A stretch of 64,000 bases of DNA, taken from contig NZ_CP024311.1 of assembly GCF_002944315.1 (NCBI RefSeq), positions 658,501-722,500 of the forward strand, written 5' to 3'. Every line of letters starts with the position of its first letter. Positions within the stretch are counted from its first letter, which is position 1. Below, piece after piece: positions 1-64,000 of this stretch. Origin of the DNA: Rhizobium sp. NXC24 (GTDB taxonomy: Bacteria > Pseudomonadota > Alphaproteobacteria > Rhizobiales > Rhizobiaceae). The position numbers and the translations under genes were made by a program. The notes under the pieces were generated by a model. That model saw only the letters and a list, made by a program, of their open reading frames with translations. It did no database searches and was not told the DNA's origin.

Positions 1-236
1 TTGCCGCCGAGGCCGGCGATAAGATCGTTCATCAGTCCCGACTGGCAGCCGGAATAGGCGACGGACACGTCGAGGCCCGTTTCGCTCTTGATGAAGTCGG
101 GGAGGAATTCGCCGTAGACCTGGCCGAAGGCGGCGGCGAGCTTTCCGACGGTTGCCTGATCTCCGAGGCCGCCGGTCAGCTTGGCGAAGAGGGCGCGGTC
201 CATCGTATGCGCCTTGGCGGATGATTGCTGGCTCAT
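1..236 (-). CDS. fliM: Flagellar motor switch protein FliM, N-terminal part (cut by window edge)
   Basis: Reading leftward from an ATG at 236, the frame stays open to the window edge and gives about 78 residues that begin MSQQSSAKAHTMDRALFAKL. A short N-terminal region (the segment that binds CheY-P in FliM proteins) is followed by the start of the CheC-like middle domain. The start lies 5 bp past the motA stop, so the two are cotranscribed. In related rhizobia fliM follows motA, which supports the call. FliM is the C-ring subunit that switches rotor direction or speed. The C-terminal part is outside the window. Confidence 0.8.
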   Translation of the reverse strand, partial: MSQQSSAKAHTMDRALFAKLTGGLGDQATVGKLAAAFGQVYGEFLPDFIKSETGLDVSVAYSGCQSGLMNDLIAGLGG

Positions 237-241
237 GGTCG

Positions 242-1114
242 TCAGGCCGCCTTGCTCTCACCGCCGGGATTCATCATTTCCTGCTCGACGGCATCGATCG
301 ACGGCCGTTCGTAGGAGGAGATGGTCTTGCGGCCGTATTCGAGTGCCACCTGCGGCACGGAGCCGTTCATGTAGGCCAGCAGCGTCTGCTTGACGATCAC
401 GTAGAGGCGATGCTGCTTGCTGCGTACGATCTTGATCTGCGACACGAGGGGCGCGCAGACGGAATAGGAAAGGAGAATGCCGAGGAAGGTGCCGACCAGC
501 GCCGAGCCGATGAGGTGACCGAGCACTTCCGGCGAATCGTTGATGTGGCTCATGGCCTTGATGACGCCGAGAACGGCGGCGACGATACCGATGGCCGGGA
601 AGGAATCGCCCATGATCGTGATGGCATGATAGGGCTTCATCTTGTCGTGCAGGATAGTGTTGATTTCCTCGTCCATCAGCGCCTCGATCTCGTGGGAGCG
701 GGCGTTGCCGATGATGATGAGGCGGACATAGTCGCAGATGAAGGCCGTCAGTTCCTTGTTCTTCAGCACCGTCGGGGCGGCTTGGAAGATTACGGATTCG
801 TCCGGGTTGTCGATATGGGCTTCGATTTCGTTGCGTGACTTGGTGCGCAGATCGCGCATCAGCGCGTAGAGCACGCCGAGCGTATCGAGATAATTGCGCT
901 CCTTCGGAACCGAATGCTTGAAGGCCTCGCCCAGCGCCTTGCCGGAATCCTTCACGACCTTCATCGGATTGGCCATGATGAAGCCGCCGATGCCGGCGCC
1001 CGCGATGATGACAAATTCGAAGGGCTGGAACAGCGCGTCCACATGCCCGCCCATCGCCATGAAGCTGCCTATGATGCAGCCGCAGGTCACTACAAATCCG
1101 ATAATAATATTCAT
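242..1114 (-). CDS. motA: Flagellar motor stator protein MotA
   Basis: 290 residues, the normal MotA length. The start [20 protein letters not shown] is the first membrane segment. A second lies at about 34-52, then a large cytoplasmic loop with charged residues ([17 protein letters not shown]), then two C-terminal segments around [16 protein letters not shown] and [20 protein letters not shown]. MotA forms the proton-driven stator with MotB (21266) and pushes on FliG. It is the first gene of a leftward motA-fliM operon and diverges from flgF across about 230 bp that must hold both promoters. The longer leftward frame ending at 258 is a shadow. Confidence 0.95.
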
Positions 1115-1342
1115 CGCCAGTCCACACCTGAACGTTGCTTCCTCCGTTGAAGTAGGAGACCTGCCTTGCGTGAGGCTGTTCGGCGCGCTTCGAAGCGGCC
1201 TTTCGCCGTGTCAGCTTCGCACAAGCCAGTGCTGGCAGAGTATCGGGTAAGGGCATTCATGCCCGGCTAACGACATGTCGGAGCGCCGCGATATCTGGCG
1301 TTTCCTTTCCCGTTATTCTCCAATGTCCGGAGGGCTTGAAAA

Positions 1343-2077
1343 ATGCAGTCTGGTATTTATGTGGCGCTGTCATCGCAGATGGCGCTCGAGCGGCGTCTGA
1401 CGACGATCGCCGATAACATGGCCAACGTGAATACCACGGGTTTTCGTGGCACCGAGGTCAAGTTCAATCAAGTCCTCAGCAATACCGAAAACAAGCTCAA
1501 CGCCAAAGTCGCCTTCGTCTCGCAAGGCAACGACTATCTCTCTACCGACAACGGCGAACTGGAAAACACCGGCAATCTCTTCGATTTTGCGGTCAAGGGC
1601 GATGCTTGGTTCGGTCTCAACACGCCGGCTGGCATGGTTCTGACGCGCGATGGCCGCTTTACCATGACCGAGAGCGGCGCCCTGGTCTCCACCAGAGGCT
1701 ATCCGGTGCTTGATCCCGGCGGCGCACCGATCCAGCTCGACCCCGGCGGCGGCGCGCCGAGCGTCTCCTCGGATGGCACGATCGCTCAAAACGGCAAGCA
1801 GGTCGGCAAGATCGGGCTCTATAGCTCCGATATCAGCAAGGGCTTCCTGCGCTATGACAATAGCGGCGTGTTACCGACGGACTCCCCGCAGTCCGTCGTC
1901 GACCACTCCCATATCGGTATCGCCCAGGGCTATCTCGAAAATTCCAACGTCAACGGCATGCGGGAAATGACCCAGCTTATCGAAGTCAGCCGCGCCTTCG
2001 ACAATATCTCGACGCTTACCAGCAGCAGCGAAAGCACGCTCACGGACGCCATCAAGACCCTCGGCGGCAGCCAGTAA
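1343..2077 (+). CDS. flgF: Flagellar proximal rod protein FlgF
   Basis: 244 residues. The N-terminal rod motif is clear (LTTIADNMANVNTTGFRGTE), and the C-terminal rod/hook motif YLENSNVNGMREMTQLIEVS closes the protein. A GGAGGG ribosome site lies 8 bases before the ATG. FlgF is the part of the rod next to FlgG and is exported by the flagellar type III system. It is the first gene of the long rightward flagellar run, and fliI follows after 9 bp. It is distinguished from flgG (5515) by being shorter and more divergent, and by the usual rhizobial flgF-fliI order. Confidence 0.93.
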   Translation: MQSGIYVALSSQMALERRLTTIADNMANVNTTGFRGTEVKFNQVLSNTENKLNAKVAFVSQGNDYLSTDNGELENTGNLFDFAVKGDAWFGLNTPAGMVLTRDGRFTMTESGALVSTRGYPVLDPGGAPIQLDPGGGAPSVSSDGTIAQNGKQVGKIGLYSSDISKGFLRYDNSGVLPTDSPQSVVDHSHIGIAQGYLENSNVNGMREMTQLIEVSRAFDNISTLTSSSESTLTDAIKTLGGSQ

Positions 2078-2086
2078 GAGGGTCGG

Positions 2087-3478
2087 ATGATGTTCGAGGA
2101 TGGGATGCCCGAGGGCGCGATGTCGCCGAGATTCTCGCGGATGGCCGCTTTGGCGGATCAATATTTGATGGCGGAAAACACGGTTGCCGATGGCGGCCAT
2201 GTACGCACCATCGCGGCCGGGCACTACACCGTCGCCGGCCTTTCCAGGCATGTGCGCCTCGGCGAGTTCGTCGCCCACCGTTCCCCGACCGGCATCCATC
2301 TCGGCGAAGTTGTCCGCGTCGAGCCGGAATTGACCTACGTCTGTCCGATCGAGCCGGGCGAGCCGATCGGCATCCACGACGTCATCATCCGCAAGGGCGC
2401 CTTCCGTATCGCGCCGACGGATAGCTGGTGCGGGCGTACGATCAACTCGCTGTGCGAGCCGATCGATGGCCTGGGACCGCTGACGGCAGGCATGGACTCG
2501 CGCTCGATCTCCAACACCGCGCCACCCTCGATGACGCGCAAGCGCGTCGAGACGGGTTTCAAGACCGGCGTGCGCGCCATCGACATCTTCTCGCCGCTCT
2601 GCCTCGGTCAGCGTCTCGGCATCTTCGCCGGTTCCGGCGTCGGCAAGTCGACGCTGCTGTCGATGCTCGCCCGGGCCAATGCTTTCGACAAGGTGGTGAT
2701 TGCGTTGGTCGGCGAACGTGGCCGTGAAGTGCGTGAATTCATCGAGGACACGCTGGGTTCGCACATGCAGAAGTCGATCGCCATCGTCGCGACCAGCGAT
2801 GAGAGCCCGATGCTGCGCAAGATGGCGCCATTGTCTGCCATCACCATCGCCGAGCATTTCCGCGACCAGGGCGACAATGTGCTGTTGATCGTCGACAGCG
2901 TCACCCGCTTTGCCCATGCCATTCGCGAAGTGGCGACGGCCTCCGGCGAGCCGCCGATCGCGCGTGGTTATCCGGCCTCGGTTTTCACCGAACTGCCGCG
3001 CCTTCTGGAGCGTGCAGGACCAGGTCCGGAAGGGACCGGCACGATCACCGCGATCATCTCCATCCTCGTCGACGGCGACAATCACAACGACCCGATCGCC
3101 GATTCCACCCGCGGCATTCTCGATGGCCATATCGTCCTGCAGCGCAGCCTGGCGGAAGAGGGGCGTTATCCGCCGATCGATCCGTTGGCCTCAGTGTCGC
3201 GCTTGGCGCGCAAGGCCTGGACACCGGATCAGGAAAAGCTGGTTTCGCGCCTGAAGGCACTTGTGCACCGCTATGAAGAAACCCGCGACCTGCGCCTGAT
3301 CGGCGGATACCGCCAGGGCAGCGACCCGGATCTCGACATGGCCGTCCGCCAGGTGCCGATCATCTACGACATTCTGAAACAGACCCCCGGCGAACGGCCT
3401 TCGGCCGACGCCTTCACCGACCTTGCGACCGCGTTGAAAAACGGCTCGGCCGCAAACATCCAGCCGAGAGCGAAATGA
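2087..3478 (+). CDS. fliI: Flagellum-specific export ATPase FliI
   Basis: 463 residues, the typical length. Walker A (GSGVGKSTLL) is near residue 182, Walker B (VLLIVDSVTRFA) near 265, and the F1-beta-like signature PPIARGYPASVF follows. FliI is the hexameric ATPase at the base of the flagellar export apparatus. The N-terminal 80 residues form the beta-barrel domain. It is normally controlled by FliH and FliJ, whose likely equivalents here are at 20631 and 36054 rather than adjacent. Tandem ATG codons open the frame, and either could start it. A long antisense frame (1871-3130) is a codon-bias shadow. Confidence 0.95.
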   Translation: MMFEDGMPEGAMSPRFSRMAALADQYLMAENTVADGGHVRTIAAGHYTVAGLSRHVRLGEFVAHRSPTGIHLGEVVRVEPELTYVCPIEPGEPIGIHDVIIRKGAFRIAPTDSWCGRTINSLCEPIDGLGPLTAGMDSRSISNTAPPSMTRKRVETGFKTGVRAIDIFSPLCLGQRLGIFAGSGVGKSTLLSMLARANAFDKVVIALVGERGREVREFIEDTLGSHMQKSIAIVATSDESPMLRKMAPLSAITIAEHFRDQGDNVLLIVDSVTRFAHAIREVATASGEPPIARGYPASVFTELPRLLERAGPGPEGTGTITAIISILVDGDNHNDPIADSTRGILDGHIVLQRSLAEEGRYPPIDPLASVSRLARKAWTPDQEKLVSRLKALVHRYEETRDLRLIGGYRQGSDPDLDMAVRQVPIIYDILKQTPGERPSADAFTDLATALKNGSAANIQPRAK

Positions 3479-3507
3479 GGTTTCCACGAAATGTCGTTCG
3501 CTCCAAC

Positions 3508-3562
3508 CATTTGATTTCGCATCATCCCGTCCGAAACCGCTTCACGCATTTCGGGCCATGCC
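3508..3562. repeat. Dispersed rhizobial intergenic palindrome, copy 1
   Basis: The fliI-3' gap holds a degenerate copy of a repeat that also occurs at 5435-5499, 10484-10550 (inverted), 36553-36645 and 50787-50850. Shared landmarks are the TTTGATTT opening, a core like AAACCGCTTCACGCATTTCGGG, and an end near the next gene. The core can fold back on itself. It explains why an otherwise tightly packed operon opens up here, and its presence argues against the in-frame ATG at 3558 being the next gene's start. Confidence 0.5.
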
Positions 3563-3578
3563 GAGGGAGAGGCCAGAC

Positions 3579-4124
3579 GTGAGAGAATCCGATGCAGACG
3601 AACCGGTCGCTCCGCTGAAGCCGGCAAAAAGGCGAACCTTTACCGATAAGGCCCTGGCTGGCACCGGTCTGTTGCTCGCCGGTATTTCGGCTTTCTTCCC
3701 CTGGTATGTGTTCCTGAACCCCGACAAGTTCGGCATTCACGTTGCCGAGGGCGAGCGCACCCGCGATCTGCCGAACTGGCCGGGACGCGAGATCGTCAAC
3801 GTTTCGCCGCTTGCCATGGTCAACAAAAATCCCGATGGGCCGAAAGATTTCGCTCCCGATCCGCTGACGACGGCAACGGTCAGCAATGTTGGACGCGAGG
3901 ATGACAAGGGCCAGCCGGCCGAAGATCAGCCGTTTCCCGGCAAGTCGCCGTTCCATTTGCTGCACGTCGCAAACGGCCGGGCGCTCATTGAGGATGACAC
4001 CGGCATGTATGTCGTGCGTGTCGGCTCGATCCTGCCCGATAACAGCCGCTTGGCGACGATCGAGCAGCGCGACGGAAAGTGGGTCATCGTCACTTCCACC
4101 GGTGACGTCTACGGCCACAATTGA
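3579..4124 (+). CDS. Conserved flagellar-cluster membrane protein of unknown function
   Basis: About 181 residues from a GTG at 3579, which has a GGGAGAGG ribosome site 5-6 bases upstream. An in-frame ATG at 3558 exists, but it lies inside an intergenic repeat. After a charged N-terminus there is one hydrophobic segment (ALAGTGLLLAGISAFFPWYVFL, about residues 22-43). A soluble, presumably periplasmic part follows, and ends in a small beta-rich domain (LLHVANGRALIEDDTGMYVV ... SILPDNSRLATIEQRDGKWV) that resembles the end of other flagellar accessory proteins. It sits between fliI and flgB. I do not recognise a named family, and its location suggests a flagellar role. Confidence 0.7.
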   Translation: MRESDADEPVAPLKPAKRRTFTDKALAGTGLLLAGISAFFPWYVFLNPDKFGIHVAEGERTRDLPNWPGREIVNVSPLAMVNKNPDGPKDFAPDPLTTATVSNVGREDDKGQPAEDQPFPGKSPFHLLHVANGRALIEDDTGMYVVRVGSILPDNSRLATIEQRDGKWVIVTSTGDVYGHN

Positions 4125-4241
4125 GAGCCCGCAATCGCCTGCGTATCAGGCTTAGTAAAGACTTTAGCAAGAACGCATCCCCCGCAAGTCCCACGCAAGA
4201 TTATCCCTCTAGGGTCCTGCTGTAAGAACGGAGAGAAGCCC

Positions 4242-4634
4242 ATGCAACCCATTCAGCTCTTTGACCTGGCCTCGCGGCAAGCCGAGTGGCTCCAGGTTCG
4301 CCAGGAGGTCGTTGCCGGCAATATCGCCAATGCCAATACCCCGAAGTACCACGCCAAGGACGTCACGCCGTTTCAAGCCGTTCTCGACAACGAGAATGTC
4401 GGCATGGCGAAGACCAACCCGGCGCATTTTTCGGGCAATGAATTCAGTGAGAGCGGCGACGTCAACGTCGAGGAAGCGTCGCTCAATCAGGAAATCGGCG
4501 TCCAGGAGTCGGGTAACACCGTCGGCCTGGAAGACGAGCTCGCCAAAACCGGCGACATCCAACGCCAGTACGGTTTGAACACCGCGCTGGTCAGCTCCTT
4601 TCATCGCATGATGTTGATGACCGTAAAACAATAG
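4242..4634 (+). CDS. flgB: Flagellar proximal rod protein FlgB
   Basis: 130 residues, the usual FlgB length. The family motif around VVAGNIANANTPKYHAKDV (residues 25-43) is followed by a variable middle and the C-terminal helix YGLNTALVSSFHRMMLMTVK. FlgB is the innermost rod subunit next to FliE and the MS ring. A GAGAGAAG ribosome site precedes the ATG. flgC follows after 16 bp, giving the standard flgB-flgC-fliE order. Confidence 0.94.
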   Translation: MQPIQLFDLASRQAEWLQVRQEVVAGNIANANTPKYHAKDVTPFQAVLDNENVGMAKTNPAHFSGNEFSESGDVNVEEASLNQEIGVQESGNTVGLEDELAKTGDIQRQYGLNTALVSSFHRMMLMTVKQ

Positions 4635-4650
4635 ATGAAGTGAAGATGTT

Positions 4651-5070
4651 ATGGACCCTTTATCAGCCGCGTTGAAGATTGCGGGCTCCGGCCTGGAGGC
4701 CCAATCGACCCGCCTGCGTGTTGTTTCCGAAAATATCGCCAATGCCCGTTCGACGGGCGACACCCCCGGTTCCGATCCCTATCGCCGCAAGACCGTGACG
4801 TTCGGCGCCGAGCTCGATCGCGCCAACAACCTGACCACGGTGGGTGTGAAGAAGTTGGGCGAGGACACCAGCAAGTTCGTCGAGGAATACGACCCAGACA
4901 ATCCGGCGGCGGACCCGAAGGGCTATGTGAAGATGCCCAACGTCAACGTCCTCGTTGAAATGGCCGATATGCGCGAAGCCAATCGTTCCTATGAGGCCAA
5001 TCTGCAAACGATCAAGCAGTCGCGCGATCTCATCAATTCCACCATCGATCTCTTGAAGAATGCACAATGA
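4651..5070 (+). CDS. flgC: Flagellar proximal rod protein FlgC
   Basis: 139 residues. The N-terminus holds the rod motif [20 protein letters not shown] with the FlgC-type DPYRRK continuation. The C-terminus is [20 protein letters not shown], the coiled-coil helix that packs in the rod. Its stop overlaps the fliE start (ATGA), so translation is probably coupled. FlgC joins FlgB and FlgF in the proximal rod. Confidence 0.95.
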
Positions 5071-5417
5071 TTGACGCTATCAAGAATGTCTCCTCCCTTT
5101 CCGCAGTCCGCGGTCTCGGCAACATTACCACCGACGAAAGCTCCTCTTCGTCCAACAGCCTGGCGCCGACGCTTGGAACAACGCTTGGAAATGCGACCGG
5201 CGCAAGCTTCGCCTCGGTAATGTCCAACGTGGCGAAAGACACGGTCAATACGCTGAAGGAAGCCGAAAACGCCTCCTTCGCCGGCATCAAGGGCACGATG
5301 AGCACCCGCGAAGTGGTCGACAAGGTCATGCAGGCGGATCAGACGCTGCAGACGGCGATCGCGCTGCGCGACAAGATGGTCTCCGCCTTTCTCGATATTA
5401 CGAAAATGCAGATTTAG
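5067..5417 (+). CDS. fliE: Flagellar hook-basal body complex protein FliE
   Basis: 116 residues. The first 50 are serine-rich and poorly conserved. The C-terminal half is typical FliE ([20 protein letters not shown] ... [18 protein letters not shown]). FliE joins the MS ring to the rod. It starts inside the flgC stop codon with a 4-bp overlap. A short gap with an intergenic palindrome follows before flgG. Confidence 0.94.
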
Positions 5418-5434
5418 GGCGGGTGGCCCCGCTC

Positions 5435-5499
5435 CCATTATTTGATTTGGCGCGATCTTGTTCAAAGCCGCTTTGCGGCTTTCGGGATCACGCTCTAGC
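5435..5499. repeat. Dispersed rhizobial intergenic palindrome, copy 2
   Basis: The fliE-flgG gap is almost wholly this element. It opens with ATTATTTGATTTGG, has a perfect fold-back core AAAGCCGC-TTT-GCGGCTTT, and ends GGGATCACGCTCTAG. It is related to the copies near 3508, 10484, 36553 and 50787. In an RNA spanning fliE-flgG it would form a stable stem just ahead of the flgG ribosome site. Confidence 0.6.
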
Positions 5500-5514
5500 T
5501 CGAAGGACGAAGAC

Positions 5515-6303
5515 ATGAGAGCGCTCGCTATTGCCGCGACGGGCATGGACGCCCAGCAGACCAACCTCGAAGTAATCGCGAACAACATCGCGAACATCAA
5601 TACGACGGGTTACAAGCGTTCCCGCGCCGAGTTCTCGGACCTTTTGTACCAGACCGAACGCGCCAAGGGCATTTCCAACCGGCCGAACCAGGCCGTGGTG
5701 CCGGAAGGCGCCAATATCGGTCTCGGCGTGCAGACGACGGCCGTGCGCAACATTCAGATCCAGGGCGAACTGTCGCAGACGCAGAACGATCTCGACGTCG
5801 CGCTGGTCGGCCGCGGATGGTTCCAGATTCAGATGCCCGACGGCACGACGGCCTATACGCGCGCCGGTTCGTTCAACAAGAGCGATACGGGCCAGATGGT
5901 GACCGCGGACGGCAACGTGCTGGAGCCGGGGATCACGATCCCGAACAATGCCAGCAACATCGTCATCAACGAATCCGGTCAGGTCTCGGCGACGATCGGC
6001 ACCGCGACGACGCCGACCGTTCTCGGCCAGTTGCAGATCGCCAACTTCGTCAACGAAGCCGGTTTGCAGCCGATGGGCAGCAACCTCTTCACCCAGACGC
6101 CGGCCTCCGGCGATCCCGTCGTCTCCGATCCCAATACCAACGGCTTCGCCTACATGAAGCAAGGCTATCTGGAATCGTCGAACGTCGATGCGGTCAAGGA
6201 AATCACCGATCTGATCAGCGCGCAGCGTGCCTACGAGATGAATTCCAAGGTCATCACCACCGCCGACGACATGGCGCAGATCGTCAGCAAAGATCTGAAG
6301 TAA
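5515..6303 (+). CDS. flgG: Flagellar distal rod protein FlgG
   Basis: 262 residues from ATG 5515 ([20 protein letters not shown]), the standard FlgG N-terminus and length. An upstream in-frame start at 5458 lies within the intergenic repeat and is unlikely. GAAGGA provides the ribosome site. The rod motif [20 protein letters not shown] and the C-terminal [20 protein letters not shown] are intact. FlgG forms the distal rod that crosses the P and L rings encoded just downstream by flgI and flgH. Confidence 0.95.
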
Positions 6304-6321
6304 CGAGAGGACGGGCCGAAC

Positions 6322-6822
6322 ATGAGGGTTCGCCGGATGAAAAGCTTAGCAATGGCCTGGCTCGCCGCGGCGAGCCTCTCCGTCATGTTCGTGTCGGCCG
6401 CTCCCGCCGGCGCAACGGGCACCGATGGCACCAGCCTGGGGACCGCCGTCGTGCCGACCGAGACGATTTATCCGGGCGATATCATCAGCAGCGGTCAGCT
6501 CGAAGAGGTCGACGTCACCAATCCGAATCTGACCGGCGATTACGCCAAGCGGATCCGGGATGTAACCGGCTTGGTGTCGAAACGCACGCTTCTGCCCGGC
6601 CGAACCATCTCCATTTCGGCGCTGCGCCAGCCCTTTGCCGTGACACGTGGCTCCAATATCCGTCTGGTGATGAGCATGGGCAGCATGACGATCACCGCGG
6701 CTGGAACGCCGCTGGATGACGGCGCGGTCGGCGATAGCGTACGAGCCCGCAATCTGGACTCCGGCATCATCGTCAACGGTACTGTTCTCGAAAACGGCAC
6801 GATCCGAGTGGTCGCAAAATGA
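6322..6822 (+). CDS. flgA: P-ring assembly chaperone FlgA
   Basis: 166 residues with a signal peptide (two N-terminal arginines and a lysine, then SLAMAWLAAASLSVMFVSAA, cleavage likely near AGA). The SAF-type domain is visible at TLLPGRTISISALRQP and VRARNLDSGIIVNGTVLENG, the hallmark of FlgA C-termini. FlgA is periplasmic and helps FlgI assemble into the P ring, whose gene follows with a 4-bp ATGA overlap. It is shorter than enteric FlgA, as is common in alphaproteobacteria. Confidence 0.93.
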   Translation: MRVRRMKSLAMAWLAAASLSVMFVSAAPAGATGTDGTSLGTAVVPTETIYPGDIISSGQLEEVDVTNPNLTGDYAKRIRDVTGLVSKRTLLPGRTISISALRQPFAVTRGSNIRLVMSMGSMTITAAGTPLDDGAVGDSVRARNLDSGIIVNGTVLENGTIRVVAK

Positions 6823-7937
6823 GAAGCCTTCGCCATTTCCTCGGGGTTTTGCTGGCATTGCCGAGCCTGATCGTCGCCGATCCGGCGCTGGCGATGCAAT
6901 CGCGCATCAAGGACATAGCCTCGCTGCAGGCCGGCCGCGACAACCAGTTGATCGGCTACGGCCTGATCGTCGGTCTCCAGGGAACCGGCGACAGCCTGCG
7001 TTCCTCGCCCTTCACTGAACAGTCCATGCGCGCGATGCTGCAGAATCTCGGCATTTCGACGCAGGGCGGCCAGTCCGCCGCCAAGAATACCGCCGCCGTC
7101 ATGGTGACGACCAATCTGCCGCCCTTCGCAAGCCCAGGCAGCCGCATCGACGTCACGGTCAGCTCGCTTGGCGATGCGACGTCGCTGCGCGGCGGTACGC
7201 TGATCATGACCTCGCTCAGCGGTGCCGACGGGCAGATCTACGCCGTGGCGCAGGGCTCGGTTATCGTCTCTGGCTTCCAGGCCCAGGGGGCGGCCGCGAG
7301 CGTCACCGAAGGCACCACCACCGCCGGCCGCGTGCCGGGCGGCGCCATCATCGAACGCGAACTGCCGTCGCGTTTCAAGGATTCGGTCAATCTTGTCCTG
7401 CAGTTGCGCAATCCGGATTTCTCCACCTCAATCCGCATCGCCGATACGGTCAATGCCTGGGCGACCTCGCATTTCGGCGGTCCGATCGCCGAGGCCAAGG
7501 ATTCCCAGGAAGTTGCGATCGAAAAGCCGAAGATGGCGGATCTGACGCGGCTGATGGCGGATATCGAAAATCTCGACGTCCAGACCGACACGCCTGCCAA
7601 GGTCGTCATCAATGAACGCACCGGAACGATCGTCATCGGTGCCGATGTCCGTGTCTCGCCGGTCGCCGTCAGCTACGGCACCTTGACGGTTCAGGTCAGT
7701 GAAAACCCGCAGATCGTGCAGCCGGAGCCCTTCTCGAACGGTGAGACGGCCGTTCAGGATCAGACGGATATCACCGCGAGCAAGAGTGGCGGCCGCGTCG
7801 CCGTGCTCGAAGGACCCGATCTGAAGACGCTGGTCTCCGGGCTGAACAATATCGGCGTCAAGCCGGACGGCATCATCGCCATCCTGCAAGGCATCAAATC
7901 GGCCGGCGCCCTGCAAGCGGAGCTCGTGCTGCAATGA
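6819..7937 (+). CDS. flgI: Flagellar P-ring protein FlgI
   Basis: 372 residues, the family's usual size. A signal peptide ends near PALA (residues 22-25). The mature protein opens SRIKDIASLQAGRDNQLIGY with GLIVGLQGTGDS, both diagnostic. FlgI polymerises in the periplasm as the peptidoglycan-level bushing of the rod. It overlaps flgA upstream and motE downstream by 4 bp each, so the flgA-flgI-motE-flgH string is translationally coupled. Confidence 0.96.
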   Translation: MRSLRHFLGVLLALPSLIVADPALAMQSRIKDIASLQAGRDNQLIGYGLIVGLQGTGDSLRSSPFTEQSMRAMLQNLGISTQGGQSAAKNTAAVMVTTNLPPFASPGSRIDVTVSSLGDATSLRGGTLIMTSLSGADGQIYAVAQGSVIVSGFQAQGAAASVTEGTTTAGRVPGGAIIERELPSRFKDSVNLVLQLRNPDFSTSIRIADTVNAWATSHFGGPIAEAKDSQEVAIEKPKMADLTRLMADIENLDVQTDTPAKVVINERTGTIVIGADVRVSPVAVSYGTLTVQVSENPQIVQPEPFSNGETAVQDQTDITASKSGGRVAVLEGPDLKTLVSGLNNIGVKPDGIIAILQGIKSAGALQAELVLQ

Positions 7938-8470
7938 CATCGATCGCCATCGCCAGGAAATTGCTGACCTCCGGCTGTGTGGCGACGGCGTTGCTGCTGT
8001 CGGTCTCGGCCGCGGCGGCGCAGGAAGCGCCGAAGCCGGTCGTCGACCCGGCTTCGAGCCAGGACGAGATCAAACAGTTCTGCACGAACATCGCGGACCC
8101 GGCCCGCGACCAGCGCTATCTGCTACAGAAGCAGGAGCTTGAGAAACTGCAGGCCGATGTCGACCAGCGCATCGCCACGATGGACAAGCGCAAGGCGGAA
8201 TACGAAGACTGGCTGAAGCGGCGCGACGACTTCTTGAAGACCGCCGATTCCGGCCTGGTCGACATCTACAAAAACATGAAGCCCGATGCGGCGGCGGCAA
8301 GCCTTAATGAGGTCAAGGTCACCGTAGCGGCTGCGATCATCATGAAACTCTCACCGCGCCAGTCGAGCCTCATTCTGGCGGAGATGGACGCGCAGAAGGC
8401 CGCTGTTGTCACCAACATCATCTCCAGCGCGTCCGATCCGAATACATCGAAGTCGAAGGACCCCTCATGA
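7934..8470 (+). CDS. motE: Motility protein MotE
   Basis: 178 residues: a signal peptide, then a coiled-coil segment (QKQELEKLQADVDQRIATMD) and a C-terminal MgtE-like helical tail (MKPDAAAASLNEVKVTVAAA ... LSPRQSSLILAEMDAQKAAV). In Sinorhizobium meliloti MotE is a periplasmic chaperone that stabilises MotC (gene at 22772). The size, the signal sequence and the position between flgI and flgH match. It overlaps both neighbours by 4 bp. Confidence 0.88.
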   Translation: MTSIAIARKLLTSGCVATALLLSVSAAAAQEAPKPVVDPASSQDEIKQFCTNIADPARDQRYLLQKQELEKLQADVDQRIATMDKRKAEYEDWLKRRDDFLKTADSGLVDIYKNMKPDAAAASLNEVKVTVAAAIIMKLSPRQSSLILAEMDAQKAAVVTNIISSASDPNTSKSKDPS

Positions 8471-9180
8471 ACATGCGTCTTACGGCCACGTGCGCAGTCG
8501 TCGTTTTCCTCGCCGGTTGTCAGTCGCAGGCTCTGAAGGAAATCGGCAGGGCGCCTGCCATGAGCCCGATCGGCAGCGGCCTGCAATATGCGCAGACGCC
8601 GCAAATGTTGCAGTATCCGAAGCGGCCGCATCAGGTGGCGCAGGGGTATTCGCTCTGGAACGATTCGCAGGCTGCCCTTTTCAAGGATTCGCGAGCGCTC
8701 AATGTCGGTGACATCCTGACGGTCAATATCTCGATCAACGACAAGGCGAACTGGGATAACGAGACCAATCGCAGTCGCACGAACAAGAGCGATATGAACT
8801 GGGATATCACCGCCAAGATCTTTGGCTGGCAGCCGAGCACCAATGCTGACGCAACCTCCGGCTCCGACACCAGCACTGACGCCAAGGGCAAGATGCAGCG
8901 TTCCGAGCAGATCACTCTGCTTGTTGCCGCGGTCGTCACCGGCGTTCTCGAAAACGGCAACCTGATGATCAGCGGTTCGCAGGAAGTGCGGATGAACCAG
9001 GAGATTCGTATCCTGAACGTCGCCGGTATCGTCCGGCCTCAGGACGTCACGTCGGAAAACACGATCTCCTACGACAAGATCGCCGAAGCGCGTATCTCCT
9101 ACGGCGGCCGCGGCCGTCTGACGGAAATTCAGCAGCCGCCGCGCGGCCAGCAGGCGGTCGACCTGCTGTCGCCGCTCTGA
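8467..9180 (+). CDS. flgH: Flagellar L-ring lipoprotein FlgH
   Basis: 237 residues. A short signal ends in the lipobox LAGC, putting the acylated cysteine at residue 18. The mature part has the FlgH features SLWNDSQAALFKDSRALNVG and GDILTVNISINDKANWDNET, and ends GIVRPQDVTSENTISYDKIA and EARISYGGRGRLTEIQQPPR. It forms the outer-membrane ring. The start overlaps the motE stop (ATGA). Confidence 0.96.
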   Translation: MNMRLTATCAVVVFLAGCQSQALKEIGRAPAMSPIGSGLQYAQTPQMLQYPKRPHQVAQGYSLWNDSQAALFKDSRALNVGDILTVNISINDKANWDNETNRSRTNKSDMNWDITAKIFGWQPSTNADATSGSDTSTDAKGKMQRSEQITLLVAAVVTGVLENGNLMISGSQEVRMNQEIRILNVAGIVRPQDVTSENTISYDKIAEARISYGGRGRLTEIQQPPRGQQAVDLLSPL

Positions 9181-9225
9181 CGGCCGGGCAGCCACACGGT
9201 ATTTTGGTAACAGGCGGACAGAGAC

Positions 9226-9720
9226 ATGGCAGCAGCGGCAGACGCATCGGAAAAAGGCAAGGGATCGCCGCTGATCATGATGATTGTCGGGCTGGTGATC
9301 CTGACGGTTCTCGGCGGTGGCGGCGGCTGGTTCCTCGGCACTATGGTCTCCCCGAAGATCAAGACGGCGACGGCCGTGGCAAAGGCCGCGGAGCAGACGC
9401 CCACCGGCGAAAAGCAGGCAGCGGCCGCCGCGGAAGCAAACGGCATCATTCAACTCGATCCGATCACGACCAATCTTGCCTATCCCTCGCAAAACTGGAT
9501 CCGGCTCGAAATCGCGCTGATGTTCAAGGGCAAGCCGGACGCGCAGCTTGCGGAGGCCATCCATCAGGATATCCTCGCCTATGTTCGCACGGTTTCGCTG
9601 CAGCAGGTCGAAGGCCCGCGCGGCTTCCAATATCTTCGGGATGACGTTCAGGAACGTGTTGACCTTCGCTCGGAAGGGCGGGTATCGAAAGTTATGTTCA
9701 GAACTTTCGTGATCGAATGA
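9226..9720 (+). CDS. fliL: Flagellar basal body-associated protein FliL
   Basis: 164 residues. One N-terminal membrane helix (LIMMIVGLVILTVLGGGGGWF, about residues 15-36) is followed by an alanine/lysine-rich linker and the periplasmic FliL domain, ending VSKVMFRTFVIE as is usual. FliL surrounds the stator and influences torque. fliP starts within its stop codon. Confidence 0.92.
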   Translation: MAAAADASEKGKGSPLIMMIVGLVILTVLGGGGGWFLGTMVSPKIKTATAVAKAAEQTPTGEKQAAAAAEANGIIQLDPITTNLAYPSQNWIRLEIALMFKGKPDAQLAEAIHQDILAYVRTVSLQQVEGPRGFQYLRDDVQERVDLRSEGRVSKVMFRTFVIE

Positions 9721-10475
9721 TTCGATTATTATTTGTTTTACTTATATTGGTTTTCGCTGCGTTTTCGCCTGAGATGGCGATGGCGCAGCAATTGCCGCAA
9801 CAGCTCCCGACGGATCTCTTCAATGTCCCGGTGAACGGCTCGGTCGCGGCTTGGATCATTCGCACCTTCGGGCTGTTGACGATCCTGTCGATCGCGCCAG
9901 GCATCCTCATCATGGTGACGAGCTTTCCGCGCTTCATCATCGCGTTTTCGATCCTGCGTTCGGGCATGGGCTTGTCCACCACGCCGTCGAACACGATCCT
10001 GCTGAGCCTCGCGCTGTTCATGACCTTCTACGTCATGTCGCCGACCTTCGATCAGGCCTGGAAGGATGGCGCGCAGCCGCTGATGGCCAATCAGATTTCG
10101 GAGGCCGATGCCGTTCAGCGCATCGCCGAGCCTTTCCGCACCTTCATGTCCAACAACACGCGCGACAAGGACATTAAGCTCTTCGTCGATCTGGCGCAGG
10201 AGCGCGGGCAAACGGTCGTGGTCGACAACAAGATCGATTATCGCGTGCTGATCCCGGCTTTCATGATCTCGGAAATCCGCCGTGGTTTTGAAATCGGCTT
10301 CCTGGTCGTTCTGCCGTTTCTGGTCATCGACCTGATCGTCTCGACCATCGTCATGGCGATGGGCATGATGATGCTGCCGCCGACATCGATCTCGCTGCCC
10401 TTCAAGATCCTTTTCTTCGTGCTGATCGACGGCTGGAACCTGCTGGTCGGCAGCCTTGTGCGCTCTTTCCACTAA
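9717..10475 (+). CDS. fliP: Flagellar export gate protein FliP
   Basis: 252 residues. It has a cleavable signal-like N-terminus (VLLILVFAAFSPEMAMA), as many FliP proteins have. The FliP signatures TSFPRFIIAFSILRSGMG and IPAFMISEIRRGFEIGFLV are intact, and it ends FKILFFVLIDGWNLLVGSLV. FliP forms the export gate with FliQ (32714) and FliR (35283). It is the last gene of the first flagellar run, and the convergent glycosyltransferase gene follows across two repeats. Confidence 0.96.
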   Translation: MIRLLFVLLILVFAAFSPEMAMAQQLPQQLPTDLFNVPVNGSVAAWIIRTFGLLTILSIAPGILIMVTSFPRFIIAFSILRSGMGLSTTPSNTILLSLALFMTFYVMSPTFDQAWKDGAQPLMANQISEADAVQRIAEPFRTFMSNNTRDKDIKLFVDLAQERGQTVVVDNKIDYRVLIPAFMISEIRRGFEIGFLVVLPFLVIDLIVSTIVMAMGMMMLPPTSISLPFKILFFVLIDGWNLLVGSLVRSFH

Positions 10476-10483
10476 AGCAATTC

Positions 10484-10550
10484 CGGGAAAAGTGCGAAGC
10501 GGCTTTCCGTCCGGAATGCGTAAAAGCAAAGGGATAGAGCGCCGTGCGTT
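10484..10550 (-). repeat. Dispersed rhizobial intergenic palindrome, copy 3 (inverted)
   Basis: The element GCAATTCCGGGAAAAGTGCG ... AAAGGGATAGAGC closely matches 50787-50855 (about 65 bp at roughly nine bases in ten by eye). It lies between the convergent genes fliP and the glycosyltransferase. Both good copies are in convergent gaps, which fits a role in ending transcription or stabilising 3' ends. Confidence 0.7.
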
Positions 10551-10590
10551 CATATGAGCGCACAAAGGTCGCTGTAGTCTTTTGAATCTA

Positions 10591-10636
10591 GAGCATCTTA
10601 TCCGCTTGCAGGTGATGTCACCTGAGCGGAATGCTC
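10591..10636. repeat. Long perfect-core palindrome between convergent genes
   Basis: GAGCA (10591) pairs with TGCTC (10632), CCGCT with AGCGG, and the centre CAGGTGA-TG-TCACCTG is perfect. The result is a 46-bp near-palindrome. It lies between the 3' ends of fliP and the leftward glycosyltransferase gene. It looks like another rhizobial intergenic repeat and would form a strong hairpin in RNA from either strand. No T-run follows, so a factor-independent terminator is uncertain. Confidence 0.6.
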
Positions 10637-10696
10637 CAATCGCCTGCAGCCGGTGGGACCGTCATCGGGAGCGGAGCTTCCGATGAAGAGAGGTCC

Positions 10697-12637
10697 TTAT
10701 TCTGCGGCGATCGCTGCAGCATCCTGACTTTCGACCAGGAACGGTTCGGCTCGCGCCGGCAGTGCCGGCACGTCCATATGATCCGGATCAAGGCCCTGCT
10801 TGGCGCGTGCGACCATCATTTCGTAGGCGGTTTCCACGTAACGGGTAAGGCGTTCGGCATCGAAGAGCGGCTTGATGTAGCGATTGGCCGCCAATGTCTC
10901 CTTGAGCGCGGCAATGCGCTCCGGCTGCCTGGCGAGCTCGACGGCCATGTCTTCATAGGCTTTGACATCGGCCGCCACCAGCTCCGGCACGCCGATGGCG
11001 TTGAGCAGGCTTTCGCTGACGCGCGAGGCGAAGTTCGTGCCCTTCATCGTCAACACCGGCAAACCGCCCCAGAGCTGTTCCGAGGTCGTCGTGTGGCCAT
11101 TCACCGGGAAGGTATCGAGACCGAGATCGGCCAATTGCTGGCGGTCGATGTGATCCTCATAGCGGATACGCGTGGTAAAGATGATGCGCTTGCGGCTGAT
11201 GCCGCGCGCCTCCAGACGCGTCCACAGGTTGGCCTCGGCGCGCGCGTTGCAAAGCAGCCAGAGCACGCTGTTCTTGGTGCGCTTCAGTATGTTGCACCAG
11301 ATATCGATCATGTGCGAGGTGATCTTGCGGTTGCCGTTAAACGAGGCGAAGACGAAAGCATCCTCCGGCAGGCCATGCAGCGCACGGGTCGTCGGCCGCG
11401 GCTTCGGGCGATACATCGGATCGTTCGGCTGATAGCATTCCGGCAGGCGGCAGAACTTCTCGTGGAAATGCGGCTTGGAATAATCCGGCAGAACGTAGGG
11501 ATCGCCGATAATGTAGTCGAGGTCGATGTTGACGGCGGAGCCCGGAAAGCCGAGCCATGCCGTCTGAATCGGCGCAGCCTTGTGGTTGAGGATGCGGACG
11601 CGGCTATCCTTGGTATGTCCTTTCAGATCAACCAGGATGTCGATCTGATGGGCACGGATCGCCTCTGCCGCCGCCTGATCGGAGAGGCTGCGGATATCGA
11701 CCATGGTACCCAATTTCGAATAATCGAATTCTTCCTCTTGCTGAGATGACGGCTTGGAATGGTCGAAGAGGACAATCTCGAATCGATCCTTGTCGTGCAG
11801 TTCCAACGTCCGCTGCATGAGCTTCATCGTCGCATGGCCCGGCCAGAAGTCCGATGATAGATAGCCGATGCGAATCTTGTCGCCCCATGTATGCGGCGCC
11901 TTTCGGCGCGCCTCTGCGTGCCCGGCCGGCAGCGGTACCGTGTCGTGCACTGCGAACTTGTTGATCGCTTCGTCACCGCACCAGTGCAGATGGAAGAAGG
12001 GATTGTCCGGCCTGATATAGTCGAGGTTTCCGGCAGCCGTCGCCGCCAGGATCGGCGCCATATGTTTGTCCACTGTCGCAAGATCGGACAGTTCGCGGGC
12101 GAAGATCAAATGGAGCGTGCGAAAGATGATGTTGTCTGGATGCTTCTTGAACAGGGTTGCGACGATGTGCCTGTTGCCGTCATCGTAAAGATCATCGGTC
12201 AACAGTTTTGAGGCCATCAGCCGATGCTTGAGCTCCGGCCCTTCGACGAGCACGGTCCTGAAGCCGGCCAGCAGGTCCCTTTGCTGACGGCTCAGAAAGA
12301 TGCTGGAAAGGGCAAAGGCAAGATCCGGATCCTTGAGCGCCCGATTGAGAATCAGGCTACCGATCGAAAGCGTTGCATCTTCGTTGCCGCAGGCAAAGTG
12401 CAGCAGCAGGGCTTCCCGCAGATAGTCTTCGCGATAAGGCTTCTGCCGGCCCGCCAGTTCATACGATCTCGCCGCGTCCGCTCTGAAGCCGAGTTTGAGC
12501 AGCGTCTTTGCCAGCAGGGCATAGGTCTTCGGCGATGTATCGACATTGAGCAGCCCGTTCAGTGTTTCGAGCGCGCGTGTATATTGTCCCTTTTGATAAA
12601 AGCTGGACGCTGTCCCATAGGCGTTTTTCGTATTCAC
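10697..12637 (-). CDS. TPR-containing GT41 (OGT/SPINDLY-like) glycosyltransferase
   Basis: 646 residues from a GTG at 12637, which has GGAG 9 bases upstream. An ATG at 12697 gives 666 residues but lacks a ribosome site. The N-terminus has TPR-like helices (ASSFYQKGQYTRALETLNGL, then YALLAKTLLKLGFRADAARS). The C-terminal half is the GT41 catalytic region: KIRIGYLSSDFWPGH, VDLKGHTKDSRV, IQTAWLGFPGSAVNIDLDYI and GHTTTSEQLWGGLPVLTMKG. Family members transfer GlcNAc or other sugars to Ser/Thr of proteins. It lies between fliP and the first flagellin gene, so flagellin is the obvious candidate target (inference). It diverges from flaA. Confidence 0.88.
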   Translation of the reverse strand: MNTKNAYGTASSFYQKGQYTRALETLNGLLNVDTSPKTYALLAKTLLKLGFRADAARSYELAGRQKPYREDYLREALLLHFACGNEDATLSIGSLILNRALKDPDLAFALSSIFLSRQQRDLLAGFRTVLVEGPELKHRLMASKLLTDDLYDDGNRHIVATLFKKHPDNIIFRTLHLIFARELSDLATVDKHMAPILAATAAGNLDYIRPDNPFFHLHWCGDEAINKFAVHDTVPLPAGHAEARRKAPHTWGDKIRIGYLSSDFWPGHATMKLMQRTLELHDKDRFEIVLFDHSKPSSQQEEEFDYSKLGTMVDIRSLSDQAAAEAIRAHQIDILVDLKGHTKDSRVRILNHKAAPIQTAWLGFPGSAVNIDLDYIIGDPYVLPDYSKPHFHEKFCRLPECYQPNDPMYRPKPRPTTRALHGLPEDAFVFASFNGNRKITSHMIDIWCNILKRTKNSVLWLLCNARAEANLWTRLEARGISRKRIIFTTRIRYEDHIDRQQLADLGLDTFPVNGHTTTSEQLWGGLPVLTMKGTNFASRVSESLLNAIGVPELVAADVKAYEDMAVELARQPERIAALKETLAANRYIKPLFDAERLTRYVETAYEMMVARAKQGLDPDHMDVPALPARAEPFLVESQDAAAIAAE

Positions 12638-12966
12638 GAGCGAGAACTCCGAGCGAACTTTGGACGGTCTCCGGCAAAGGCCGGAGTCCGTCATCATGGA
12701 TTCGGGGGATAATCGCGCGCGTAGCTTGCCTGAAACCGAAGCAATGGTTGAACGCCTTTACGCATCGTTAGCTACGTTGTTGTCGGATGCTTTTGCGGGT
12801 TCCGCGTTTAAGGAATTCGCAAGCAATGCATGCGAGTTTACCTGCGACATGACGGGTTTGGTCCTCTAGGAAATGGGACCGAGGAGCATGAAGCCGCTCC
12901 GTCATCGCCGGTATTTGAAGTCCGGTATGTCCTCCTTTTCGTATTCAGTTTCCAGGGGACACACTT
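12638..12966. promoter_or_regulatory. Divergent promoter region of GT41 gene and flagellin flaA, with structured leader
   Basis: This 329-bp gap has no gene. The last 70 bases form the flaA leader: a CCGG(10)CCGG element at about 12908-12925, then TGTCCTC (12928-12934) able to pair with GGGGACA (12955-12961). The second strand of that stem holds the AGGGG Shine-Dalgarno sequence 5-8 bases before the ATG. The same layout recurs before the genes at 14135 and 18225. I could not place a reliable -35/-10. Confidence 0.5.
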
Positions 12967-13878
12967 ATGACCAGCATCGTAACCAACAATTCCGCTATGG
13001 CCGCTCTGCAGACTCTGCGCGGCATCAGCAACAACCTGCAGAGCACGCAGGACGCTGTTTCTTCCGGCCTGCGCATCTCCAAGGCTTCCGATAACGCCGC
13101 CTATTGGTCGATCGCCACCACGATGAAGTCCGACGACAGCGCTATCGGCGCCGTCTCCGACGCGCTCGGCCTCGGTGCCGCCAAGGTCGACACGGCATCC
13201 ACCGCAGTCACCAGCACCCTCGACATCGTCGGCCAGATCAAGGACAAGCTCGTCACCGCCATGGAAGGTTCGGTTGACAAGGGCCAGGTCCAGGAAGAAA
13301 TCGGCCAGCTTCAGGAACAGCTCCAGAGCGTCGCTCAGTCCGCTTCGTTCAACGGCGAAAACTGGGTCATGGCTGCAAACGGCGACTCCGCTTCGGTTGT
13401 TTCGTCCTTCATCCGCGGCACCAACGGCACCGTTTCGGTCAGCACGACGTCCTACGCCTTCAACACCGGCGCAACGGGCAACGTTCTGTTCGGCGCGAAT
13501 AACGGCTCGATCGACACGTCTTCGGGTATCCTTGGTACCCAGGACTCCACGGTTGGCGCTTCGGTCTTCAGCCTGGACATCACCAACATGACCTCCGGCC
13601 AGATCTCCAGCGCCCTCAACATGGTTCAGACCGCTCTGAACTCCATGACCAGCATGGGTTCGAAGCTCGGCTCGATCTCCAGCCGTATCGACCTGCAGAC
13701 GACCTTCGCTTCGTCGCTGTCCGACTCGATCGAATCGGGCGTTGGCAAGCTGGTCGACGCCGACATGGAACAGGAATCGAGCAAGCTCTCTGCTCTGCAG
13801 ACGCAGCAGCAACTGGCTATCCAGTCGCTCTCGATCGCCAACTCCTCCACGCAGTCGATCCTGTCGCTGTTCCGTTAA
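12967..13878 (+). CDS. flaA: Flagellin A (rhizobial short flagellin)
   Basis: 303 residues, the short rhizobial flagellin type. The N-terminal D0/D1 helices (MTSIVTNNSAMAALQTLRGI ... SSGLRISKASDNAAYWSIAT) and the C-terminal D1/D0 helices (ESSKLSALQTQQQLAIQSLS) are intact, with a small variable middle rich in Ser/Thr (NGTVSVSTTSYAFNTGATGN). Those residues are possible glycosylation sites. It is over 90 percent identical to the product of the next gene, so one arose by recent duplication or conversion. Its own terminator follows at 13928. Confidence 0.95.
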   Translation: MTSIVTNNSAMAALQTLRGISNNLQSTQDAVSSGLRISKASDNAAYWSIATTMKSDDSAIGAVSDALGLGAAKVDTASTAVTSTLDIVGQIKDKLVTAMEGSVDKGQVQEEIGQLQEQLQSVAQSASFNGENWVMAANGDSASVVSSFIRGTNGTVSVSTTSYAFNTGATGNVLFGANNGSIDTSSGILGTQDSTVGASVFSLDITNMTSGQISSALNMVQTALNSMTSMGSKLGSISSRIDLQTTFASSLSDSIESGVGKLVDADMEQESSKLSALQTQQQLAIQSLSIANSSTQSILSLFR

Positions 13879-13927
13879 GAAGAAGGATTGGCGCTCGACG
13901 CCAGCCGAAATTTCTAAACACCAAGTT

Positions 13928-13958
13928 AACCGCGCCTGTCTAAGGCGCGGTTTTTTTT
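13928..13958 (+). terminator. Rho-independent terminator after flaA
   Basis: AACCGCGCC (13928-13936) pairs perfectly with GGCGCGGTT (13944-13952) around a 7-base loop and runs into TTTTTTTTAT. It is a textbook terminator that separates flaA transcription from flaB. Confidence 0.92.
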
Positions 13959-14049
13959 ATATTTTTAGACCGGGGTCGGTTCAGGTTTTCTTAACCATAT
14001 TGCTGTTTTCTAACACCATTGAAACGGCGAGTTAACCTTAACCGAATGG

Positions 14050-14134
14050 GTTAACAGGCATGATGCTGAGTGCCGTTACCGGTTTTTAGGTCCGGAATGT
14101 CCCTTATTTAACCGCTGCCAAAGGGGCAAATATT
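14050..14134 (+). promoter_or_regulatory. flaB leader with predicted Shine-Dalgarno-sequestering hairpin
   Basis: A GTTAACAGGCATGA motif (14050) is followed by CCGG-loop-CCGG, then TGTCCCTT (14098-14105), which pairs over all 8 positions (one G-U) with AAGGGGCA (14121-14128). The pairing strand contains the AAGGGG Shine-Dalgarno sequence 8 bases before the ATG. The same elements precede flaC (18142-18224) and, with changed bases, flaA. Confidence 0.6.
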
Positions 14135-15049
14135 ATGACGAGCATCCTTACCAACAACGCTGCAATGGGCGCACTGCAGACACTGCGCGGCATCAACAGC
14201 GACTTGCAGTCCACGCAGAATGCCGTTTCCTCGGGCCTGCGCATCTCCAAGGCTTCCGATAACGCCGCCTATTGGTCGATCGCCACCACGATGAAGTCTG
14301 ACGACAGCGCTATCGGCGCCGTCTCCGACGCCCTCGGCCTCGGTGCCGCCAAGGTCGACACGGCTACCACCGCAGTCACCAGCGCCCTCGACATCGTCAG
14401 CCAGATCAAGTCCAAGCTTGTAACCGCCATGGAAGGCTCGGTTGACAAGGGCCAGGTCCAGGAAGAAATCGGCCAGCTCCAGCAGCAGCTCGAGAGCGTC
14501 GCTCAGTCCGCTTCGTTCAACGGCGAAAACTGGGTCATGGCTGCAAACAACGATTCCGCCTCGGTCGTTTCGTCCTTCATCCGCGGCACGAACGGCACCG
14601 TTTCGGTCAGCACGACGTCCTACGCCTTCAACACCGGCGCAACGGGCAACGTTCTGTTCGGCACGCAGGCTAACGGCTCGATCGACACGTCTGCGGGTAT
14701 CCTTGGTACCCAGGACTCCACGGTTGGCGCTTCGGTATTCAGCCTCGACATCACCGGCATGACCGGCGGCCAGATCTCCACCGCCCTCAACATGGTTCAG
14801 ACCGCTCTGAACTCCATGACCAGCATGGGTTCGCGTCTCGGCTCGATCTCGACCCGCATCGACCTGCAGACGACCTTCGCTTCGTCGCTGTCCGACTCGA
14901 TCGAATCGGGCGTTGGCAAGCTGGTCGACGCCGACATGGAAGAAGAATCGAGCAAGCTCTCTGCTCTGCAGACGCAGCAGCAGTTGGCCGTCCAGTCGCT
15001 CTCGATTGCCAACTCCTCGTCGCAGAACATCCTGTCGCTGTTCCGTTAA
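14135..15049 (+). CDS. flaB: Flagellin B (near-identical paralogue of flaA)
   Basis: 304 residues. It starts MTSILTNNAAMGALQTLRGI and ends SIANSSSQNILSLFR. Long stretches are identical at the nucleotide level to flaA (for example the region around 13071-13135 versus 14236-14300). The middle differs by a few substitutions and one inserted residue (FGTQANGSIDT versus FGANNGSIDT). Rhizobia build a complex filament from several flagellins, one usually dominant, and I cannot say which dominates here. The letters flaA-D follow gene order only. Confidence 0.94.
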   Translation: MTSILTNNAAMGALQTLRGINSDLQSTQNAVSSGLRISKASDNAAYWSIATTMKSDDSAIGAVSDALGLGAAKVDTATTAVTSALDIVSQIKSKLVTAMEGSVDKGQVQEEIGQLQQQLESVAQSASFNGENWVMAANNDSASVVSSFIRGTNGTVSVSTTSYAFNTGATGNVLFGTQANGSIDTSAGILGTQDSTVGASVFSLDITGMTGGQISTALNMVQTALNSMTSMGSRLGSISTRIDLQTTFASSLSDSIESGVGKLVDADMEEESSKLSALQTQQQLAVQSLSIANSSSQNILSLFR

Positions 15050-15101
15050 TAGGAAGAACCGGCGCCTGGCGCGCCGGCTCAAATTCCGAAACAACAAATT
15101 C

Positions 15102-15135
15102 ACCGCGCCTTTCCAAGAGGCGCGGTTTTGTTTTT
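15102..15135. terminator. Terminator between flaB and the convergent ATP-grasp gene
   Basis: ACCGCGCCT (15102-15110) pairs with AGGCGCGGT (15118-15126) around a 7-base loop, followed by TTTGTTTTT. The sequence is almost the same as the flaA terminator, which fits duplication of the flagellin unit together with its terminator. Confidence 0.9.
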
Positions 15136-15170
15136 CAGGGTGGTATCCACTTAAAGCGCGTCGCGATCTT

Positions 15171-16421
15171 TCAGATTCCACCGGTCTTCCGGTGGCGCAC
15201 AGCATCGATGAAGCCATCAAACAACTTGCGCATGGCAACCTGCTTGTAGGGATAGATGGTGGCGCTATCCATGTTGTGGACGACCATCGCCACGTCGAGC
15301 TCGAAAACCAGCAGACGTCCGTCGGGAAGTTCGGCGCAATCGATACCGAAATAATCAAGCCCTATGTGACGATAGAGAGCTTCGAAACTCTCCTTGTGGC
15401 GGACCGCGAAATCCGTATCGAAATTCTCCATCCAAGCCTGTTCGACAGCCCGCTTCGCCGGGCTTTCCGCCATGCCGGCGCTGAGATAGTGCACGATCCA
15501 ATGCTCGGAAAGCGCCATATGGCTGGCGAAGGCCTTGCCTTCGATAAATACGATGCGCTGCTTGTTGTAGAGGCCGTCCGGCCCGCGGAAATCGATGAAA
15601 GGCGCGACGTAGAGCTCGGGAGCCGACTGCGTGGCCAGCCATGCGGACAGTCCCGAAATATCGGCGATACGTTCCATTCCATTGCCGGCATGGGTACTGA
15701 TCGGACGAACGACGAGCGGAAATGAGAGGCCCGGCGCGCATTCGTCCAGGGCTTTTGTGCCCGCACCGACTGCGACAAGGTCCTCGCGTGGAATGCGGTA
15801 CGTGCTCGGCGACAGAATGGAGGGCTCATTGGCCAGCATGCCGCTGACGCCATCGCGCGTCAGCCGGCTGATCAGTTCCGGATCGTCGTTCATGATCGGG
15901 CCGTCAAAATCGGCCAGCAGCGTCCGCATCCGTTCAAGCACGGGGGCGTTTTCGGTCGATTCGCCGATCGCCATGAACGCAACGTCGTGGTCCGGCAAAT
16001 CCGTGAGCGCGGTCGTTTCCGCGTCCACGTAATGCAGCCAAAGAACACAGTTGCTATCCGCCAGCAGAAAATCCAGCGGCGTGTTCGCCATGAAGTTGCC
16101 CGGCGTCACGAAGGCCAACAGCCGGGGCCCTTGTCCATCCCCGTGGACGACGCAAAAGTTGCGGCTGAGCTCCACCGCGCCCCGCAGGACCTGATGAGCC
16201 TCTTCGGAGCGGCCAAGCGTCTGCAGGATCGTCCCCAGGTCGAACATCGCCGCCGCGTCTTTGCCATTGGCTCCGATCCGCTGCATCAGCTCGTTCCAAA
16301 GCGGCGTCACGTCGGCGCCGGCATAGATGAGCGGCACGATCCTCTGCATGCCCAGGATTCGCCTGGCGCCTCCGATTTCGTCAGAGGCGCGAGCGGCCAC
16401 GAGGCCGGATGTCATCAGCAT
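15171..16421 (-). CDS. TPR plus ATP-grasp-like protein, partner of the adjacent decarboxylase
   Basis: 416 residues with no membrane segment. A TPR-like helical pair lies at about 57-87 (AAAMFDLGTILQTLGRSEEA). The C-terminal half resembles the ATP-grasp fold: PLVVRPISTHAGNGM (about 235-249) matches the nucleotide-binding lysine/glycine strand in general form, and DYFGIDCAELPDGRLLVFEL (about 356-375) followed by a His-Asn resembles the Mg-ATP-binding acidic strand. ATP-grasp enzymes join a carboxylate to an amine or thiol. It overlaps the decarboxylase stop by 7 bp (ATGCTGA), so the two are coupled. Function is unproven, and the fold call is moderate. Confidence 0.7.
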   Translation of the reverse strand: MLMTSGLVAARASDEIGGARRILGMQRIVPLIYAGADVTPLWNELMQRIGANGKDAAAMFDLGTILQTLGRSEEAHQVLRGAVELSRNFCVVHGDGQGPRLLAFVTPGNFMANTPLDFLLADSNCVLWLHYVDAETTALTDLPDHDVAFMAIGESTENAPVLERMRTLLADFDGPIMNDDPELISRLTRDGVSGMLANEPSILSPSTYRIPREDLVAVGAGTKALDECAPGLSFPLVVRPISTHAGNGMERIADISGLSAWLATQSAPELYVAPFIDFRGPDGLYNKQRIVFIEGKAFASHMALSEHWIVHYLSAGMAESPAKRAVEQAWMENFDTDFAVRHKESFEALYRHIGLDYFGIDCAELPDGRLLVFELDVAMVVHNMDSATIYPYKQVAMRKLFDGFIDAVRHRKTGGI

Positions 16422-17902
16422 TGGAGCAAATCCTGTCGAGAACCGAGTTTCAGAACGCCGTCAATCAGCGCGTCGATATCCATCTGCCGCGTGCGATGGT
16501 TCACGATCGCGGCGCGGATTGCCGGTTGTCCGTTAATGTGGGTGAGGGACGGGGCGACGCGCCCCTCGGCGTGGAGATGTTCGATGATCCGGGCATTGAC
16601 TTGCGGCGGCGCGTCACCGTCGGGGCCGACATAGGCAAAGCAAACGATATTGAGCGCAACCGGCGCCAAGAGCCGCAAGGCGGGTTCCTGTTCGATCCGG
16701 CGTGCGAGACCGCGTGCCAGGACACAGTTGGCAGCCATCGAATCCCCCAAAGCCTTGACGCCATAGGTCTTGAGGGTGAACCAGGTTTTGAGCGCGCGGA
16801 AGCCGCGTGACAGGTCCGGGCCGTAGTCGCAAGGCCACCAGTCACCGCCGGCCAGACCCGAGGCGGCACGGCTGAGATAGGCGGCTTCCGAAGCAAACGT
16901 CTGGCGCTGCCATGTGCTGTCGCGCACGAGGAGGAAGCCTGCATCGTATGGCACCTGGCCCCATTTGTGGAAATCGAAGGCCAGCGAATCGCAGGTTTCG
17001 ATGCCGGCGAACAAATGCGCCAGATCATCGCAAAGGATACCCAGCGCCCCCAACGCACCGTCGACGTGAAAATGCAGGTCGTGGGCGTCGGCGATACCGC
17101 GCAAAGTGATGAGGTCGTCGATCGCTCCGGTATTTACCGTCCCTGCGCTTCCGATGATGAGGAACGGCGTGTGTCCCGCCTCCTTGTCGCGCATGATGGC
17201 ACGTTCGAGGGCCGCAATATCGATCTGCCCGGCCGCGTTGACCGGGATTCGCCGGAGCTGATCGCTGCCGACACCCGACATCTCGAATGCGCGCGGCACG
17301 CAACCATGCACTTCGCTCGATGCGTAGCCCACGAGCCGCGGCTCGTTCGATAGACCCTCAGCGCGGGCATTTGCACCGAGCTTTCTACTGCGCGCGAGCA
17401 GGAGGGCGACAAAATTGGCCTGCGAGGCGCCGGTCAGGAACAGGCCGCCAGCGGTATCCGGAAATGAGAATATTTGCCGTGTCCACCGGATGATCTGACG
17501 CTCGACCTCGATCGGCATGTGGTCGCGCCCGCCGAGATTGGCGTTCAGACCGCCGGCCAGCATCTCCGCCAACATGCCGGCGACTGTTCCGCCGCCCTGC
17601 ACCCAGCCCATAAATCCTGAATGGATATTGCCGCTGCCATAGGGAAGAACATTGTCGCGGAACATGGCATGGACATCCGCCAGATCCGTCGGTTCGACCG
17701 GTAGAGGCGCGTCAAACAGGGCGCGCGCAGGCGACGGTGCTGGTTGCCAGACGGGCTTTTCGGAGAGCCTTTCCAAATGGTCGAGCATATCGTCCAGCAT
17801 CTGGTGACCCTGCTTGCGCAGGCTTTGCCAGTCGTCGGGGTCGAGGCTTGTCCGTTGCCGCGGTCCATCCCACGGTGATCCGCCGTCTTGTAAACTTAAC
17901 AT
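16415..17902 (-). CDS. Pyridoxal-phosphate-dependent decarboxylase (group II, AADC-like)
   Basis: 495 residues, the usual size for aromatic/glutamate-type group II decarboxylases. The PLP lysine is K313 in DFHKWGQVPYD, with H312 before it. The PLP-stacking histidine is H199 in SSEVHG, and the cofactor aspartate is D281 in HVDGALG. The N-terminal GNIHSGFMGWVQGGGTVAGM is also typical. It would convert an amino acid to an amine and CO2. The substrate cannot be read from sequence. It sits alone with the ATP-grasp gene between flagellin genes and runs against them, so an amine made here could be joined by the partner (inference). Confidence 0.88.
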   Translation of the reverse strand: MLSLQDGGSPWDGPRQRTSLDPDDWQSLRKQGHQMLDDMLDHLERLSEKPVWQPAPSPARALFDAPLPVEPTDLADVHAMFRDNVLPYGSGNIHSGFMGWVQGGGTVAGMLAEMLAGGLNANLGGRDHMPIEVERQIIRWTRQIFSFPDTAGGLFLTGASQANFVALLLARSRKLGANARAEGLSNEPRLVGYASSEVHGCVPRAFEMSGVGSDQLRRIPVNAAGQIDIAALERAIMRDKEAGHTPFLIIGSAGTVNTGAIDDLITLRGIADAHDLHFHVDGALGALGILCDDLAHLFAGIETCDSLAFDFHKWGQVPYDAGFLLVRDSTWQRQTFASEAAYLSRAASGLAGGDWWPCDYGPDLSRGFRALKTWFTLKTYGVKALGDSMAANCVLARGLARRIEQEPALRLLAPVALNIVCFAYVGPDGDAPPQVNARIIEHLHAEGRVAPSLTHINGQPAIRAAIVNHRTRQMDIDALIDGVLKLGSRQDLLQC

Positions 17903-18224
17903 GTCGACCCCGCATGGGCTGATATACCGACGTTGTAACCACGCCGTTTCCGGCCGGACAGTCGCCCGATCATGACAATCTTATGCCGCCCAAGGTGGCG
18001 CGAAGCTGACCTGACGCGCCGATGGCCTCCTGCAGGAAATATGATTTTGTTAACTTTCCGGTTTTGTTGTTAACCTTTTATTAAGCCTGGTAGTGTCATC
18101 TGCGGCTAACGCAACGGTTGGTTAACGTCTCTTAAGAGCCAGTTAACAGGCATGACGCTGATTGCCGTTCCCGGCCGAAGACCGGAATGTCCCTTCCAAT
18201 TTCAGCCACAAGGGGCACCTCTCC
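17903..18224. promoter_or_regulatory. Divergent promoter region of decarboxylase operon and flaC, with structured leader
   Basis: This 322-bp gap has no gene. Its right half is AT-rich with four GTTAAC hexamers (18049, 18069, 18121, 18142). It also has TTAAGAGCCAGTTAA at 18132-18146, which fits the CtrA box TTAA-N7-TTAA. The flaC leader follows: CCGG elements, then TGTCCCTT (18188-18195) complementary to AAGGGGCA (18210-18217), which holds the Shine-Dalgarno sequence. Confidence 0.5.
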
Positions 18225-19145
18225 ATGACCAGCATTTTGACCAACGATGCAGCAATGTCTGCTCTCCAGACTTTGCGCTCGATCAACAATAATTTGGAAG
18301 ACACCCAAAACCGGGTCTCTTCCGGCTATCGTGTCGCCAAGGCCTCCGACAACGCCGCCTATTGGTCGATCGCGACCACCATGCGTTCCGACAACAGCGC
18401 GCTTTCGGCCGTCTCCGACGCTCTGGGCCTCGGTGCCGCCAAGGTCGACACCGCCTATACGGCAATGGACAATTCCATCAATGTCGTCGAGCAGATCAAG
18501 GACAAGCTTGTCGCGGCCACGGAAAACAGCGTCGACAAGGCGGATGTTCAGGAAGAAGTTTCGCAGCTTCAGCAGCAGCTTGAGAGCATTGCGCAGTCCG
18601 CTTCGTTCTCTGGGCAGAACTGGATGATCGGAGCCAACGGCGCCTCCGCATCGGTCGTGTCCTCCTTTGTCCGCAACAATGACGGCACGGTCGAGGTCAA
18701 CAGCACCAGCTATAGCTTCGATACGGGATCGCAGGGCAACGTGATGTTCGGCGCCAATGCCGATGGTACGATCGACACGAGCTCCGGTATCCTTGGCACC
18801 ACGCAGAATATCAACGGCACCGCCTATTCCGTCTTCAGTCTCGACATTACCGGCATGACGAGCGGCGGCATCGGCCAGGCGATGAACCTAGTGCAGTCGG
18901 CTCTCAACGCGATGACGAGCACCGCTTCGCAGCTCGGCTCGCTGTCGACCCGCATCGACCTTCAGACAAGCTTCGTTTCAACGCTGAGCGACACGATCGA
19001 CTCCGGCGTCGGCAAGCTGGTCGATGCGAATATGGAAGAGGAATCGAGCAAGCTCTCGGCGCTTCAGACGCAGCAACAATTGGCGATCCAGTCGCTGCAG
19101 ATCGCCAACAACAGCGCGCAGAACGTTCTGGCGCTCTTCAAGTGA
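18225..19145 (+). CDS. flaC: Flagellin C
   Basis: 306 residues from ATG 18225 (MTSILTNDAAMSALQTLRSI), preceded by AAGGGG. An in-frame ATG at 18162 lies in the structured leader and is rejected. The conserved N- and C-terminal helices match flaA/flaB, but the variable middle (NNDGTVEVNSTSYSFDTGSQ) and many surface positions differ. It is an older paralogue. Codon usage is less biased than in flaA and flaB, which suggests lower expression. Confidence 0.93.
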   Translation: MTSILTNDAAMSALQTLRSINNNLEDTQNRVSSGYRVAKASDNAAYWSIATTMRSDNSALSAVSDALGLGAAKVDTAYTAMDNSINVVEQIKDKLVAATENSVDKADVQEEVSQLQQQLESIAQSASFSGQNWMIGANGASASVVSSFVRNNDGTVEVNSTSYSFDTGSQGNVMFGANADGTIDTSSGILGTTQNINGTAYSVFSLDITGMTSGGIGQAMNLVQSALNAMTSTASQLGSLSTRIDLQTSFVSTLSDTIDSGVGKLVDANMEEESSKLSALQTQQQLAIQSLQIANNSAQNVLALFK

Positions 19146-19172
19146 GCCTTGACCGGAGCTTACGTTAGGAAA

Positions 19173-19215
19173 GCGCGGCGGCATTTCTTTCTTGCCGCCG
19201 CGCATAAGCTTTTGT
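19173..19215 (+). terminator. Hairpin terminator after flaC
   Basis: GCGCGGCGGCA (19173-19183) pairs with TGCCGCCGCGC (19193-19203), an 11-bp stem, followed by ATAAGCTTTTGTT. The T-run is weak, but the stem is very strong and lies 28 bases past the stop codon. Confidence 0.75.
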
Positions 19216-19407
19216 TAACGTTCCGGGGTAACTGATTTGCAGTATCTGCGCAGAGCCCCGGTGTTCGATCAATTTCGTCGGAACCGATTTGAGGGCTTGA
19301 TCTAGCGACGAGCCGCGTTGGGATCATTCCCGCTGGCGGGCATGAGGCCGTTCGTTGCTGCCGGACCCGTCCGGCCTGCCGTTTCCAATAGAATTACGGA
19401 TCTCCCG

Positions 19408-20382
19408 ATGAGCAGTGTAACGACGAACCCCGCCTCTTTGGCCGCGCTGACGGTATTGCGCGGCGTCAACAAAGATCTTGGTGTCGTGCAACAACAGGTT
19501 TCATCCGGCCTGCGCGTCGAGAACGCGGGTGACGATCCGACCTATTGGTCGATGTCGAAGACGATGCAGTCGGACCAGAGCAGTCTTTCCACCATTACCG
19601 ACGCGCTCGGCCTCGGGGCCTCGAAGGTCGATACCGCCTCCACCGCCATGGATTCGGTCGTCGATCTCGTGACCCAGATCCAGGCCAAACTGGTTTCGGC
19701 CAAGGAGCCAGGCACCGACAAGAGCGCGGTCAATGCGGATATTGAGCAGCTCAAGAACCAACTGCAGTCGGTCACGCAATCCGCGTCCTTTTCCGGTGAG
19801 AACTGGCTCTACAACACCGATGCGCAGCCCGATACCGAGCAATCCGTCATCAGCAATTTTACGCGTGGCACGAGCGGTCAAGTCAATCTGGTGACGATCG
19901 ATTACGATAGTTCGCAGACCCTGATGATCGACACGGCCGATGCCAGCCGCGGACTGCTGACGAAGAATATCGATGCCAGCACGTTCGACAGCAGTGGAAC
20001 GTCGACGGAGCGTAACTATTATCTCCTGGCTGCGGATTCCGGTACGCCGCCTGACGACGGCACCGAAATTTCCATTTCCGACAGCACGACGGACGATGAA
20101 ATCACTGACATGATCAATGTGACGAACTCGATCCTGAAGTCGGTTACTTCAGCCGATTCGACGCTGGGCGTGATGAAATCGCGTATCGACGATCAGACTG
20201 ATTACATTTCCAACCTCAGCGATGCCGTCAAGACCAGCGTCGGTAACCTTGTCGATACCAACATGGAAGAGGCATCGGCGCGCCAAAGCGCGCTGCAGAC
20301 GGCGCAGCAGATGGGCATTCAGGCGCTGTCCATCGCCAACACCATGGCGAGCAAGGTGTTGATCCTGTTGCAGGCAAAGTGA
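19408..20382 (+). CDS. flaD: Flagellin D, divergent and longer
   Basis: 324 residues from ATG 19408 (MSSVTTNPASLAALTVLRGV). The in-frame starts at 19318 and 19339 lie in the leader. The D0/D1 helices are flagellin-like (SSGLRVENAGDDPTYWSMSK; C-terminal EEASARQSALQTAQQMGIQA). The middle is longer and more acidic (EISISDSTTDDEITDMINVT) and unlike the other three. The leader keeps a perfect GCCGGAC-CC-GTCCGGC hairpin (about 19361-19376) but has no clear Shine-Dalgarno sequence. It is probably a minor filament component. Confidence 0.9.
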   Translation: MSSVTTNPASLAALTVLRGVNKDLGVVQQQVSSGLRVENAGDDPTYWSMSKTMQSDQSSLSTITDALGLGASKVDTASTAMDSVVDLVTQIQAKLVSAKEPGTDKSAVNADIEQLKNQLQSVTQSASFSGENWLYNTDAQPDTEQSVISNFTRGTSGQVNLVTIDYDSSQTLMIDTADASRGLLTKNIDASTFDSSGTSTERNYYLLAADSGTPPDDGTEISISDSTTDDEITDMINVTNSILKSVTSADSTLGVMKSRIDDQTDYISNLSDAVKTSVGNLVDTNMEEASARQSALQTAQQMGIQALSIANTMASKVLILLQAK

Positions 20383-20393
20383 ATTTCATGTCG

Positions 20394-20421
20394 TGCGGCA
20401 AGGAGGGTTGCTCCTGCCGCA
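20394..20421 (+). terminator. Possible terminator hairpin after flaD
   Basis: TGCGGCA-a-GGAG (20394-20405) pairs with CTCC-TGCCGCA (20411-20421) around a 5-base loop, with one bulged A, 12 bases past the flaD stop. No T-run follows. It may instead protect the 3' end of the mRNA. Confidence 0.5.
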
Positions 20422-20630
20422 TTCATCCTCGCACAAGTTTGACCCCCTACGGTCCATCGCAATGGCATGGCTGCGCTATTTCCGGTGACGTTCGGCGTCA
20501 CGCCCGGAAAGCGTGGTCGCAGGACGGAAACCGGAAGCGTGATGATCGACGTTTTGAGCATGGGAATTCAAGGGACCTGTCGGGAAATCAGCTCGCGGTC
20601 TTCTGCGGATGAAAACGGGAGGATGTCAGC

Positions 20631-21269
20631 ATGAGCCCGACGCTATCCCGCTACCTCAAGGATTTCAGCGCCGAGCCGCCTCCGCCTCCGTCCGCCGGCA
20701 TACCGGATATGCCGTTCGAAGAGACTTTGGACTTTCCAGAAACTCCGGTGGTGGTGCCGATCGATATCGAGGCGGAACGCCGCGAAGCCTATGCAGAGGG
20801 GCACGAAGCCGCAACGCAGGAATTGACGCAAAAGCATCAGGCCGAGCTGGAGACTATCGCCGAAACACACCGAGGCGAGATGGATGCCTTGCGTGCCCGA
20901 TATGAGGAGCGCGCGGCGGAGAAGATCGTCAACGGATTGAAAAAAGTCGCCACGATGCTCGGACAGGCGATCAGCGCGGAAGCTGCCGTCGCACTTGCGC
21001 CGATCATGACGGAAGCGCTGACGGCCAGGGCCGTCGCCGATCTCGCCGAACGGGTGACGGCAGCCATTCTCGATGGCGCGGCAGGTCCCATTACGGTCAG
21101 TGGCCCCCGTCATCTCTTCGAGGCCCTGCATGCCAGTATCGGCCAAAACGGCGTCTTGTTGCGCCACGTCGAGGCTCGCGATGTCGATCTCACCGTAACG
21201 ATCGGGGAGAGCGTGCTCGTAACCCGCATGTCTGCCTGGGCCGCTAGCCTGAAAGAGATTCTGAAATGA
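20631..21269 (+). CDS. FliH-like flagellar export protein (putative)
   Basis: 212 residues. A proline-rich N-terminus is followed by a charged helical stretch containing EAYAEGHEAATQELTQKHQA and EERAAEKIVNGLKKVATMLG (about 47-120). A compact C-terminal domain contains ILDGAAGPITVSGPRHLFEA and RDVDLTVTIGESVLVTRMSA. This layout is that of FliH, the regulator that binds FliI and the C-ring. No other fliH candidate is next to fliI. It starts the motB operon, overlapping motB by 4 bp. The family call rests on architecture, not on a strong motif. Confidence 0.65.
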   Translation: MSPTLSRYLKDFSAEPPPPPSAGIPDMPFEETLDFPETPVVVPIDIEAERREAYAEGHEAATQELTQKHQAELETIAETHRGEMDALRARYEERAAEKIVNGLKKVATMLGQAISAEAAVALAPIMTEALTARAVADLAERVTAAILDGAAGPITVSGPRHLFEALHASIGQNGVLLRHVEARDVDLTVTIGESVLVTRMSAWAASLKEILK

Positions 21270-22768
21270 GCGACGGCGATCAAAATCAGGGCAAACACGA
21301 GATCATCATCGTCAAGCGGCATGGCGGCGGTGACCATGAAGGCGGCCATGGCGGCGCATGGAAGATCGCCTATGCCGACTTCATGACGGCGATGATGGCC
21401 TTCTTTCTGGTGATGTGGCTGGTGAACGCCGCAAACGAAGAGACGAAGGCCTCCGTCGCCTCCTATTTCAATCCGATCAAGCTCGCCGACGAAAAGCCAA
21501 CCGAGAAGGGGCTGAAGAAACCCGTCGACAAGGCGGACGGGCAAAAGAACCAGGCGAAGTCGAAGAACAAGGAAGACAATCCGAACGACGGCAAGTCCGC
21601 CAAGACCGGCGAGGACCAGACCTCGACATCGGGCGATCAAACGAATTATTCCGAAGCGGATTTCTTTGAAAATCCCTATTCGGTCCTTGCCGAGATCGCT
21701 CAGCAGGTCGGTCAGCAGGCCAATGTCAGCGCCAAGGGTGAGGGGGGTGCTGCCCAGTCGGGTCCCGCCACCGGTGCGGATGGCGGCCAGGCCTATCGCG
21801 ATCCCTTCGATCCGGATTTCTGGACCAAGCAGGTTCAAGTCTCCAGCGCCTCGAAGAAGGCGAACGAAGAACAGGACGCAAAATCCGACAAATCGCCGAA
21901 GGGCGAAGTCATTGCCCTTTCCAAGGCGACCGCCGCCGATACCGGTCAGCCGGCCACCCAGCCGCAGAATCCGGAGGACCAGCCGACCCTGAGCGATCCG
22001 CAGGCGTCGACGGATCAGCAGATCAAGGACCAGCAGAACAAGCAGGCTGCAAAGCAGACGCCGAACCAGCAGACCGCAAGCGCCGCTGCCGCCGAGCAAA
22101 GCGATGTTTCGACATCCGAAGACAATACGGCGGCGGCGCAGAACAAGGACGTCGCGCCGACGAAAGATCAGCAGCAGGACGCCAAGGACCTGCAGGACGC
22201 GATCCAGAAGCAGATCGGCGGCGTTGCCGGTCAGCTCGCTGAAGGTCTTCAGGTCATGCCGGCAGAGGGTGGTCTCCTCGTGACGATTTCCGATCAGACC
22301 AATGACCCGATGTTCAACATCGGCTCGGCCGTTCCGCGCCAGGAGATGGTGCTGGCGATGGCAAAGATCGGCAAGATCCTTGGGGATCGGAAAGGGTCTA
22401 TCCTGATCCGCGGCCATACCGACGGGCGTCCCTATATGGTCGATGGCCACAACGACAATTGGCGCCTGTCGCTCGACCGCGCCCAGAGCGCCTACTACAT
22501 GCTCATCAATGGCGGGCTGGACGAGAAGCGGATTGCGCAGGTTTCGGGCTTTGCCGACCGCCGGCTGAAGCTGCCTGACGATCCCTTCAACGACGCCAAC
22601 CGCCGCATCGAGATCCTGATCCAGGGCGCTTCAAGCCAGGCCGCCAAGAACCAGACCGACGGCAGCAATCAGGATCCGGTCAAGCCGGTTCCGGTCAAGC
22701 CGAGCCAAGGCAAGCAAAATCAGGGTAAACAGGGCCAGGGCAAGCCGAGCCAAGGCAAACAGGGATAG
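21266..22768 (+). CDS. motB: Flagellar motor stator protein MotB with long linker and Gln/Lys-rich tail
   Basis: 500 residues. The single membrane helix AWKIAYADFMTAMMAFFLVM has the proton-carrying aspartate at D38. The OmpA-like peptidoglycan-binding domain lies at about 345-450 (SILIRGHTDGRPY, LSLDRAQSAYYML, NRRIEILIQ). Between them is an unusually long polar, Gln/Lys/Asp-rich linker of about 270 residues. After the OmpA domain a tail of about 45 residues repeats QGK units. Both additions are low-complexity. It overlaps the upstream FliH-like gene by 4 bp, and motC follows after 3 bp. Confidence 0.95.
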   Translation: MSDGDQNQGKHEIIIVKRHGGGDHEGGHGGAWKIAYADFMTAMMAFFLVMWLVNAANEETKASVASYFNPIKLADEKPTEKGLKKPVDKADGQKNQAKSKNKEDNPNDGKSAKTGEDQTSTSGDQTNYSEADFFENPYSVLAEIAQQVGQQANVSAKGEGGAAQSGPATGADGGQAYRDPFDPDFWTKQVQVSSASKKANEEQDAKSDKSPKGEVIALSKATAADTGQPATQPQNPEDQPTLSDPQASTDQQIKDQQNKQAAKQTPNQQTASAAAAEQSDVSTSEDNTAAAQNKDVAPTKDQQQDAKDLQDAIQKQIGGVAGQLAEGLQVMPAEGGLLVTISDQTNDPMFNIGSAVPRQEMVLAMAKIGKILGDRKGSILIRGHTDGRPYMVDGHNDNWRLSLDRAQSAYYMLINGGLDEKRIAQVSGFADRRLKLPDDPFNDANRRIEILIQGASSQAAKNQTDGSNQDPVKPVPVKPSQGKQNQGKQGQGKPSQGKQG

Positions 22769-22771
22769 TCC

Positions 22772-24076
22772 ATGGCGCGCATTCAGCATCGTCATCGCGT
22801 CGCGCTTGCTCTGACCCTCGGCATGGTCATGCCGGGGATCGCTGGTGCGGAGGGTCCGGACAGCCTGCCGCCCTACAAGATGCTGCGTTCGCTCGAATTC
22901 ATTCAGGACTCCGTGGTGGCAGGCGATAGTTCGGCCGGCGAGATGCAGCGTTTCATGCTCTCGACCATCGACGAGCGCCTGCGTACCGCCGATAAGTCCG
23001 CTTTCGACGACAGCCGCAATGTCGATGCCGCGCTGATCTACGCGATGAGCGGCGGCAATCCCGCGACGCTGGAATATCTGATGTCGCGCGACCTCAACGG
23101 CAATTTCGACAATCGCGTCGCCGACGTCTTGAGGAAATATCTGAACGGCAAAGGGCTGCTGGTGGTCAACACGCTCGCCGATATTGCCAGGGAATATCGC
23201 GACAAGAAGATCGGCCCCTATCTTTCGCTCGTTGCCGCCAACGTCATGTCCGCCAAAAACCCGAAGGCGGCGCTGAAGTTTTATGACTGGGCGCGCCTGA
23301 CGTCGCCAGGCACTATCGTCGAGGAATCGGCGCTGCGCCGCTCCCTTGCGCTGTGCGCCGACACCGGGATGGTGCGGGAGGGTCTGGATTATGCGCAGCG
23401 GTATACGAGGCGCTTCCTGCACTCGCCCTATGCCAGCCAGTTCGCCAACCTCTTCGTGCAGCTCGTCGTCGATCATGACACCGACGTCAAGCAGCAGGAT
23501 ATTATCGATATCCTCGCGTTCATGGACCCGCCGAGGCAGCGGGAAATCTATCTGCGAATGGCGCGCCGCGCCGCGATCGCCGGCAAGGCCGATCTCGCCG
23601 CGCTCGCGTCCGGTCGCGCCCAGGCGATCTCCAACGACGGCGGCGATGCGTTCGGCGCGCTGGCGGGCTTCTATGGCGGTGTTGCCGGCGTGTCGACACC
23701 CGATTTAGGGGCGGCAGTGCGCAACATAGACCAGATGCCAGCCGGCGAATTGAACGCGCAGGATCGCGCTCTGCGCGATGCCGCCAAGGCGGTGGCGGAC
23801 GAAATTCTGCGTGAGCCGGAGCCGACAAGCCTGACGCAAGTCTCACCGCCTAATCTGCCTAATCAAGAAAGTACTGAACACGATGCTGCTGTGACGAACC
23901 AACCTGGGGCCCAGTCCCCTGGCACGGCGGGTGTTGAGGAGGGAGCCCCGGCAAAGGCGGCTCACGCCCCGGATGAAGGAAGGCAGGAGGCCGACTCTTC
24001 ATTTAAAGCATTCGTCACGACGAGCCGCTCGAAGCTTGACGCCATCGACGGCCTGTTGAAGCAGGAAAGTCATTGA
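22772..24076 (+). CDS. motC: Motility protein MotC (periplasmic)
   Basis: 434 residues. The signal peptide RVALALTLGMVMPGIAGAEG is followed by a largely helical body (YKMLRSLEFIQDSVVAGDSS, PYLSLVAANVMSAKNPKAAL, EIYLRMARRAAIAGKADLAA) and a low-complexity C-terminal tail. In S. meliloti MotC is periplasmic, needed for rotation, and stabilised by MotE, whose gene is at 7934. The motB-motC-motD order is the rhizobial one. Its stop overlaps the next gene's TTG start. Confidence 0.9.
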   Translation: MARIQHRHRVALALTLGMVMPGIAGAEGPDSLPPYKMLRSLEFIQDSVVAGDSSAGEMQRFMLSTIDERLRTADKSAFDDSRNVDAALIYAMSGGNPATLEYLMSRDLNGNFDNRVADVLRKYLNGKGLLVVNTLADIAREYRDKKIGPYLSLVAANVMSAKNPKAALKFYDWARLTSPGTIVEESALRRSLALCADTGMVREGLDYAQRYTRRFLHSPYASQFANLFVQLVVDHDTDVKQQDIIDILAFMDPPRQREIYLRMARRAAIAGKADLAALASGRAQAISNDGGDAFGALAGFYGGVAGVSTPDLGAAVRNIDQMPAGELNAQDRALRDAAKAVADEILREPEPTSLTQVSPPNLPNQESTEHDAAVTNQPGAQSPGTAGVEEGAPAKAAHAPDEGRQEADSSFKAFVTTSRSKLDAIDGLLKQESH

Positions 24077-25746
24077 TCATGATGGATATCGGTATTGCCA
24101 GTGCCCCGCCCGGGGCCGATCTGGTTGCTGTTGCCAAAGGCGGGCGTTCGGCCAAGCAGGATGATGGTGACGGCAAAGGGTTTCTGGATGCATTGACCAG
24201 TTCGCGCGGCAACGGGCGAAGATCTGACACGGCCGCGAACGACGATACGGACACCGCTGATACGGCGACCGATATCGATACCGACGCAAATGCGAATGCG
24301 GATCCGGCGAAAACGTCGGCTGGCGATCCGACGGCAACCGCTCCGGTCGTGGATGATGGCAGCAACGCCGGAGCCGGCATGATCGATCCGTCCGTCGCCA
24401 ATATTGCCGCCCTCGCTGAGCTTGCCAAAGGCTCCAAGCAGCCCGGCGGTGCCAAGTTCCCGCAAGGAGCGGACGCGGCAAATCTTTCAAAATCGCTGAT
24501 GGATCTTCAGAAGTCGGCCCAGGTAGATGGCGCATCTGCCGATCAGGCTCAGGCGACTGATCCGGCCGGCAAGACGGATGCGGCCCAGGTTCTAGATCAG
24601 GCTCAGGCGCAGACCTCGGATCAGCTCGACGACATCGCGCAGCAACTGGCGGACGCGATCGCGGGCAATCAGCCGGTACAAGGCGCTGGCAATGGCGACG
24701 GCAAGACGCAAGCGCCGGGGAAGACGGGTAAGACGACGTCAGCGGATGACGACAGTAAGTCTTCGGCGACGCAAACCACCCAGACCAGCGGCGCAGCGTC
24801 GGATGCGCTATCGCTTTTGAACGTGCCGCAGGCGGCCAACGCGGTTGCGGCTGCGCCGCAGAGCGCAACGAATGTGTTTGCCGGCGCCGACACAAAGACG
24901 CAGACGGAGCCGGATCAGCCTTTGCCGAAAATTGCCGATGTGACGCTGAAAGATGCGTCGGCGGATGCCACGGATACCGGATCGGCAGTTTCTGGGACAA
25001 GCAGCGACGCCACGATCACGGCGCAGACGTTCAGGCTGGTGCGTGCCGATGGACGCGGCGGCTCGCTCGACATGTCGATCAGCAAAACCGGCAGCGACGA
25101 TGCGGCGCAGGTCGACGTAAAGGCATCATCGGGCAGCAGCAATGCGGAGACCGTTACGGTGCTCGATTCCCGCCGCTACCTCGGTCTTGCGGCCAATTCT
25201 AACGCGACGCTCGTCACCGGCGCTCTCGCTGGAGATGGAGAATGGTCGAGTGCGATGCAGCCCAGCTCGGCGCTCTCCAACGCGGCGAGTTGGACGAGCA
25301 CCGGCAAGGTCGTCAATACGCTCAAGATCCAACTGCATCCCAACGATCTCGGCCAGGTCACCGCCACCATGCGGCTTTCCGGCGATCAATTGAGTGTCGA
25401 TCTCAAGGTGCAGACCAGCGAGGCCTATCGGCAGCTCCATGCCGATCAGAGCCACATGGTCGATGCGTTGCGCGCCCAAGGATATCAGGTCGACAATATC
25501 ACCGTGACCCTGGCCTCGAACGCGGATCAACAATCGGATAGCGGCAGGCAATCCGGCTCCCAGGGACAGTCCCAGCAATCCCTATTGAATCAGGGGCAGG
25601 GTGGGGACGCACGACCAAAGGGGCAGAGCTATTCGGGGCAGCAGGCAAATGGCAATGATGGTAATCGCAGCACGGGCGAACGCGGCTTGGAAGACGGCAC
25701 TGCTGGCAGTGCTCAGCGTTTACGCTCTGGCGACGTTTACCTCTGA
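24073..25746 (+). CDS. motD: Hook-length control protein MotD (FliK)
   Basis: 557 residues if started at TTG 24073 (TTGA overlap with motC, AGGAA ribosome site). ATG codons at 24079 or 24082 are alternatives. The first 330 residues are low-complexity Asp/Ala/Thr/Gln. The C-terminal Flg_hook domain is clear: NTLKIQLHPNDLGQVTATMR, QLSVDLKVQTSEAYRQLHAD, then ALRAQGYQVDNITVTL. This is the domain that contacts FlhB to switch export from hook to filament. Rhizobial MotD was named for a motility defect and later recognised as FliK. The last 98 bp are overlapped by the next gene. Confidence 0.88.
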   Translation: MIMMDIGIASAPPGADLVAVAKGGRSAKQDDGDGKGFLDALTSSRGNGRRSDTAANDDTDTADTATDIDTDANANADPAKTSAGDPTATAPVVDDGSNAGAGMIDPSVANIAALAELAKGSKQPGGAKFPQGADAANLSKSLMDLQKSAQVDGASADQAQATDPAGKTDAAQVLDQAQAQTSDQLDDIAQQLADAIAGNQPVQGAGNGDGKTQAPGKTGKTTSADDDSKSSATQTTQTSGAASDALSLLNVPQAANAVAAAPQSATNVFAGADTKTQTEPDQPLPKIADVTLKDASADATDTGSAVSGTSSDATITAQTFRLVRADGRGGSLDMSISKTGSDDAAQVDVKASSGSSNAETVTVLDSRRYLGLAANSNATLVTGALAGDGEWSSAMQPSSALSNAASWTSTGKVVNTLKIQLHPNDLGQVTATMRLSGDQLSVDLKVQTSEAYRQLHADQSHMVDALRAQGYQVDNITVTLASNADQQSDSGRQSGSQGQSQQSLLNQGQGGDARPKGQSYSGQQANGNDGNRSTGERGLEDGTAGSAQRLRSGDVYL

Positions 25747-26281
25747 CGCCCTTGCCACCGCGAACGGCGCGCCGCCCGATAACGGCGCAGCCGGCCTGTG
25801 CGAGCGCGAAATCCAGTCGGCAGCGGCGAAATTCGGCATACCGGAAGGCATCCTCTATTCGGTCGGTTTGACGGAGACCGGACGCAAAGGCTCGCTGTAT
25901 CCCTACGCCCTCAATGTCGAAGGCAAGCCGATCTTCCCGCCTTCGGAAGGCGCCGCCTTGCAGACCTTCGTTGCGGCCAAACAGAGCGGAGCGAAGCTGA
26001 TCGACATCGGCTGCATGCAGATCAACCAGTATTTTCACGGCGAAAACTTCGCCTCCGTTGCCGATATGTTCGACCCCCATCGCAATGTCGAATACGCTGC
26101 CAAGTTCCTCCGCGACCTCCATGACAGGCATGAGACCTGGACGATGGCGGTAGCTAGATACCATGCCGGCCCGAACAACGACCCCGCCCAAAAGGTCTAT
26201 GTTTGCCGTGTCATCGCCAATCTGGTCGCCACCGGATATGGAAAATGGACGCCGAACGCGGCGACCTTCTGTCAGAACTGA
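25649..26281 (+). CDS. SLT-type lytic transglycosylase, probable flagellar
   Basis: About 210 residues from ATG 25649. Further ATGs follow at 25655 and 25658, and an upstream start at 25601 is less likely. A signal sequence (TALLAVLSVYALATFTSDAL) precedes a single-domain transglycosylase fold: the catalytic glutamate in YSVGLTETG, the GCMQINQYFHG motif, and MAVARYHAGPNND. It would cut peptidoglycan to let the rod or motor pass. Its signal-peptide region lies inside the 3' end of motD in another frame, an overlap of 98 bp. The position between motD and rem supports a flagellar job. Confidence 0.82.
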   Translation: MAMMVIAARANAAWKTALLAVLSVYALATFTSDALATANGAPPDNGAAGLCEREIQSAAAKFGIPEGILYSVGLTETGRKGSLYPYALNVEGKPIFPPSEGAALQTFVAAKQSGAKLIDIGCMQINQYFHGENFASVADMFDPHRNVEYAAKFLRDLHDRHETWTMAVARYHAGPNNDPAQKVYVCRVIANLVATGYGKWTPNAATFCQN

Positions 26282-26561
26282 ATTAACCAAAAGTTGTATT
26301 TGGCTCTTCGTAGGCGGTCGCTAACCTATTTGGCACGGTTGACAACACGAAGATGCCATGAACTACGTATATTCGTAATATACTAACTAACCAATTTTTT
26401 ATCGGTGTAAAACCAAGGGTACCCACTACATCTAGTGCAAATCGGCCCCCAATTCTTAATCAATTATTAATTTCCGTCACTCATTTCCGACAGTTGTTCG
26501 TGATTCGCCCGATTCGTACCCATAGTCCATCGAAACACCACACTGATTCGGAGGCGGACGA
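26282..26561 (+). promoter_or_regulatory. rem promoter region with inverted repeat
   Basis: This AT-rich 280-bp gap precedes rem. GTATATT-CGT-AATATAC (26367-26383) is a perfect 7-bp inverted repeat. TTGACA at 26339-26344 with TACGTAT about 19 bp on could be a poor sigma-70 promoter that overlaps the repeat. In S. meliloti the LuxR-type pair VisN/VisR and other regulators act on rem, so a palindrome here is a reasonable operator candidate. Confidence 0.45.
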
Positions 26562-27233
26562 ATGATCGTAGTGGTTGATGAGCGAGAGCTCGTTAAGGAT
26601 GGTTATACTTCTCTCTTTGGGCGCGAGGGCATCCCGTCAACGGGGTTCGATCCCCGGGAATTCGGCGAATGGGTCACGACCGCTGCGGACGGCGATATTG
26701 CCGCCGTCGAGGCGTTTCTGATCGGACAGGGACAGCATGTGCACGAATTGCCGCGGGCAATTCGCGACCGGTCGGTAGCTCCCGTCATCGCCGTCAGCGA
26801 TCAGCCCTCGTTGGAATCGACGCTGGCGCTCTTCGACTGCGGCGTCGATGACGTTGTCCGTAAGCCGGTGCATCCGCGCGAAATCCTGGCCCGTGCGGCT
26901 GCGATCCGCCGGAGGCTGAAGGCGATCACCAGCTACACCGACATCGGCCCGATTCGCGTCTTCGCCGACGGTCGTGACCCGGAGATTAACGGCGATGTCT
27001 TCGCCCTGCCGCGGCGCGAACGTCGCATTCTGGAATATTTGATTTCCAACCGTGGCCGCCGCGTGACCAAGACGCAGATCTTCAACGCGATCTACGGCAT
27101 CTTCGACGAGGAAGTCGAAGAGAACGTCGTCGAAAGCCATATTTCCAAGCTGCGCAAGAAGTTGCGCAAGAAGCTCGGTTTCGATCCCGTCGATTCCAAG
27201 CGCTTCCTTGGCTACTGCATCGATTGGAATTGA
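26562..27233 (+). CDS. rem: OmpR-type motility activator Rem
   Basis: 223 residues. An N-terminal receiver-like domain (about 1-115) and a C-terminal winged helix ([20 protein letters not shown] ... [20 protein letters not shown]). The lysine of the receiver is kept (VVRKPVHP). The usual phospho-aspartate is not evident, and the expected strand reads [10 protein letters not shown], with Glu50 near that place. Rem is the growth-phase activator of class II flagellar genes in S. meliloti. It sits between the transglycosylase and flgE as expected. Confidence 0.92.
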
Positions 27234-27520
27234 TGCTTCGACCGGGACTTGGCGTAGCAACGCTGGCCCGCGTGTAATTCCCTCCCAAAATTTCTTTCAA
27301 ATTCCCAGGATTATACGCGGGCCCCGAACATCGATCGCGGTGTTCGAATGCGAAGGTGCGCCAACTCTTACCTTTACTGCGACCGTCGAGCGCTCCTAAT
27401 GACGCGTCGCAGCAATCTCCGAAAAGCTGCTTCATGATGACCGGCTTTTCCTCTTTTCAGACAGCTTCACGCAAGGCCCGCCCCATACTCTCAGCCTTAC
27501 GAGGAAAACGAGGATTCCAG

Positions 27521-28801
27521 ATGAGCATTTTCGGCAGCATGAAAACCGCGGTTTCAGGGATGAACGCCCAGGCAAACCGTTTGGGTACTGTTTCTGACAA
27601 CATCGCCAACTCCAGCACCACCGGCTACAAAGAAGCATCGACGAGCTTTTCCTCCCTCGTCCTGCCTTCCTCGGCCGGCAGCTACAGTTCCGGCGGCGTC
27701 CAGACGTCGGTGCACCGCGCGATCTCGCAGCAGGGCAACATATCCTACACGACCTCGAGCACAGACCTCGCAATCCAAGGCAACGGCTTCTTCGTCGTCC
27801 AGAGCTCGTCCGGACAGACGTTTCTGAGCCGCTCCGGCGACTTTTCGGCGGACTCCTCGGGCAACCTCGTCAATTCCGCCGGCTTTACGCTGATGGGCTA
27901 TCCCTACAGCTCCTCCGGAACGGCTTCTGTGGTCGTCAACGGCTTCAGCGGCCTGGAGCCGATCAATGTCAGCGAGAATGGCGTGACCGCCGTCGCCACG
28001 ACGACTGGCGAGATGGAAGGCAACCTCGATTCCAATGCCGACATCGCGACCAGCAGCACCACCGGCTATCTGCCGTCCGAAAATACGTATCCGGTAACCG
28101 ACGACACGAACAAGGTTTCGATCACCGGTTATGACAGCCAAGGCAACGCTACCACCTTCGACGTCTACTATACCAAGACCGCCGACAACACGTGGGATGT
28201 CACGGTCTACAATCAAGCAGACCTGGTTTCTGATCCGACGTCGGGCGGTGCTCTTTATAGCAGCGATCCGGTTGGCAGCACGGAGCTTGATTTTGACGAT
28301 ACCGGCGCTTTGACGTCAGGCGGAACGTTCGATCTCAGCTTCACCAGCGGATCGACGACGCAAACCATCGCGATGGATATGACGGGCTTCACCCAGGTCG
28401 CCACTGACTTCAACGCGACGGGTAGCATGAACGGCCAGGCTCCGAACCCGGTGACGAGCGTCACGATCAGCAAGGACGGCACGGTCAACGCAGTCTATAA
28501 GGACAGCTCCACCAAGGCCCTCTATCGTATCCCGCTCGCCACGGTGGCAAGCCCCGACAATCTGACGCTCGAGAGCGGCAACGTCTATTCGGCCAACGGT
28601 GAGTCCGGCGTTACGGTGACCGGTTTCCCGCAGACCGGCGGCTTTGGCTACATTCAGTCCGGCGCGCTGGAAGAATCCAACGTCGACCTTGCGACCGAAC
28701 TGACGAACATGATCGAGGCGCAGAAAAGCTACACCGCGAACTCCAAGGTGTTCCAAGCCGGTTCCGACCTTCTGGACGTTCTGGTCAACCTGCAACGTTA
28801 A
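27521..28801 (+). CDS. flgE: Flagellar hook protein FlgE
   Basis: 426 residues from ATG 27521 (MSIFGSMKTAVSGMNAQANR), with GAGGA upstream. The longer in-frame start at 27356 has no support. The motif TVSDNIANSSTTGYKEASTS and the C-terminal GALEESNVDLATELTNMIEA are diagnostic. The middle D1/D2 domains are Ser/Thr-rich, as in other alphaproteobacterial hooks. It heads the flgE-flgK-flgL-flaF-flbT-flgD-fliQ run. The 287 bp upstream has no other gene and should hold a Rem-dependent promoter. Confidence 0.95.
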   Translation: MSIFGSMKTAVSGMNAQANRLGTVSDNIANSSTTGYKEASTSFSSLVLPSSAGSYSSGGVQTSVHRAISQQGNISYTTSSTDLAIQGNGFFVVQSSSGQTFLSRSGDFSADSSGNLVNSAGFTLMGYPYSSSGTASVVVNGFSGLEPINVSENGVTAVATTTGEMEGNLDSNADIATSSTTGYLPSENTYPVTDDTNKVSITGYDSQGNATTFDVYYTKTADNTWDVTVYNQADLVSDPTSGGALYSSDPVGSTELDFDDTGALTSGGTFDLSFTSGSTTQTIAMDMTGFTQVATDFNATGSMNGQAPNPVTSVTISKDGTVNAVYKDSSTKALYRIPLATVASPDNLTLESGNVYSANGESGVTVTGFPQTGGFGYIQSGALEESNVDLATELTNMIEAQKSYTANSKVFQAGSDLLDVLVNLQR

Positions 28802-28828
28802 TAAGTACGATAGGGTAGCGAGCCAGCC

Positions 28829-30304
28829 ATGTCCCTCACAACAGCACTCAATAACGCGCAAGCGATATTCAACAATACCGGCACGCAGAGCAGTGTCGTA
28901 TCGAACAATATCGCCAATGCCGGCAACGCGGATTACACCCGCCGCCAGGCGATGTTGACGACGGACATGAGTGGCGCGCAGGTCGTAAAGATCGCCCGCG
29001 CCGATGAGCCATCCTTGCAAAAGGCTTTCCTGGGCAGCACGTCTGACGATGCTGCTCAGCAGCGCCTGCTGAAGGGTTATGAGGATATCCAGTCCGGAAC
29101 GATCGGCGGCAACGACAACGAGATCGCGCCGTCTACCTATCTTGCCGCCCTGCAAACGGCAATGCAGACCTATGCCGGTTCGCCGGCCAGCACCACCGCC
29201 GCGCAATCGGCCGTCAACGCTGCCCAGGATCTCGCAAACTCCCTGAACAACGCCACCACGGCCGTCAACGGAATTCGTACCGATGCCGACAAGGAAATCA
29301 GCTCGGATGTCGACTCGCTGAACAGCCTGCTGACGCAGTTCGAGCAGGCGAACGATGCGGTCAAGACCGCGACTGCGACCGCCGGTCCGACGTCCTCTGC
29401 GCTGTCGGATGCGACGGATCAGCGCGATGCGGTCCTGAAACAGATTTCCCAGATCGTCGGCGTCACCACGGTCACACGATCGAACGGCGACATGGCGCTC
29501 TATACCAGCGGCGGCACGACGCTGTTCGAGACGATACCGCGTCAGGTCACCTTCACGCCAACGAATTCCTATACCGATGGCACCGTCGGCAACAGTGTTT
29601 ACATCGACGGCGTAGCGGTCGATCCCGGCGAGGGCGCGGACACGACGGCGCAGGGCAGCCTTCAGGCGGCGCTCCAAGTTCGTGACGACGTTGCTCCGAC
29701 CTATCAGAAGCAGCTCGACGAAATCGCACGCGGCCTCGTGTCGATGTTTTCGGAGAAGAACCAGTCTGACTCCACTCAGGATGCGTTGCCAGGCCTTTTC
29801 ACCTGGAGCGGCGGTACCGTGGAGACCGATACCACCGCTGTCGCCGGCATGGCCGGTACGATCGCGGTCAATCCGGCGCTGATTACCTCAGAAGGCGGCG
29901 ATCCGACCCTTCTGCGCGATGGCGGCATCAACGGCTCCGACTATGTCGTCAATTCCAGCGGCGACAGCGGCTATTCCGATCTGCTCGACTCCTACGTCAC
30001 CGGCATGGACACGAAGATGGACTTCGATCCCGAGGCAGGCTCCGACACGACGGCCAGCATCATGGATTACGCGTCCGATTCCATCGGCTGGCTGGAAGAC
30101 CAGCGCAGCTCGGCAAATACGGCGGCGGAAAATACCTCCGCGGCGCTGTCGCGTTCATCCGAAGTCTATTCGAACGAGACCGGGGTCAATCTCGACGAAG
30201 AGCTGACGCTGATGATGGACATCGAGCAATCCTACAAGGCGGGAACGAAGATATTGAACGCCGTGAACGAGATGCTTCAATCGGTACTGGATATTGCGAG
30301 CTAA
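28829..30304 (+). CDS. flgK: Hook-filament junction protein FlgK (HAP1)
   Basis: 491 residues. The N-terminus SSVVSNNIANAGNADYTRRQ is the FlgK form of the rod/hook motif. The middle contains the helical core around DATDQRDAVLKQISQIVGVT, and the C-terminus GVNLDEELTLMMDIEQSYKA is typical. It caps the hook before the filament. flgL follows after 3 bp. Confidence 0.95.
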   Translation: MSLTTALNNAQAIFNNTGTQSSVVSNNIANAGNADYTRRQAMLTTDMSGAQVVKIARADEPSLQKAFLGSTSDDAAQQRLLKGYEDIQSGTIGGNDNEIAPSTYLAALQTAMQTYAGSPASTTAAQSAVNAAQDLANSLNNATTAVNGIRTDADKEISSDVDSLNSLLTQFEQANDAVKTATATAGPTSSALSDATDQRDAVLKQISQIVGVTTVTRSNGDMALYTSGGTTLFETIPRQVTFTPTNSYTDGTVGNSVYIDGVAVDPGEGADTTAQGSLQAALQVRDDVAPTYQKQLDEIARGLVSMFSEKNQSDSTQDALPGLFTWSGGTVETDTTAVAGMAGTIAVNPALITSEGGDPTLLRDGGINGSDYVVNSSGDSGYSDLLDSYVTGMDTKMDFDPEAGSDTTASIMDYASDSIGWLEDQRSSANTAAENTSAALSRSSEVYSNETGVNLDEELTLMMDIEQSYKAGTKILNAVNEMLQSVLDIAS

Positions 30305-30307
30305 GCC

Positions 30308-31366
30308 ATGAAACTTTCCTTCATTTCAAGCGCAGCCATTCAGAACGCTATGCGTCAGACGATCCGTCAGTCGCAAAATGAGATGACGGATGCTTCGACC
30401 GAAGCGACGACCGGCGTCTATGCGGATATCGGCGTCGCGCTGGGGAGCAATACTGCACTTAGCGTCAATCTCACGCGGGAAGTCACACGCATCGATTCCC
30501 TGCTCAGCAGCAATTCGATCGCCGATCAGCGCATGTCGTCGTCACAGACGGCTCTGAGCGACATGTCGTCTCAGTCTCAGAAGCTGATGGATCAGTTGGT
30601 GGCGCTGCGTGGCAACACCGATGGAAGCAGCGTATCGCTGACGCAGCAGACGGCGAGTGCGACGCTTTCGAGCTTCATTTCCGATGCCAATACCATGGTC
30701 AACGGCGAGTATCTCTTCGCCGGCACCAATACCGACGTGCAGCCGATGACCGACTACACCGCCGATGCGACGACCTCTATCCAGACGGCGCTGGCGCAAT
30801 ATGCCAGCGACAACGGCACGACCGTCGAAGATCTGACCGGCGACCAGATGACGGATTTCATCACCACTGAGGTCGAGCCGATGTTCACGTCGGACTCTGC
30901 TTCTGCGCCGGACAATTGGGCAAGCTGGTCGGCCGCTTCGGATCAGAACATGTCGAGCCGCATCAGCAACTCAGAAGTGATCGATTCCTCGACCAACGCC
31001 AATGAACCCGGCATGCGCTACCTGGCGCTCGCAACCACCGTCGTCAACTCGTTGATGGATTCGAGTTTGGGCTTGAACCAGGACGCGTTGAATGCGGTCA
31101 ACGACCAGGCAACCAGCTATACGCGTCAGGCGATCGATGGAATCAACGACCAGTCGAGCCAGCTCGGTCTGTCGCAATCGCGTCTCTCAGATGCGAACAC
31201 ATCGCTGAACGCACAGAAGGATATCATTAACACTAATATCGGCGACCTTACCGGAGTCGACCCTTATGAGGCTTCGACCAAGGTCAACAGCCTCGAAACT
31301 CAGCTTGAGACGGCATATACTATCGTCTCCAAGATACAGCAGCTGAGCCTTGTAAATTACCTTTGA
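30308..31366 (+). CDS. flgL: Hook-filament junction protein FlgL (HAP3)
   Basis: 352 residues. Flagellin-like helices lie at both ends (SSAAIQNAMRQTIRQSQNEM; C-terminal LETQLETAYTIVSKIQQLSL), with an insert bearing the FlgL mark YLFAGTNTDVQPM. It joins FlgK to the first flagellin layer. It is cotranscribed with flgK and precedes flaF, whose product also deals with flagellin. Confidence 0.93.
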   Translation: MKLSFISSAAIQNAMRQTIRQSQNEMTDASTEATTGVYADIGVALGSNTALSVNLTREVTRIDSLLSSNSIADQRMSSSQTALSDMSSQSQKLMDQLVALRGNTDGSSVSLTQQTASATLSSFISDANTMVNGEYLFAGTNTDVQPMTDYTADATTSIQTALAQYASDNGTTVEDLTGDQMTDFITTEVEPMFTSDSASAPDNWASWSAASDQNMSSRISNSEVIDSSTNANEPGMRYLALATTVVNSLMDSSLGLNQDALNAVNDQATSYTRQAIDGINDQSSQLGLSQSRLSDANTSLNAQKDIINTNIGDLTGVDPYEASTKVNSLETQLETAYTIVSKIQQLSLVNYL

Positions 31367-31403
31367 TGATCAAAGGCATGTAATGACCAAGAAGGATGCA
31401 TGA

Positions 31404-31751
31404 ATGTATCAGTTCTCATATGCGGAAGTCATGCAGGATGCAGTGGCCGACGCCAAGGAGCGAGAACGTCAAGTTCTGGACCGGTCGGTAGCTCTTCTCT
31501 CTGCGGCCCGTGACAAGGGGAAGTACGGCCGCGAAGCGATCGAGGCACTGTTCTACACAAGACGTGTCTGGATCAGCTTTATCGAGGATCTAAAAAGTCC
31601 GGAGAACCAGCTTAACGTCGAACTGCGCGCCAATCTTATCTCCATCGCAATCTGGATTTTGAAGGAATGCGACCGGATCCGTAGGCGCCAGTCGGAAAAT
31701 TATCAAGGCATCATCGATGTCACCACCATCATCAGGGATGGACTTAAATGA
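31404..31751 (+). CDS. flaF: Flagellin synthesis regulator FlaF
   Basis: 115 residues, fully helical and without a signal. It begins [20 protein letters not shown] and contains [20 protein letters not shown] and [20 protein letters not shown], the FlaF family pattern. In Caulobacter FlaF is needed for flagellin synthesis or secretion and opposes FlbT. The flbT start overlaps its stop by 4 bp, keeping the pair at fixed ratio. Confidence 0.92.
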
Positions 31752-32197
31752 AAAGTACGCTTCGCATATCGCTTAAAGCCGGGGAAAGAATTTTTATCAA
31801 CGGGGCCGTGCTGCGTGTTGACCGCAAGGTCGCCCTGGAATTCCTGAATGATGTGACCTTCTTGCTCGAGAACCACGTTCTCCAGCCGGAAGATGCGACG
31901 ACACCGCTGCGCCAGCTCTATTTCATCGCGCAGATGATCCTCATCAATCCGGAAGGCAAGGAACAATCGACGGCGATGTTCCGCAAGTCGATCGTGATGC
32001 TGCTCTCCTGCTTCCGCAATGAGGAAGTGCTGGCCGAGCTGAAGCGGATCGATGGGCTCGTGGCCACCGGCCGTGCCTTCGACGCGCTCAAGGCGATCCG
32101 CGGGCTTTACCCGGTCGAAGACAACATTCTTCACAACCAGGAAATGCCGGCCGCGACGATCGAGCATATTCGCCGGGAGATCGCGCCGTGGCGGTAG
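31748..32197 (+). CDS. flbT: Flagellin mRNA regulator FlbT
   Basis: 149 residues: a beta-rich start ([20 protein letters not shown]) and a helical remainder ([40 protein letters not shown]). In Caulobacter FlbT associates with the flagellin mRNA leader and lowers its stability before the hook is complete. The flagellin leaders in this window have a shared hairpin that would be a natural target (inference). flgD starts 10 bp before its stop. Confidence 0.93.
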
Positions 32198-32685
32198 ATG
32201 CAGTCACCAGCACCACGTCTTCGACCAGCAGCAGTTCGAGTAACGCGGCGACAGCCTCGGCAAGCGCTACGGTGAACTACAATGACTTCTTGCAGCTCCT
32301 CATCGCGCAGATGAAGACGCAGGATCCGACCGACCCCATGGATGCCAGCGAGCAGATTTCGCAGCTCGCCAGCTTCTCCCAGGTCGAACAGCAGATCCAG
32401 ACGAACTCGCACTTGGAAACAGTGCTGCAGAATCAATGGATTTCGAATGCGTCGGATTATATCGGCAAGGAGATCATGAGTGCCGACGGCACGGTCACCG
32501 GCACGATCAAGGAAGTAACCGTCTATTCGGACGGTATCATTGCCGAAACCGAAGACGGCGACAAAGTGCTTCTGCAGGCGGGCGTCACAGTCGCGCCGGC
32601 AGGCACGACGATTGATACGACGACGTCAACGAGCGATACTACGACCGATTCGTCTGACAGTACCGACTCGACCAGCAGCTCATGA
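32188..32685 (+). CDS. flgD: Hook cap scaffold FlgD
   Basis: 165 residues from GTG 32188, overlapping flbT by 10 bp. The conserved N-terminal FlgD region is clear ([20 protein letters not shown], then [20 protein letters not shown]). The C-terminal part is much shorter than in enterics: a small barrel-like stretch ([20 protein letters not shown]) and a Ser/Thr/Asp tail, the usual form in Rhizobiales. FlgD caps the growing hook. Confidence 0.92.
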
Positions 32686-32713
32686 GGAGCCGGCTGAACT
32701 AAGGGATGAAGAT

Positions 32714-32980
32714 ATGAATGAAGCCGATGCATTGGATATCTTCCAGGCGGCGATCTGGACGGTGCTCGTTTCCGCGGGCCCGGCAGTTCTTGCGGCCATG
32801 ATCGTCGGCCTCGTCATCGCCTTGATCCAGGCGCTGACCCAGGTGCAGGAGGCCACGTTGACCTTCGTGCCGAAGATCGTCGCCGTCATGGTGACGGTCG
32901 GCATCACGGCCCCCTTCGTCGGCTCGCAGATCTCGATCTTCACCAACCTCGTCTTTTCCCGAATTCAGTCGGGATTCTAA
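32714..32980 (+). CDS. fliQ: Flagellar export gate protein FliQ
   Basis: 88 residues from ATG 32714 (MNEADALDIFQAAIWTVLVS), the invariant FliQ length. Two membrane helices flank LIQALTQVQEATLTFVPKIV, the family signature. The in-frame start at 32540 would run through flgD and is rejected. It forms the gate with FliP and FliR. Confidence 0.96.
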   Translation: MNEADALDIFQAAIWTVLVSAGPAVLAAMIVGLVIALIQALTQVQEATLTFVPKIVAVMVTVGITAPFVGSQISIFTNLVFSRIQSGF

Positions 32981-32989
32981 AACATGACG

Positions 32990-33081
32990 CGCAAAACTGC
33001 GCAGCGGTTTTGCGATCACGACATGTGCAAGTTAAGAGCTAAAGCGCAAAGAGCTGATCCCAGAGATTGCGATGCGCTTTA
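32990..33081. repeat. Intergenic mosaic of hairpins between fliQ and flhA
   Basis: CGCAAAAC (32990-32997) pairs with GTTTTGCG (33007-33014), and TAAAGCGC (33040-33047) pairs with GCGCTTTA (33074-33081). Both stems are perfect 8-mers. The composition and the GCGCTTTAG end are like other rhizobial intergenic elements in this window. There is no open frame. Confidence 0.5.
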
Positions 33082-33146
33082 GGACGGTGGCGTCGGCCAG
33101 AGGCCATTCTCGCGCAAGCTTCGCCTTTTAATGATCTGACCGAATA

Positions 33147-33171
33147 GGGCAAACGGGTCAGCCGTTTGCCC
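33147..33171 (+). promoter_or_regulatory. Perfect 10-bp hairpin in the flhA leader
   Basis: GGGCAAACGG (33147-33156) and CCGTTTGCCC (33162-33171) pair perfectly around GTCAG, ending 27 bases before the flhA ATG. It lacks a T-run, so it is more likely a leader structure or factor-dependent stop than a simple terminator. It could reduce read-through from fliQ into flhA. Confidence 0.5.
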
Positions 33172-33198
33172 CCTCTCATGAAGAGACGGAACCGGTCG

Positions 33199-35286
33199 AT
33201 GGCGCAACCACCCGCAATAGCACTTCCCAAAGCCAATCCCAGCATGCGTGATATCGGGTTCGCCCTCGGTATCATGGTCATCCTGTGCGTGCTCTTCCTG
33301 CCGATCCCGCCATTCCTCATCGATATGGGCCTGGCCTTCTCGATCGCGCTCTCGGTGCTGATTCTGATGGTGGCGCTGTGGATCAAGAAGCCGCTGGAAT
33401 TCTCATCCTTCCCGACCATCCTGCTGATCGCGACCATGACGCGTTTGTCGTTGAACATTGCGACGACGCGCGTCATTCTTTCGCACGGCTATGAGGGACA
33501 TGATGCGGCCGGCGGCGTGATCGCCGGTTTCTCCAGCCTGGTGATGTCCGGCGACTTCGTCATCGGTCTGATCGTCTTCATGATCCTGATCACCATCAAC
33601 TTCATCGTCATCACCAAGGGCGCGACGCGTATCGCCGAAGTCGGCGCGCGTTTCACCCTCGATGCCATCCCCGGCAAGCAGATGGCGATCGACGCCGACC
33701 TGTCGGCCGGCCTGATCGACGAAAAAGAAGCGCAGCGCCGCCGCCGCGAGCTGGAAGAGGAAAGCTCCTTCTTCGGTGCCATGGACGGTGCCTCGAAATT
33801 CGTGCGCGGCGATGCCGTCGCCGGCCTGCTCATCACCTGCATCAACATCTTCGGCGGCATCATTATCGGCTATTTCCGCCATGGCATGCAGATCGGCCAG
33901 GCGGCTGACGTCTTCGTCAAGCTTTCGGTCGGCGACGGTCTGGTGTCGCAGATGCCGGCGCTCATCGTCTCGCTCGCCGCCGGTCTTCTCGTTTCGCGCG
34001 GCGGCACCGCCGGCTCCACCGACCAGGCCGTTATCAATCAGTTGAGCGGCTATCCGCGCGCGCTCGCCGTTGCCGCGATCCTGATGGGCATCCTGGCCGT
34101 CATGCCGGGCATGCCCTTCGTTCCCTTCCTCATTCTCGGCGGCCTGATGGCAGGCGGCGCCTGGTTCATCCCGCGGCAGGCCGAAGCCGAAAACAAGCTT
34201 CGCCGCGATGCGGAGGAAAAGAAGGTGATGCAGTCGAAGGAAATGGAGAAGGATTCGGTCAAGTCGGTTCTGACGACCTCGGAAATCGAATTGGCGCTCG
34301 GCAAGATCGTCTCCACCCGCCTGCTCGGCGCGCATCAGGAATTGGCTTTCCGTGTCGGCAAGATGCGCAAGAAATTCGCGACGCAATACGGTTTCGTCGT
34401 GCCGGAAATCAAGGTGACGGACGACATCGCCATTGCCGACAAGTCCTATCAGATCCGCATTCACGGCACGACGGTCGCCTCCAACATGTTGCGTGTCGGC
34501 GAAGTGCTCGTCGTCACGGGTTCGGGCCGCAAGCCGACCGTTCCGGGCGACGAGATTCGCGAACCAGCCTTCGGTATGCCCGCTGTCTCGGTCCTCGAAG
34601 CCTTCACCGAGGATTTGAAGCGCGAAGGCTTCCAGCCGATCGACAATGTCTCCGTCGTGCTGACGCATATGAGCGAAGTCATTCGCAACAACCTGCCGGC
34701 ACTTCTCTCCTACAAGGACGTAAAGATCCTGATCGAGCGCCTCGATCCGGAATACAAGAAGCTCGCCGACGAGATCTGCTCGTCACATATGTCCTATTCC
34801 GGCCTGCAGGCGGTCCTCAAGCTGCTGCTTGCCGAACGTGTCTCGATCCGCAACCTGCACCTCATTCTCGAAGCCGTTGCGGAACTTGCGCCGCATGTGC
34901 GCAAGACGGAGCAGATCGTCGAGCATGTGCGCGTGCGCATGGCGCAGCAGCTCTGCGGCGACCTTGCCGACAATGGCGTGCTGCGTGTTCTCCGCCTCGG
35001 CAGCAAGTGGGATCTTATCTTCCATCAGGCGCTGAAGCGCGACCAGAAGGGCGAGATCGTCGAGTTCGACATCGATCCGCGCAATCTGGAAGAATTCAGC
35101 GAGCAGGCAGGCAAAGTTATCCGTGAATACATGGACCGCGGCTTGCCCTTCGTGCTTGTCACATCGCCGGAAACGCGCTCCTATGTGCGCATGATCATCG
35201 AACGCCTGTTCGCGACTCTGCCGGTCTTGTCGCATGTGGAATTGGCCAAGGGGATCGAGATCAAGATTCTAGGTTCCATTTCATGA
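33199..35286 (+). CDS. flhA: Flagellar export protein FlhA
   Basis: 695 residues from ATG 33199 ([20 protein letters not shown]). An in-frame ATG at 33166 is less likely. The N-terminal half carries about eight membrane helices. The FHIPEP signature [20 protein letters not shown] and the cytoplasmic FHIPEP loop are intact. The C-terminal half is the nonameric ring domain that docks substrates and chaperones. fliR starts within its stop codon. Confidence 0.97.
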
Positions 35287-36035
35287 TAACAGACCCCCAG
35301 GGCACCATTCTGGCGTTGTTTCTCGCCTTCTGCCGCATTGGCGGCTGCATCATGGTGCTACCGGGGTTTTCGTCGGGCCGCGTGCCGCAACAGGTTCGGA
35401 TCCTGCTTGCGGCCGCCTTGTCGATGGCAATCCTGCCGCTGCTTTGGAACACGATCTATCCGGAAGTGTCCAAAGGCGGCGCCACCTATATCGGCCTGAT
35501 CTTCACCGAAACGGTGATCGGCCTTATGTACGGCATGATGGCGCGGCTCTATACGCTCGGGCTGCAATTCGCCGGCACGGCCATATCGATGCTCATCGGC
35601 TTCAATGCGCCCGGCGGCATGGACATCATCGAAGAATCGAACGAGACGTCGCTCACCAGCCTGATCAGCTTCTGCGGACTGATGATGCTGTTCATTATGG
35701 ATTTTCACCACCACGTCCTGCAGGCGCTGGTCGATTCCTATTCGGTCGTTCCCTTCGGCGGCCATATCGATGCGCGCGCTTCGCTGGTATCGGTGGCCGA
35801 TACGCTGGAGGCCACCTTTTTCATCATGCTCCGGCTGGCGAGCCCCTTCCTGCTCTATGGTCTGATGTTCCAGATGTCGATCGGCTTCATCAATAAGCTG
35901 GCGCCGCAGATCCCGATCTATTTTATCTCCACGCCCTATCTGCTGATGGGCGGGTTGTTCATGCTCTATCTCAGTATCGCGGCGATCGTCAGTCAGTTCT
36001 CCGGCGCCTTCCTGAGCGTCTTCAACGGGCATTAG
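35283..36035 (+). CDS. fliR: Flagellar export gate protein FliR
   Basis: 250 residues with six predicted membrane helices (first [20 protein letters not shown]). Typical FliR stretches include [17 protein letters not shown] and [20 protein letters not shown]. It starts by a 4-bp ATGA overlap with flhA. It completes the FliP/FliQ/FliR gate encoded in this window; flhB is not in view. Confidence 0.95.
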
Positions 36036-36053
36036 CGGCGTAAGGCGGAAGCG

Positions 36054-36473
36054 ATGGCGGAAAAAAGCCGGTCCGAAAAATTGAAGCGCCTCGTCGCCGT
36101 ACAGCGCCATCTCGAGCGGATAGCGGAAAACGAGCTTGCGGATACCACCCGCCAGCGCAACGAGGTCAGCCAGTCGATGGAAAAACTGATCGACGCGATC
36201 AGCTCGGCCGATCCGATACATATGGCATTTTCGGTGCACTATGCCGGGCGCTATGCCCGCCTGACGCTCAAGGATCAGCAACTTGACGGCATCCAAAAGC
36301 TGATCGAGACGAAAGTTCTGCAAGAGCGCACCAAGGCGGAGCGGTTGGAAGAGCATATGAAGGATGCCCGCGAACTGGAAATGCGCGAGGCGGACGATAA
36401 TGCCGTCTACGATATCATCGATCAGCGCTTCGCGGGCGCAACGCCAGCCTCCAGCAAGGTTCAAAAACCATAA
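36054..36473 (+). CDS. FliJ-like coiled-coil flagellar protein (putative)
   Basis: 139 residues, nearly all charged helix: SEKLKRLVAVQRHLERIAEN, TTRQRNEVSQSMEKLIDAIS, then KLIETKVLQERTKAERLEEH. The length (about 140), the antiparallel coiled-coil pattern and the placement in the late export block fit FliJ, the FliI-associated stalk protein. FliJ diverges quickly, so sequence motifs do not settle it. No other fliJ candidate is in the window. Confidence 0.6.
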   Translation: MAEKSRSEKLKRLVAVQRHLERIAENELADTTRQRNEVSQSMEKLIDAISSADPIHMAFSVHYAGRYARLTLKDQQLDGIQKLIETKVLQERTKAERLEEHMKDARELEMREADDNAVYDIIDQRFAGATPASSKVQKP

Positions 36474-36552
36474 TCCTCGTGATCTCAGAACAAGACGGCA
36501 TATCCCCGAATCGCCGCCTTGCTCCGGATTCAAAAGATTAGAACGATTTTCA

Positions 36553-36645
36553 TGCGTTCAAATGAATGCACGACGCTCTAACCGCTCGATTCGGCATGAC
36601 CTTGCTCGATGGCTGCTTCACGCGTCGCGGGATCATGCTCTAGTG
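36553..36645. repeat. Dispersed rhizobial intergenic palindrome, copy 4
   Basis: The gap before the rod-binding gene holds GATTTTCATGCGTTC ... GGGATCATGCTCTAG, the same family as 5435-5499 (shared end GGGATCA.GCTCTAG). The in-frame ATG at 36609 that would extend the next gene lies inside this element. Confidence 0.5.
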
Positions 36646-36659
36646 AAAGGAAACGTGAC

Positions 36660-37256
36660 GTGGCTATCTCGCCTCCGAGTGATTTGGTCCTGGATGTCGT
36701 CAAGGCCGCCAATCCGGCCGACGTTCAGGCAGCCCAGGAAAAGCTCGCGGCCAACAGGGCTGCCTTTGCCGCCACCAGCCTGGCGGAAAACGGCAATGGT
36801 TTCGCCTCGACCGTGAGTGCGCTGGACAGCGCCGCAACGAAGGCCGGCCTCAGCAACGCCAACACGCATACGGCGCCGACAAAGGTGCCGCAGACTTATC
36901 ATAAGTTCGAAGCGATGGTGCTGCAGAACTTCGTGAAGAACATGCTGCCGAACAGCGAAACGCTGTACGGCAAGGGCTCCGCCGGTGAAATCTGGAAGGG
37001 CATGATGGCCGAACAGCTCGGCAATACGCTCGCCAAGAATGGCGGCGTCGGCATTGCCGAGCAAATGTACAAGGAACAGGTTTCCAAGATGCGCAACACC
37101 GGCGCCGTCAATGCGGCGACCGATGAGAACGACAAGAAGATGGCGCTGAGTGCAATCACCGATTTCCAGCGAAAGACGCTTGCCGCAGCCGAGACCAATG
37201 GTGACAGCGATACGACCGTCACCAATCAAGATACGCTGACGTCCAAGAAAGTATGA
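36660..37256 (+). CDS. Rod-binding protein, FlgJ N-terminal type
   Basis: 198 residues from GTG 36660, chosen because AAGGAA lies 7 bases upstream. The domain KFEAMVLQNFVKNMLPNSET ... AGEIWKGMMAEQLGNTLAKN is the FlgJ rod-scaffold domain. The peptidoglycan-hydrolase half of enteric FlgJ is absent, as in other alphaproteobacteria, where the protein is often called CheL or a rod-binding protein. The separate transglycosylase at 25649 could supply the missing activity (inference). Confidence 0.82.
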   Translation: MAISPPSDLVLDVVKAANPADVQAAQEKLAANRAAFAATSLAENGNGFASTVSALDSAATKAGLSNANTHTAPTKVPQTYHKFEAMVLQNFVKNMLPNSETLYGKGSAGEIWKGMMAEQLGNTLAKNGGVGIAEQMYKEQVSKMRNTGAVNAATDENDKKMALSAITDFQRKTLAAAETNGDSDTTVTNQDTLTSKKV

Positions 37257-37269
37257 TCGGGGGCAGGAC

Positions 37270-37638
37270 ATGGAAGTAATTTCGAACGACTACCGGATAA
37301 AGTCGGTCCTTGGCCGCCTGGAAATGATCATCGATAACGAGAACAACCGCATCGGCAAAGATCCGGAATTCGATCTCAAAGTATCGAATGCGCATAAGAG
37401 CCGTTGCCTCTACGAATTGTCGATGCTGTTTCGCGATACCAATCCGGCCGAGCTTGCCATCTCGCATATCGAGCAGTTGCACGGGCTGAAGAAGAAGCTG
37501 ATCTTGAACGCACGGCGCGTCGAAGCGCATCTCGAGGCCGTGCGTGCCGTCGCCGATATCTTGAAGAATGCGGTGCAGAACGCGGATGCGGACGGCACCT
37601 ATTCGCAGGAGCAGTTCCGCGTCCGTGAGGCCGGATGA
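37270..37638 (+). CDS. FlgN-like export chaperone (putative)
   Basis: 122 residues, helical, no signal. It runs SVLGRLEMIIDNENNRIGKD, ISHIEQLHGLKKKLILNARR, then ADILKNAVQNADADGTYSQE. The long helical body and the C-terminal Thr-Tyr end are like FlgN, the chaperone for FlgK and FlgL. It is 14 bp after the rod-binding gene and overlaps the next by 4 bp. The identification is from architecture and context. Confidence 0.55.
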   Translation: MEVISNDYRIKSVLGRLEMIIDNENNRIGKDPEFDLKVSNAHKSRCLYELSMLFRDTNPAELAISHIEQLHGLKKKLILNARRVEAHLEAVRAVADILKNAVQNADADGTYSQEQFRVREAG

Positions 37639-38171
37639 TCAAGCTCGTCCTCACCGGCCTCTGGGTCTGCGCCGTAACGCTGGCTTCGGTCTATTTTTCG
37701 GTGCAGATGGCGACGGCGCCCGCGATCAATCCTGACGACGCCAAAAAGGCGCAGCAGGAGTTCGTCAAGGGCGAATCGATCAACGTGCCCGTCATCGCCA
37801 ACGGTCAGGTGAACGGCTATTTCATCACCCGCATTTCCTTCATGATGGAGAAGGGCAAGGCGAACCAGCTCCAGACGCCGCTGACGGAATTGACGACGGA
37901 CGAGCTTTATTCGCTGCTGGTGGGCAATAAGACGATCGACATCAGCCATACCGGCAGCTTCGATGTCGCCAGTTTCCGCAGCGATATCAAGAAGAACATG
38001 AACGAACGCCTCGGCGGCGACTATGTCGCCGACGTTCTGGTCGAACAGCTCGACTATCTCTCCAAGGATGAGATCAACAATGGCGATGGCGGCGGCAAGA
38101 GAACCGTCAAGCCGGTAAAGATCGTCCAGGGCGATGCAGCGCCCGACGCGGAGCCGAAGCCGGCACATTAG
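37635..38171 (+). CDS. Flagellar-cluster membrane-anchored protein of unknown function
   Basis: 178 residues: a hydrophobic N-terminal anchor (LVLTGLWVCAVTLASVYFSV), a periplasmic-type domain (VNVPVIANGQVNGYFITRIS-like stretch, then IKKNMNERLGGDYVADVLVE and QLDYLSKD), and a polar tail. The C-terminal helix-strand end recalls FliL-type domains, but I would not call it FliL. It is the last gene of the flagellar run, with a strong hairpin 19 bp downstream. Confidence 0.65.
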   Translation: MIKLVLTGLWVCAVTLASVYFSVQMATAPAINPDDAKKAQQEFVKGESINVPVIANGQVNGYFITRISFMMEKGKANQLQTPLTELTTDELYSLLVGNKTIDISHTGSFDVASFRSDIKKNMNERLGGDYVADVLVEQLDYLSKDEINNGDGGGKRTVKPVKIVQGDAAPDAEPKPAH

Positions 38172-38190
38172 ACCTGCTGAGACCGGTGAT

Positions 38191-38214
38191 GGCCGCTCCC
38201 CTTATGGAGCGGCC
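38191..38214 (+). terminator. Hairpin at the end of the flagellar cluster
   Basis: GGCCGCTCC (38191-38199) pairs perfectly with GGAGCGGCC (38206-38214) around CCTTAT. It is followed by TGCTGCGTTTGT rather than a clean T-run. It lies just past the last flagellar gene and before an unrelated glycosyltransferase, as expected for an operon end. Confidence 0.65.
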
Positions 38215-38425
38215 TGCTGCGTTTGTCGCCCGAAACAGCGTTAACAAATCCCTGTTTTTCTTTCGCAATTCCAATCGATTTTCCTAACGGAAGCTTGGGA
38301 TCGCCTTGCTATAAGCATCCTCAGCGATGCGTCCGATGTCACCGAACGGACAGACGGTGGAGGATTTGCGTCGAGAAGTTTGCCGGCGACGCGCGTATGA
38401 AGGCGTCTGCGGCAGGAGGTCTAGG

Positions 38426-39268
38426 GTGAATCTAGTCGCAAATTTTGCCGTGCTCACGTCGCGTCGAATGATTTTCGACTTGCCGGTCTGCGACCTCGAT
38501 TGGGAAGACGCGCTGAACTTCATCAACGAGCTGGCGTCCCTCCCGGTCGGCCAGACGGTCATCTCCTTCGTCAACGCCCATAATATGCTGATGATGCTGC
38601 GCGACGGCAGGTATCGCGATGTGCTGGCGAAAAACCTTGTCCTGCCCGATGGTGTCGGCCTGGATATCGCCTCGCGGGTTGCCCATGGCGTTTCCTTTCC
38701 GGCCAATTTGAACGGTACCGATTTCGTGCCGGCTCTGCTGACCTTTATGGATCGGCCGAAGCGTATCGGTCTGATTGGTGGCCGCCGCGATGTTGTTGAA
38801 AAGGCCGCGGAAAACTTCCGTAAACATGCGCCGTGGCACGAATTCATCGTTATTGCGGACGGTTATTTCGACAAGGAGAAAAGCGATCTGGTGACGGCGG
38901 AGGTCAGCCGTCAGAAGATCGACGTACTGATTGTCGGCATGGGGACGCCGCTTCAGGAAAAATGGGTCGCCGACCATATCGAACCGCAGCACGCAAGGCT
39001 GGTGCTGACGGTCGGCGCATTGTTCGATTTCGTCTCCGGCACGGTGCCGCGTGCGCCGGCGCTGGTGCGCGCCACGCGCTTTGAATGGATGTACCGCCTG
39101 CTTCAGGAGCCGAGCAGGCTGTGGCGGCGCTATATTCTCGGTGTGCCGCTCTTCCTCTACCAGGTCGTTCGGCACCAATTCGGCCGCAAGGAGCGCATTC
39201 TGCGCGCCGCCGAACCGCAGCCCGCGCCTTTGCTGCGGCTTCCTTCGCCCGATAAGCTCGCCGGCTGA
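38426..39268 (+). CDS. WecG/TagA/CpsF family glycosyltransferase
   Basis: 280 residues from GTG 38426, chosen because a full AGGAGG lies 6 bases upstream. In-frame ATGs at 38327 and 38468 lack this. The family motifs are NAHNMLMMLRDGRYRDVLAK, LPDGVGLDIASR and GMGTPLQEKWVADH. Such GT26 enzymes add a sugar (often ManNAcA or ManNAc) to a lipid-linked precursor of a surface polysaccharide. The next gene encodes a chain-length protein, so a role in exopolysaccharide or capsule is likely. The acceptor is unknown. Confidence 0.85.
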   Translation: MNLVANFAVLTSRRMIFDLPVCDLDWEDALNFINELASLPVGQTVISFVNAHNMLMMLRDGRYRDVLAKNLVLPDGVGLDIASRVAHGVSFPANLNGTDFVPALLTFMDRPKRIGLIGGRRDVVEKAAENFRKHAPWHEFIVIADGYFDKEKSDLVTAEVSRQKIDVLIVGMGTPLQEKWVADHIEPQHARLVLTVGALFDFVSGTVPRAPALVRATRFEWMYRLLQEPSRLWRRYILGVPLFLYQVVRHQFGRKERILRAAEPQPAPLLRLPSPDKLAG

Positions 39269-39277
39269 TCCCGATCG

Positions 39278-39303
39278 CGCCCCCAGATTGCGCCCCCAGA
39301 TTG
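39278..39303 (+). repeat. Two tandem 13-bp units
   Basis: GCGCCCCCAGATT occurs twice in direct succession between the glycosyltransferase stop and the next gene. It is a local slippage-type repeat with no evident function. Confidence 0.7.
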
Positions 39304-39373
39304 CGGTTGTCGTTAACCTTTTCTTTGCCATGAAAATTTAGAGTGGGTTAACCATCGGCATCGGTCACTGACC

Positions 39374-41335
39374 ATGCGCGCGAGACAACCCGCCATGTTC
39401 GAAAGCAAGGCCAGGACGAGATACCTTCCTGACGACGCGGAAGCCTTCGGAGCTTACCGCGGCGTAGGTCGGCATGCCCATTTCGATCGCGGGGCAGACG
39501 GCTATCTGATAGCCGCCAACGCCCAGCCTGCCGGCCACCGAACCCCGGGCGATGCGGAGTTGCTGGCCCTCATTCAAAAGATGCTGGACGGCGATCCCTA
39601 TCCGGTCTCCGGGCGAAAAAAGCCTGATGTGGACGAGGCTGCAGAGGCTCAACCGTTGCCCGACCGCATCCGCGGCATCCTGCGAGACCATCCAGTCGCC
39701 CGCGAAACGATCATGTATGGGCAGCCGGAACCGATCGCAGATCAATCATTGGCTTCGCCCAGTGTCGAAGTCGTCGAAATCGAGCTTTCGCCTCCGGTTG
39801 AACCGCACGCCGTTTCAGCGGTGACGCCTACGCCGCCGCGGCGCTGGGTGTTCGGGTTCGGCTCCATTGCCTTCGTTATTGTCGCCGCACTGGCGGGCGC
39901 CTTTCTCCCGACAATGCTGGCAGCTCCGCCGCGCTATGTCTCCCACACCGTATTGCAGATAAAAGGGCAGGGGGCTGCGCGACAGGCGCTTCTGGATGTC
40001 ACCGCCAAACGCGCCGCCGCGCCCTCCTTGCTTTCCGATCTGGTCGCCCGGCTGAAGCTCGACCGCGATCCGGAATTCACCGGTGATCGGGCCGGCGCTT
40101 TCGGCGTTGCCATGGAATTGCTCTCCGGCAGCGGCAATGCGTCCGACGCGCCGTCGCGTGCGCAGGCAGCCCTTCGCAGGGATATTGTCGCCACTACCGA
40201 TGCGCCGAGCGGCACCCTGCATCTTGCCGTTACCACAAGCGATCCGGCAAAGTCGGCCGAGATCGCCAATCGTCTGGCCGATGCGACGATCTATGACGCC
40301 GCCGTTGCGCAAGGCGCTGGCCTTCCTGGCAAAAGCAGCTCGCTTGCCGACCGGAGTCGCAAGGATCTCGATCAAGCGAAGGCCGCGCTGGCCGATTTCA
40401 AGACGCAGTATGGCAACGACAAGATCGAAGCTGCACTCGATCTTCAGCGGCAGCGCCGTCAGTTGGATGAGGAGATGAAGGCCTCCGAGGCTGCCGTGCA
40501 GAGTGCAAAGGCCCGCGTCTTTGCCGCCAAATCCGCCACGCCTGCCAGCGTCACGAGTGGCGCGCTGTCGGGCAATCTATCATCTGCCGGACTTGATGAT
40601 CTGCGTAGCCGCTATAGCGCCGCCAAGGTCGTCCTGTCCCAGCTCTCCACGCAGCTCGGCCCGCGCCATCCCCGTCTGCTGGCGCAACAGGCGACGGTCG
40701 ATGGGCTGGCCGCCGATATCCGCAATCAACTGCAGCGACTGATCGCCAGCAGCGATACGGTCCTGAAGGCTGCCCTTGAGAACCGGACGGCGCTTTCCGC
40801 GCGGATGACCGCTCTCAGCCAGAAAAGCATCGATGTCGATATGGCCCGCCTTGGTCAGCTTCAGGATGATGTCGCGGCCGCCCAGAGCCGCTATGACGCC
40901 GATCTGCAGAACGCCGATACGGCTCCGCCCGAAGTCGAGGTTCCGATCGCCGTCATCGCCCCTGCCGTCGCCGCCAAGGCTCCCCTCGACGACAATCTTG
41001 CGGGTAGCCAGGCGGCGGGTTTCGTCATGGGCCTTGGTGCAGCACTTTGCCTGGTCTTCCTGCGGAAATGGATGGGCGGCGGATCGCTTTCGGAGGATCA
41101 GACAGCCGGGCGCTTCGTTTCGCCCGAGCCGGTTTTCAGCCGTGTCGCCGAGCCGGCCCCGCTGCCGCCGCGACCAATGCCCGAATTGCCGCAACTGCGC
41201 TTCGACGCTACGATTCCCGTTGCCAATGATCGTCCAGTGGTTACCGAGGAGCTGACGCAAATCCAGCGCGAGTTAGCATTGTTGCGTATGAAAGTGCAGA
41301 CCTATGCTTCACGCCGGCAGACAGGGCGCGGCTGA
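39374..41335 (+). CDS. Wzz/GumC-like polysaccharide chain-length protein, no kinase domain
   Basis: 653 residues (an internal ATG at 39395 is possible). There is a disordered cytoplasmic N-terminus of about 150 residues, then a membrane helix (WVFGFGSIAFVIVAALAGAF). A periplasmic domain follows, with long coiled coils (RKDLDQAKAALADFKTQYGN, LRSRYSAAKVVLSQLSTQLG, the GPRHPRLLAQQ motif of the GumC/ExoP group). A second helix (GSQAAGFVMGLGAALCLVFL) and a short tail follow. The tyrosine-kinase domain with Walker motifs found in ExoP is missing. GTTAAC sequences at 39313 and 39345 lie upstream. Confidence 0.78.
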   Translation: MRARQPAMFESKARTRYLPDDAEAFGAYRGVGRHAHFDRGADGYLIAANAQPAGHRTPGDAELLALIQKMLDGDPYPVSGRKKPDVDEAAEAQPLPDRIRGILRDHPVARETIMYGQPEPIADQSLASPSVEVVEIELSPPVEPHAVSAVTPTPPRRWVFGFGSIAFVIVAALAGAFLPTMLAAPPRYVSHTVLQIKGQGAARQALLDVTAKRAAAPSLLSDLVARLKLDRDPEFTGDRAGAFGVAMELLSGSGNASDAPSRAQAALRRDIVATTDAPSGTLHLAVTTSDPAKSAEIANRLADATIYDAAVAQGAGLPGKSSSLADRSRKDLDQAKAALADFKTQYGNDKIEAALDLQRQRRQLDEEMKASEAAVQSAKARVFAAKSATPASVTSGALSGNLSSAGLDDLRSRYSAAKVVLSQLSTQLGPRHPRLLAQQATVDGLAADIRNQLQRLIASSDTVLKAALENRTALSARMTALSQKSIDVDMARLGQLQDDVAAAQSRYDADLQNADTAPPEVEVPIAVIAPAVAAKAPLDDNLAGSQAAGFVMGLGAALCLVFLRKWMGGGSLSEDQTAGRFVSPEPVFSRVAEPAPLPPRPMPELPQLRFDATIPVANDRPVVTEELTQIQRELALLRMKVQTYASRRQTGRG

Positions 41336-41452
41336 ACCCGTCGCCGATTTCTCCTTGCAATTACCGCTTTCAGACACCATAGGGCGTTGGCAGGCAAATC
41401 CGCCGGGCCGATGGCTTGTAGATTGCCGCCGAAATTATGTCGGGAGATATTC

Positions 41453-42352
41453 GTGACGACTGTGATCGATGGCAAGCAGGTGGCTGCTTCGGTAATTGAT
41501 GCGGTGAAGACGGCGACCGCAGCATTGGAAAAAGAGACGGGTGTGAAGACCGGCCTTGCCGTCGTCATCGTCGGCGATGATCCGGCCAGCCACACCTATG
41601 TCGGCGCCAAGGGCCGCATGGCCAAGGAATGCGGCTTTACCTCCATCCAGCACACGCTGCCGGCCGAGACGACGCAGGACGAGCTGGCAAAGCTTGTCCA
41701 GTCCCTCAACGGGGATGCCGCCATTCACGGCATCCTGGTGCAACTGCCGCTGCCGAAGCATCTGAATGCCGAAGCGATCATCCAGTCGATCCGGCCGGAC
41801 AAGGATGTCGATGGCCTGCATGTGGTCAATGCCGGCAAGCTGGCGACCGGCGATCTTGCCACCGGGCTGATCTCCTGCACGCCGGCCGGCGCCATGCTGC
41901 TGGTGCGCCGCATCCATGGCGAGGACCTGTCGGGTCTGAATGCCGTCGTCATCGGCCGCTCGAACCTGTTCGGCAAGCCGATGGCGCAACTGCTGCTCAA
42001 TGCCAATGCGACGGTGACGACGGCCCATTCCCGCACCAAGGACCTGCCGGCGGTTGCCCGCAGTGCCGATATTCTGGTGGCGGCGGTCGGCCGGCCGGAA
42101 ATGGTGAAGGCGGATTGGGTGAAGCCGGGTGCGACGGTGATCGATGTCGGCATCAACCGCATTGCTGCACCGGAACGCGGCGAGGGCAAGAGCCGGCTGG
42201 TCGGCGATGTCGCCTTTGCCGAGGCGGCGGAAGTGGCCGCCGCCATCACCCCGGTTCCGGGCGGCGTCGGGCCGATGACCATCGCCATGCTGATGGCCAA
42301 TACGGTGATTGCCGCCCATCGTGCTGCCGGCAGGCCGGCGCCGCAGTTCTGA
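41453..42352 (+). CDS. folD: Bifunctional methylenetetrahydrofolate dehydrogenase/cyclohydrolase FolD
   Basis: 299 residues from GTG 41453, with GGGAGA 6 bases upstream. The catalytic Tyr/Lys region [17 protein letters not shown], the [14 protein letters not shown] loop ([20 protein letters not shown]) and the NADP loop [17 protein letters not shown] are intact. It interconverts 5,10-methylene- and 10-formyl-tetrahydrofolate in the cytoplasm. It converges on aglR with 21 bp between the stops. Confidence 0.96.
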
Positions 42353-42373
42353 GATCACGCCAAGTAAATCATA

Positions 42374-43399
42374 TCAATCGGCCGGCGCCACGCCGGTCGA
42401 GGCACGCACGATCAGCTCGGTCTTCCAAAGCTCCTGCTCGGGAAATGTCTCGAGCTGCTTGATCTCGCCGATCAGCCGCTCGGCGACGCGCACGCCCGCG
42501 GCGCGCAGCGACGATCGCGTGGTCGTCAGCGGCACGGTGAAATTCTCCGGTTTCAACAGTGTCAGCACATCGTCGTGGGCGATCAGCGAAATATCCTCGC
42601 CGAGCTTCAGTTTCGCCTGGTTGATGGCGCGCACCGCGCCGAGCGCCAGTACTGTGCTGGAACAGAGGATGGCGGTTGGCCGCACGTCGAGCTGCAGGAT
42701 GCGCTCCATGGCGTAAAAGCCCTGTTCATCGGTCATTGCGGTATGGCTGACATACGCCTCATCCAGCATCAGGCCGCGTTCGGCAAGGGCTGCGACCACG
42801 CCCTTTTTCCGCCGGATGGCGAAATCGAGATAGATCGGGCCGTTCAGCAGCGCAAAACGCTTGTGGCCGAGCTGCAGCAGCAGCTTTGTGGCGTCGTAGA
42901 AGGCGGCCTCGTTGTCGATGTCGAGATAGGGGTAATCCGGCTCCGTTCCAAAGGACCGTCCATGCACCAGGAAGGGTATGGACAATGATTTCAGCATTTC
43001 GAGGCGTGGATCATGGCCGCGCATATAGGTGATGAACAGGGCGTCGACATTGCCGCTGGCGGCAAGCCGCTTCAGCGCACCGACTTCGTCGTTCGGATCG
43101 GCCGGCGTCAGGACGAAATGGAAATCATGCCGCAATGCCTCTTCGCCGAGGCCGGTCAGGAATTCGCCGAAATGCAGATCGGACGGGTGGCCGGGCGCCG
43201 TCGGCATGACCAGGCCAATCGAGCCGGCTTTGCCGGTCGCCAGCCGTTGCGCGGCCTTGTTCGGACGATAGCCCGTCTCCCGCACCGCTTTGAGCACTCG
43301 CTCGCGGGTTTCGCGATTGACCTCCGGATATCCGTTCAAAGCACGGCTGACCGTGGTCTGCGACAGGCCTAACATTTGCGATAGCTGCTTCAGATTCAC
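42374..43399 (-). CDS. aglR: LacI-family repressor of alpha-glucoside uptake, AglR-like
   Basis: 341 residues from GTG 43399, which places the helix-turn-helix at the N-terminus (NLKQLSQMLGLSQTTVSRAL) and has GGAGGAGCGGAG just upstream. ATGs at 43417 and 43540 would add an unusual extension. The rest is the periplasmic-binding-like sensor fold (GSIGLVMPTAPGHPSDLHFG, VHGRSFGTEPDYPYLDIDNE). It diverges from aglE with two AAAGCGCTTT palindromes between, as for a repressor of the agl operon. Confidence 0.9.
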   Translation of the reverse strand: MNLKQLSQMLGLSQTTVSRALNGYPEVNRETRERVLKAVRETGYRPNKAAQRLATGKAGSIGLVMPTAPGHPSDLHFGEFLTGLGEEALRHDFHFVLTPADPNDEVGALKRLAASGNVDALFITYMRGHDPRLEMLKSLSIPFLVHGRSFGTEPDYPYLDIDNEAAFYDATKLLLQLGHKRFALLNGPIYLDFAIRRKKGVVAALAERGLMLDEAYVSHTAMTDEQGFYAMERILQLDVRPTAILCSSTVLALGAVRAINQAKLKLGEDISLIAHDDVLTLLKPENFTVPLTTTRSSLRAAGVRVAERLIGEIKQLETFPEQELWKTELIVRASTGVAPAD

Positions 43400-43468
43400 G
43401 TGGCTCCGCTCCTCCATCTGCCCATTCCAGTCGCGCAAAGGCTTCCTCCTGCCATGCGACTGGCTTCC

Positions 43469-43478
43469 AAAGCGCTTT
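43469..43478. promoter_or_regulatory. LacI-type operator, aglR-proximal copy
   Basis: The perfect palindrome AAAGCGCTTT, in the context CCAAAGCGCTTTAG, lies 70 bp upstream of the aglR start. It has the central CG typical of LacI/GalR sites. An identical decamer lies at 43629-43638. Confidence 0.72.
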
Positions 43479-43628
43479 AGACTATGTAGCAGGCAGCGCA
43501 TGCGAAACAAGACAATTTGCGAAATATTGATGTCATTCAATGCTGCAATGCGAGATTTGGGTGTATATTAGCCGAATTCACAAATTCGCTTGACTTTGCT
43601 CTGCCCGCAATGGAATGAGTGAGTAGCC

Positions 43629-43638
43629 AAAGCGCTTT
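43629..43638. promoter_or_regulatory. LacI-type operator, aglE-proximal copy
   Basis: This is the second AAAGCGCTTT, in the context GCCAAAGCGCTTTGAG, 69 bp before the aglE ATG. The centres of the two sites are 160 bp apart, near 15 helical turns, so both could be held by one repressor tetramer or loop. Confidence 0.72.
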
Positions 43639-43706
43639 GAGAAATGAGCGCGCAGCACGCGCCGCGTGTTCGGGCTCGTGGGATTTGTATTTGGGAGGAC
43701 AACCAC

Positions 43707-45068
43707 ATGAAGAAATTGCTTTTGATGACCGTTGCCGTTGCCGCCTTGGCGGCTGGTAGCGCACTGGCTGCAGATTTGAAGTTCCAGCCCGGTCAGGATT
43801 CCAAGTTCAACTGGAAGAGCTATGACGACTTCAAGGCCGCTCATGCGGACTTGAAAGGCGAGACGATGACGATCTTCGGCCCATGGCGCGGCGAAGACGA
43901 GGCGCTGTTCACGAGCGTCCTGAATTATTTCACCGAAGCGACCGGCGTTAATGCCAAGTATTCGTCCTCGGAAAACTACGAGCAGCAGATTGTTATCGAC
44001 ACCCAGGCCGGTTCGCCTCCGAATGTTGCGATCCTGCCGCAGCCGGGCCTTCTCGCCAACCTTGCCAGCAAGGGCTATCTGACGCCGCTCGGCGATGATC
44101 TGGCAAACTGGGTGAAGACCAACTATGGCGCTGGCGATAGCTGGGTTGGCTACGGCACCTATAAGGGCAAGGACGGCAAGGACGCCTTCTACGCCTTCCC
44201 GTACAAGGCTGACCTGAAGTCGCTCGTCTGGTACGTGCCGGAAAATTTCGAAGAAGCCGGCTATAAGGTCCCCACCACCATGGAAGACCTGATCAAGCTT
44301 TCCGACCAGATCGTCAAGGACGGCGGCACCCCCTGGTGCATCGGCCTCGGTTCGGGCGGCGCCACCGGCTGGCCGGCGACCGACTGGGTCGAAGATCTGA
44401 TGCTGCGCACCGTCTCGCCGAAGGACTATGACGGCTGGGTCGACAACAGCCTGAAATTCAACGACCCCAAGGTCGTCAACGCCATCGATGAATTCGGCAA
44501 GTTCGCCAAGAACGCCAAATATGTCAACGGCGGTGTCGCTGCGGTTGCCTCGACCGACTTCCGAGATAGCCCGAAGGGCCTCTTTACTGTTCCGCCCAAG
44601 TGCTACCTGCACAAGCAGGCATCCTTCATCCCATCCTTCTTCCCCGAGGGAACGAAGCTCGGCCAGGATGCCGACTTCTTCTACTTCCCGCCCTATGCAT
44701 CGCATCCGGAGCTCGGCAAGCCGGTTCTCGGCGCCGGCACTCTGGCAACGATCACCAAGGACTCGAAGGCCGCTCGCGCCTTCATCGAGTTCCTGCAGAC
44801 GCCGATCGCCCAAGAAGTCTGGATGGCACAGTCCGGCTTCCTGACCCCGTACAAGGGCGTCAACACGGCGGCCTATGCCAACGACACTCTGAGGAAGGAA
44901 GGCGAAATCCTGACGACCGCCACCACCTTCCGCTTCGACGGTTCCGACCTGATGCCGGGCAAGATCGGCGCAGGCGCATTCTGGACCGGCATGGTGGACT
45001 TCGTCGGTGGCAAGTCCGCTCAGGACTCCGCCGACGCAATCCAGAAGGCTTGGGACTCCATCAAGTAA
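43707..45068 (+). CDS. aglE: Alpha-glucoside ABC transporter binding protein AglE
   Basis: 453 residues from ATG 43707 with GGGAGG upstream. The signal peptide KKLLLMTVAVAALAAGSALA is clear. It is a family 1 solute-binding protein (MTIFGPWRGEDEALFTSVLN; GSPPNVAILPQPGLLANLAS; VWYVPENFEEAGYKVPTTME). In S. meliloti the agl system takes up sucrose, maltose and trehalose. It heads the aglE-F-G-A-K operon under AglR. Confidence 0.92.
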   Translation: MKKLLLMTVAVAALAAGSALAADLKFQPGQDSKFNWKSYDDFKAAHADLKGETMTIFGPWRGEDEALFTSVLNYFTEATGVNAKYSSSENYEQQIVIDTQAGSPPNVAILPQPGLLANLASKGYLTPLGDDLANWVKTNYGAGDSWVGYGTYKGKDGKDAFYAFPYKADLKSLVWYVPENFEEAGYKVPTTMEDLIKLSDQIVKDGGTPWCIGLGSGGATGWPATDWVEDLMLRTVSPKDYDGWVDNSLKFNDPKVVNAIDEFGKFAKNAKYVNGGVAAVASTDFRDSPKGLFTVPPKCYLHKQASFIPSFFPEGTKLGQDADFFYFPPYASHPELGKPVLGAGTLATITKDSKAARAFIEFLQTPIAQEVWMAQSGFLTPYKGVNTAAYANDTLRKEGEILTTATTFRFDGSDLMPGKIGAGAFWTGMVDFVGGKSAQDSADAIQKAWDSIK

Positions 45069-45200
45069 TCATAACATCGCAGAATGGCGTCGCCGGTATC
45101 TCCCGGCGCCGCCGCTCTACCCTGTCGTAGCCGACGCCTTGGGAGGTGCCGACGACGCCGGACAGGTCGCTTCGTGCAAGCAATTATTCGGGAGGGAAGG

Positions 45201-46217
45201 ATGATTTCGCAGATACTGACGGCGATTGGAGCCATGATATTCGGCGTTGCCGTTTGCGCCGCCTATTTTCTGTTTTCCAACAAACTGCTGGACCTGATTT
45301 TCCCGGCGAAAGAAGGTGGCGATGTTCATCGCGCCGCCGTCAATCTGCGTCGCCGCAGCCTGATCCGCCCCTGGCTTTTCCTCGGACCGGCGCTTTTCCT
45401 CCTCGCCGTCTACCTGATGTATCCGGTGGTGGCGACGCTCATCCTGTCCTTCTACGGGCCTGACGGCAATCAATTCGTCGGCGGCGCCAACTATGTCTGG
45501 GCGTTCAACGACACCGAATTCCGCCAGTCGATCTTCAACAACATCCTTTGGCTTGCCGTCGTGCCGGCTGCCTGCACCTTCTTCGGTCTCGTCATTGCAG
45601 TCATGACCGATCGCATCTGGTGGGGTAACATCGCCAAGGCGGTCATCTTCATGCCGATGGCAATCTCCTTTGTCGGCGCGTCGGTCATCTGGAAGTTCAT
45701 CTACGAATATCGCGGCGGCAACGACACGCAGATCGGTCTGCTGAATGCGGTCGTGCAGCTCTTCGGCGGTACGCCGGAAGTCTGGATCACCATCCCCTTC
45801 TGGAACAACTTCTTCCTGATGGTCATGCTCATCTGGATCCAGACCGGCTTTGCCATGGTCATCCTATCGGCCGCCCTCCGCGGTATTCCGGAGGAGACCA
45901 TCGAAGCGGCCGTTATCGACGGCGCCAATGGCTGGCAAATCTTCTGGAAAATCATGGTGCCGCAGGTCTGGGGTACGATCGCCACGGTCTGGACGACCAT
46001 CACCATCCTCGTCCTCAAGGTGTTCGATATCGTGCTCACCATGACCAACGGTCAGTGGAACACGATGGTCCTTGCAAATCTGATGTTCAACTGGCTGTTC
46101 CGCGGCGGCGGCGATTCCGGCCGAAGCGCGGTCATCGCGCTCGTCATCATGGTCGCCGTCACACCGATCATGATCTGGAACATCCGTCGTGCAAACGCAG
46201 AAATGAAGGGTCGCTAA
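45201..46217 (+). CDS. aglF: Alpha-glucoside ABC permease AglF
   Basis: 338 residues from ATG 45201, after a strong GGGAGGGAAGG site. The earlier in-frame start at 45084 is not needed. It is a MalF-type permease with an N-terminal helix, then SLIRPWLFLGPALFLLAVYL and further helices. The EAA loop that contacts the ATPase reads EAAVIDGANGWQIFWKIMVP. aglG starts 2 bp after its stop. Confidence 0.93.
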   Translation: MISQILTAIGAMIFGVAVCAAYFLFSNKLLDLIFPAKEGGDVHRAAVNLRRRSLIRPWLFLGPALFLLAVYLMYPVVATLILSFYGPDGNQFVGGANYVWAFNDTEFRQSIFNNILWLAVVPAACTFFGLVIAVMTDRIWWGNIAKAVIFMPMAISFVGASVIWKFIYEYRGGNDTQIGLLNAVVQLFGGTPEVWITIPFWNNFFLMVMLIWIQTGFAMVILSAALRGIPEETIEAAVIDGANGWQIFWKIMVPQVWGTIATVWTTITILVLKVFDIVLTMTNGQWNTMVLANLMFNWLFRGGGDSGRSAVIALVIMVAVTPIMIWNIRRANAEMKGR

Positions 46218-46218
46218 G

Positions 46219-47382
46219 ATGATCGGAAACCTTGGCCGCATCGGCCCCGCTCGCCTCTTCGTTCATTTCGCGGTTGTGCTCATCGTTCTCGTCTGGCTGC
46301 TGCCGACGCTCGGTATCTTCATCACGGCCCTGCGTGACAAGGATCAGATCGTCGTCTCCGGCTGGTGGACGGCCTTCGCCGGCTCGACGCGGACGACGGC
46401 AGTGCGCCTCGCTGGCAACGATAAGGCGACGCAGGATGGCCCCAATTACGTGATCACCGGGAATGTCTCCGGCGACGGTAACGGCGGTAACGGCAAGATC
46501 GAATCCTTCGGCCTGCGTGTGCAGGACCCGGCCGCTTTCAAGGCCGGTGCGCCTGCGGATATCGGCAATGGCGAGACGCTGACCGTCAATGCCGATGGCA
46601 GCTACCGCTATCAGAAAAATGCTGCTTTCGACGCGGATACGCGCGGCAAACGCATTTATCTGACCATTTCCGCCCCACCGCAGTTCACCCTGCAGAATTA
46701 TCACACCGTTCTGACGGGCGAAGGCATCGGCCAGTCCTTCATCAACTCGCTGACGGTCACCATTCCGGCGACGATCATCCCGATCCTGATCGCGGCTTTC
46801 GCTGCCTATGCGCTTGCCTGGATGGATTTCCCCGGCCGCGCGCTCCTGATCGCGCTTGTCGTCGGCCTCATCGTCGTGCCGCTGCAGATGTCGCTCATCC
46901 CGCTGTTGCGCATCTATAACGAAATCGGCCAGGTGTTCGGTGTGCCGTCGAAGACCTATCCCGGCATCTGGATGGCGCATACCGCCTTCGGCCTGCCGCT
47001 CGCGATCTACCTGCTGCGCAACTACATTGCCGGCCTGCCGAAGGAAATCATCGAATCCGCCCGCGTCGACGGCGCCAGCGACTTCGATATCTTCGTCAAG
47101 ATCATCCTGCCGCTGTCCTTCCCGGCGCTCGCCTCCTTTGCGATTTTCCAGTTCCTCTGGGTCTGGAACGACCTTCTGATCGCCATGGTGTTCCTCGGCA
47201 CCGACAAGGATCATCTGGTTCTGACGGCGGCCTTGAACGCCCTACTCGGCTCGCGCGGCGGCAATTGGGAAATCCTGACGGCCTCCGCCTTCGTCACCAT
47301 CCTTATCCCGCTCCTCGTCTTCTTCGGTCTGCAGCGCTATCTCGTGCGCGGTCTGCTCGCCGGGTCGGTGAAGGGGGGCTGA
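46219..47382 (+). CDS. aglG: Alpha-glucoside ABC permease AglG with periplasmic insert
   Basis: 387 residues, MalG-type. The first helix (LFVHFAVVLIVLVWLLPTLG) is followed by a periplasmic stretch of about 110 residues that includes GETLTVNADGSYRYQKNAAF, like a single VCBS/cadherin-type beta unit. The usual permease core follows, with EAA loop ESARVDGASDFDIFVKIILP. The reading frame is clean across the insert, so it is a real domain and not a frameshift. Confidence 0.92.
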   Translation: MIGNLGRIGPARLFVHFAVVLIVLVWLLPTLGIFITALRDKDQIVVSGWWTAFAGSTRTTAVRLAGNDKATQDGPNYVITGNVSGDGNGGNGKIESFGLRVQDPAAFKAGAPADIGNGETLTVNADGSYRYQKNAAFDADTRGKRIYLTISAPPQFTLQNYHTVLTGEGIGQSFINSLTVTIPATIIPILIAAFAAYALAWMDFPGRALLIALVVGLIVVPLQMSLIPLLRIYNEIGQVFGVPSKTYPGIWMAHTAFGLPLAIYLLRNYIAGLPKEIIESARVDGASDFDIFVKIILPLSFPALASFAIFQFLWVWNDLLIAMVFLGTDKDHLVLTAALNALLGSRGGNWEILTASAFVTILIPLLVFFGLQRYLVRGLLAGSVKGG

Positions 47383-47417
47383 TCCAAGACCATTCCATAC
47401 ATACAGGACCACTCAGC

Positions 47418-49070
47418 ATGAGCATTGCCCCTCAATCGATTTCGGCTGTTGACAAGGACTGGTGGCGTGGCGCCGTGATCTATCAGATCTACCCGCGCTC
47501 CTATCAGGACTCGAACGGCGACGGCATCGGCGATCTCAAGGGGATCGCCGTCCGCCTGCCGCATATTGCAGCCCTCGGTGTCGACGCGATCTGGATTTCG
47601 CCGTTCTTCACCTCGCCCATGCGTGATTTCGGCTACGACGTCTCCAACTATGAAGATGTCGATCCGATCTTCGGTACGCTTGCCGACTTCGATGTGATGG
47701 TGACCGAAGCGCATCGTCTCGGCATCAAGGTGATGATCGATCTGGTGCTGTCACACAGTTCCGACCGCCATCCCTGGTTTGTCGAAAGCCGCTCGAGCAA
47801 GGATAATCCCAAGGCGGACTGGTATGTCTGGGCGGATGCCAAGCCGGACGGCACGCCGCCCAACAACTGGCTCTCGATCTTCGGCGGTTCTGCCTGGGCC
47901 TGGGATCCGACCCGCATGCAATATTACATGCACAACTTCCTGATCTCGCAACCCGACCTGAACCTGCACAATCCCGAGGTTCAGGACCGGCTGCTGGACG
48001 TCGTGCGCTTCTGGCTCGACCGTGGCGTCGATGGCTTCCGCCTCGATACCATCAACTTCTATTTCCACGACCGGGAACTGCGCGACAATCCCGCGCTGGA
48101 GCCGTCCCGCCGCAATGCTTCGACCGCGCCGGCGGTCAATCCCTATAATTTCCAGGAGCATCTCTACGACAAGAACCGTCCGGAGAATCTGAAGTTCCTG
48201 CAGCGTTTCCGCGCCGTGCTGGATGAATATCCGGCGATTGCCGCCGTCGGCGAAGTCGGCGATAGTCAGCGCGGGCTCGAGATCGTCGGCGAATATACGT
48301 CCGGCGACGACAAGATGCATATGTGCTACGCCTTCGAATTCCTGGCGCCGGACCCGCTGTCGCCGGAACGCGTCGAAGACGTCATGAAGGATTTTGCCGC
48401 CGCCGCGCCGGACGGCTGGGCCTGCTGGGCGTTTTCAAACCATGACGTGGTGCGCCATGTCAGCCGCTGGGGCAGCCTGGTTGCCGATCGTGATGCGCTT
48501 GCCAAGCAATATGCGGCCTTGATCCTGACCTTGCGCGGCTCGGTCTGCCTCTACCAGGGCGAGGAGCTCGGCCTGACGGAAGCCGATCTCGCCTATCAGG
48601 ATCTGCAGGACCCCTACGGCATCCAATTCTGGCCGGAATTCAAGGGCCGCGACGGCTGCCGCACGCCGATGGTCTGGGACAGCCAGGTCGCACAAGGCGG
48701 TTTCTCGACGGTGAAACCCTGGCTTCCGGTGCCGGTAGAGCATATCCTGCGCGCTGTCAGCGTGCAGCATGGAGATGAGAGTTCGGTGCTGGAGCAATAT
48801 CGCCGCTTCCTCGCCTTCCGCAAGCAGCACCCGGCTTTCGCCAAGGGCGAGATTGCGTTTGCTGAACCGCAGGGGGACGTGCTGCTTTATACGCGTCACT
48901 ACGGCGACGAGACTATTCTCTGTGTGTTCAACATGAGCGCGACAGAAGCGACTGCAACCCTGCCTGAGGGGAGTTGGCAGGCTCTTGCCGGTCACGGTTT
49001 TGCAAGCAACAACTACGGCAACAAGATCGATATTCCGGCCTGGGGCGCTTACTTCGCGCGTCTCGCCTGA
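47418..49070 (+). CDS. aglA: Alpha-glucosidase AglA (GH13)
   Basis: 550 residues from ATG 47418 (MSIAPQSISAVDKDWWRGAV). GH13 regions: VMIDLVLSHSSDRH, the nucleophile Asp in VDGFRLDTINFYF, the acid Glu in AAVGEVGDS, and the stabilising Asp in SNHDVVRH. There is no signal peptide, so it acts in the cytoplasm on sugars brought in by AglEFGK. The in-frame start at 47265 lies inside aglG and is rejected. Confidence 0.94.
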   Translation: MSIAPQSISAVDKDWWRGAVIYQIYPRSYQDSNGDGIGDLKGIAVRLPHIAALGVDAIWISPFFTSPMRDFGYDVSNYEDVDPIFGTLADFDVMVTEAHRLGIKVMIDLVLSHSSDRHPWFVESRSSKDNPKADWYVWADAKPDGTPPNNWLSIFGGSAWAWDPTRMQYYMHNFLISQPDLNLHNPEVQDRLLDVVRFWLDRGVDGFRLDTINFYFHDRELRDNPALEPSRRNASTAPAVNPYNFQEHLYDKNRPENLKFLQRFRAVLDEYPAIAAVGEVGDSQRGLEIVGEYTSGDDKMHMCYAFEFLAPDPLSPERVEDVMKDFAAAAPDGWACWAFSNHDVVRHVSRWGSLVADRDALAKQYAALILTLRGSVCLYQGEELGLTEADLAYQDLQDPYGIQFWPEFKGRDGCRTPMVWDSQVAQGGFSTVKPWLPVPVEHILRAVSVQHGDESSVLEQYRRFLAFRKQHPAFAKGEIAFAEPQGDVLLYTRHYGDETILCVFNMSATEATATLPEGSWQALAGHGFASNNYGNKIDIPAWGAYFARLA

Positions 49071-49094
49071 GTGTTTGGGAGGAGGAGAGCATAG

Positions 49095-50186
49095 ATGACA
49101 GGGCTTGTTCTGAAGGACATCCGAAAATCATACGGAAATGTGCATGTTCTGCATGGCATCGATCTGGATATCCAGGAGGGCGAATTCATCGTCTTCGTCG
49201 GCCCGTCCGGATGCGGCAAATCCACCTTGCTGCGTATGATTGCCGGGCTCGAGAGCATCACCTCCGGCGACATGCTCATCGCGGGACAGAAAGTCAACGA
49301 GGTGCCGCCGTCAAGGCGCGGCATCGCGATGGTCTTCCAGTCCTATGCTCTCTATCCGCATATGACGGTCTTCGACAACATGGCCTTCGGCATGCGCATC
49401 GCCGGGGAAAGCAAGCAGGAGATCGACCGCCGCGTTCGCGCCGCCGCCGCGAGCCTTCAGCTCACGCAATATCTTGAGCGCCTCCCAAAGGCTCTCTCGG
49501 GCGGTCAGCGCCAGCGCGTCGCAATCGGCCGTGCCATCTGCCGCAACCCGAAGGTCTTTCTGTTCGATGAACCGCTATCGAACCTCGACGCGGCGTTGCG
49601 CGTGGCGACACGTATCGAGATCGCCAAGCTCAGCGATTCCATGCCCCAGACGACGATGATCTATGTCACCCACGACCAGGTGGAAGCCATGACCTTGGCG
49701 GACCGCATCGTGGTGTTGTCGGCCGGTCGTGTGGAGCAGGTCGGTGCGCCGCTCGAGCTTTATGAGCATCCGGCCAACCTCTTCGTGGCGAAGTTCATCG
49801 GCTCGCCGGCCATGAACATCATCCCGTCGAAGGTCACTGGCACCGGCGCGATGACGACAGTGACTCTGACAGGCGGCAAGACGGTGACGCTCGACATTGC
49901 GACGGCGGCATCCGAGCAAGGCAAAACCGCAAGCTTCGGCGTTCGCCCGGAAGATTTGCGGATCGCGACGGACGAGAATTACCTCTTCGAAGGCGAGGTC
50001 TCCATCGTGGAAGCCCTCGGCGAGGTCACGCAACTTTATATCGAGGGCCTGGTGGATGGTGAGCCGATCATCGTCAAGATACCCGGCATCGCAGACGTTA
50101 AGCGCGGGCAGAAGATGCGCTTTGCGGCCGATAGGCAGAAGCTGCATCTTTTCGATGCTGACGGCCACACCTATCGCAAGCAATAA
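49095..50186 (+). CDS. aglK: Alpha-glucoside ABC transporter ATPase AglK
   Basis: 363 residues, the MalK/UgpC type. Walker A is GPSGCGKST, the signature is LSGGQRQRVAIGRAI, and Walker B is VFLFDEPLSNLDAA with the H-loop YVTHDQ. The C-terminal 120 residues form the regulatory OB folds (GVRPEDLRIATDENYLFEGE). It is the last gene of the agl operon, 24 bp after aglA. Confidence 0.95.
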   Translation: MTGLVLKDIRKSYGNVHVLHGIDLDIQEGEFIVFVGPSGCGKSTLLRMIAGLESITSGDMLIAGQKVNEVPPSRRGIAMVFQSYALYPHMTVFDNMAFGMRIAGESKQEIDRRVRAAAASLQLTQYLERLPKALSGGQRQRVAIGRAICRNPKVFLFDEPLSNLDAALRVATRIEIAKLSDSMPQTTMIYVTHDQVEAMTLADRIVVLSAGRVEQVGAPLELYEHPANLFVAKFIGSPAMNIIPSKVTGTGAMTTVTLTGGKTVTLDIATAASEQGKTASFGVRPEDLRIATDENYLFEGEVSIVEALGEVTQLYIEGLVDGEPIIVKIPGIADVKRGQKMRFAADRQKLHLFDADGHTYRKQ

Positions 50187-50208
50187 GGCATCCTCCCAAG
50201 AGCGCGGG

Positions 50209-50259
50209 AGCGCTAGTCCAGGTGTAGAAATACAATAAAATGCAACTTGGTCTAGCGCT
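50209..50259. repeat. Inverted repeat after aglK
   Basis: AGCGCTAG (50209-50216) is matched perfectly by CTAGCGCT (50252-50259). CCA/TGG also pairs one base inside, around an AT-rich loop of about 30 bases. It lies 22 bp past the aglK stop and 67 bp before the next gene. It could end the agl transcript or be an operator for the PilZ-like gene. Confidence 0.5.
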
Positions 50260-50326
50260 TCCAAACCTTCTGTTAAATACCCGCTGGTAGCCTGAGCTTC
50301 GTAATATACTTCAGGGATTTACGATA

Positions 50327-50740
50327 ATGGCAGCTTCCGGCACCGCTCACCCAGGCCAGCATTTCCTCAACAAGGAAGAGTCCTTCATGTACGACCGCGA
50401 GGTGCGGTACAGAATGGAGGACACGATGAACGCGGCGCGGATCGAATATACCGAAAAAGGCGTCATGAACTTGGCGTCACGCCGCTGCGATATCATCCGA
50501 ATCTCGCAGAGCAGCGCGATTCTGGCGATCCTCACCCAGTATAATCTGCCAAAGCAGTTCTATCTCGACATCCCCGATGCCCGCATCACCAAGGTCGGTT
50601 GCATCCTGATGAAGATCTTCCCCAACAACACCATCGAGGTCCGTTTCCTGCGCCTGCTGTCGGAGAAGGAGATGAACAAGATCTTCGTCTACAGCACCCA
50701 TCCGTCGCACCGCGACCGCGTGCTCGATATCCGTGCTTGA
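50327..50740 (+). CDS. Small PilZ-like protein of unknown function
   Basis: 137 residues; an ATG at 50387 with GGAAGAG upstream would give 117. The body (RRCDIIRISQSSAILAI ... QFYLDIPDARITKVGCILMK ... VRFLRLLSEKEMNKIFVYST) follows the beta-barrel pattern of small rhizobial PilZ proteins, with an RRCDIIR stretch in place of the usual RxxxR motif. PilZ domains bind cyclic di-GMP, but the motif is degenerate, so binding is doubtful. It is monocistronic. Confidence 0.55.
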   Translation: MAASGTAHPGQHFLNKEESFMYDREVRYRMEDTMNAARIEYTEKGVMNLASRRCDIIRISQSSAILAILTQYNLPKQFYLDIPDARITKVGCILMKIFPNNTIEVRFLRLLSEKEMNKIFVYSTHPSHRDRVLDIRA

Positions 50741-50786
50741 TTAAATCTCGTCGCCAAGAATAGGTTTGGGCGACGATCCACGCGCT

Positions 50787-50850
50787 GGAGCAATTCCAGG
50801 AAAAGTGCGAAGCGGTTTTTCGTCCGGAATTGCGTAAAAACAAAGGGATA
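50787..50850 (+). repeat. Dispersed rhizobial intergenic palindrome, copy 5
   Basis: GAGCAATTCCAGGAAAAGTG ... ACAAAGGGATAGAGC is the closest relative of the 10484 copy (same orientation on the plus strand). It occupies the convergent gap between the PilZ-like and tetR genes and joins directly to the bidirectional terminator at 50847. Confidence 0.7.
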
Positions 50851-50908
50851 GAGCGGGATGCCGAAGACTGTGCGCGGTTTTCGGGCGACATCCCACTCTA
50901 TCTTTTTG
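50847..50908. terminator. Bidirectional terminator between PilZ-like gene and tetR
   Basis: GATAGAG-C-GGGATG (50847-50860) pairs with CATCCC-A-CTCTATC (50889-50902). CCGAA/TTCGG extends the stem inward. A T-run (TTTTTGATTT) follows on the plus strand, and an A-rich stretch precedes it, so it can serve both convergent genes. Confidence 0.78.
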
Positions 50909-50921
50909 ATTTAGAGACGGA

Positions 50922-51518
50922 TCAAATTTCCGCCTGCCACTTCTTGAGCGCATCCTCCATGTAGTCAATCAGCGGTAGCTTGCCGTCTTCCTGCAGCCAC
51001 TTGTCGACCGAGAGGCGAAGAGGGCTTACGGCAATCATTGAAACCAGCCGTAGTCCGTCGCGGTCCCTCGTCGGAAACAGTTCGCACAGTGTCTCGTAGG
51101 CAACCTGTTCGAGCTGCAGGTAGTTGCTGCGCGTGCGTGCGCGCAGGGACTCGCTTTGACGCAGAAGCCGGGCCGTCTCAAGAAGCTGAGGAGCCTCAGC
51201 CTGAAGGCGTGCTACAAGTCTCAGGGTTGCCTGATGAATGACATCGAGCGGTCGTCCGGCTGATGCGTTCTCTGTGATGCTTGCCCGGAGAGCGTCCATA
51301 TATCCGCGCTGATGCGCCAGAAGAATGTCGTCCTTGCTTTTGAAGTAATAGAAGAAAGTCCGGCGGGAAATACCAGCCGCGGCCGCAATCTCGTCGATCG
51401 TCGTTTCCTGATAACCCTTCGCTAGAAAGGATTTCAGTCCGACTTCCGCTATGCGTTGAAATGTCAGGCGTCGCTTTTGCTCGCGCAGGCCTTCCGGTTT
51501 TAAGGGGCGATCATGCAT
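50922..51518 (-). CDS. TetR-family transcriptional regulator
   Basis: 198 residues. The N-terminal helix-turn-helix reads TTIDEIAAAAGISRRTFFYY, followed by FKSKDDILLAHQR, the classic TetR pattern. The C-terminal domain, which would bind a ligand, is not recognisable. It diverges from the DUF3313 lipoprotein gene, and a 39-bp palindrome lies between them, so it probably represses that gene and itself. Confidence 0.88.
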   Translation of the reverse strand: MHDRPLKPEGLREQKRRLTFQRIAEVGLKSFLAKGYQETTIDEIAAAAGISRRTFFYYFKSKDDILLAHQRGYMDALRASITENASAGRPLDVIHQATLRLVARLQAEAPQLLETARLLRQSESLRARTRSNYLQLEQVAYETLCELFPTRDRDGLRLVSMIAVSPLRLSVDKWLQEDGKLPLIDYMEDALKKWQAEI

Positions 51519-51633
51519 CGCTCCATACTGTCATAAGTCGCAGCGCCACTCAAACCATCAGCTTGTCCCGCACCCTGCTCAATTCCCGGTGAAATAATTC
51601 CAGCGCGCCATTTTTGGATTGCCGCAAAGTAGC

Positions 51634-51672
51634 CAACATTAATTTTTACATCCAGTGTAATATTTAATGTTG
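51634..51672. promoter_or_regulatory. Probable TetR operator (39-bp palindrome)
   Basis: The left arm CAACATTAATTTTTACA (51634-51650) matches the reverse complement of the right arm at 51656-51672 at 15 of 17 positions around a 5-base centre. It lies 116 bp before tetR and 41 bp before the lipoprotein gene, where a repressor would cover promoters of both. Confidence 0.72.
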
Positions 51673-51713
51673 ATACGAGATGCCCTAACCAAACGCAGGA
51701 GAGCGATACGTCC

Positions 51714-52640
51714 ATGCCAGCCAATGCAATCTCAAATCACGATAATTGCGAGACTTACGGTTCAGATGCCGCCGAAACCCCTGGGCGTCGGCGGTCCGAT
51801 ATTTGGTCGATGGCTCTTTTGCTAAGTTTCTTGGGGGGGTGCGCGGCAGCGCCCCTGGATCGCGCGGGATCCTTGCGATCTTATGACGGCCTGACCCGAT
51901 CGGACGGGCTGGTTGCCCACTCGCTTCTTCGGGTGAGCAGGGACGATGTTCTGACGGCGAAGACCGTGAAGATTATTCCGACTGCTTTTTCATTGCGGGC
52001 TGAAAGCGCCGCCTTCACGCCCGAGCAGCGCAACCTCGTCACCAATGCCGTCGACAGGGCGCTTTGTTCCGGATTGAGTGAACGATTCGTCGTTGTCGGT
52101 CTAACCCATCAGGCGGATCTGACTGTTCGCGCCGTCGTCACGCAGGTCAAGGCAACGAACGCTACAGCCGTCGGCGTTTCGAAAGTCGCATCTGTCGGCA
52201 AGAGCGTGCTGCTGCCGAATGTACCCGTGCCCATCCCCCGCATCCCGATCGGCATGGGCAGTCTCTCTCTCGAGGCGGAGGCCCTTAATCCTCAGGGCGT
52301 GCAGAGAGCTGTGATGATCTGGGGACGTGGGGCAAACGCGTTTCTTGATTCAGGAACGGTTGCCAGGGAAGGAGATGCCTACAGTCTCGCCGCCAAATTC
52401 GGCGGCGACTTCAGCAAGTTGTTGGTCAAGGGCAAAACGCCCTTCGGATCGATGCCCTCTTTCCCTTCCAGAGCGAATTTGGCGGCTCTCGTCGGCCGAG
52501 CGCCCAAGTATGAGGCCTGCAAAGCATTTGGGAAGTCGCCGGGCGTGACGGGCTTCATAGGAGCACGCATCGGCCTCCCGCCGGGGTGGACGGACAAGGC
52601 TCCGGCGAATGCGGAAAAGACGGCGTCGAACACTCCCTGA
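51714..52640 (+). CDS. DUF3313-type putative lipoprotein
   Basis: 308 residues. An N-terminal stretch of about 35 precedes a hydrophobic segment ending LLSFLGGCAA, a plausible lipobox with the cysteine near residue 43. The remainder (VKIIPTAFSLRAESAAFTPE, ADLTVRAVVTQVKATNATAV, GSLSLEAEALNPQGVQRAVM) matches the DUF3313 pattern as I remember it. Function is unknown. It is under the divergent TetR protein and converges on edd. Confidence 0.7.
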   Translation: MPANAISNHDNCETYGSDAAETPGRRRSDIWSMALLLSFLGGCAAAPLDRAGSLRSYDGLTRSDGLVAHSLLRVSRDDVLTAKTVKIIPTAFSLRAESAAFTPEQRNLVTNAVDRALCSGLSERFVVVGLTHQADLTVRAVVTQVKATNATAVGVSKVASVGKSVLLPNVPVPIPRIPIGMGSLSLEAEALNPQGVQRAVMIWGRGANAFLDSGTVAREGDAYSLAAKFGGDFSKLLVKGKTPFGSMPSFPSRANLAALVGRAPKYEACKAFGKSPGVTGFIGARIGLPPGWTDKAPANAEKTASNTP

Positions 52641-52683
52641 TCAATGTTCGACGTCGTCTTGCCGAATTCCGGCGACGCAACCA

Positions 52684-54507
52684 TCAATGATGGAACAGGA
52701 CGCTGGCGCCCTGGTCGGCCGGGCCGGCGCCGTGGCGGAACGAGGCGAAGAGCTCGCGGCCCATGCCGAACTCATTCTCGGAGAGGTCGATGACGACGGG
52801 ATCGCGTTCGGCCATGTCGGCAGCGTCGACCAGCACCTCCAGCGTACCAGCAATCGCGTCGATGCGGATGATATCGCCTTCCTTAATGCGGGCAATCGGT
52901 CCGCCCTCGACGGCTTCCGGGGTGACGTGGATGGCGGCCGGTACCTTGCCGGACGCGCCGGACATGCGCCCATCGGTCAACAGCGCCACGCGGAAGCCGC
53001 GATCCTGCAGCACGCCGAGTGCCGGCGTCAGCTTGTGCAGCTCCGGCATGCCGTTCGCCTTGGGGCCCTGGAATCGGACGACGGCGACGAAATCGCGGTT
53101 GAGCTTGCCGTCCTTGAATGCCTGCTGGATCTCGAGCTGGTCGTGGAAAATCACGGCGGGCGCCTCAATGACATGGCGCTCCGGCTTGACGGCAGAAATC
53201 TTGATCACCGCCTTGCCGATATTGCCGCGCAGCATTTTCAGGCCGCCAGTGGTCTGGAACGGTGCATCGATGCCCGCCAACACCTTGGGGTCGCCGCTCT
53301 TTTCCGGCGCCTGTTCGCGGACGACGCCGCCATCGGCGCCGATTTTCACCTCGATCGAATAGGCCGAAAGCCCCTGGCCGGCGACGGTACGCACATCGTC
53401 GTGCAGCAGCCCCTTCTTGAGGAGCTCCTTGATCAGGAAGCCCATGCCACCGGCGGCATGGAAATGGTTCACGTCTGCAAGTCCGTTCGGATAGACGCGG
53501 GCGAGCAGCGGGATGATGTCCGAAAGCTCGGAAATATCCTGCCAGGTCAGCACGATGCCGGCCGCGCGCGCCATGGCGACGAGATGCATCGTGTGATTGG
53601 TCGAGCCGCCGGTCGCATGCAGGCCAACGACGCCGTTGACGATCGAGCGTTCATCGATCATCTCGCCGGCGGGCGTGAATTCGTTGCCCATGGCGGTAAT
53701 GGCGAGCGCCCGCTTGGTCGCCTCGCGGGTCAGCGCTTCGCGCAGCGGCGTGCCGGGATTGACGAAGGAAGCGCCGGGCATATGGAAGCCCATGATCTCC
53801 ATCAGCATCTGGTTGGAATTGGCCGTACCGTAGAAGGTGCAGGTGCCGGGGCCGTGATAGGACTTCGATTCGGCTTCCAGCAGCTCCGCGCGGCCGACCT
53901 TGCCCTCGGCATAGAGCTGGCGCACGCGCGATTTTTCGTCGTTCGCCAGGCCAGAGGTCATCGGCCCGGCCGGGATGAAGACAGCCGGCAGATGGCCGAA
54001 GGAGAGCGCGGCAATGACGAGGCCGGGTACGATTTTGTCGCAGACGCCGAGGAAAACGGCCGCATCGAACATGTTGTGCGACAGGCCGACACCGGCGGAC
54101 ATGGCGATCAGATCGCGCGAGAAGAGCGAGAGTTCCATGCCCGGCTGGCCCTGCGTGACGCCGTCGCACATGGCAGGCACGCCGCCGGCAACCTGAGCAA
54201 TGCCGCCTGCCTCTGCCGCCGCCTCGCGGATGATGGCGGGATAGGTTTCGAAGGGCTGATGCGCCGAGAGCATGTCGTTATAGGAAGTGATGATCCCGAG
54301 ATTGGGCACGCGGTCCCCCGCCAATGCCTCTTTCTCGGAGGGCGAACAGATGGCGAAGCCATGCGCAAGATTGGCGCAGCCGAGCACGGAGCGCTGTGCA
54401 CCCACCGTTGCGGCATTGCGCAGGCGGTCCAGATAGCGCTCGCGTGTCGGCTTCGAGCGCTCGATGATACGTGTGGTGATTGCCGAAATGCGGGCGTCAG
54501 CGGCCAT
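52684..54507 (-). CDS. edd: 6-phosphogluconate dehydratase Edd
   Basis: 607 residues, the normal length. It belongs to the IlvD/Edd family, with iron-sulphur cysteines in MCDGVTQG and VCDKIVPG and the signatures [16 protein letters not shown] and [20 protein letters not shown]. It makes 2-keto-3-deoxy-6-phosphogluconate in the Entner-Doudoroff pathway. It lies downstream of pgl and zwf, all leftward. A 643-residue antisense frame across it is a shadow. Confidence 0.95.
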
Positions 54508-54611
54508 GGTCGATCTGCCTCCGTCTGTTTTTGCGCATAACCCCGAAAGATCAACGTGATCCGTCTTGGGAAAGGGCTAGGCGCAGACTTCAAATGTCAT
54601 TGCTATGCCGG

Positions 54612-54630
54612 CACGCCTTTTCGGGGCGTG
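54612..54630. other. Hairpin in the pgl-edd gap
   Basis: CACGCC (54612-54617) pairs with GGCGTG (54625-54630) around 7 bases. The pgl-edd gap is 178 bp, long for this operon. The stem could tune edd expression or protect the upstream transcript. Confidence 0.4.
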
Positions 54631-54685
54631 AGGCGCAGCGGTGATTGCTGTGTCGTTCAGGGTCCGATGGCGGCCGTGCGGCCTG

Positions 54686-55384
54686 TCAGGGAGCCCAGTA
54701 AATCTCGACCAGAGAGGCGGCCCGGCGCAGAATGGCGCGGATCGGCATCTCGGTCTCTTCGCCTGGCGCTTCCGCTTTGGCGAGAACGTCCTTCTTGCCT
54801 GCCCCTTCGATATGGAGCACCAGCAATCCGGCATCCTGAAGGCTGGAGAAGGTGAAGGTCAGCCGGGGTTCGCCGGCTCCTTCGGCTTCCATCGTGATGA
54901 TGCCGCGCGGGCTGTTCGAATCGAGCGCCGCAGCGAGATTGCTCCCGCCCGGAAAGAACGAGGCCGTGTGGCCGTCATTGCCCATGCCGAGGATGGCGAC
55001 GTCAAAGGGAAAGCCGATGCACTTGGTCTTTTCTGTGGCGATAACGGCGGCCTCCTCGACGGAAGCCGCGGCTTGGTAGAGCGGAAAGAACTGTGCCGAC
55101 GCCGCCTTGTCCTTCAACAGGTTTTCCTGGACGAGCAGGTGGTTCGAGCGCGGATTGTCTGCCGGCACGAACCGTTCGTCGACGAGGGTAATCGTCACCT
55201 TGCTCCAGTCGAGCGAACGCGATGACAGCGTCTGGAAGAAGATCTTCGGCGTCGAACCGCCGGAGACCGCAATGCTTGCAGAGCCGCGGGTGGCGATGGC
55301 GGCCGTGAGAACCTCGACCACCTTGTCCGCGAGCTTGCCGGCGAGTTCGGCGCCATTGGCGAAAGCATGCATGTTCGCTGTCAT
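54686..55384 (-). CDS. pgl: 6-phosphogluconolactonase Pgl
   Basis: 232 residues, DevB type. SIAVSGGSTPKIFFQTLSSR near the N-terminus, then VTITLVDERFVPADNPRSNH and DVAILGMGNDGHTASFFPGG are the sugar-phosphate-binding signatures. It hydrolyses 6-phosphogluconolactone between Zwf and Edd. It starts 15 bp after the zwf stop. Confidence 0.95.
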   Translation of the reverse strand: MTANMHAFANGAELAGKLADKVVEVLTAAIATRGSASIAVSGGSTPKIFFQTLSSRSLDWSKVTITLVDERFVPADNPRSNHLLVQENLLKDKAASAQFFPLYQAAASVEEAAVIATEKTKCIGFPFDVAILGMGNDGHTASFFPGGSNLAAALDSNSPRGIITMEAEGAGEPRLTFTFSSLQDAGLLVLHIEGAGKKDVLAKAEAPGEETEMPIRAILRRAASLVEIYWAP

Positions 55385-55399
55385 CGTCGTCGTCCCAGT

Positions 55400-56875
55400 T
55401 TAGATATCGTCATGCCATGTGCGGCCGTCACGCTCGATGAGCGCGATGGCCTGGCTCGGACCCCACGTGCCGGCGGTATAACCCTGCACCGGCTGGCTGG
55501 TGGCTTCCCAGCCCTTGAGCATCGGATCGACCCATTCCCACGCGGCTTCCACTTCGTCGCGGCGCATGAACAGCGTCTGGTTGGAACGGACCACGTCCAT
55601 CAGCAGGCGTTCGTAGGCGTCCGGATTGCGGACGTTGAAGGCCGAAGCGAAGCTCATGTCGAGCGAGACGTTGCGCAGGCGCATGCCGCCCGGACCCGGG
55701 TCCTTGATCATCAGCGACTGCTTGACGCCTTCGTCCGGCTGCAGGCGGATGATCAACTGGTTGGCGACGATGCGGCCGGCGGCCTGATCGAAGATGTTGT
55801 GCGGGATCGGCTTGAAGGTGATGACGATTTCCGACACCCGGCCGGCAAGACGCTTGCCGGTGCGGATGTAGAAGGGAACGCCGGCCCAGCGCCAGTTGCC
55901 GATCTCGGCCTTAATGGCGACGAAGGTCTCGGTGTTGGAGACGCCACCTTCCAGTTCGTCGAGGTAGCCTTTGACCGGGCCGCCTGCCGAAGCACCGGCG
56001 CGATACTGGCCGCGAACGGTCGCCTGCTCGACGTTGGAAGCATCGATCGGCTTCAGCGCGCGCAGAACCTTCAGCTTCTCGTCGCGAACGGCTTCCGAGT
56101 CCATCGAGGACGGAATTTCCATCGCGGTCAAGCAGAGGAGCTGCAGGATGTGGTTCTGCACCATGTCGCGCAGCGCGCCGGCGGTATCGTAATAACCGGC
56201 GCGCCCTTCCAGGCCGACCGATTCCGCAACCGTGATCTGCACATGGTCGATGTGGTTGGCGTTCCACAGCGGCTCATAAAGCGCGTTGGCAAAGCGCAGC
56301 GCCATCAGGTTCTGCACCGTTTCCTTGCCGAGATAGTGGTCGATGCGGAAGATCTGCTCTTCCTTGAAGACCTTGCCAATCGTGTCGTTGAGCTGCAGCG
56401 CGGAAGCGAGGTCGCGGCCGATCGGCTTTTCGACGACGATGCGGGTCTGCTTGGTGATCAGCTTGTGATCGGAAATCTTCTGCGAGATGTCGCCGAAAAT
56501 GCCCGGAGCGACGGCGAGATAGAAGGCGCGCACGCGGTCCTTGCCTTCGTCCAGGATTTTCTTGAGCTGATCCCAGCCGGTATCGGTCTTGGCGTCGACC
56601 GGCACGTAGAACAGGCGCGCGCAGAACTTCTTCACTTCCGCTTCGTCGAATTCGCCCTTTTTCAGATGCTCTTTCAGCGCGGCTTCGGCGAATTTACGGT
56701 ATTCTTCATGCGAAAGCGCGCTGCGAGATGCGCCGATGATGCGGGTGGGCTCGGAAAACTGGCCTTCGACCTGGCGATGATAGAGGGCGGGCAGAAGCTT
56801 GCGTTCTGCAAGGTCGCCGCTGCCGCCGAAAACGACATAGTCAAATGGTTCAACGGGAATGATTTGGCTGCTCAT
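55400..56875 (-). CDS. zwf: Glucose-6-phosphate 1-dehydrogenase Zwf
   Basis: 491 residues. The N-terminal nucleotide-binding loop is FGGSGDLAERKLLPALY, and the active-site signature is RIDHYLGKETVQNLMALRFA. It makes 6-phosphogluconolactone and NADPH. It is the first gene of the zwf-pgl-edd operon, which in rhizobia carries the main sugar flux. The promoter should lie in the 130 bp up to 57005. Confidence 0.96.
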   Translation of the reverse strand: MSSQIIPVEPFDYVVFGGSGDLAERKLLPALYHRQVEGQFSEPTRIIGASRSALSHEEYRKFAEAALKEHLKKGEFDEAEVKKFCARLFYVPVDAKTDTGWDQLKKILDEGKDRVRAFYLAVAPGIFGDISQKISDHKLITKQTRIVVEKPIGRDLASALQLNDTIGKVFKEEQIFRIDHYLGKETVQNLMALRFANALYEPLWNANHIDHVQITVAESVGLEGRAGYYDTAGALRDMVQNHILQLLCLTAMEIPSSMDSEAVRDEKLKVLRALKPIDASNVEQATVRGQYRAGASAGGPVKGYLDELEGGVSNTETFVAIKAEIGNWRWAGVPFYIRTGKRLAGRVSEIVITFKPIPHNIFDQAAGRIVANQLIIRLQPDEGVKQSLMIKDPGPGGMRLRNVSLDMSFASAFNVRNPDAYERLLMDVVRSNQTLFMRRDEVEAAWEWVDPMLKGWEATSQPVQGYTAGTWGPSQAIALIERDGRTWHDDI

Positions 56876-57005
56876 GAGCTATCTCTCAATCAGTCTTGGT
56901 TAAGGCCCCTTTTAATCTAATCGATTTAAAAAGGCCAGTGTGCATCGCAAAAATCAGACTCGGCTTTTTAGAGCGGATTGCCGGAAGAGGAAATCCGTTC
57001 TGTTT

Positions 57006-58304
57006 CTAGAACCTGTCGCGCAACGCAAACCACGAGAGCGCCAGGAATAGGAGAGGCGCCTGCATGCGGGCACCGCCGGGAAAGGGCGGGATGTTCAACG
57101 CCTTGAAAAGCGCAAGGTCGTCGGCGTTCCCGAGAACCGTTTTCGCATAGAGTTTACCGCAATAGTTTGACAGCATGACCCCGTGGCCGGAATAGCCGCC
57201 GATGGAGGTGACGCCGGGCATGACCTCGCGCACGAAAGGCTGGCGCGGCATGGTGATGCCGACAGATCCGCCCCAGGCATGGGTGATGTTGATATTGCCG
57301 AGGGCAGGGTAGATTTCGGCGATCTGGCGACGGATGTGCTGCGTTATGTCGCGCGGGTTATCGGCGGTATAGGCCTCGCGCCCGCCGAACAGTAGGCGCC
57401 CGTCCTTCGATTTGCGGAAATAACGCACCACGAATCGCGAATCCGCCACCGCTTCGCCGCCGGGCAGGACATCCGGAAACTTGTCGAGCGGTTCGGTGGC
57501 GCCGATGAAGGAGCGAATCGGCATGACATGGCTCGCGGTCACCGGCTCCAGATTGCCGATATGGCCGTTGCAGGCAATTAGCACGCGGTCGGCGGTGATC
57601 GTGCCGCTGTCGGTCTCGATCAGCGTCCTGTCGCCGGATTGCCGGATCGCCTTCGCCGGCGTCATTTCGAAGATCGAAGCACCGGCGGTCTGCGCTACCC
57701 GCGCCAAGCCGATGAGCAGCTTCAGCGGATGGATATGGCCCGTGCCCATATCCCTGACGCCGTAGAGATAAAGCTTTGAGCCAAGCCGCTCCTGGGTTTC
57801 GGCCTGGTCCATGAAGCTGACATGCGGATAGCCGTAGCGCGTCGCGGCGATTTCGGCATTCTCCATATAGGCGCGCTTGTAGCTCCGCTTATGCGTGACA
57901 TTCATCTGGCCGGGCATGAAGTCGATGTCGATGCCCTGCTCGGCGGCAAAGTCAAGAAGATGGTGTTTAGCGTCCTCGGCAAGATCGAACAGTGCCTTTG
58001 AGCGTTCGTAGCCGATCTTCTCTTCCAGCTCCTCGGGCCAGGAGCGCTGGCCGGTGCCGAGCTGGCCGCCATTGCGACCGGAGGCGCCGTCGCCGAAGCG
58101 ATTGGCATCGATCAGCACCACATCGACGCCGCCCTTGGCAAGGTTGTAGGCGGCCTGTAGGCCGGTGTAGCCGCCGCCGATGATGGCCACGTCGGCACGG
58201 CGGGAGCCGTCGAGCTTCGGATAGGCGGGGCGAGGGCCGATGGTTGCCTGATACCAGGAAAGGCCCGGCGCTATCGGGCTCTGCCATGCTTCCTGCAATG
58301 TCAT
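57006..58304 (-). CDS. FAD-dependent oxidoreductase, gamma-glutamylputrescine oxidase type
   Basis: 432 residues of the DAO/PuuB (OrdL) family. The FAD-binding start is DVAIIGGGYTGLQAAYNLAK, followed by GDGASGRNGGQLGTGQRSWP. The C-terminus has HAWGGSVGITMPRQPFV and GYSGHGVMLSNYCGKLY. It is 13 bp after the glutamine synthetase-like gene, the pairing seen in putrescine catabolism (PuuA then PuuB). The substrate remains inferred. The C-terminal 20 residues are hydrophobic. Confidence 0.82.
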   Translation of the reverse strand: MTLQEAWQSPIAPGLSWYQATIGPRPAYPKLDGSRRADVAIIGGGYTGLQAAYNLAKGGVDVVLIDANRFGDGASGRNGGQLGTGQRSWPEELEEKIGYERSKALFDLAEDAKHHLLDFAAEQGIDIDFMPGQMNVTHKRSYKRAYMENAEIAATRYGYPHVSFMDQAETQERLGSKLYLYGVRDMGTGHIHPLKLLIGLARVAQTAGASIFEMTPAKAIRQSGDRTLIETDSGTITADRVLIACNGHIGNLEPVTASHVMPIRSFIGATEPLDKFPDVLPGGEAVADSRFVVRYFRKSKDGRLLFGGREAYTADNPRDITQHIRRQIAEIYPALGNINITHAWGGSVGITMPRQPFVREVMPGVTSIGGYSGHGVMLSNYCGKLYAKTVLGNADDLALFKALNIPPFPGGARMQAPLLFLALSWFALRDRF

Positions 58305-58317
58305 GGGCGGGCCTCCC

Positions 58318-59754
58318 TCACACGTTGAGCAGAAGGAATTCCCGCTCCCAGGGGCTGATCACCTGCATGAAGGTTTCGAATTCGCCGCGCTTGACGCCGA
58401 CATAGATGTCGATGAAGTCCTTTCCGAGGACCTCTTGGAAAGCCGGTTCGCCTTCCAGGAGCGCAATGGCTTCGAGAAGCCCGCGCGGCAGATCGATCGA
58501 ACCTTCGTTGGCCGAATCCTCGGTCGGTGCGGTCGGCTCCACCTTCTTCATGATACCGAGCAAGCCGCAAGCGAGTGAGGCCGCGAGCGCCAGATACGGA
58601 TTGGCGTCAGAGCTCGGCAACCGGTTCTCGACGCGGCGCGCCTGCGGATCGGAGACCGGTACGCGGAACGCGGTGGTGCGGTTGTCATAGCCCCAGGCGT
58701 TGTTGACCGGGCAGGACATGTTCGGCGCCAGGCGGCGATAGGAGTTCACATAGGGCGCCAGCATCGCCAGCGCATTCGGCACATAACGTTGCATGCCGCC
58801 GATGAAGTGGAAGAACTCCGGCGAGGGACTACCGTCCGGATTGGTGAAAACATTCTTGCCGGTCACGATATCGACCACCGACTGGTGGATATGCATCGCC
58901 GAGCCCGGCTGGCTCTGGATCGGCTTGGCCATGAAGGTGGCATAGATGCCGTGTTTCATCGCCGCTTCGCGAATGGTGCGCTTGAACATGAACACCTGGT
59001 CGGCAAGCTCGATCGGATCGCCATGGCGCAGGTTGATTTCGAGCTGCGCCGGACCCTCTTCATGGATCAGCGTGTCGATCTCCAGGCCCTGCTTCTCCGA
59101 GAAATGATAGATGTCGTCGATCAATTCGTCGAATTCGTTGATGCCGGCAATCGAATAACCCTGGCCGCCGAGGATCGAGCGGCCTGAACGGCCCTTTGGC
59201 GGATGCAGCGGATAGTCCGGATCGTCATTCTTGGCGACGAGATAGAATTCGATCTCCGGCGCGACCACCGGCTTCCATCCACGCTCGCGGTAGAGGCCCA
59301 TGATCCGCTTCAACAGATTGCGCGGCGTGTAGGACACCGCATCGCCATCGGAATTGACTATGTCACAAATCACCTGTGCCGTCGGATCGCTCTCCCAGGG
59401 CACGACCGAGAGCGTCGAAAGATCGGGCACCAGCTTCAGGTCACTGTCGCGCGGCTCGTAACGGAAGCTTTCGGTCTCCTCCGGATATTCGCCTGAAATC
59501 GTGTGACGATAGATCGCCGAGGGCAGGGCGAGCGAGGTGTTGGAGGTGAATTTCGAGGTGGGCATCATCTTGCCGCGCGGCACACCCGCAAGGTCCGGGG
59601 TGATGCATTCTATGTCTTCGATTCCCCGCGCCCGCAGCCACTGAGCCGCTTCCTTCCAATTTGCCACGCCGCGCGCTGATCGTAAGCTTGGGGGAACTGT
59701 CGCGATTTTCGAGACCGGCATGGAAGCTTTCAGCGGGGTCTTTTTCGCGGGCAT
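58318..59754 (-). CDS. Glutamine synthetase family protein, gamma-glutamylputrescine synthetase type
   Basis: 478 residues. Catalytic-domain signatures are PEIEFYLV, EEGPAQLEINLRHGDP, GSAMHIHQSVVD and the end VENRLPSSDANPYLALAASL. It lacks the adenylylation-type C-terminus of GlnA and groups by motif with PuuA/GlnT-like enzymes that glutamylate amines. With the adjacent oxidase it could start polyamine breakdown. The N-terminal 25 residues are basic and variable, and an internal Met could be the real start. Confidence 0.85.
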   Translation of the reverse strand: MPAKKTPLKASMPVSKIATVPPSLRSARGVANWKEAAQWLRARGIEDIECITPDLAGVPRGKMMPTSKFTSNTSLALPSAIYRHTISGEYPEETESFRYEPRDSDLKLVPDLSTLSVVPWESDPTAQVICDIVNSDGDAVSYTPRNLLKRIMGLYRERGWKPVVAPEIEFYLVAKNDDPDYPLHPPKGRSGRSILGGQGYSIAGINEFDELIDDIYHFSEKQGLEIDTLIHEEGPAQLEINLRHGDPIELADQVFMFKRTIREAAMKHGIYATFMAKPIQSQPGSAMHIHQSVVDIVTGKNVFTNPDGSPSPEFFHFIGGMQRYVPNALAMLAPYVNSYRRLAPNMSCPVNNAWGYDNRTTAFRVPVSDPQARRVENRLPSSDANPYLALAASLACGLLGIMKKVEPTAPTEDSANEGSIDLPRGLLEAIALLEGEPAFQEVLGKDFIDIYVGVKRGEFETFMQVISPWEREFLLLNV

Positions 59755-59891
59755 AAAACACCGTATTTGCGTTGATCGAAGATTTCATCATAACGGCAGT
59801 TTGCCAATTGGCGAGGGGGAAAACCGTTCGGACTTTCGCCATATGATGGAAAAACGACAGTGCGGCGCAGCAATGGATAAAGGAATGAAAC

Positions 59892-61076
59892 GTGGCCGGC
59901 AGATATGATGTGATCGTCCTCGGCGCAGGCGCCGCAGGCATGATGTGCGCTATCCGCGCCGGCCAGCGCGGGCGTTCCGTCGTCGTGCTCGACCACGCCG
60001 CAGCGCCGGGGGAGAAGATCCGGATTTCCGGCGGCGGCCGCTGCAATTTCACCAATATTCATGCCGGCCCGAAGAACTTCCTCTCGGCCAATCCGCATTT
60101 CGCCAAGTCGGCCTTGGCGCGCTTCACGCCGAGGGATTTCCTCGCCATGGTCGAGAGCCATGGCATCGCCTGGCATGAAAAGACGCTCGGGCAGCTCTTC
60201 TGCGACAACAGCGCCAAAGACATCATCCGCATGCTGACCGACGAGATGCGGGCGGCCGGCGTGGAGTTGCGGCTGCGCACCGAAATCGGCGCCATCGAGC
60301 CGGTTGCCGGCGGTGGCTACAAGGTCGCCACGTCGGAGGGCACCTTGGAGGCCGCCTCTCTGGTCATCGCCACCGGCGGCAAGTCGATCCCGAAAATGGG
60401 AGCCACCGGCTTTGCCTATCGCATCGCCGAGCAGTTCGGCCTGCCGCTCGTCGAGACGCGTCCCGGCCTCGTGCCGCTGACCCTCGATCCCCAGCTTCTC
60501 CAGCGCCTGGCGCCGCTTGCCGGCATCGCCGCGCCTGCCGAAATCCGCCACGGCAAGACCGCGTTCCGCGAAGCCCTGCTCTTCACCCATCGCGGCTTGA
60601 GCGGCCCGGCGATCCTGCAGATCTCTTCCTACTGGCGGGAAGGCGACGAGATCACGGTGGCGATCGAGCCCGATATCGACATTTTCATCACGCTCAAGAC
60701 GGCCCGGCAAGCCAATGGCCGGCAATCGGCACAGACGGCTCTGGCGGAGATATTGCCGAAGCGACTGGCGCAGCATTTCGCCGACGGAGAGGGCATAGCG
60801 GGCAATATGGCCGATCAGCCCGACAAGCGCCTGCAGCAGCTTGCCGCCGCCGTCCAGGCCTGGCCGGTCAAGCCGTCGGGTTCCGAAGGTTACCGGACGG
60901 CGGAAGTCACGCTTGGCGGCGTCGATACCGCCTGCCTCGATTCAAAGACGATGCAGGTGAAAACCATCCCCGGCCTCTTTTTCATCGGCGAATGCGTCGA
61001 CGTCACCGGCTGGCTCGGCGGCTACAATTTTCAATGGGCCTGGGCCTCGGGCCATGTCGCCGGCGAAGCGGCTTGA
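59892..61076 (+). CDS. HI0933/BaiN-family flavoprotein
   Basis: 394 residues from GTG 59892 with AAAGGA upstream. The FAD loop is DVIVLGAGAAGMMCAIRAGQ, followed by GEKIRISGGGRCNFTNI, the family hallmark. It ends LFFIGECVDVTGWLGGYNFQ and QWAWASGHVAGEAA. These are cytoplasmic NAD(P)/FAD-dependent oxidoreductases of mostly unknown substrate. It diverges from the glutamine synthetase gene. Confidence 0.88.
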   Translation: MAGRYDVIVLGAGAAGMMCAIRAGQRGRSVVVLDHAAAPGEKIRISGGGRCNFTNIHAGPKNFLSANPHFAKSALARFTPRDFLAMVESHGIAWHEKTLGQLFCDNSAKDIIRMLTDEMRAAGVELRLRTEIGAIEPVAGGGYKVATSEGTLEAASLVIATGGKSIPKMGATGFAYRIAEQFGLPLVETRPGLVPLTLDPQLLQRLAPLAGIAAPAEIRHGKTAFREALLFTHRGLSGPAILQISSYWREGDEITVAIEPDIDIFITLKTARQANGRQSAQTALAEILPKRLAQHFADGEGIAGNMADQPDKRLQQLAAAVQAWPVKPSGSEGYRTAEVTLGGVDTACLDSKTMQVKTIPGLFFIGECVDVTGWLGGYNFQWAWASGHVAGEAA

Positions 61077-61305
61077 AGCACTTATTTCCACATAGCGACC
61101 GAGCCCTTGATCGCGCCGCTATGGAAGTGGAACTGCCAGCCGCAAAGTCCTACGCCTTTTGGATAAATATTCGCCGGGTGCGACAATTGTGGCTAGGCTC
61201 TGGTGCCGGCGTTTTCCTTTCCTACATCTTTATTGTCCACATTGGCAGTTGCCGGAACGACCTTTTGCCGGTTATCGTGTCAGTGCGAAAATGGGATTTA
61301 GGCTC

Positions 61306-61449
61306 ATGAATAGAACACAACATCGCGCTCGCGCCATTGCAATTGCTCAAACCCGTGACAATGCCAAATTGGTGGCCATTCGGCTGCTGATGCTGGCAAC
61401 CGGCGCCACGGCGGCCTGCATTGCTTACCTTGCGGTGCGCAGCTTCTGA
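61306..61449 (+). CDS. Small membrane peptide (47 residues), hypothetical
   Basis: The start MNRTQHRARAIAIAQTRDNA gives a basic N-terminus, followed by one hydrophobic helix (LVAIRLLMLATGATAACIAY). Met at 61291 in the same frame is an alternative. The ribosome site is weak. A basic N-terminus with one helix is common in small rhizobial membrane peptides, but I cannot identify it. Confidence 0.4.
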   Translation: MNRTQHRARAIAIAQTRDNAKLVAIRLLMLATGATAACIAYLAVRSF

Positions 61450-61803
61450 TATCATCGGCCTGATCGGCTTCGGCCGCCGTTCGCCGGCGGCCAGCACGTG
61501 CGCATACGCCCGGCATCCTCTTGCCCGCGGCCTTACCTCCCTGCATTTTAAGGCTTTTCCCGAGTTATCGATGGCCTTGTAGGTCATTGCCATGGCGCCT
61601 TATCCGAAAATTAATTAATCGGACTCACAATCCGCGAAGATTTTCTGGGGCGTGCTTCTACAACGTAGAGCCGAAGCAATGATTGCCTCCCGACATGGTT
61701 GGGTCCCCATCTGCGAACATCTCAAGTTTGATGGTTATGCATCCGGTCAGCGCCATCGCGGCGTCGGCAGGGGGAGTACGGTGTATGAGAGGCCAGAGCC
61801 ACC
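61450..61803. other. Non-coding gap upstream of the chemoreceptor gene, with hairpin
   Basis: The 354 bp hold no convincing gene. GGCCGCCG (61472-61479) and CGGCGGCC (61485-61492) pair perfectly around 5 bases, possibly ending the small upstream transcript, but without a T-run. The rest should hold the chemoreceptor promoter. I could not place one. Confidence 0.45.
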
Positions 61804-64000
61804 ATGTTCATTGACAAGATCCTGTCTCGTTTCAAGATCAAGACGAAGGTTCTGATCTTCGTGCTGCCTTTCGTCATCAGCATTTCCGCCGTCGGCCTCA
61901 CCGGGCTCTACGCTTCGGGCCTGCTGCAGGGGCGCATGGAAATTTCCAACAGCGTGCTGCAATCGCTGACGGGCTTCAAGAACCTCTACGCTTCGATGGA
62001 TGACTTCCTGCGCATCACCAACGAACAGCAGCGCGACAAGCTCTATCAGGACATCAAATCGCAGCAGGGTGTCCTGAACGCGACGCTCGACCAGCTCGGT
62101 AAGGATGCGGAGGGCCGCGATAATCTGACGGATGCGACGACCAAGACTGCCGACACGGCAAACCTGGTTGCCAAGCTCTGGACGCTACACGAGCAGGAAG
62201 TCGCCTTTCGCAAGGTGATCGAAGACGCGCAAAGAGCGCTGATCAGCGCCCGCTTCAATGTCGATTTCGATGGTCAGCAACTGGAAGACCAGATGCGTAA
62301 GGACCAGGCCGACGCGACCGCGACGTTGCGCGCCGCCGACCGCCTACTGAAGGGCGGCGATGCGCTTGTCTCCGTCGCCGAAGATTTCAACAAGGCCGCA
62401 ACGCCCGCCGATAAGGTCAAGCTGCTCAAGGACCGGTTGCCTGATCTCAACAAGGCGCTACGGGCGATCGATCTCGCCGTGCCGCAGAACCAGAAAAGCG
62501 TCGTGCAGTCGCTGGCCGGCACCATCAAGGATCTCGGCGCTTTCACCGAAAGCACTGATGTTCCAACGGACGATACCGTCACCGCCATCGGTCGGCTGCT
62601 TTCGCGCTTCCGGCAGATGTCGACCTATACGCAGCTCACGGCAACGCAGATGATGCGCCAGGCGACCACGACCTTCGTTCAACTGGACGCCCGGGTCGTC
62701 CAGACCAATTCCGTTCTGCAGGACACCCGCCGTCTCGAAGGTTCGATCTATTCGCTGCAGCTCGTGCTTGCCGACTTCACCGCTAATACCACTAAGGAAA
62801 ATCTCGTCCGTCTGCGCCAGGAAATCGCCAAACTCGGTGGCGACATGAATACGCTGAACCAGAGTGCCAAGGACATGGATTTCGCCGGCGATATCGACAA
62901 GGCCATCCGCCCGGCCATCAAGTCGATGGATGAAGCCGGCGGCAAGCTGGTCGATACCATCACCCAGCGCATCGCCGAATATGCCAGCGCCCGCCAGCAG
63001 CTCGATCAGGTCTGGGGTCAGCTCACCGCCTTTGCCGAAACCCAGAAGCAGAGCGCCGGCACGGAGCGTGATCAGGCGAACTACATCTCGATCCTCGCCA
63101 CCACGCTTGGCATCATCCTCTCGGTCGCCGGCGGCATCGCTCTGGTCCTGACCCTGCAGCGTCCGATCGGTCAGATCACCGCCGCCATGCGCCGTATCGC
63201 CGACGGCATGCTGGAAACTGCGATCTCCGGCGAGCAGCGCCACGACGAAATCGGCGACATGGCCCGCGCGCTCGGCATCTTCAAGGAAAACGCGCTTTCG
63301 AAGATCCGCATCGAGGAGCAGAGCGACGAGGAGCGCACCGCAGCCGAGCACGAGCGCCAGCGCAACGATGCCGAAAAGCGCGAGCTAGACCGTCAGATCG
63401 ACTTCGCCGTCAGCGAACTTGCCGCCGGCCTCGAGCGCCTGGCTCAAGGCGATATCTCTGCTAGCATCCAGACGCCTTTCATCGGCCGCCTCGAACAACT
63501 CCGCCAGGATTTCAACAGCTCGCTGTCGCGTCTGCAGCAGACGCTCAGCCAGGTGCGCGACAATGTCGAGATGATCCAGAGCAACGGCAGCCAGATGGCA
63601 GCTTCCGCCGAGGACTTGTCGAAGCGCACCGAACAGCAGGCGGCCGCGTTGGAAGAAACCGCCGCCGCCGTGGACGAAATCACCGTCACCGTCCGCTCGT
63701 CCGCCGAGCGCGCCAAGGAGGCGGATGCGATCGTCCGCGAAGCAAAGCGCAGCGCCGACGACAGCTCCGTCGTCGTCGGTAACGCCATCGATGCGATGGG
63801 CCGTATCGAAGATGCCTCACGCCAGATCGAGCAGATCATCGGCGTCATCGACGAGATCGCCTTCCAGACCAACCTTCTGGCGTTGAACGCCGGTATCGAA
63901 GCCGCGCGCGCCGGCGAGGCCGGCAAGGGCTTTGCGGTTGTCGCCATGGAGGTGCGCGAACTTGCCCAGCGCTCCGCCGCTGCGGCACAGGAGATCAAGG
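61804..64000 (+). CDS. Methyl-accepting chemotaxis protein (3' end outside window)
   Basis: The frame is open from ATG 61804 to the edge (732 codons). The first membrane helix is [21 protein letters not shown] long helical periplasmic sensor of about 390 residues follows, then a second helix near 427-450 ([20 protein letters not shown]), a HAMP region ([13 protein letters not shown]) and a cytoplasmic coiled coil. The signalling tip [20 protein letters not shown], which contacts CheA and CheW, is present near residue 690. The last helix of the bundle and the end are outside the window. It is not part of the flagellar cluster. Confidence 0.93.

Follow-up and report, generated by a model that had tools for sequence, protein, structure and literature searches.

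The flagellin genes flaA, flaB and flaC in the window (the whole 64 kb stretch of DNA analysed here) carry the same kind of leader, consisting of two adjoining hairpins, P1 followed by P2, which recurs before flagellin genes of many relatives. This leader is real and conserved, is not in Rfam 15, and probably helps to decide when the protein of the flagellar filament is produced. Reading the leaders side by side reveals a common layout that runs from GGCATGANGC through CCGG-loop-CCGG and ATGTCC to a variable loop and GGG(A/G)CA just before the start codon (Table 1). An initial annotation had proposed, from pairing seen by eye, that a hairpin buries the Shine-Dalgarno sequence (SD) of all three genes, and the arms of this hairpin, here called P2, lie exactly where it placed them: TGTCCTC (12928-12934) and GGGGACA (12955-12961) with a loop of 20 nt in flaA, TGTCCCTT (14098-14105) and AAGGGGCA (14121-14128) with a loop of 15 nt in flaB, and again TGTCCCTT (18188-18195) and AAGGGGCA (18210-18217) with a loop of 14 nt in flaC. 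The CCGG/CCGG element mentioned there in passing is also present (flaA 12908-12911/12922-12925, flaB 14079-14082/14092-14095, flaC 18171-18174/18182-18185) and belongs to P1, whose arms exceed the CCGG pair (5′ YRU-N-CCGG, 3′ CCGG-N-AUG, often with one bulged base). Domain searches agree that the three genes encode flagellins and that FlaF and FlbT lie downstream, with FlbT starting at 31748. A fourth flagellin of the window (ATG at 19408) has a P1-like hairpin upstream and no P2.

Table 1 Features of the flagellin leaders and associated genes, in window coordinates
Feature	Position	Strand	Basis or remark
flaA GCATGA, core of conserved GGCATGANGC element	12886..12891	+	likely promoter or regulator site
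flaA P1, CAU-(C)-G-CCGG / CCGG-U-AUG	12903..12929	+	covariance model R1, covariation
flaA P2, UGUCCUC / GGGGACA, SD in right arm	12928..12961	+	arm positions, folds, R1
flaA candidate P3, GUUUC-CAG-GGGAC, excludes P2	12948..12960	+	suggestive only
flaA flagellin	12967..13878	+	PF00669, PF00700
flaB GCATGA element	14058..14063	+	spacing to P1, conservation
flaB P1, CGU-U-(A)-CCGG / CCGG-A-AUG	14074..14099	+	covariance model R1
flaB P2, UGUCCCUU / AAGGGGCA	14098..14128	+	arm positions, folds, R1
flaB candidate P3, UGCC-AAAGG-GGCA, SD in loop, excludes P2	14116..14128	+	suggestive
flaB flagellin	14135..15049	+	domain search
flaC GCATGA element	18150..18155	+	spacing to P1, conservation
flaC P1, CGU-U-(C)-CCGG / CCGG-A-AUG	18166..18189	+	covariance model R1
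flaC P2, UGUCCCUU / AAGGGGCA	18188..18217	+	arm positions, folds, R1
flaC candidate P3, GCC-ACAAGG-GGC	18205..18216	+	near relative and sequence reading, suggestive
flaC flagellin	18225..19145	+	domain search; start codon at 18225
Fourth flagellin leader, P1-like GCCGGA-CCCG-UCCGGC, without P2	19360..19375	+	sequence; comparison with relatives
FlaF	31404..31751	+	PF07309
FlbT, clade A, candidate trans-acting factor	31748..32197	+	PF07378 (1.8e-42); clade tree; model

A covariance model (R1) was built on an alignment (A1) of 41 diverse leaders from the host's family, flaA, flaB and flaC among them. These are 41 of 49 retained leaders (two of the eight dropped being duplicates of the window's own), and membership required ATGTCC, so the invariance of the left P2 arm in A1 stems partly from selection. 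The window and 113 loci together yielded 292 flagellin starts (with the window's genes entering this total more than once), and ATGTCC is found in 188 of the 274 distinct 110-nt leaders. RNAalifold predicted P2 unprompted from the training alignment. Within the window, R1 matched the flaA, flaB and flaC leaders only (E 1e-14 to 1e-17; next E 0.5), at 12894-12969 (52.7 bits), 14065-14137 (62.2 bits) and 18157-18226 (56.5 bits), respectively, all three being training members, and these same members gave the three significant matches over the 7.3-Mb genome (next E 0.054). Across 76 named loci with 177 matches at E ≤ 1, each of the best 150 coincides with a flagellin start (146 assigned by script, one at a flagellin with masked bases and three at flagellins listed without ATG). 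Across 30 family loci, 53 of 69 matches at E ≤ 1 fall on listed flagellin starts; the remaining 16 comprise five strong matches at locus ends, where the full gene could not be listed, and otherwise weak ones with E above 0.009.

R1, trained within the family only, was applied blind to 150 genomes from the order. Outside the family, 17 loci matched at E < 1e-3, and the match is immediately followed by a flagellin in 16 of them, representing 16 genomes from eight families (three with one identical leader); at the other locus (L161), a downstream flagellin was not detected. For E between 0.002 and 0.0055, a flagellin follows in 1 of 11 loci (L170), so weak R1 matches are mostly due to chance. Spread outside the family is patchy: a verified match was obtained in 16 of 106 flagellin-bearing genomes, a count based on strict filters that may lose weak matches. 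Among 29 flagellin loci belonging to other orders of the class, the best R1 match had E 0.092 and none was significant. The structure that had been postulated, SD included, is therefore present in many relatives according to these searches, and its occurrence before the same gene in diverged genomes is what characterizes a conserved cis-regulatory leader RNA. The cis-regulatory leader families of Rfam are likewise small and structured and include the SD; nowhere in the 64 kb window does an Rfam 15 family of any kind attain its gathering score, and the five sub-threshold matches between 12850 and 19450 coincide with the terminators of flaA and flaB. A literature search, with limited coverage of subscription papers, surfaced no description of the leader.

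For tests of covariation and of the P2 arms, leaders were picked by a flagellin start and a GCATGA-like anchor, not by ATGTCC, thinned at 88% identity from 259 to 132 and then brought to 144 (12 of 15 tried were added), and base changes were placed on a tree from coding sequence. The covariation that the initial annotation had looked to is strong for P1 and near-neutral for P2, the arms of which barely vary; of the two hairpins, the one that had been noted as a second CCGG element has the better proof. In the 144 thinned leaders, 642 of 719 P1 cells are paired, and double changes that keep pairing occurred on 17 branches, compared with 0–3 across six slid registers. Twelve of these 17 sit at the N-N pair, at which changes in both partners share 18 branches versus 10.7 expected (6/2000).

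P1 lies at a nearly fixed distance from GCATGA (the P1 core is 21–22 nt away in 158 of 170 leaders from the family and in 20 of 21 from the order), with 3 to 19 nt in the loop between its two CCGG copies. Conservation across the region peaks at GCATGA together with the GC two bases on: in non-FlaD leaders, GCATGA carries 1.9–2.0 bits, partly from selection since it served as anchor, and the GC at +7/+8, outside the anchor, carries 1.7–1.8 bits. GCATGA or GCATCA is absent from 11 of 274 family leaders. Taken together, the fixed distance, the variable loop and this conservation suggest a role for GCATGA as a core promoter element, which would put P1 at the extreme 5′ end of the mRNA; no mapped transcription start for flagellin leaders was found in the literature passages searched. 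The same fixed spacing would also be expected if P1 were a palindrome acting in DNA, as a regulator site overlapping the promoter, with only P2 in the transcript, and CtrA is described as binding flagellin promoters in S. meliloti (PMC4433202). We consider this rather unlikely, because a loop of 3 to 19 nt between the CCGG copies is unlike a dimer site, and because G-U wobbles, meaningless in DNA, dominate some pairs (29 of 41 sequences have GT at A1 columns 12-45).

P2 is conserved mostly through invariance. Paired cells number 798 of 940, compared with 338–515 when the register is slid, and kept double changes number 11 versus 4–14 in slid registers, hence without excess. One P2 pair, varying between U-A and C-G, changes jointly on 10 shared branches versus 3.6 expected (2/2000). 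When arms were swapped between leaders, own arms gave -8.26 and swapped arms -7.60 kcal/mol (0/1000); this swapping leaves kinship uncorrected, for which the tree test corrects. Classified by simple word patterns, both P2 arms are present in 95 of the 144 leaders, neither in 29, the left only in 12 and the right only in 8 (Fisher p 6e-14), and seven branches show gain or loss of both arms at once, against a null mean of 2.0 (5/5000). Joint arm loss, the advantage of own over swapped arms and the one covarying pair are what support P2. In leaders without TGTCC, own arms had no advantage over swapped ones (575/1000; 318/1000 without FlaD-like leaders), which counts against general compensation there.

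Folding of the three leaders was in line with the buried SD that had been proposed, as P2 is part of the minimum-energy structure in all three. Folds of 48–50 nt reach -10.4 (flaA), -9.6 (flaB) and -10.9 kcal/mol (flaC), with z-scores against dinucleotide shuffles of -0.50, -0.54 and -0.35, respectively. In folds of 71–76 nt, P2 is still in all three minima (z 0.13, 0.18 and 0.42); in folds started further upstream it is kept in flaA and flaB, and the flaC minimum is another structure. Since shuffles fold about equally well (z near 0), energy by itself does not exceed chance. SD-upstream duplexes of equal or greater strength are formed by 29.9% (flaA), 17.7% (flaB) and 20.4% (flaC) of control genes, which were 485 SD-bearing genes from the named loci with start codons picked for the best SD; a value of -10 kcal/mol is reached by 77.5% of 240 flagellin leaders versus 40.0% of these controls. 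The probability of SD-upstream pairing has a median of 0.71 in 106 non-FlaD leaders and is also fairly high (0.59) in FlaD-like leaders, many of which lack the motif. What stands above chance is the identical layout at an identical position in many relatives.

A near-invariant left arm, no register-specific excess of compensatory changes, the outcome of swapping in leaders without TGTCC and ordinary folding energies would all be expected if UGUCCC and GGG(A/G)CA were two independent single-stranded sites (a protein motif and the SD) that are complementary by coincidence, leaving the hairpin inactive. This reading seems doubtful to us: it does not account for the CA that follows GGGG or GGGA, which is conserved though not SD-like, for the joint disappearance of the arms, for the superiority of own arms across all leaders, or for rearranged left arms that still pair (TGCCCTT/AGGGGCA in L035, L059 and L089). 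It is also unlikely that the hairpins chiefly determine how stable a highly abundant mRNA is, with SD pairing as a minor by-product. Messenger RNAs are commonly protected by 5′-terminal hairpins. P1 is kept without P2 not only in the fourth flagellin but also in one genus of the family (L197, L198, L200), and FlbT is described as promoting flagellin mRNA decay in Caulobacter (PMC4347634), but the conservation and joint loss of the P2 arms would go unexplained.

We therefore lean, with some reserve, towards a single cis-regulatory leader RNA common to the flaA, flaB and flaC mRNAs, in which P2 lowers translation and a factor, likeliest clade-A FlbT, opens it. P1 would form close to where the mRNA probably begins, and directly 3′ of P1 the left arm UGUCC(C) of P2 would pair with GGG(A/G)CA and occlude the SD in the cell. 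Because the final UG of the P1 3′ AUG is also the first two bases of the left P2 arm, the full forms compete, and the two hairpins would thus vie for the common UG of AUGUCC. By default, P2 would hold translation low; a factor linked to flagellar assembly, perhaps FlbT together with flagellin or FlaF, could bind the P1/P2 junction and open P2, so that filament protein becomes abundant only at the right stage. We infer the role of P2 in translation control and that of FlbT as its effector.

FlbT is encoded in 102 of 121 family genomes, including all 101 with a FlaB relative, and its presence alone therefore cannot discriminate. In a tree of 40 FlbT proteins from 36 genomes, two deep clades were recovered (support 1.0 for B and 0.77 for A). 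All 20 motif-positive tips belong to clade A, two of them on weak matches abutting a flagellin (G352, E 0.0055; G409, E 0.0046), and all 13 tips negative by R1 belong to clade B; among the other seven clade-A tips, four have variant leaders and three were outside the leader comparison. Four genomes (G343, G424, G448, G454) carry both FlbT types, with R1 matches 12–14 kb from the clade-A gene and the clade-B gene far away or on another contig; three of them also have flagellins starting with MPVISTN (L176, L178, L183), preceded by an open AGGAG and no motif. The association of the motif with clade A would fit a specific pair of FlbT and leader and, equally, co-inheritance of flagellar systems.

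Brucella is a relative of the window's host. Agrobacterium is related to it as well. Among the closest known counterparts is the Caulobacter flagellin leader (Anderson and Gober 2000, as presented in reviews), on which FlbT is reported to act; the likeness extends to alphaproteobacterial flagellins and to FlaF beside FlbT. R1 found nothing significant in the flagellin loci sampled from other orders of the class (see above). According to the passages available, Caulobacter FlbT is classed as a repressor (PMC3930126, PMC7591256, PMC4347634) of flagellin translation with FljJ as partner (PMC7591256, PMC3930126), whereas in Brucella it is reported as a flagellin activator (PMC4347634, PMC8781033, PMC9812332). 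Brucella fliC is reported to need FlbT, for which the 5′ leader was proposed as the site of action (Ferooz 2011, as presented in reviews; PMC4347634, PMC8781033); the review passages describe no leader structure. A screen for motility genes in Agrobacterium fabrum found rem, flbT and flaF (PMC9812332), and one review lists the mode of action of FlbT as unresolved (PMC4347634). Given the activator role in Brucella, flbT in the Agrobacterium screen and kinship, FlbT is expected to open P2 here, and the Caulobacter analogy on which the initial annotation drew may carry the wrong sign for this Rhizobium. The report of FlbT on a leader dates from 2000, and opposite signs have since been described in two genera; a defined RNA element with predictions at the level of base pairs, tied to one FlbT clade, makes the FlbT question directly testable.

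A further parallel is CsrA-FliW (Bacillus hag, Campylobacter flaA), in which an RNA-binding protein on a flagellin leader is paired with a protein antagonist and to which FlaF and FlbT have been termed possibly analogous, in the passages available (PMC4894983). By profile, clade-B FlbT N-termini resemble CsrA; for the FlbT profile dominated by clade A, the comparison with CsrA gives no conspicuous match. It is conceivable, though improbable, that a long form of P1, P2 with its buried SD, and a third pairing, P3, with the SD in a small loop, are mutually exclusive, and that clade-A FlbT, with CsrA-derived beta and FliS-like flagellin-binding helical domains, senses flagellin in the cytoplasm and selects among the three. 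In that case flagellin would adjust its own translation by way of a single fused protein, which would do the work split between CsrA and FliW elsewhere. P3 itself is suggestive: in many leaders, a local helix can form between the right arm of P2 and the bases just 5′ of the SD, and the flaB example UGCC-AAAGG-GGCA would place the SD in the loop. We grade it as a lead because relatedness is uncorrected in the comparison of P3 stems across 95 leaders (2.96 bp for own sequences versus 2.55 swapped and 2.37 shuffled, both 0/1000). Of the 47 leaders with GGGGC, 42 have stems of at least 3 bp, compared with 22 of the 48 with GGGAC.

The fourth flagellin gene retains GGCATGAGGC and a GC-rich hairpin resembling P1, the first leader hairpin with its CCGG/CCGG core, and lacks P2, the second hairpin, whose right arm holds the Shine-Dalgarno sequence (SD); the flagellin paralogues may therefore differ in translational control. 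P2 is also absent from three loci of relatives (L197, L198 and L200, genus g73, same family as the window host), which carry a perfect CAUACCGG/CCGGUAUG P1 and where GGUA at the SD could serve as an alternative pairing partner for the UACC of the 5′ arm. Near the 1491 start (− strand) of L186, another relative's locus, the P1 core reads UCGG/CCGA, a clean compensatory pair altered on both sides, and the left arm is rearranged, yet able to cover the SD. The shared leader word AUGUCC contains an AUG at which short reading frames ahead of the flagellin genes could begin, the one in flaB reading Met-Ser-Leu-Ile-stop; no SD was seen ahead of this AUG in the flaA, flaB or flaC leaders.

Coordinates of features in and around the flagellin region
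Feature	Position	Strand	Remark
GT41 glycosyltransferase	10697-12697	−	divergent to flaA; PF13844, 8e-73
AUG of AUGUCC, flaA	12927-12929		
Hairpin 3′ of flaA	13888-13960		GC-rich, T run
AUG of AUGUCC, flaB	14097-14099		
Hairpin 3′ of flaB	15056-15134		GC-rich, T run
Two genes between flaB and flaC	15171-17902	−	opposite strand to flagellins
AUG of AUGUCC, flaC	18187-18189		
Fourth flagellin with leader	19318-20382		
FlbT	31748-32197	+	clade A

The hairpins following flaA and flaB, apparently terminators, resemble each other, and weak Rfam scores within 12850-19450 occurred only there. The glycosyltransferase beside flaA resembles FlmG, the flagellin glycosyltransferase treated in PMC7591256, the sole sign of its TPR-like part being a below-cut-off ANAPC3 match. 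Between flaB and flaC, one gene gave a weak, below-cut-off TPR match, and the other, judged by eye from its sequence, looks like a PLP-dependent decarboxylase.

The FlbTs (that of the window and those of L207, L212, L219, L221 and L230-L238) fall into two deep clades. Profile comparison revealed a likeness to CsrA in the N-termini of clade-B proteins, and the helical part of the clade-A model is similar to FliS.
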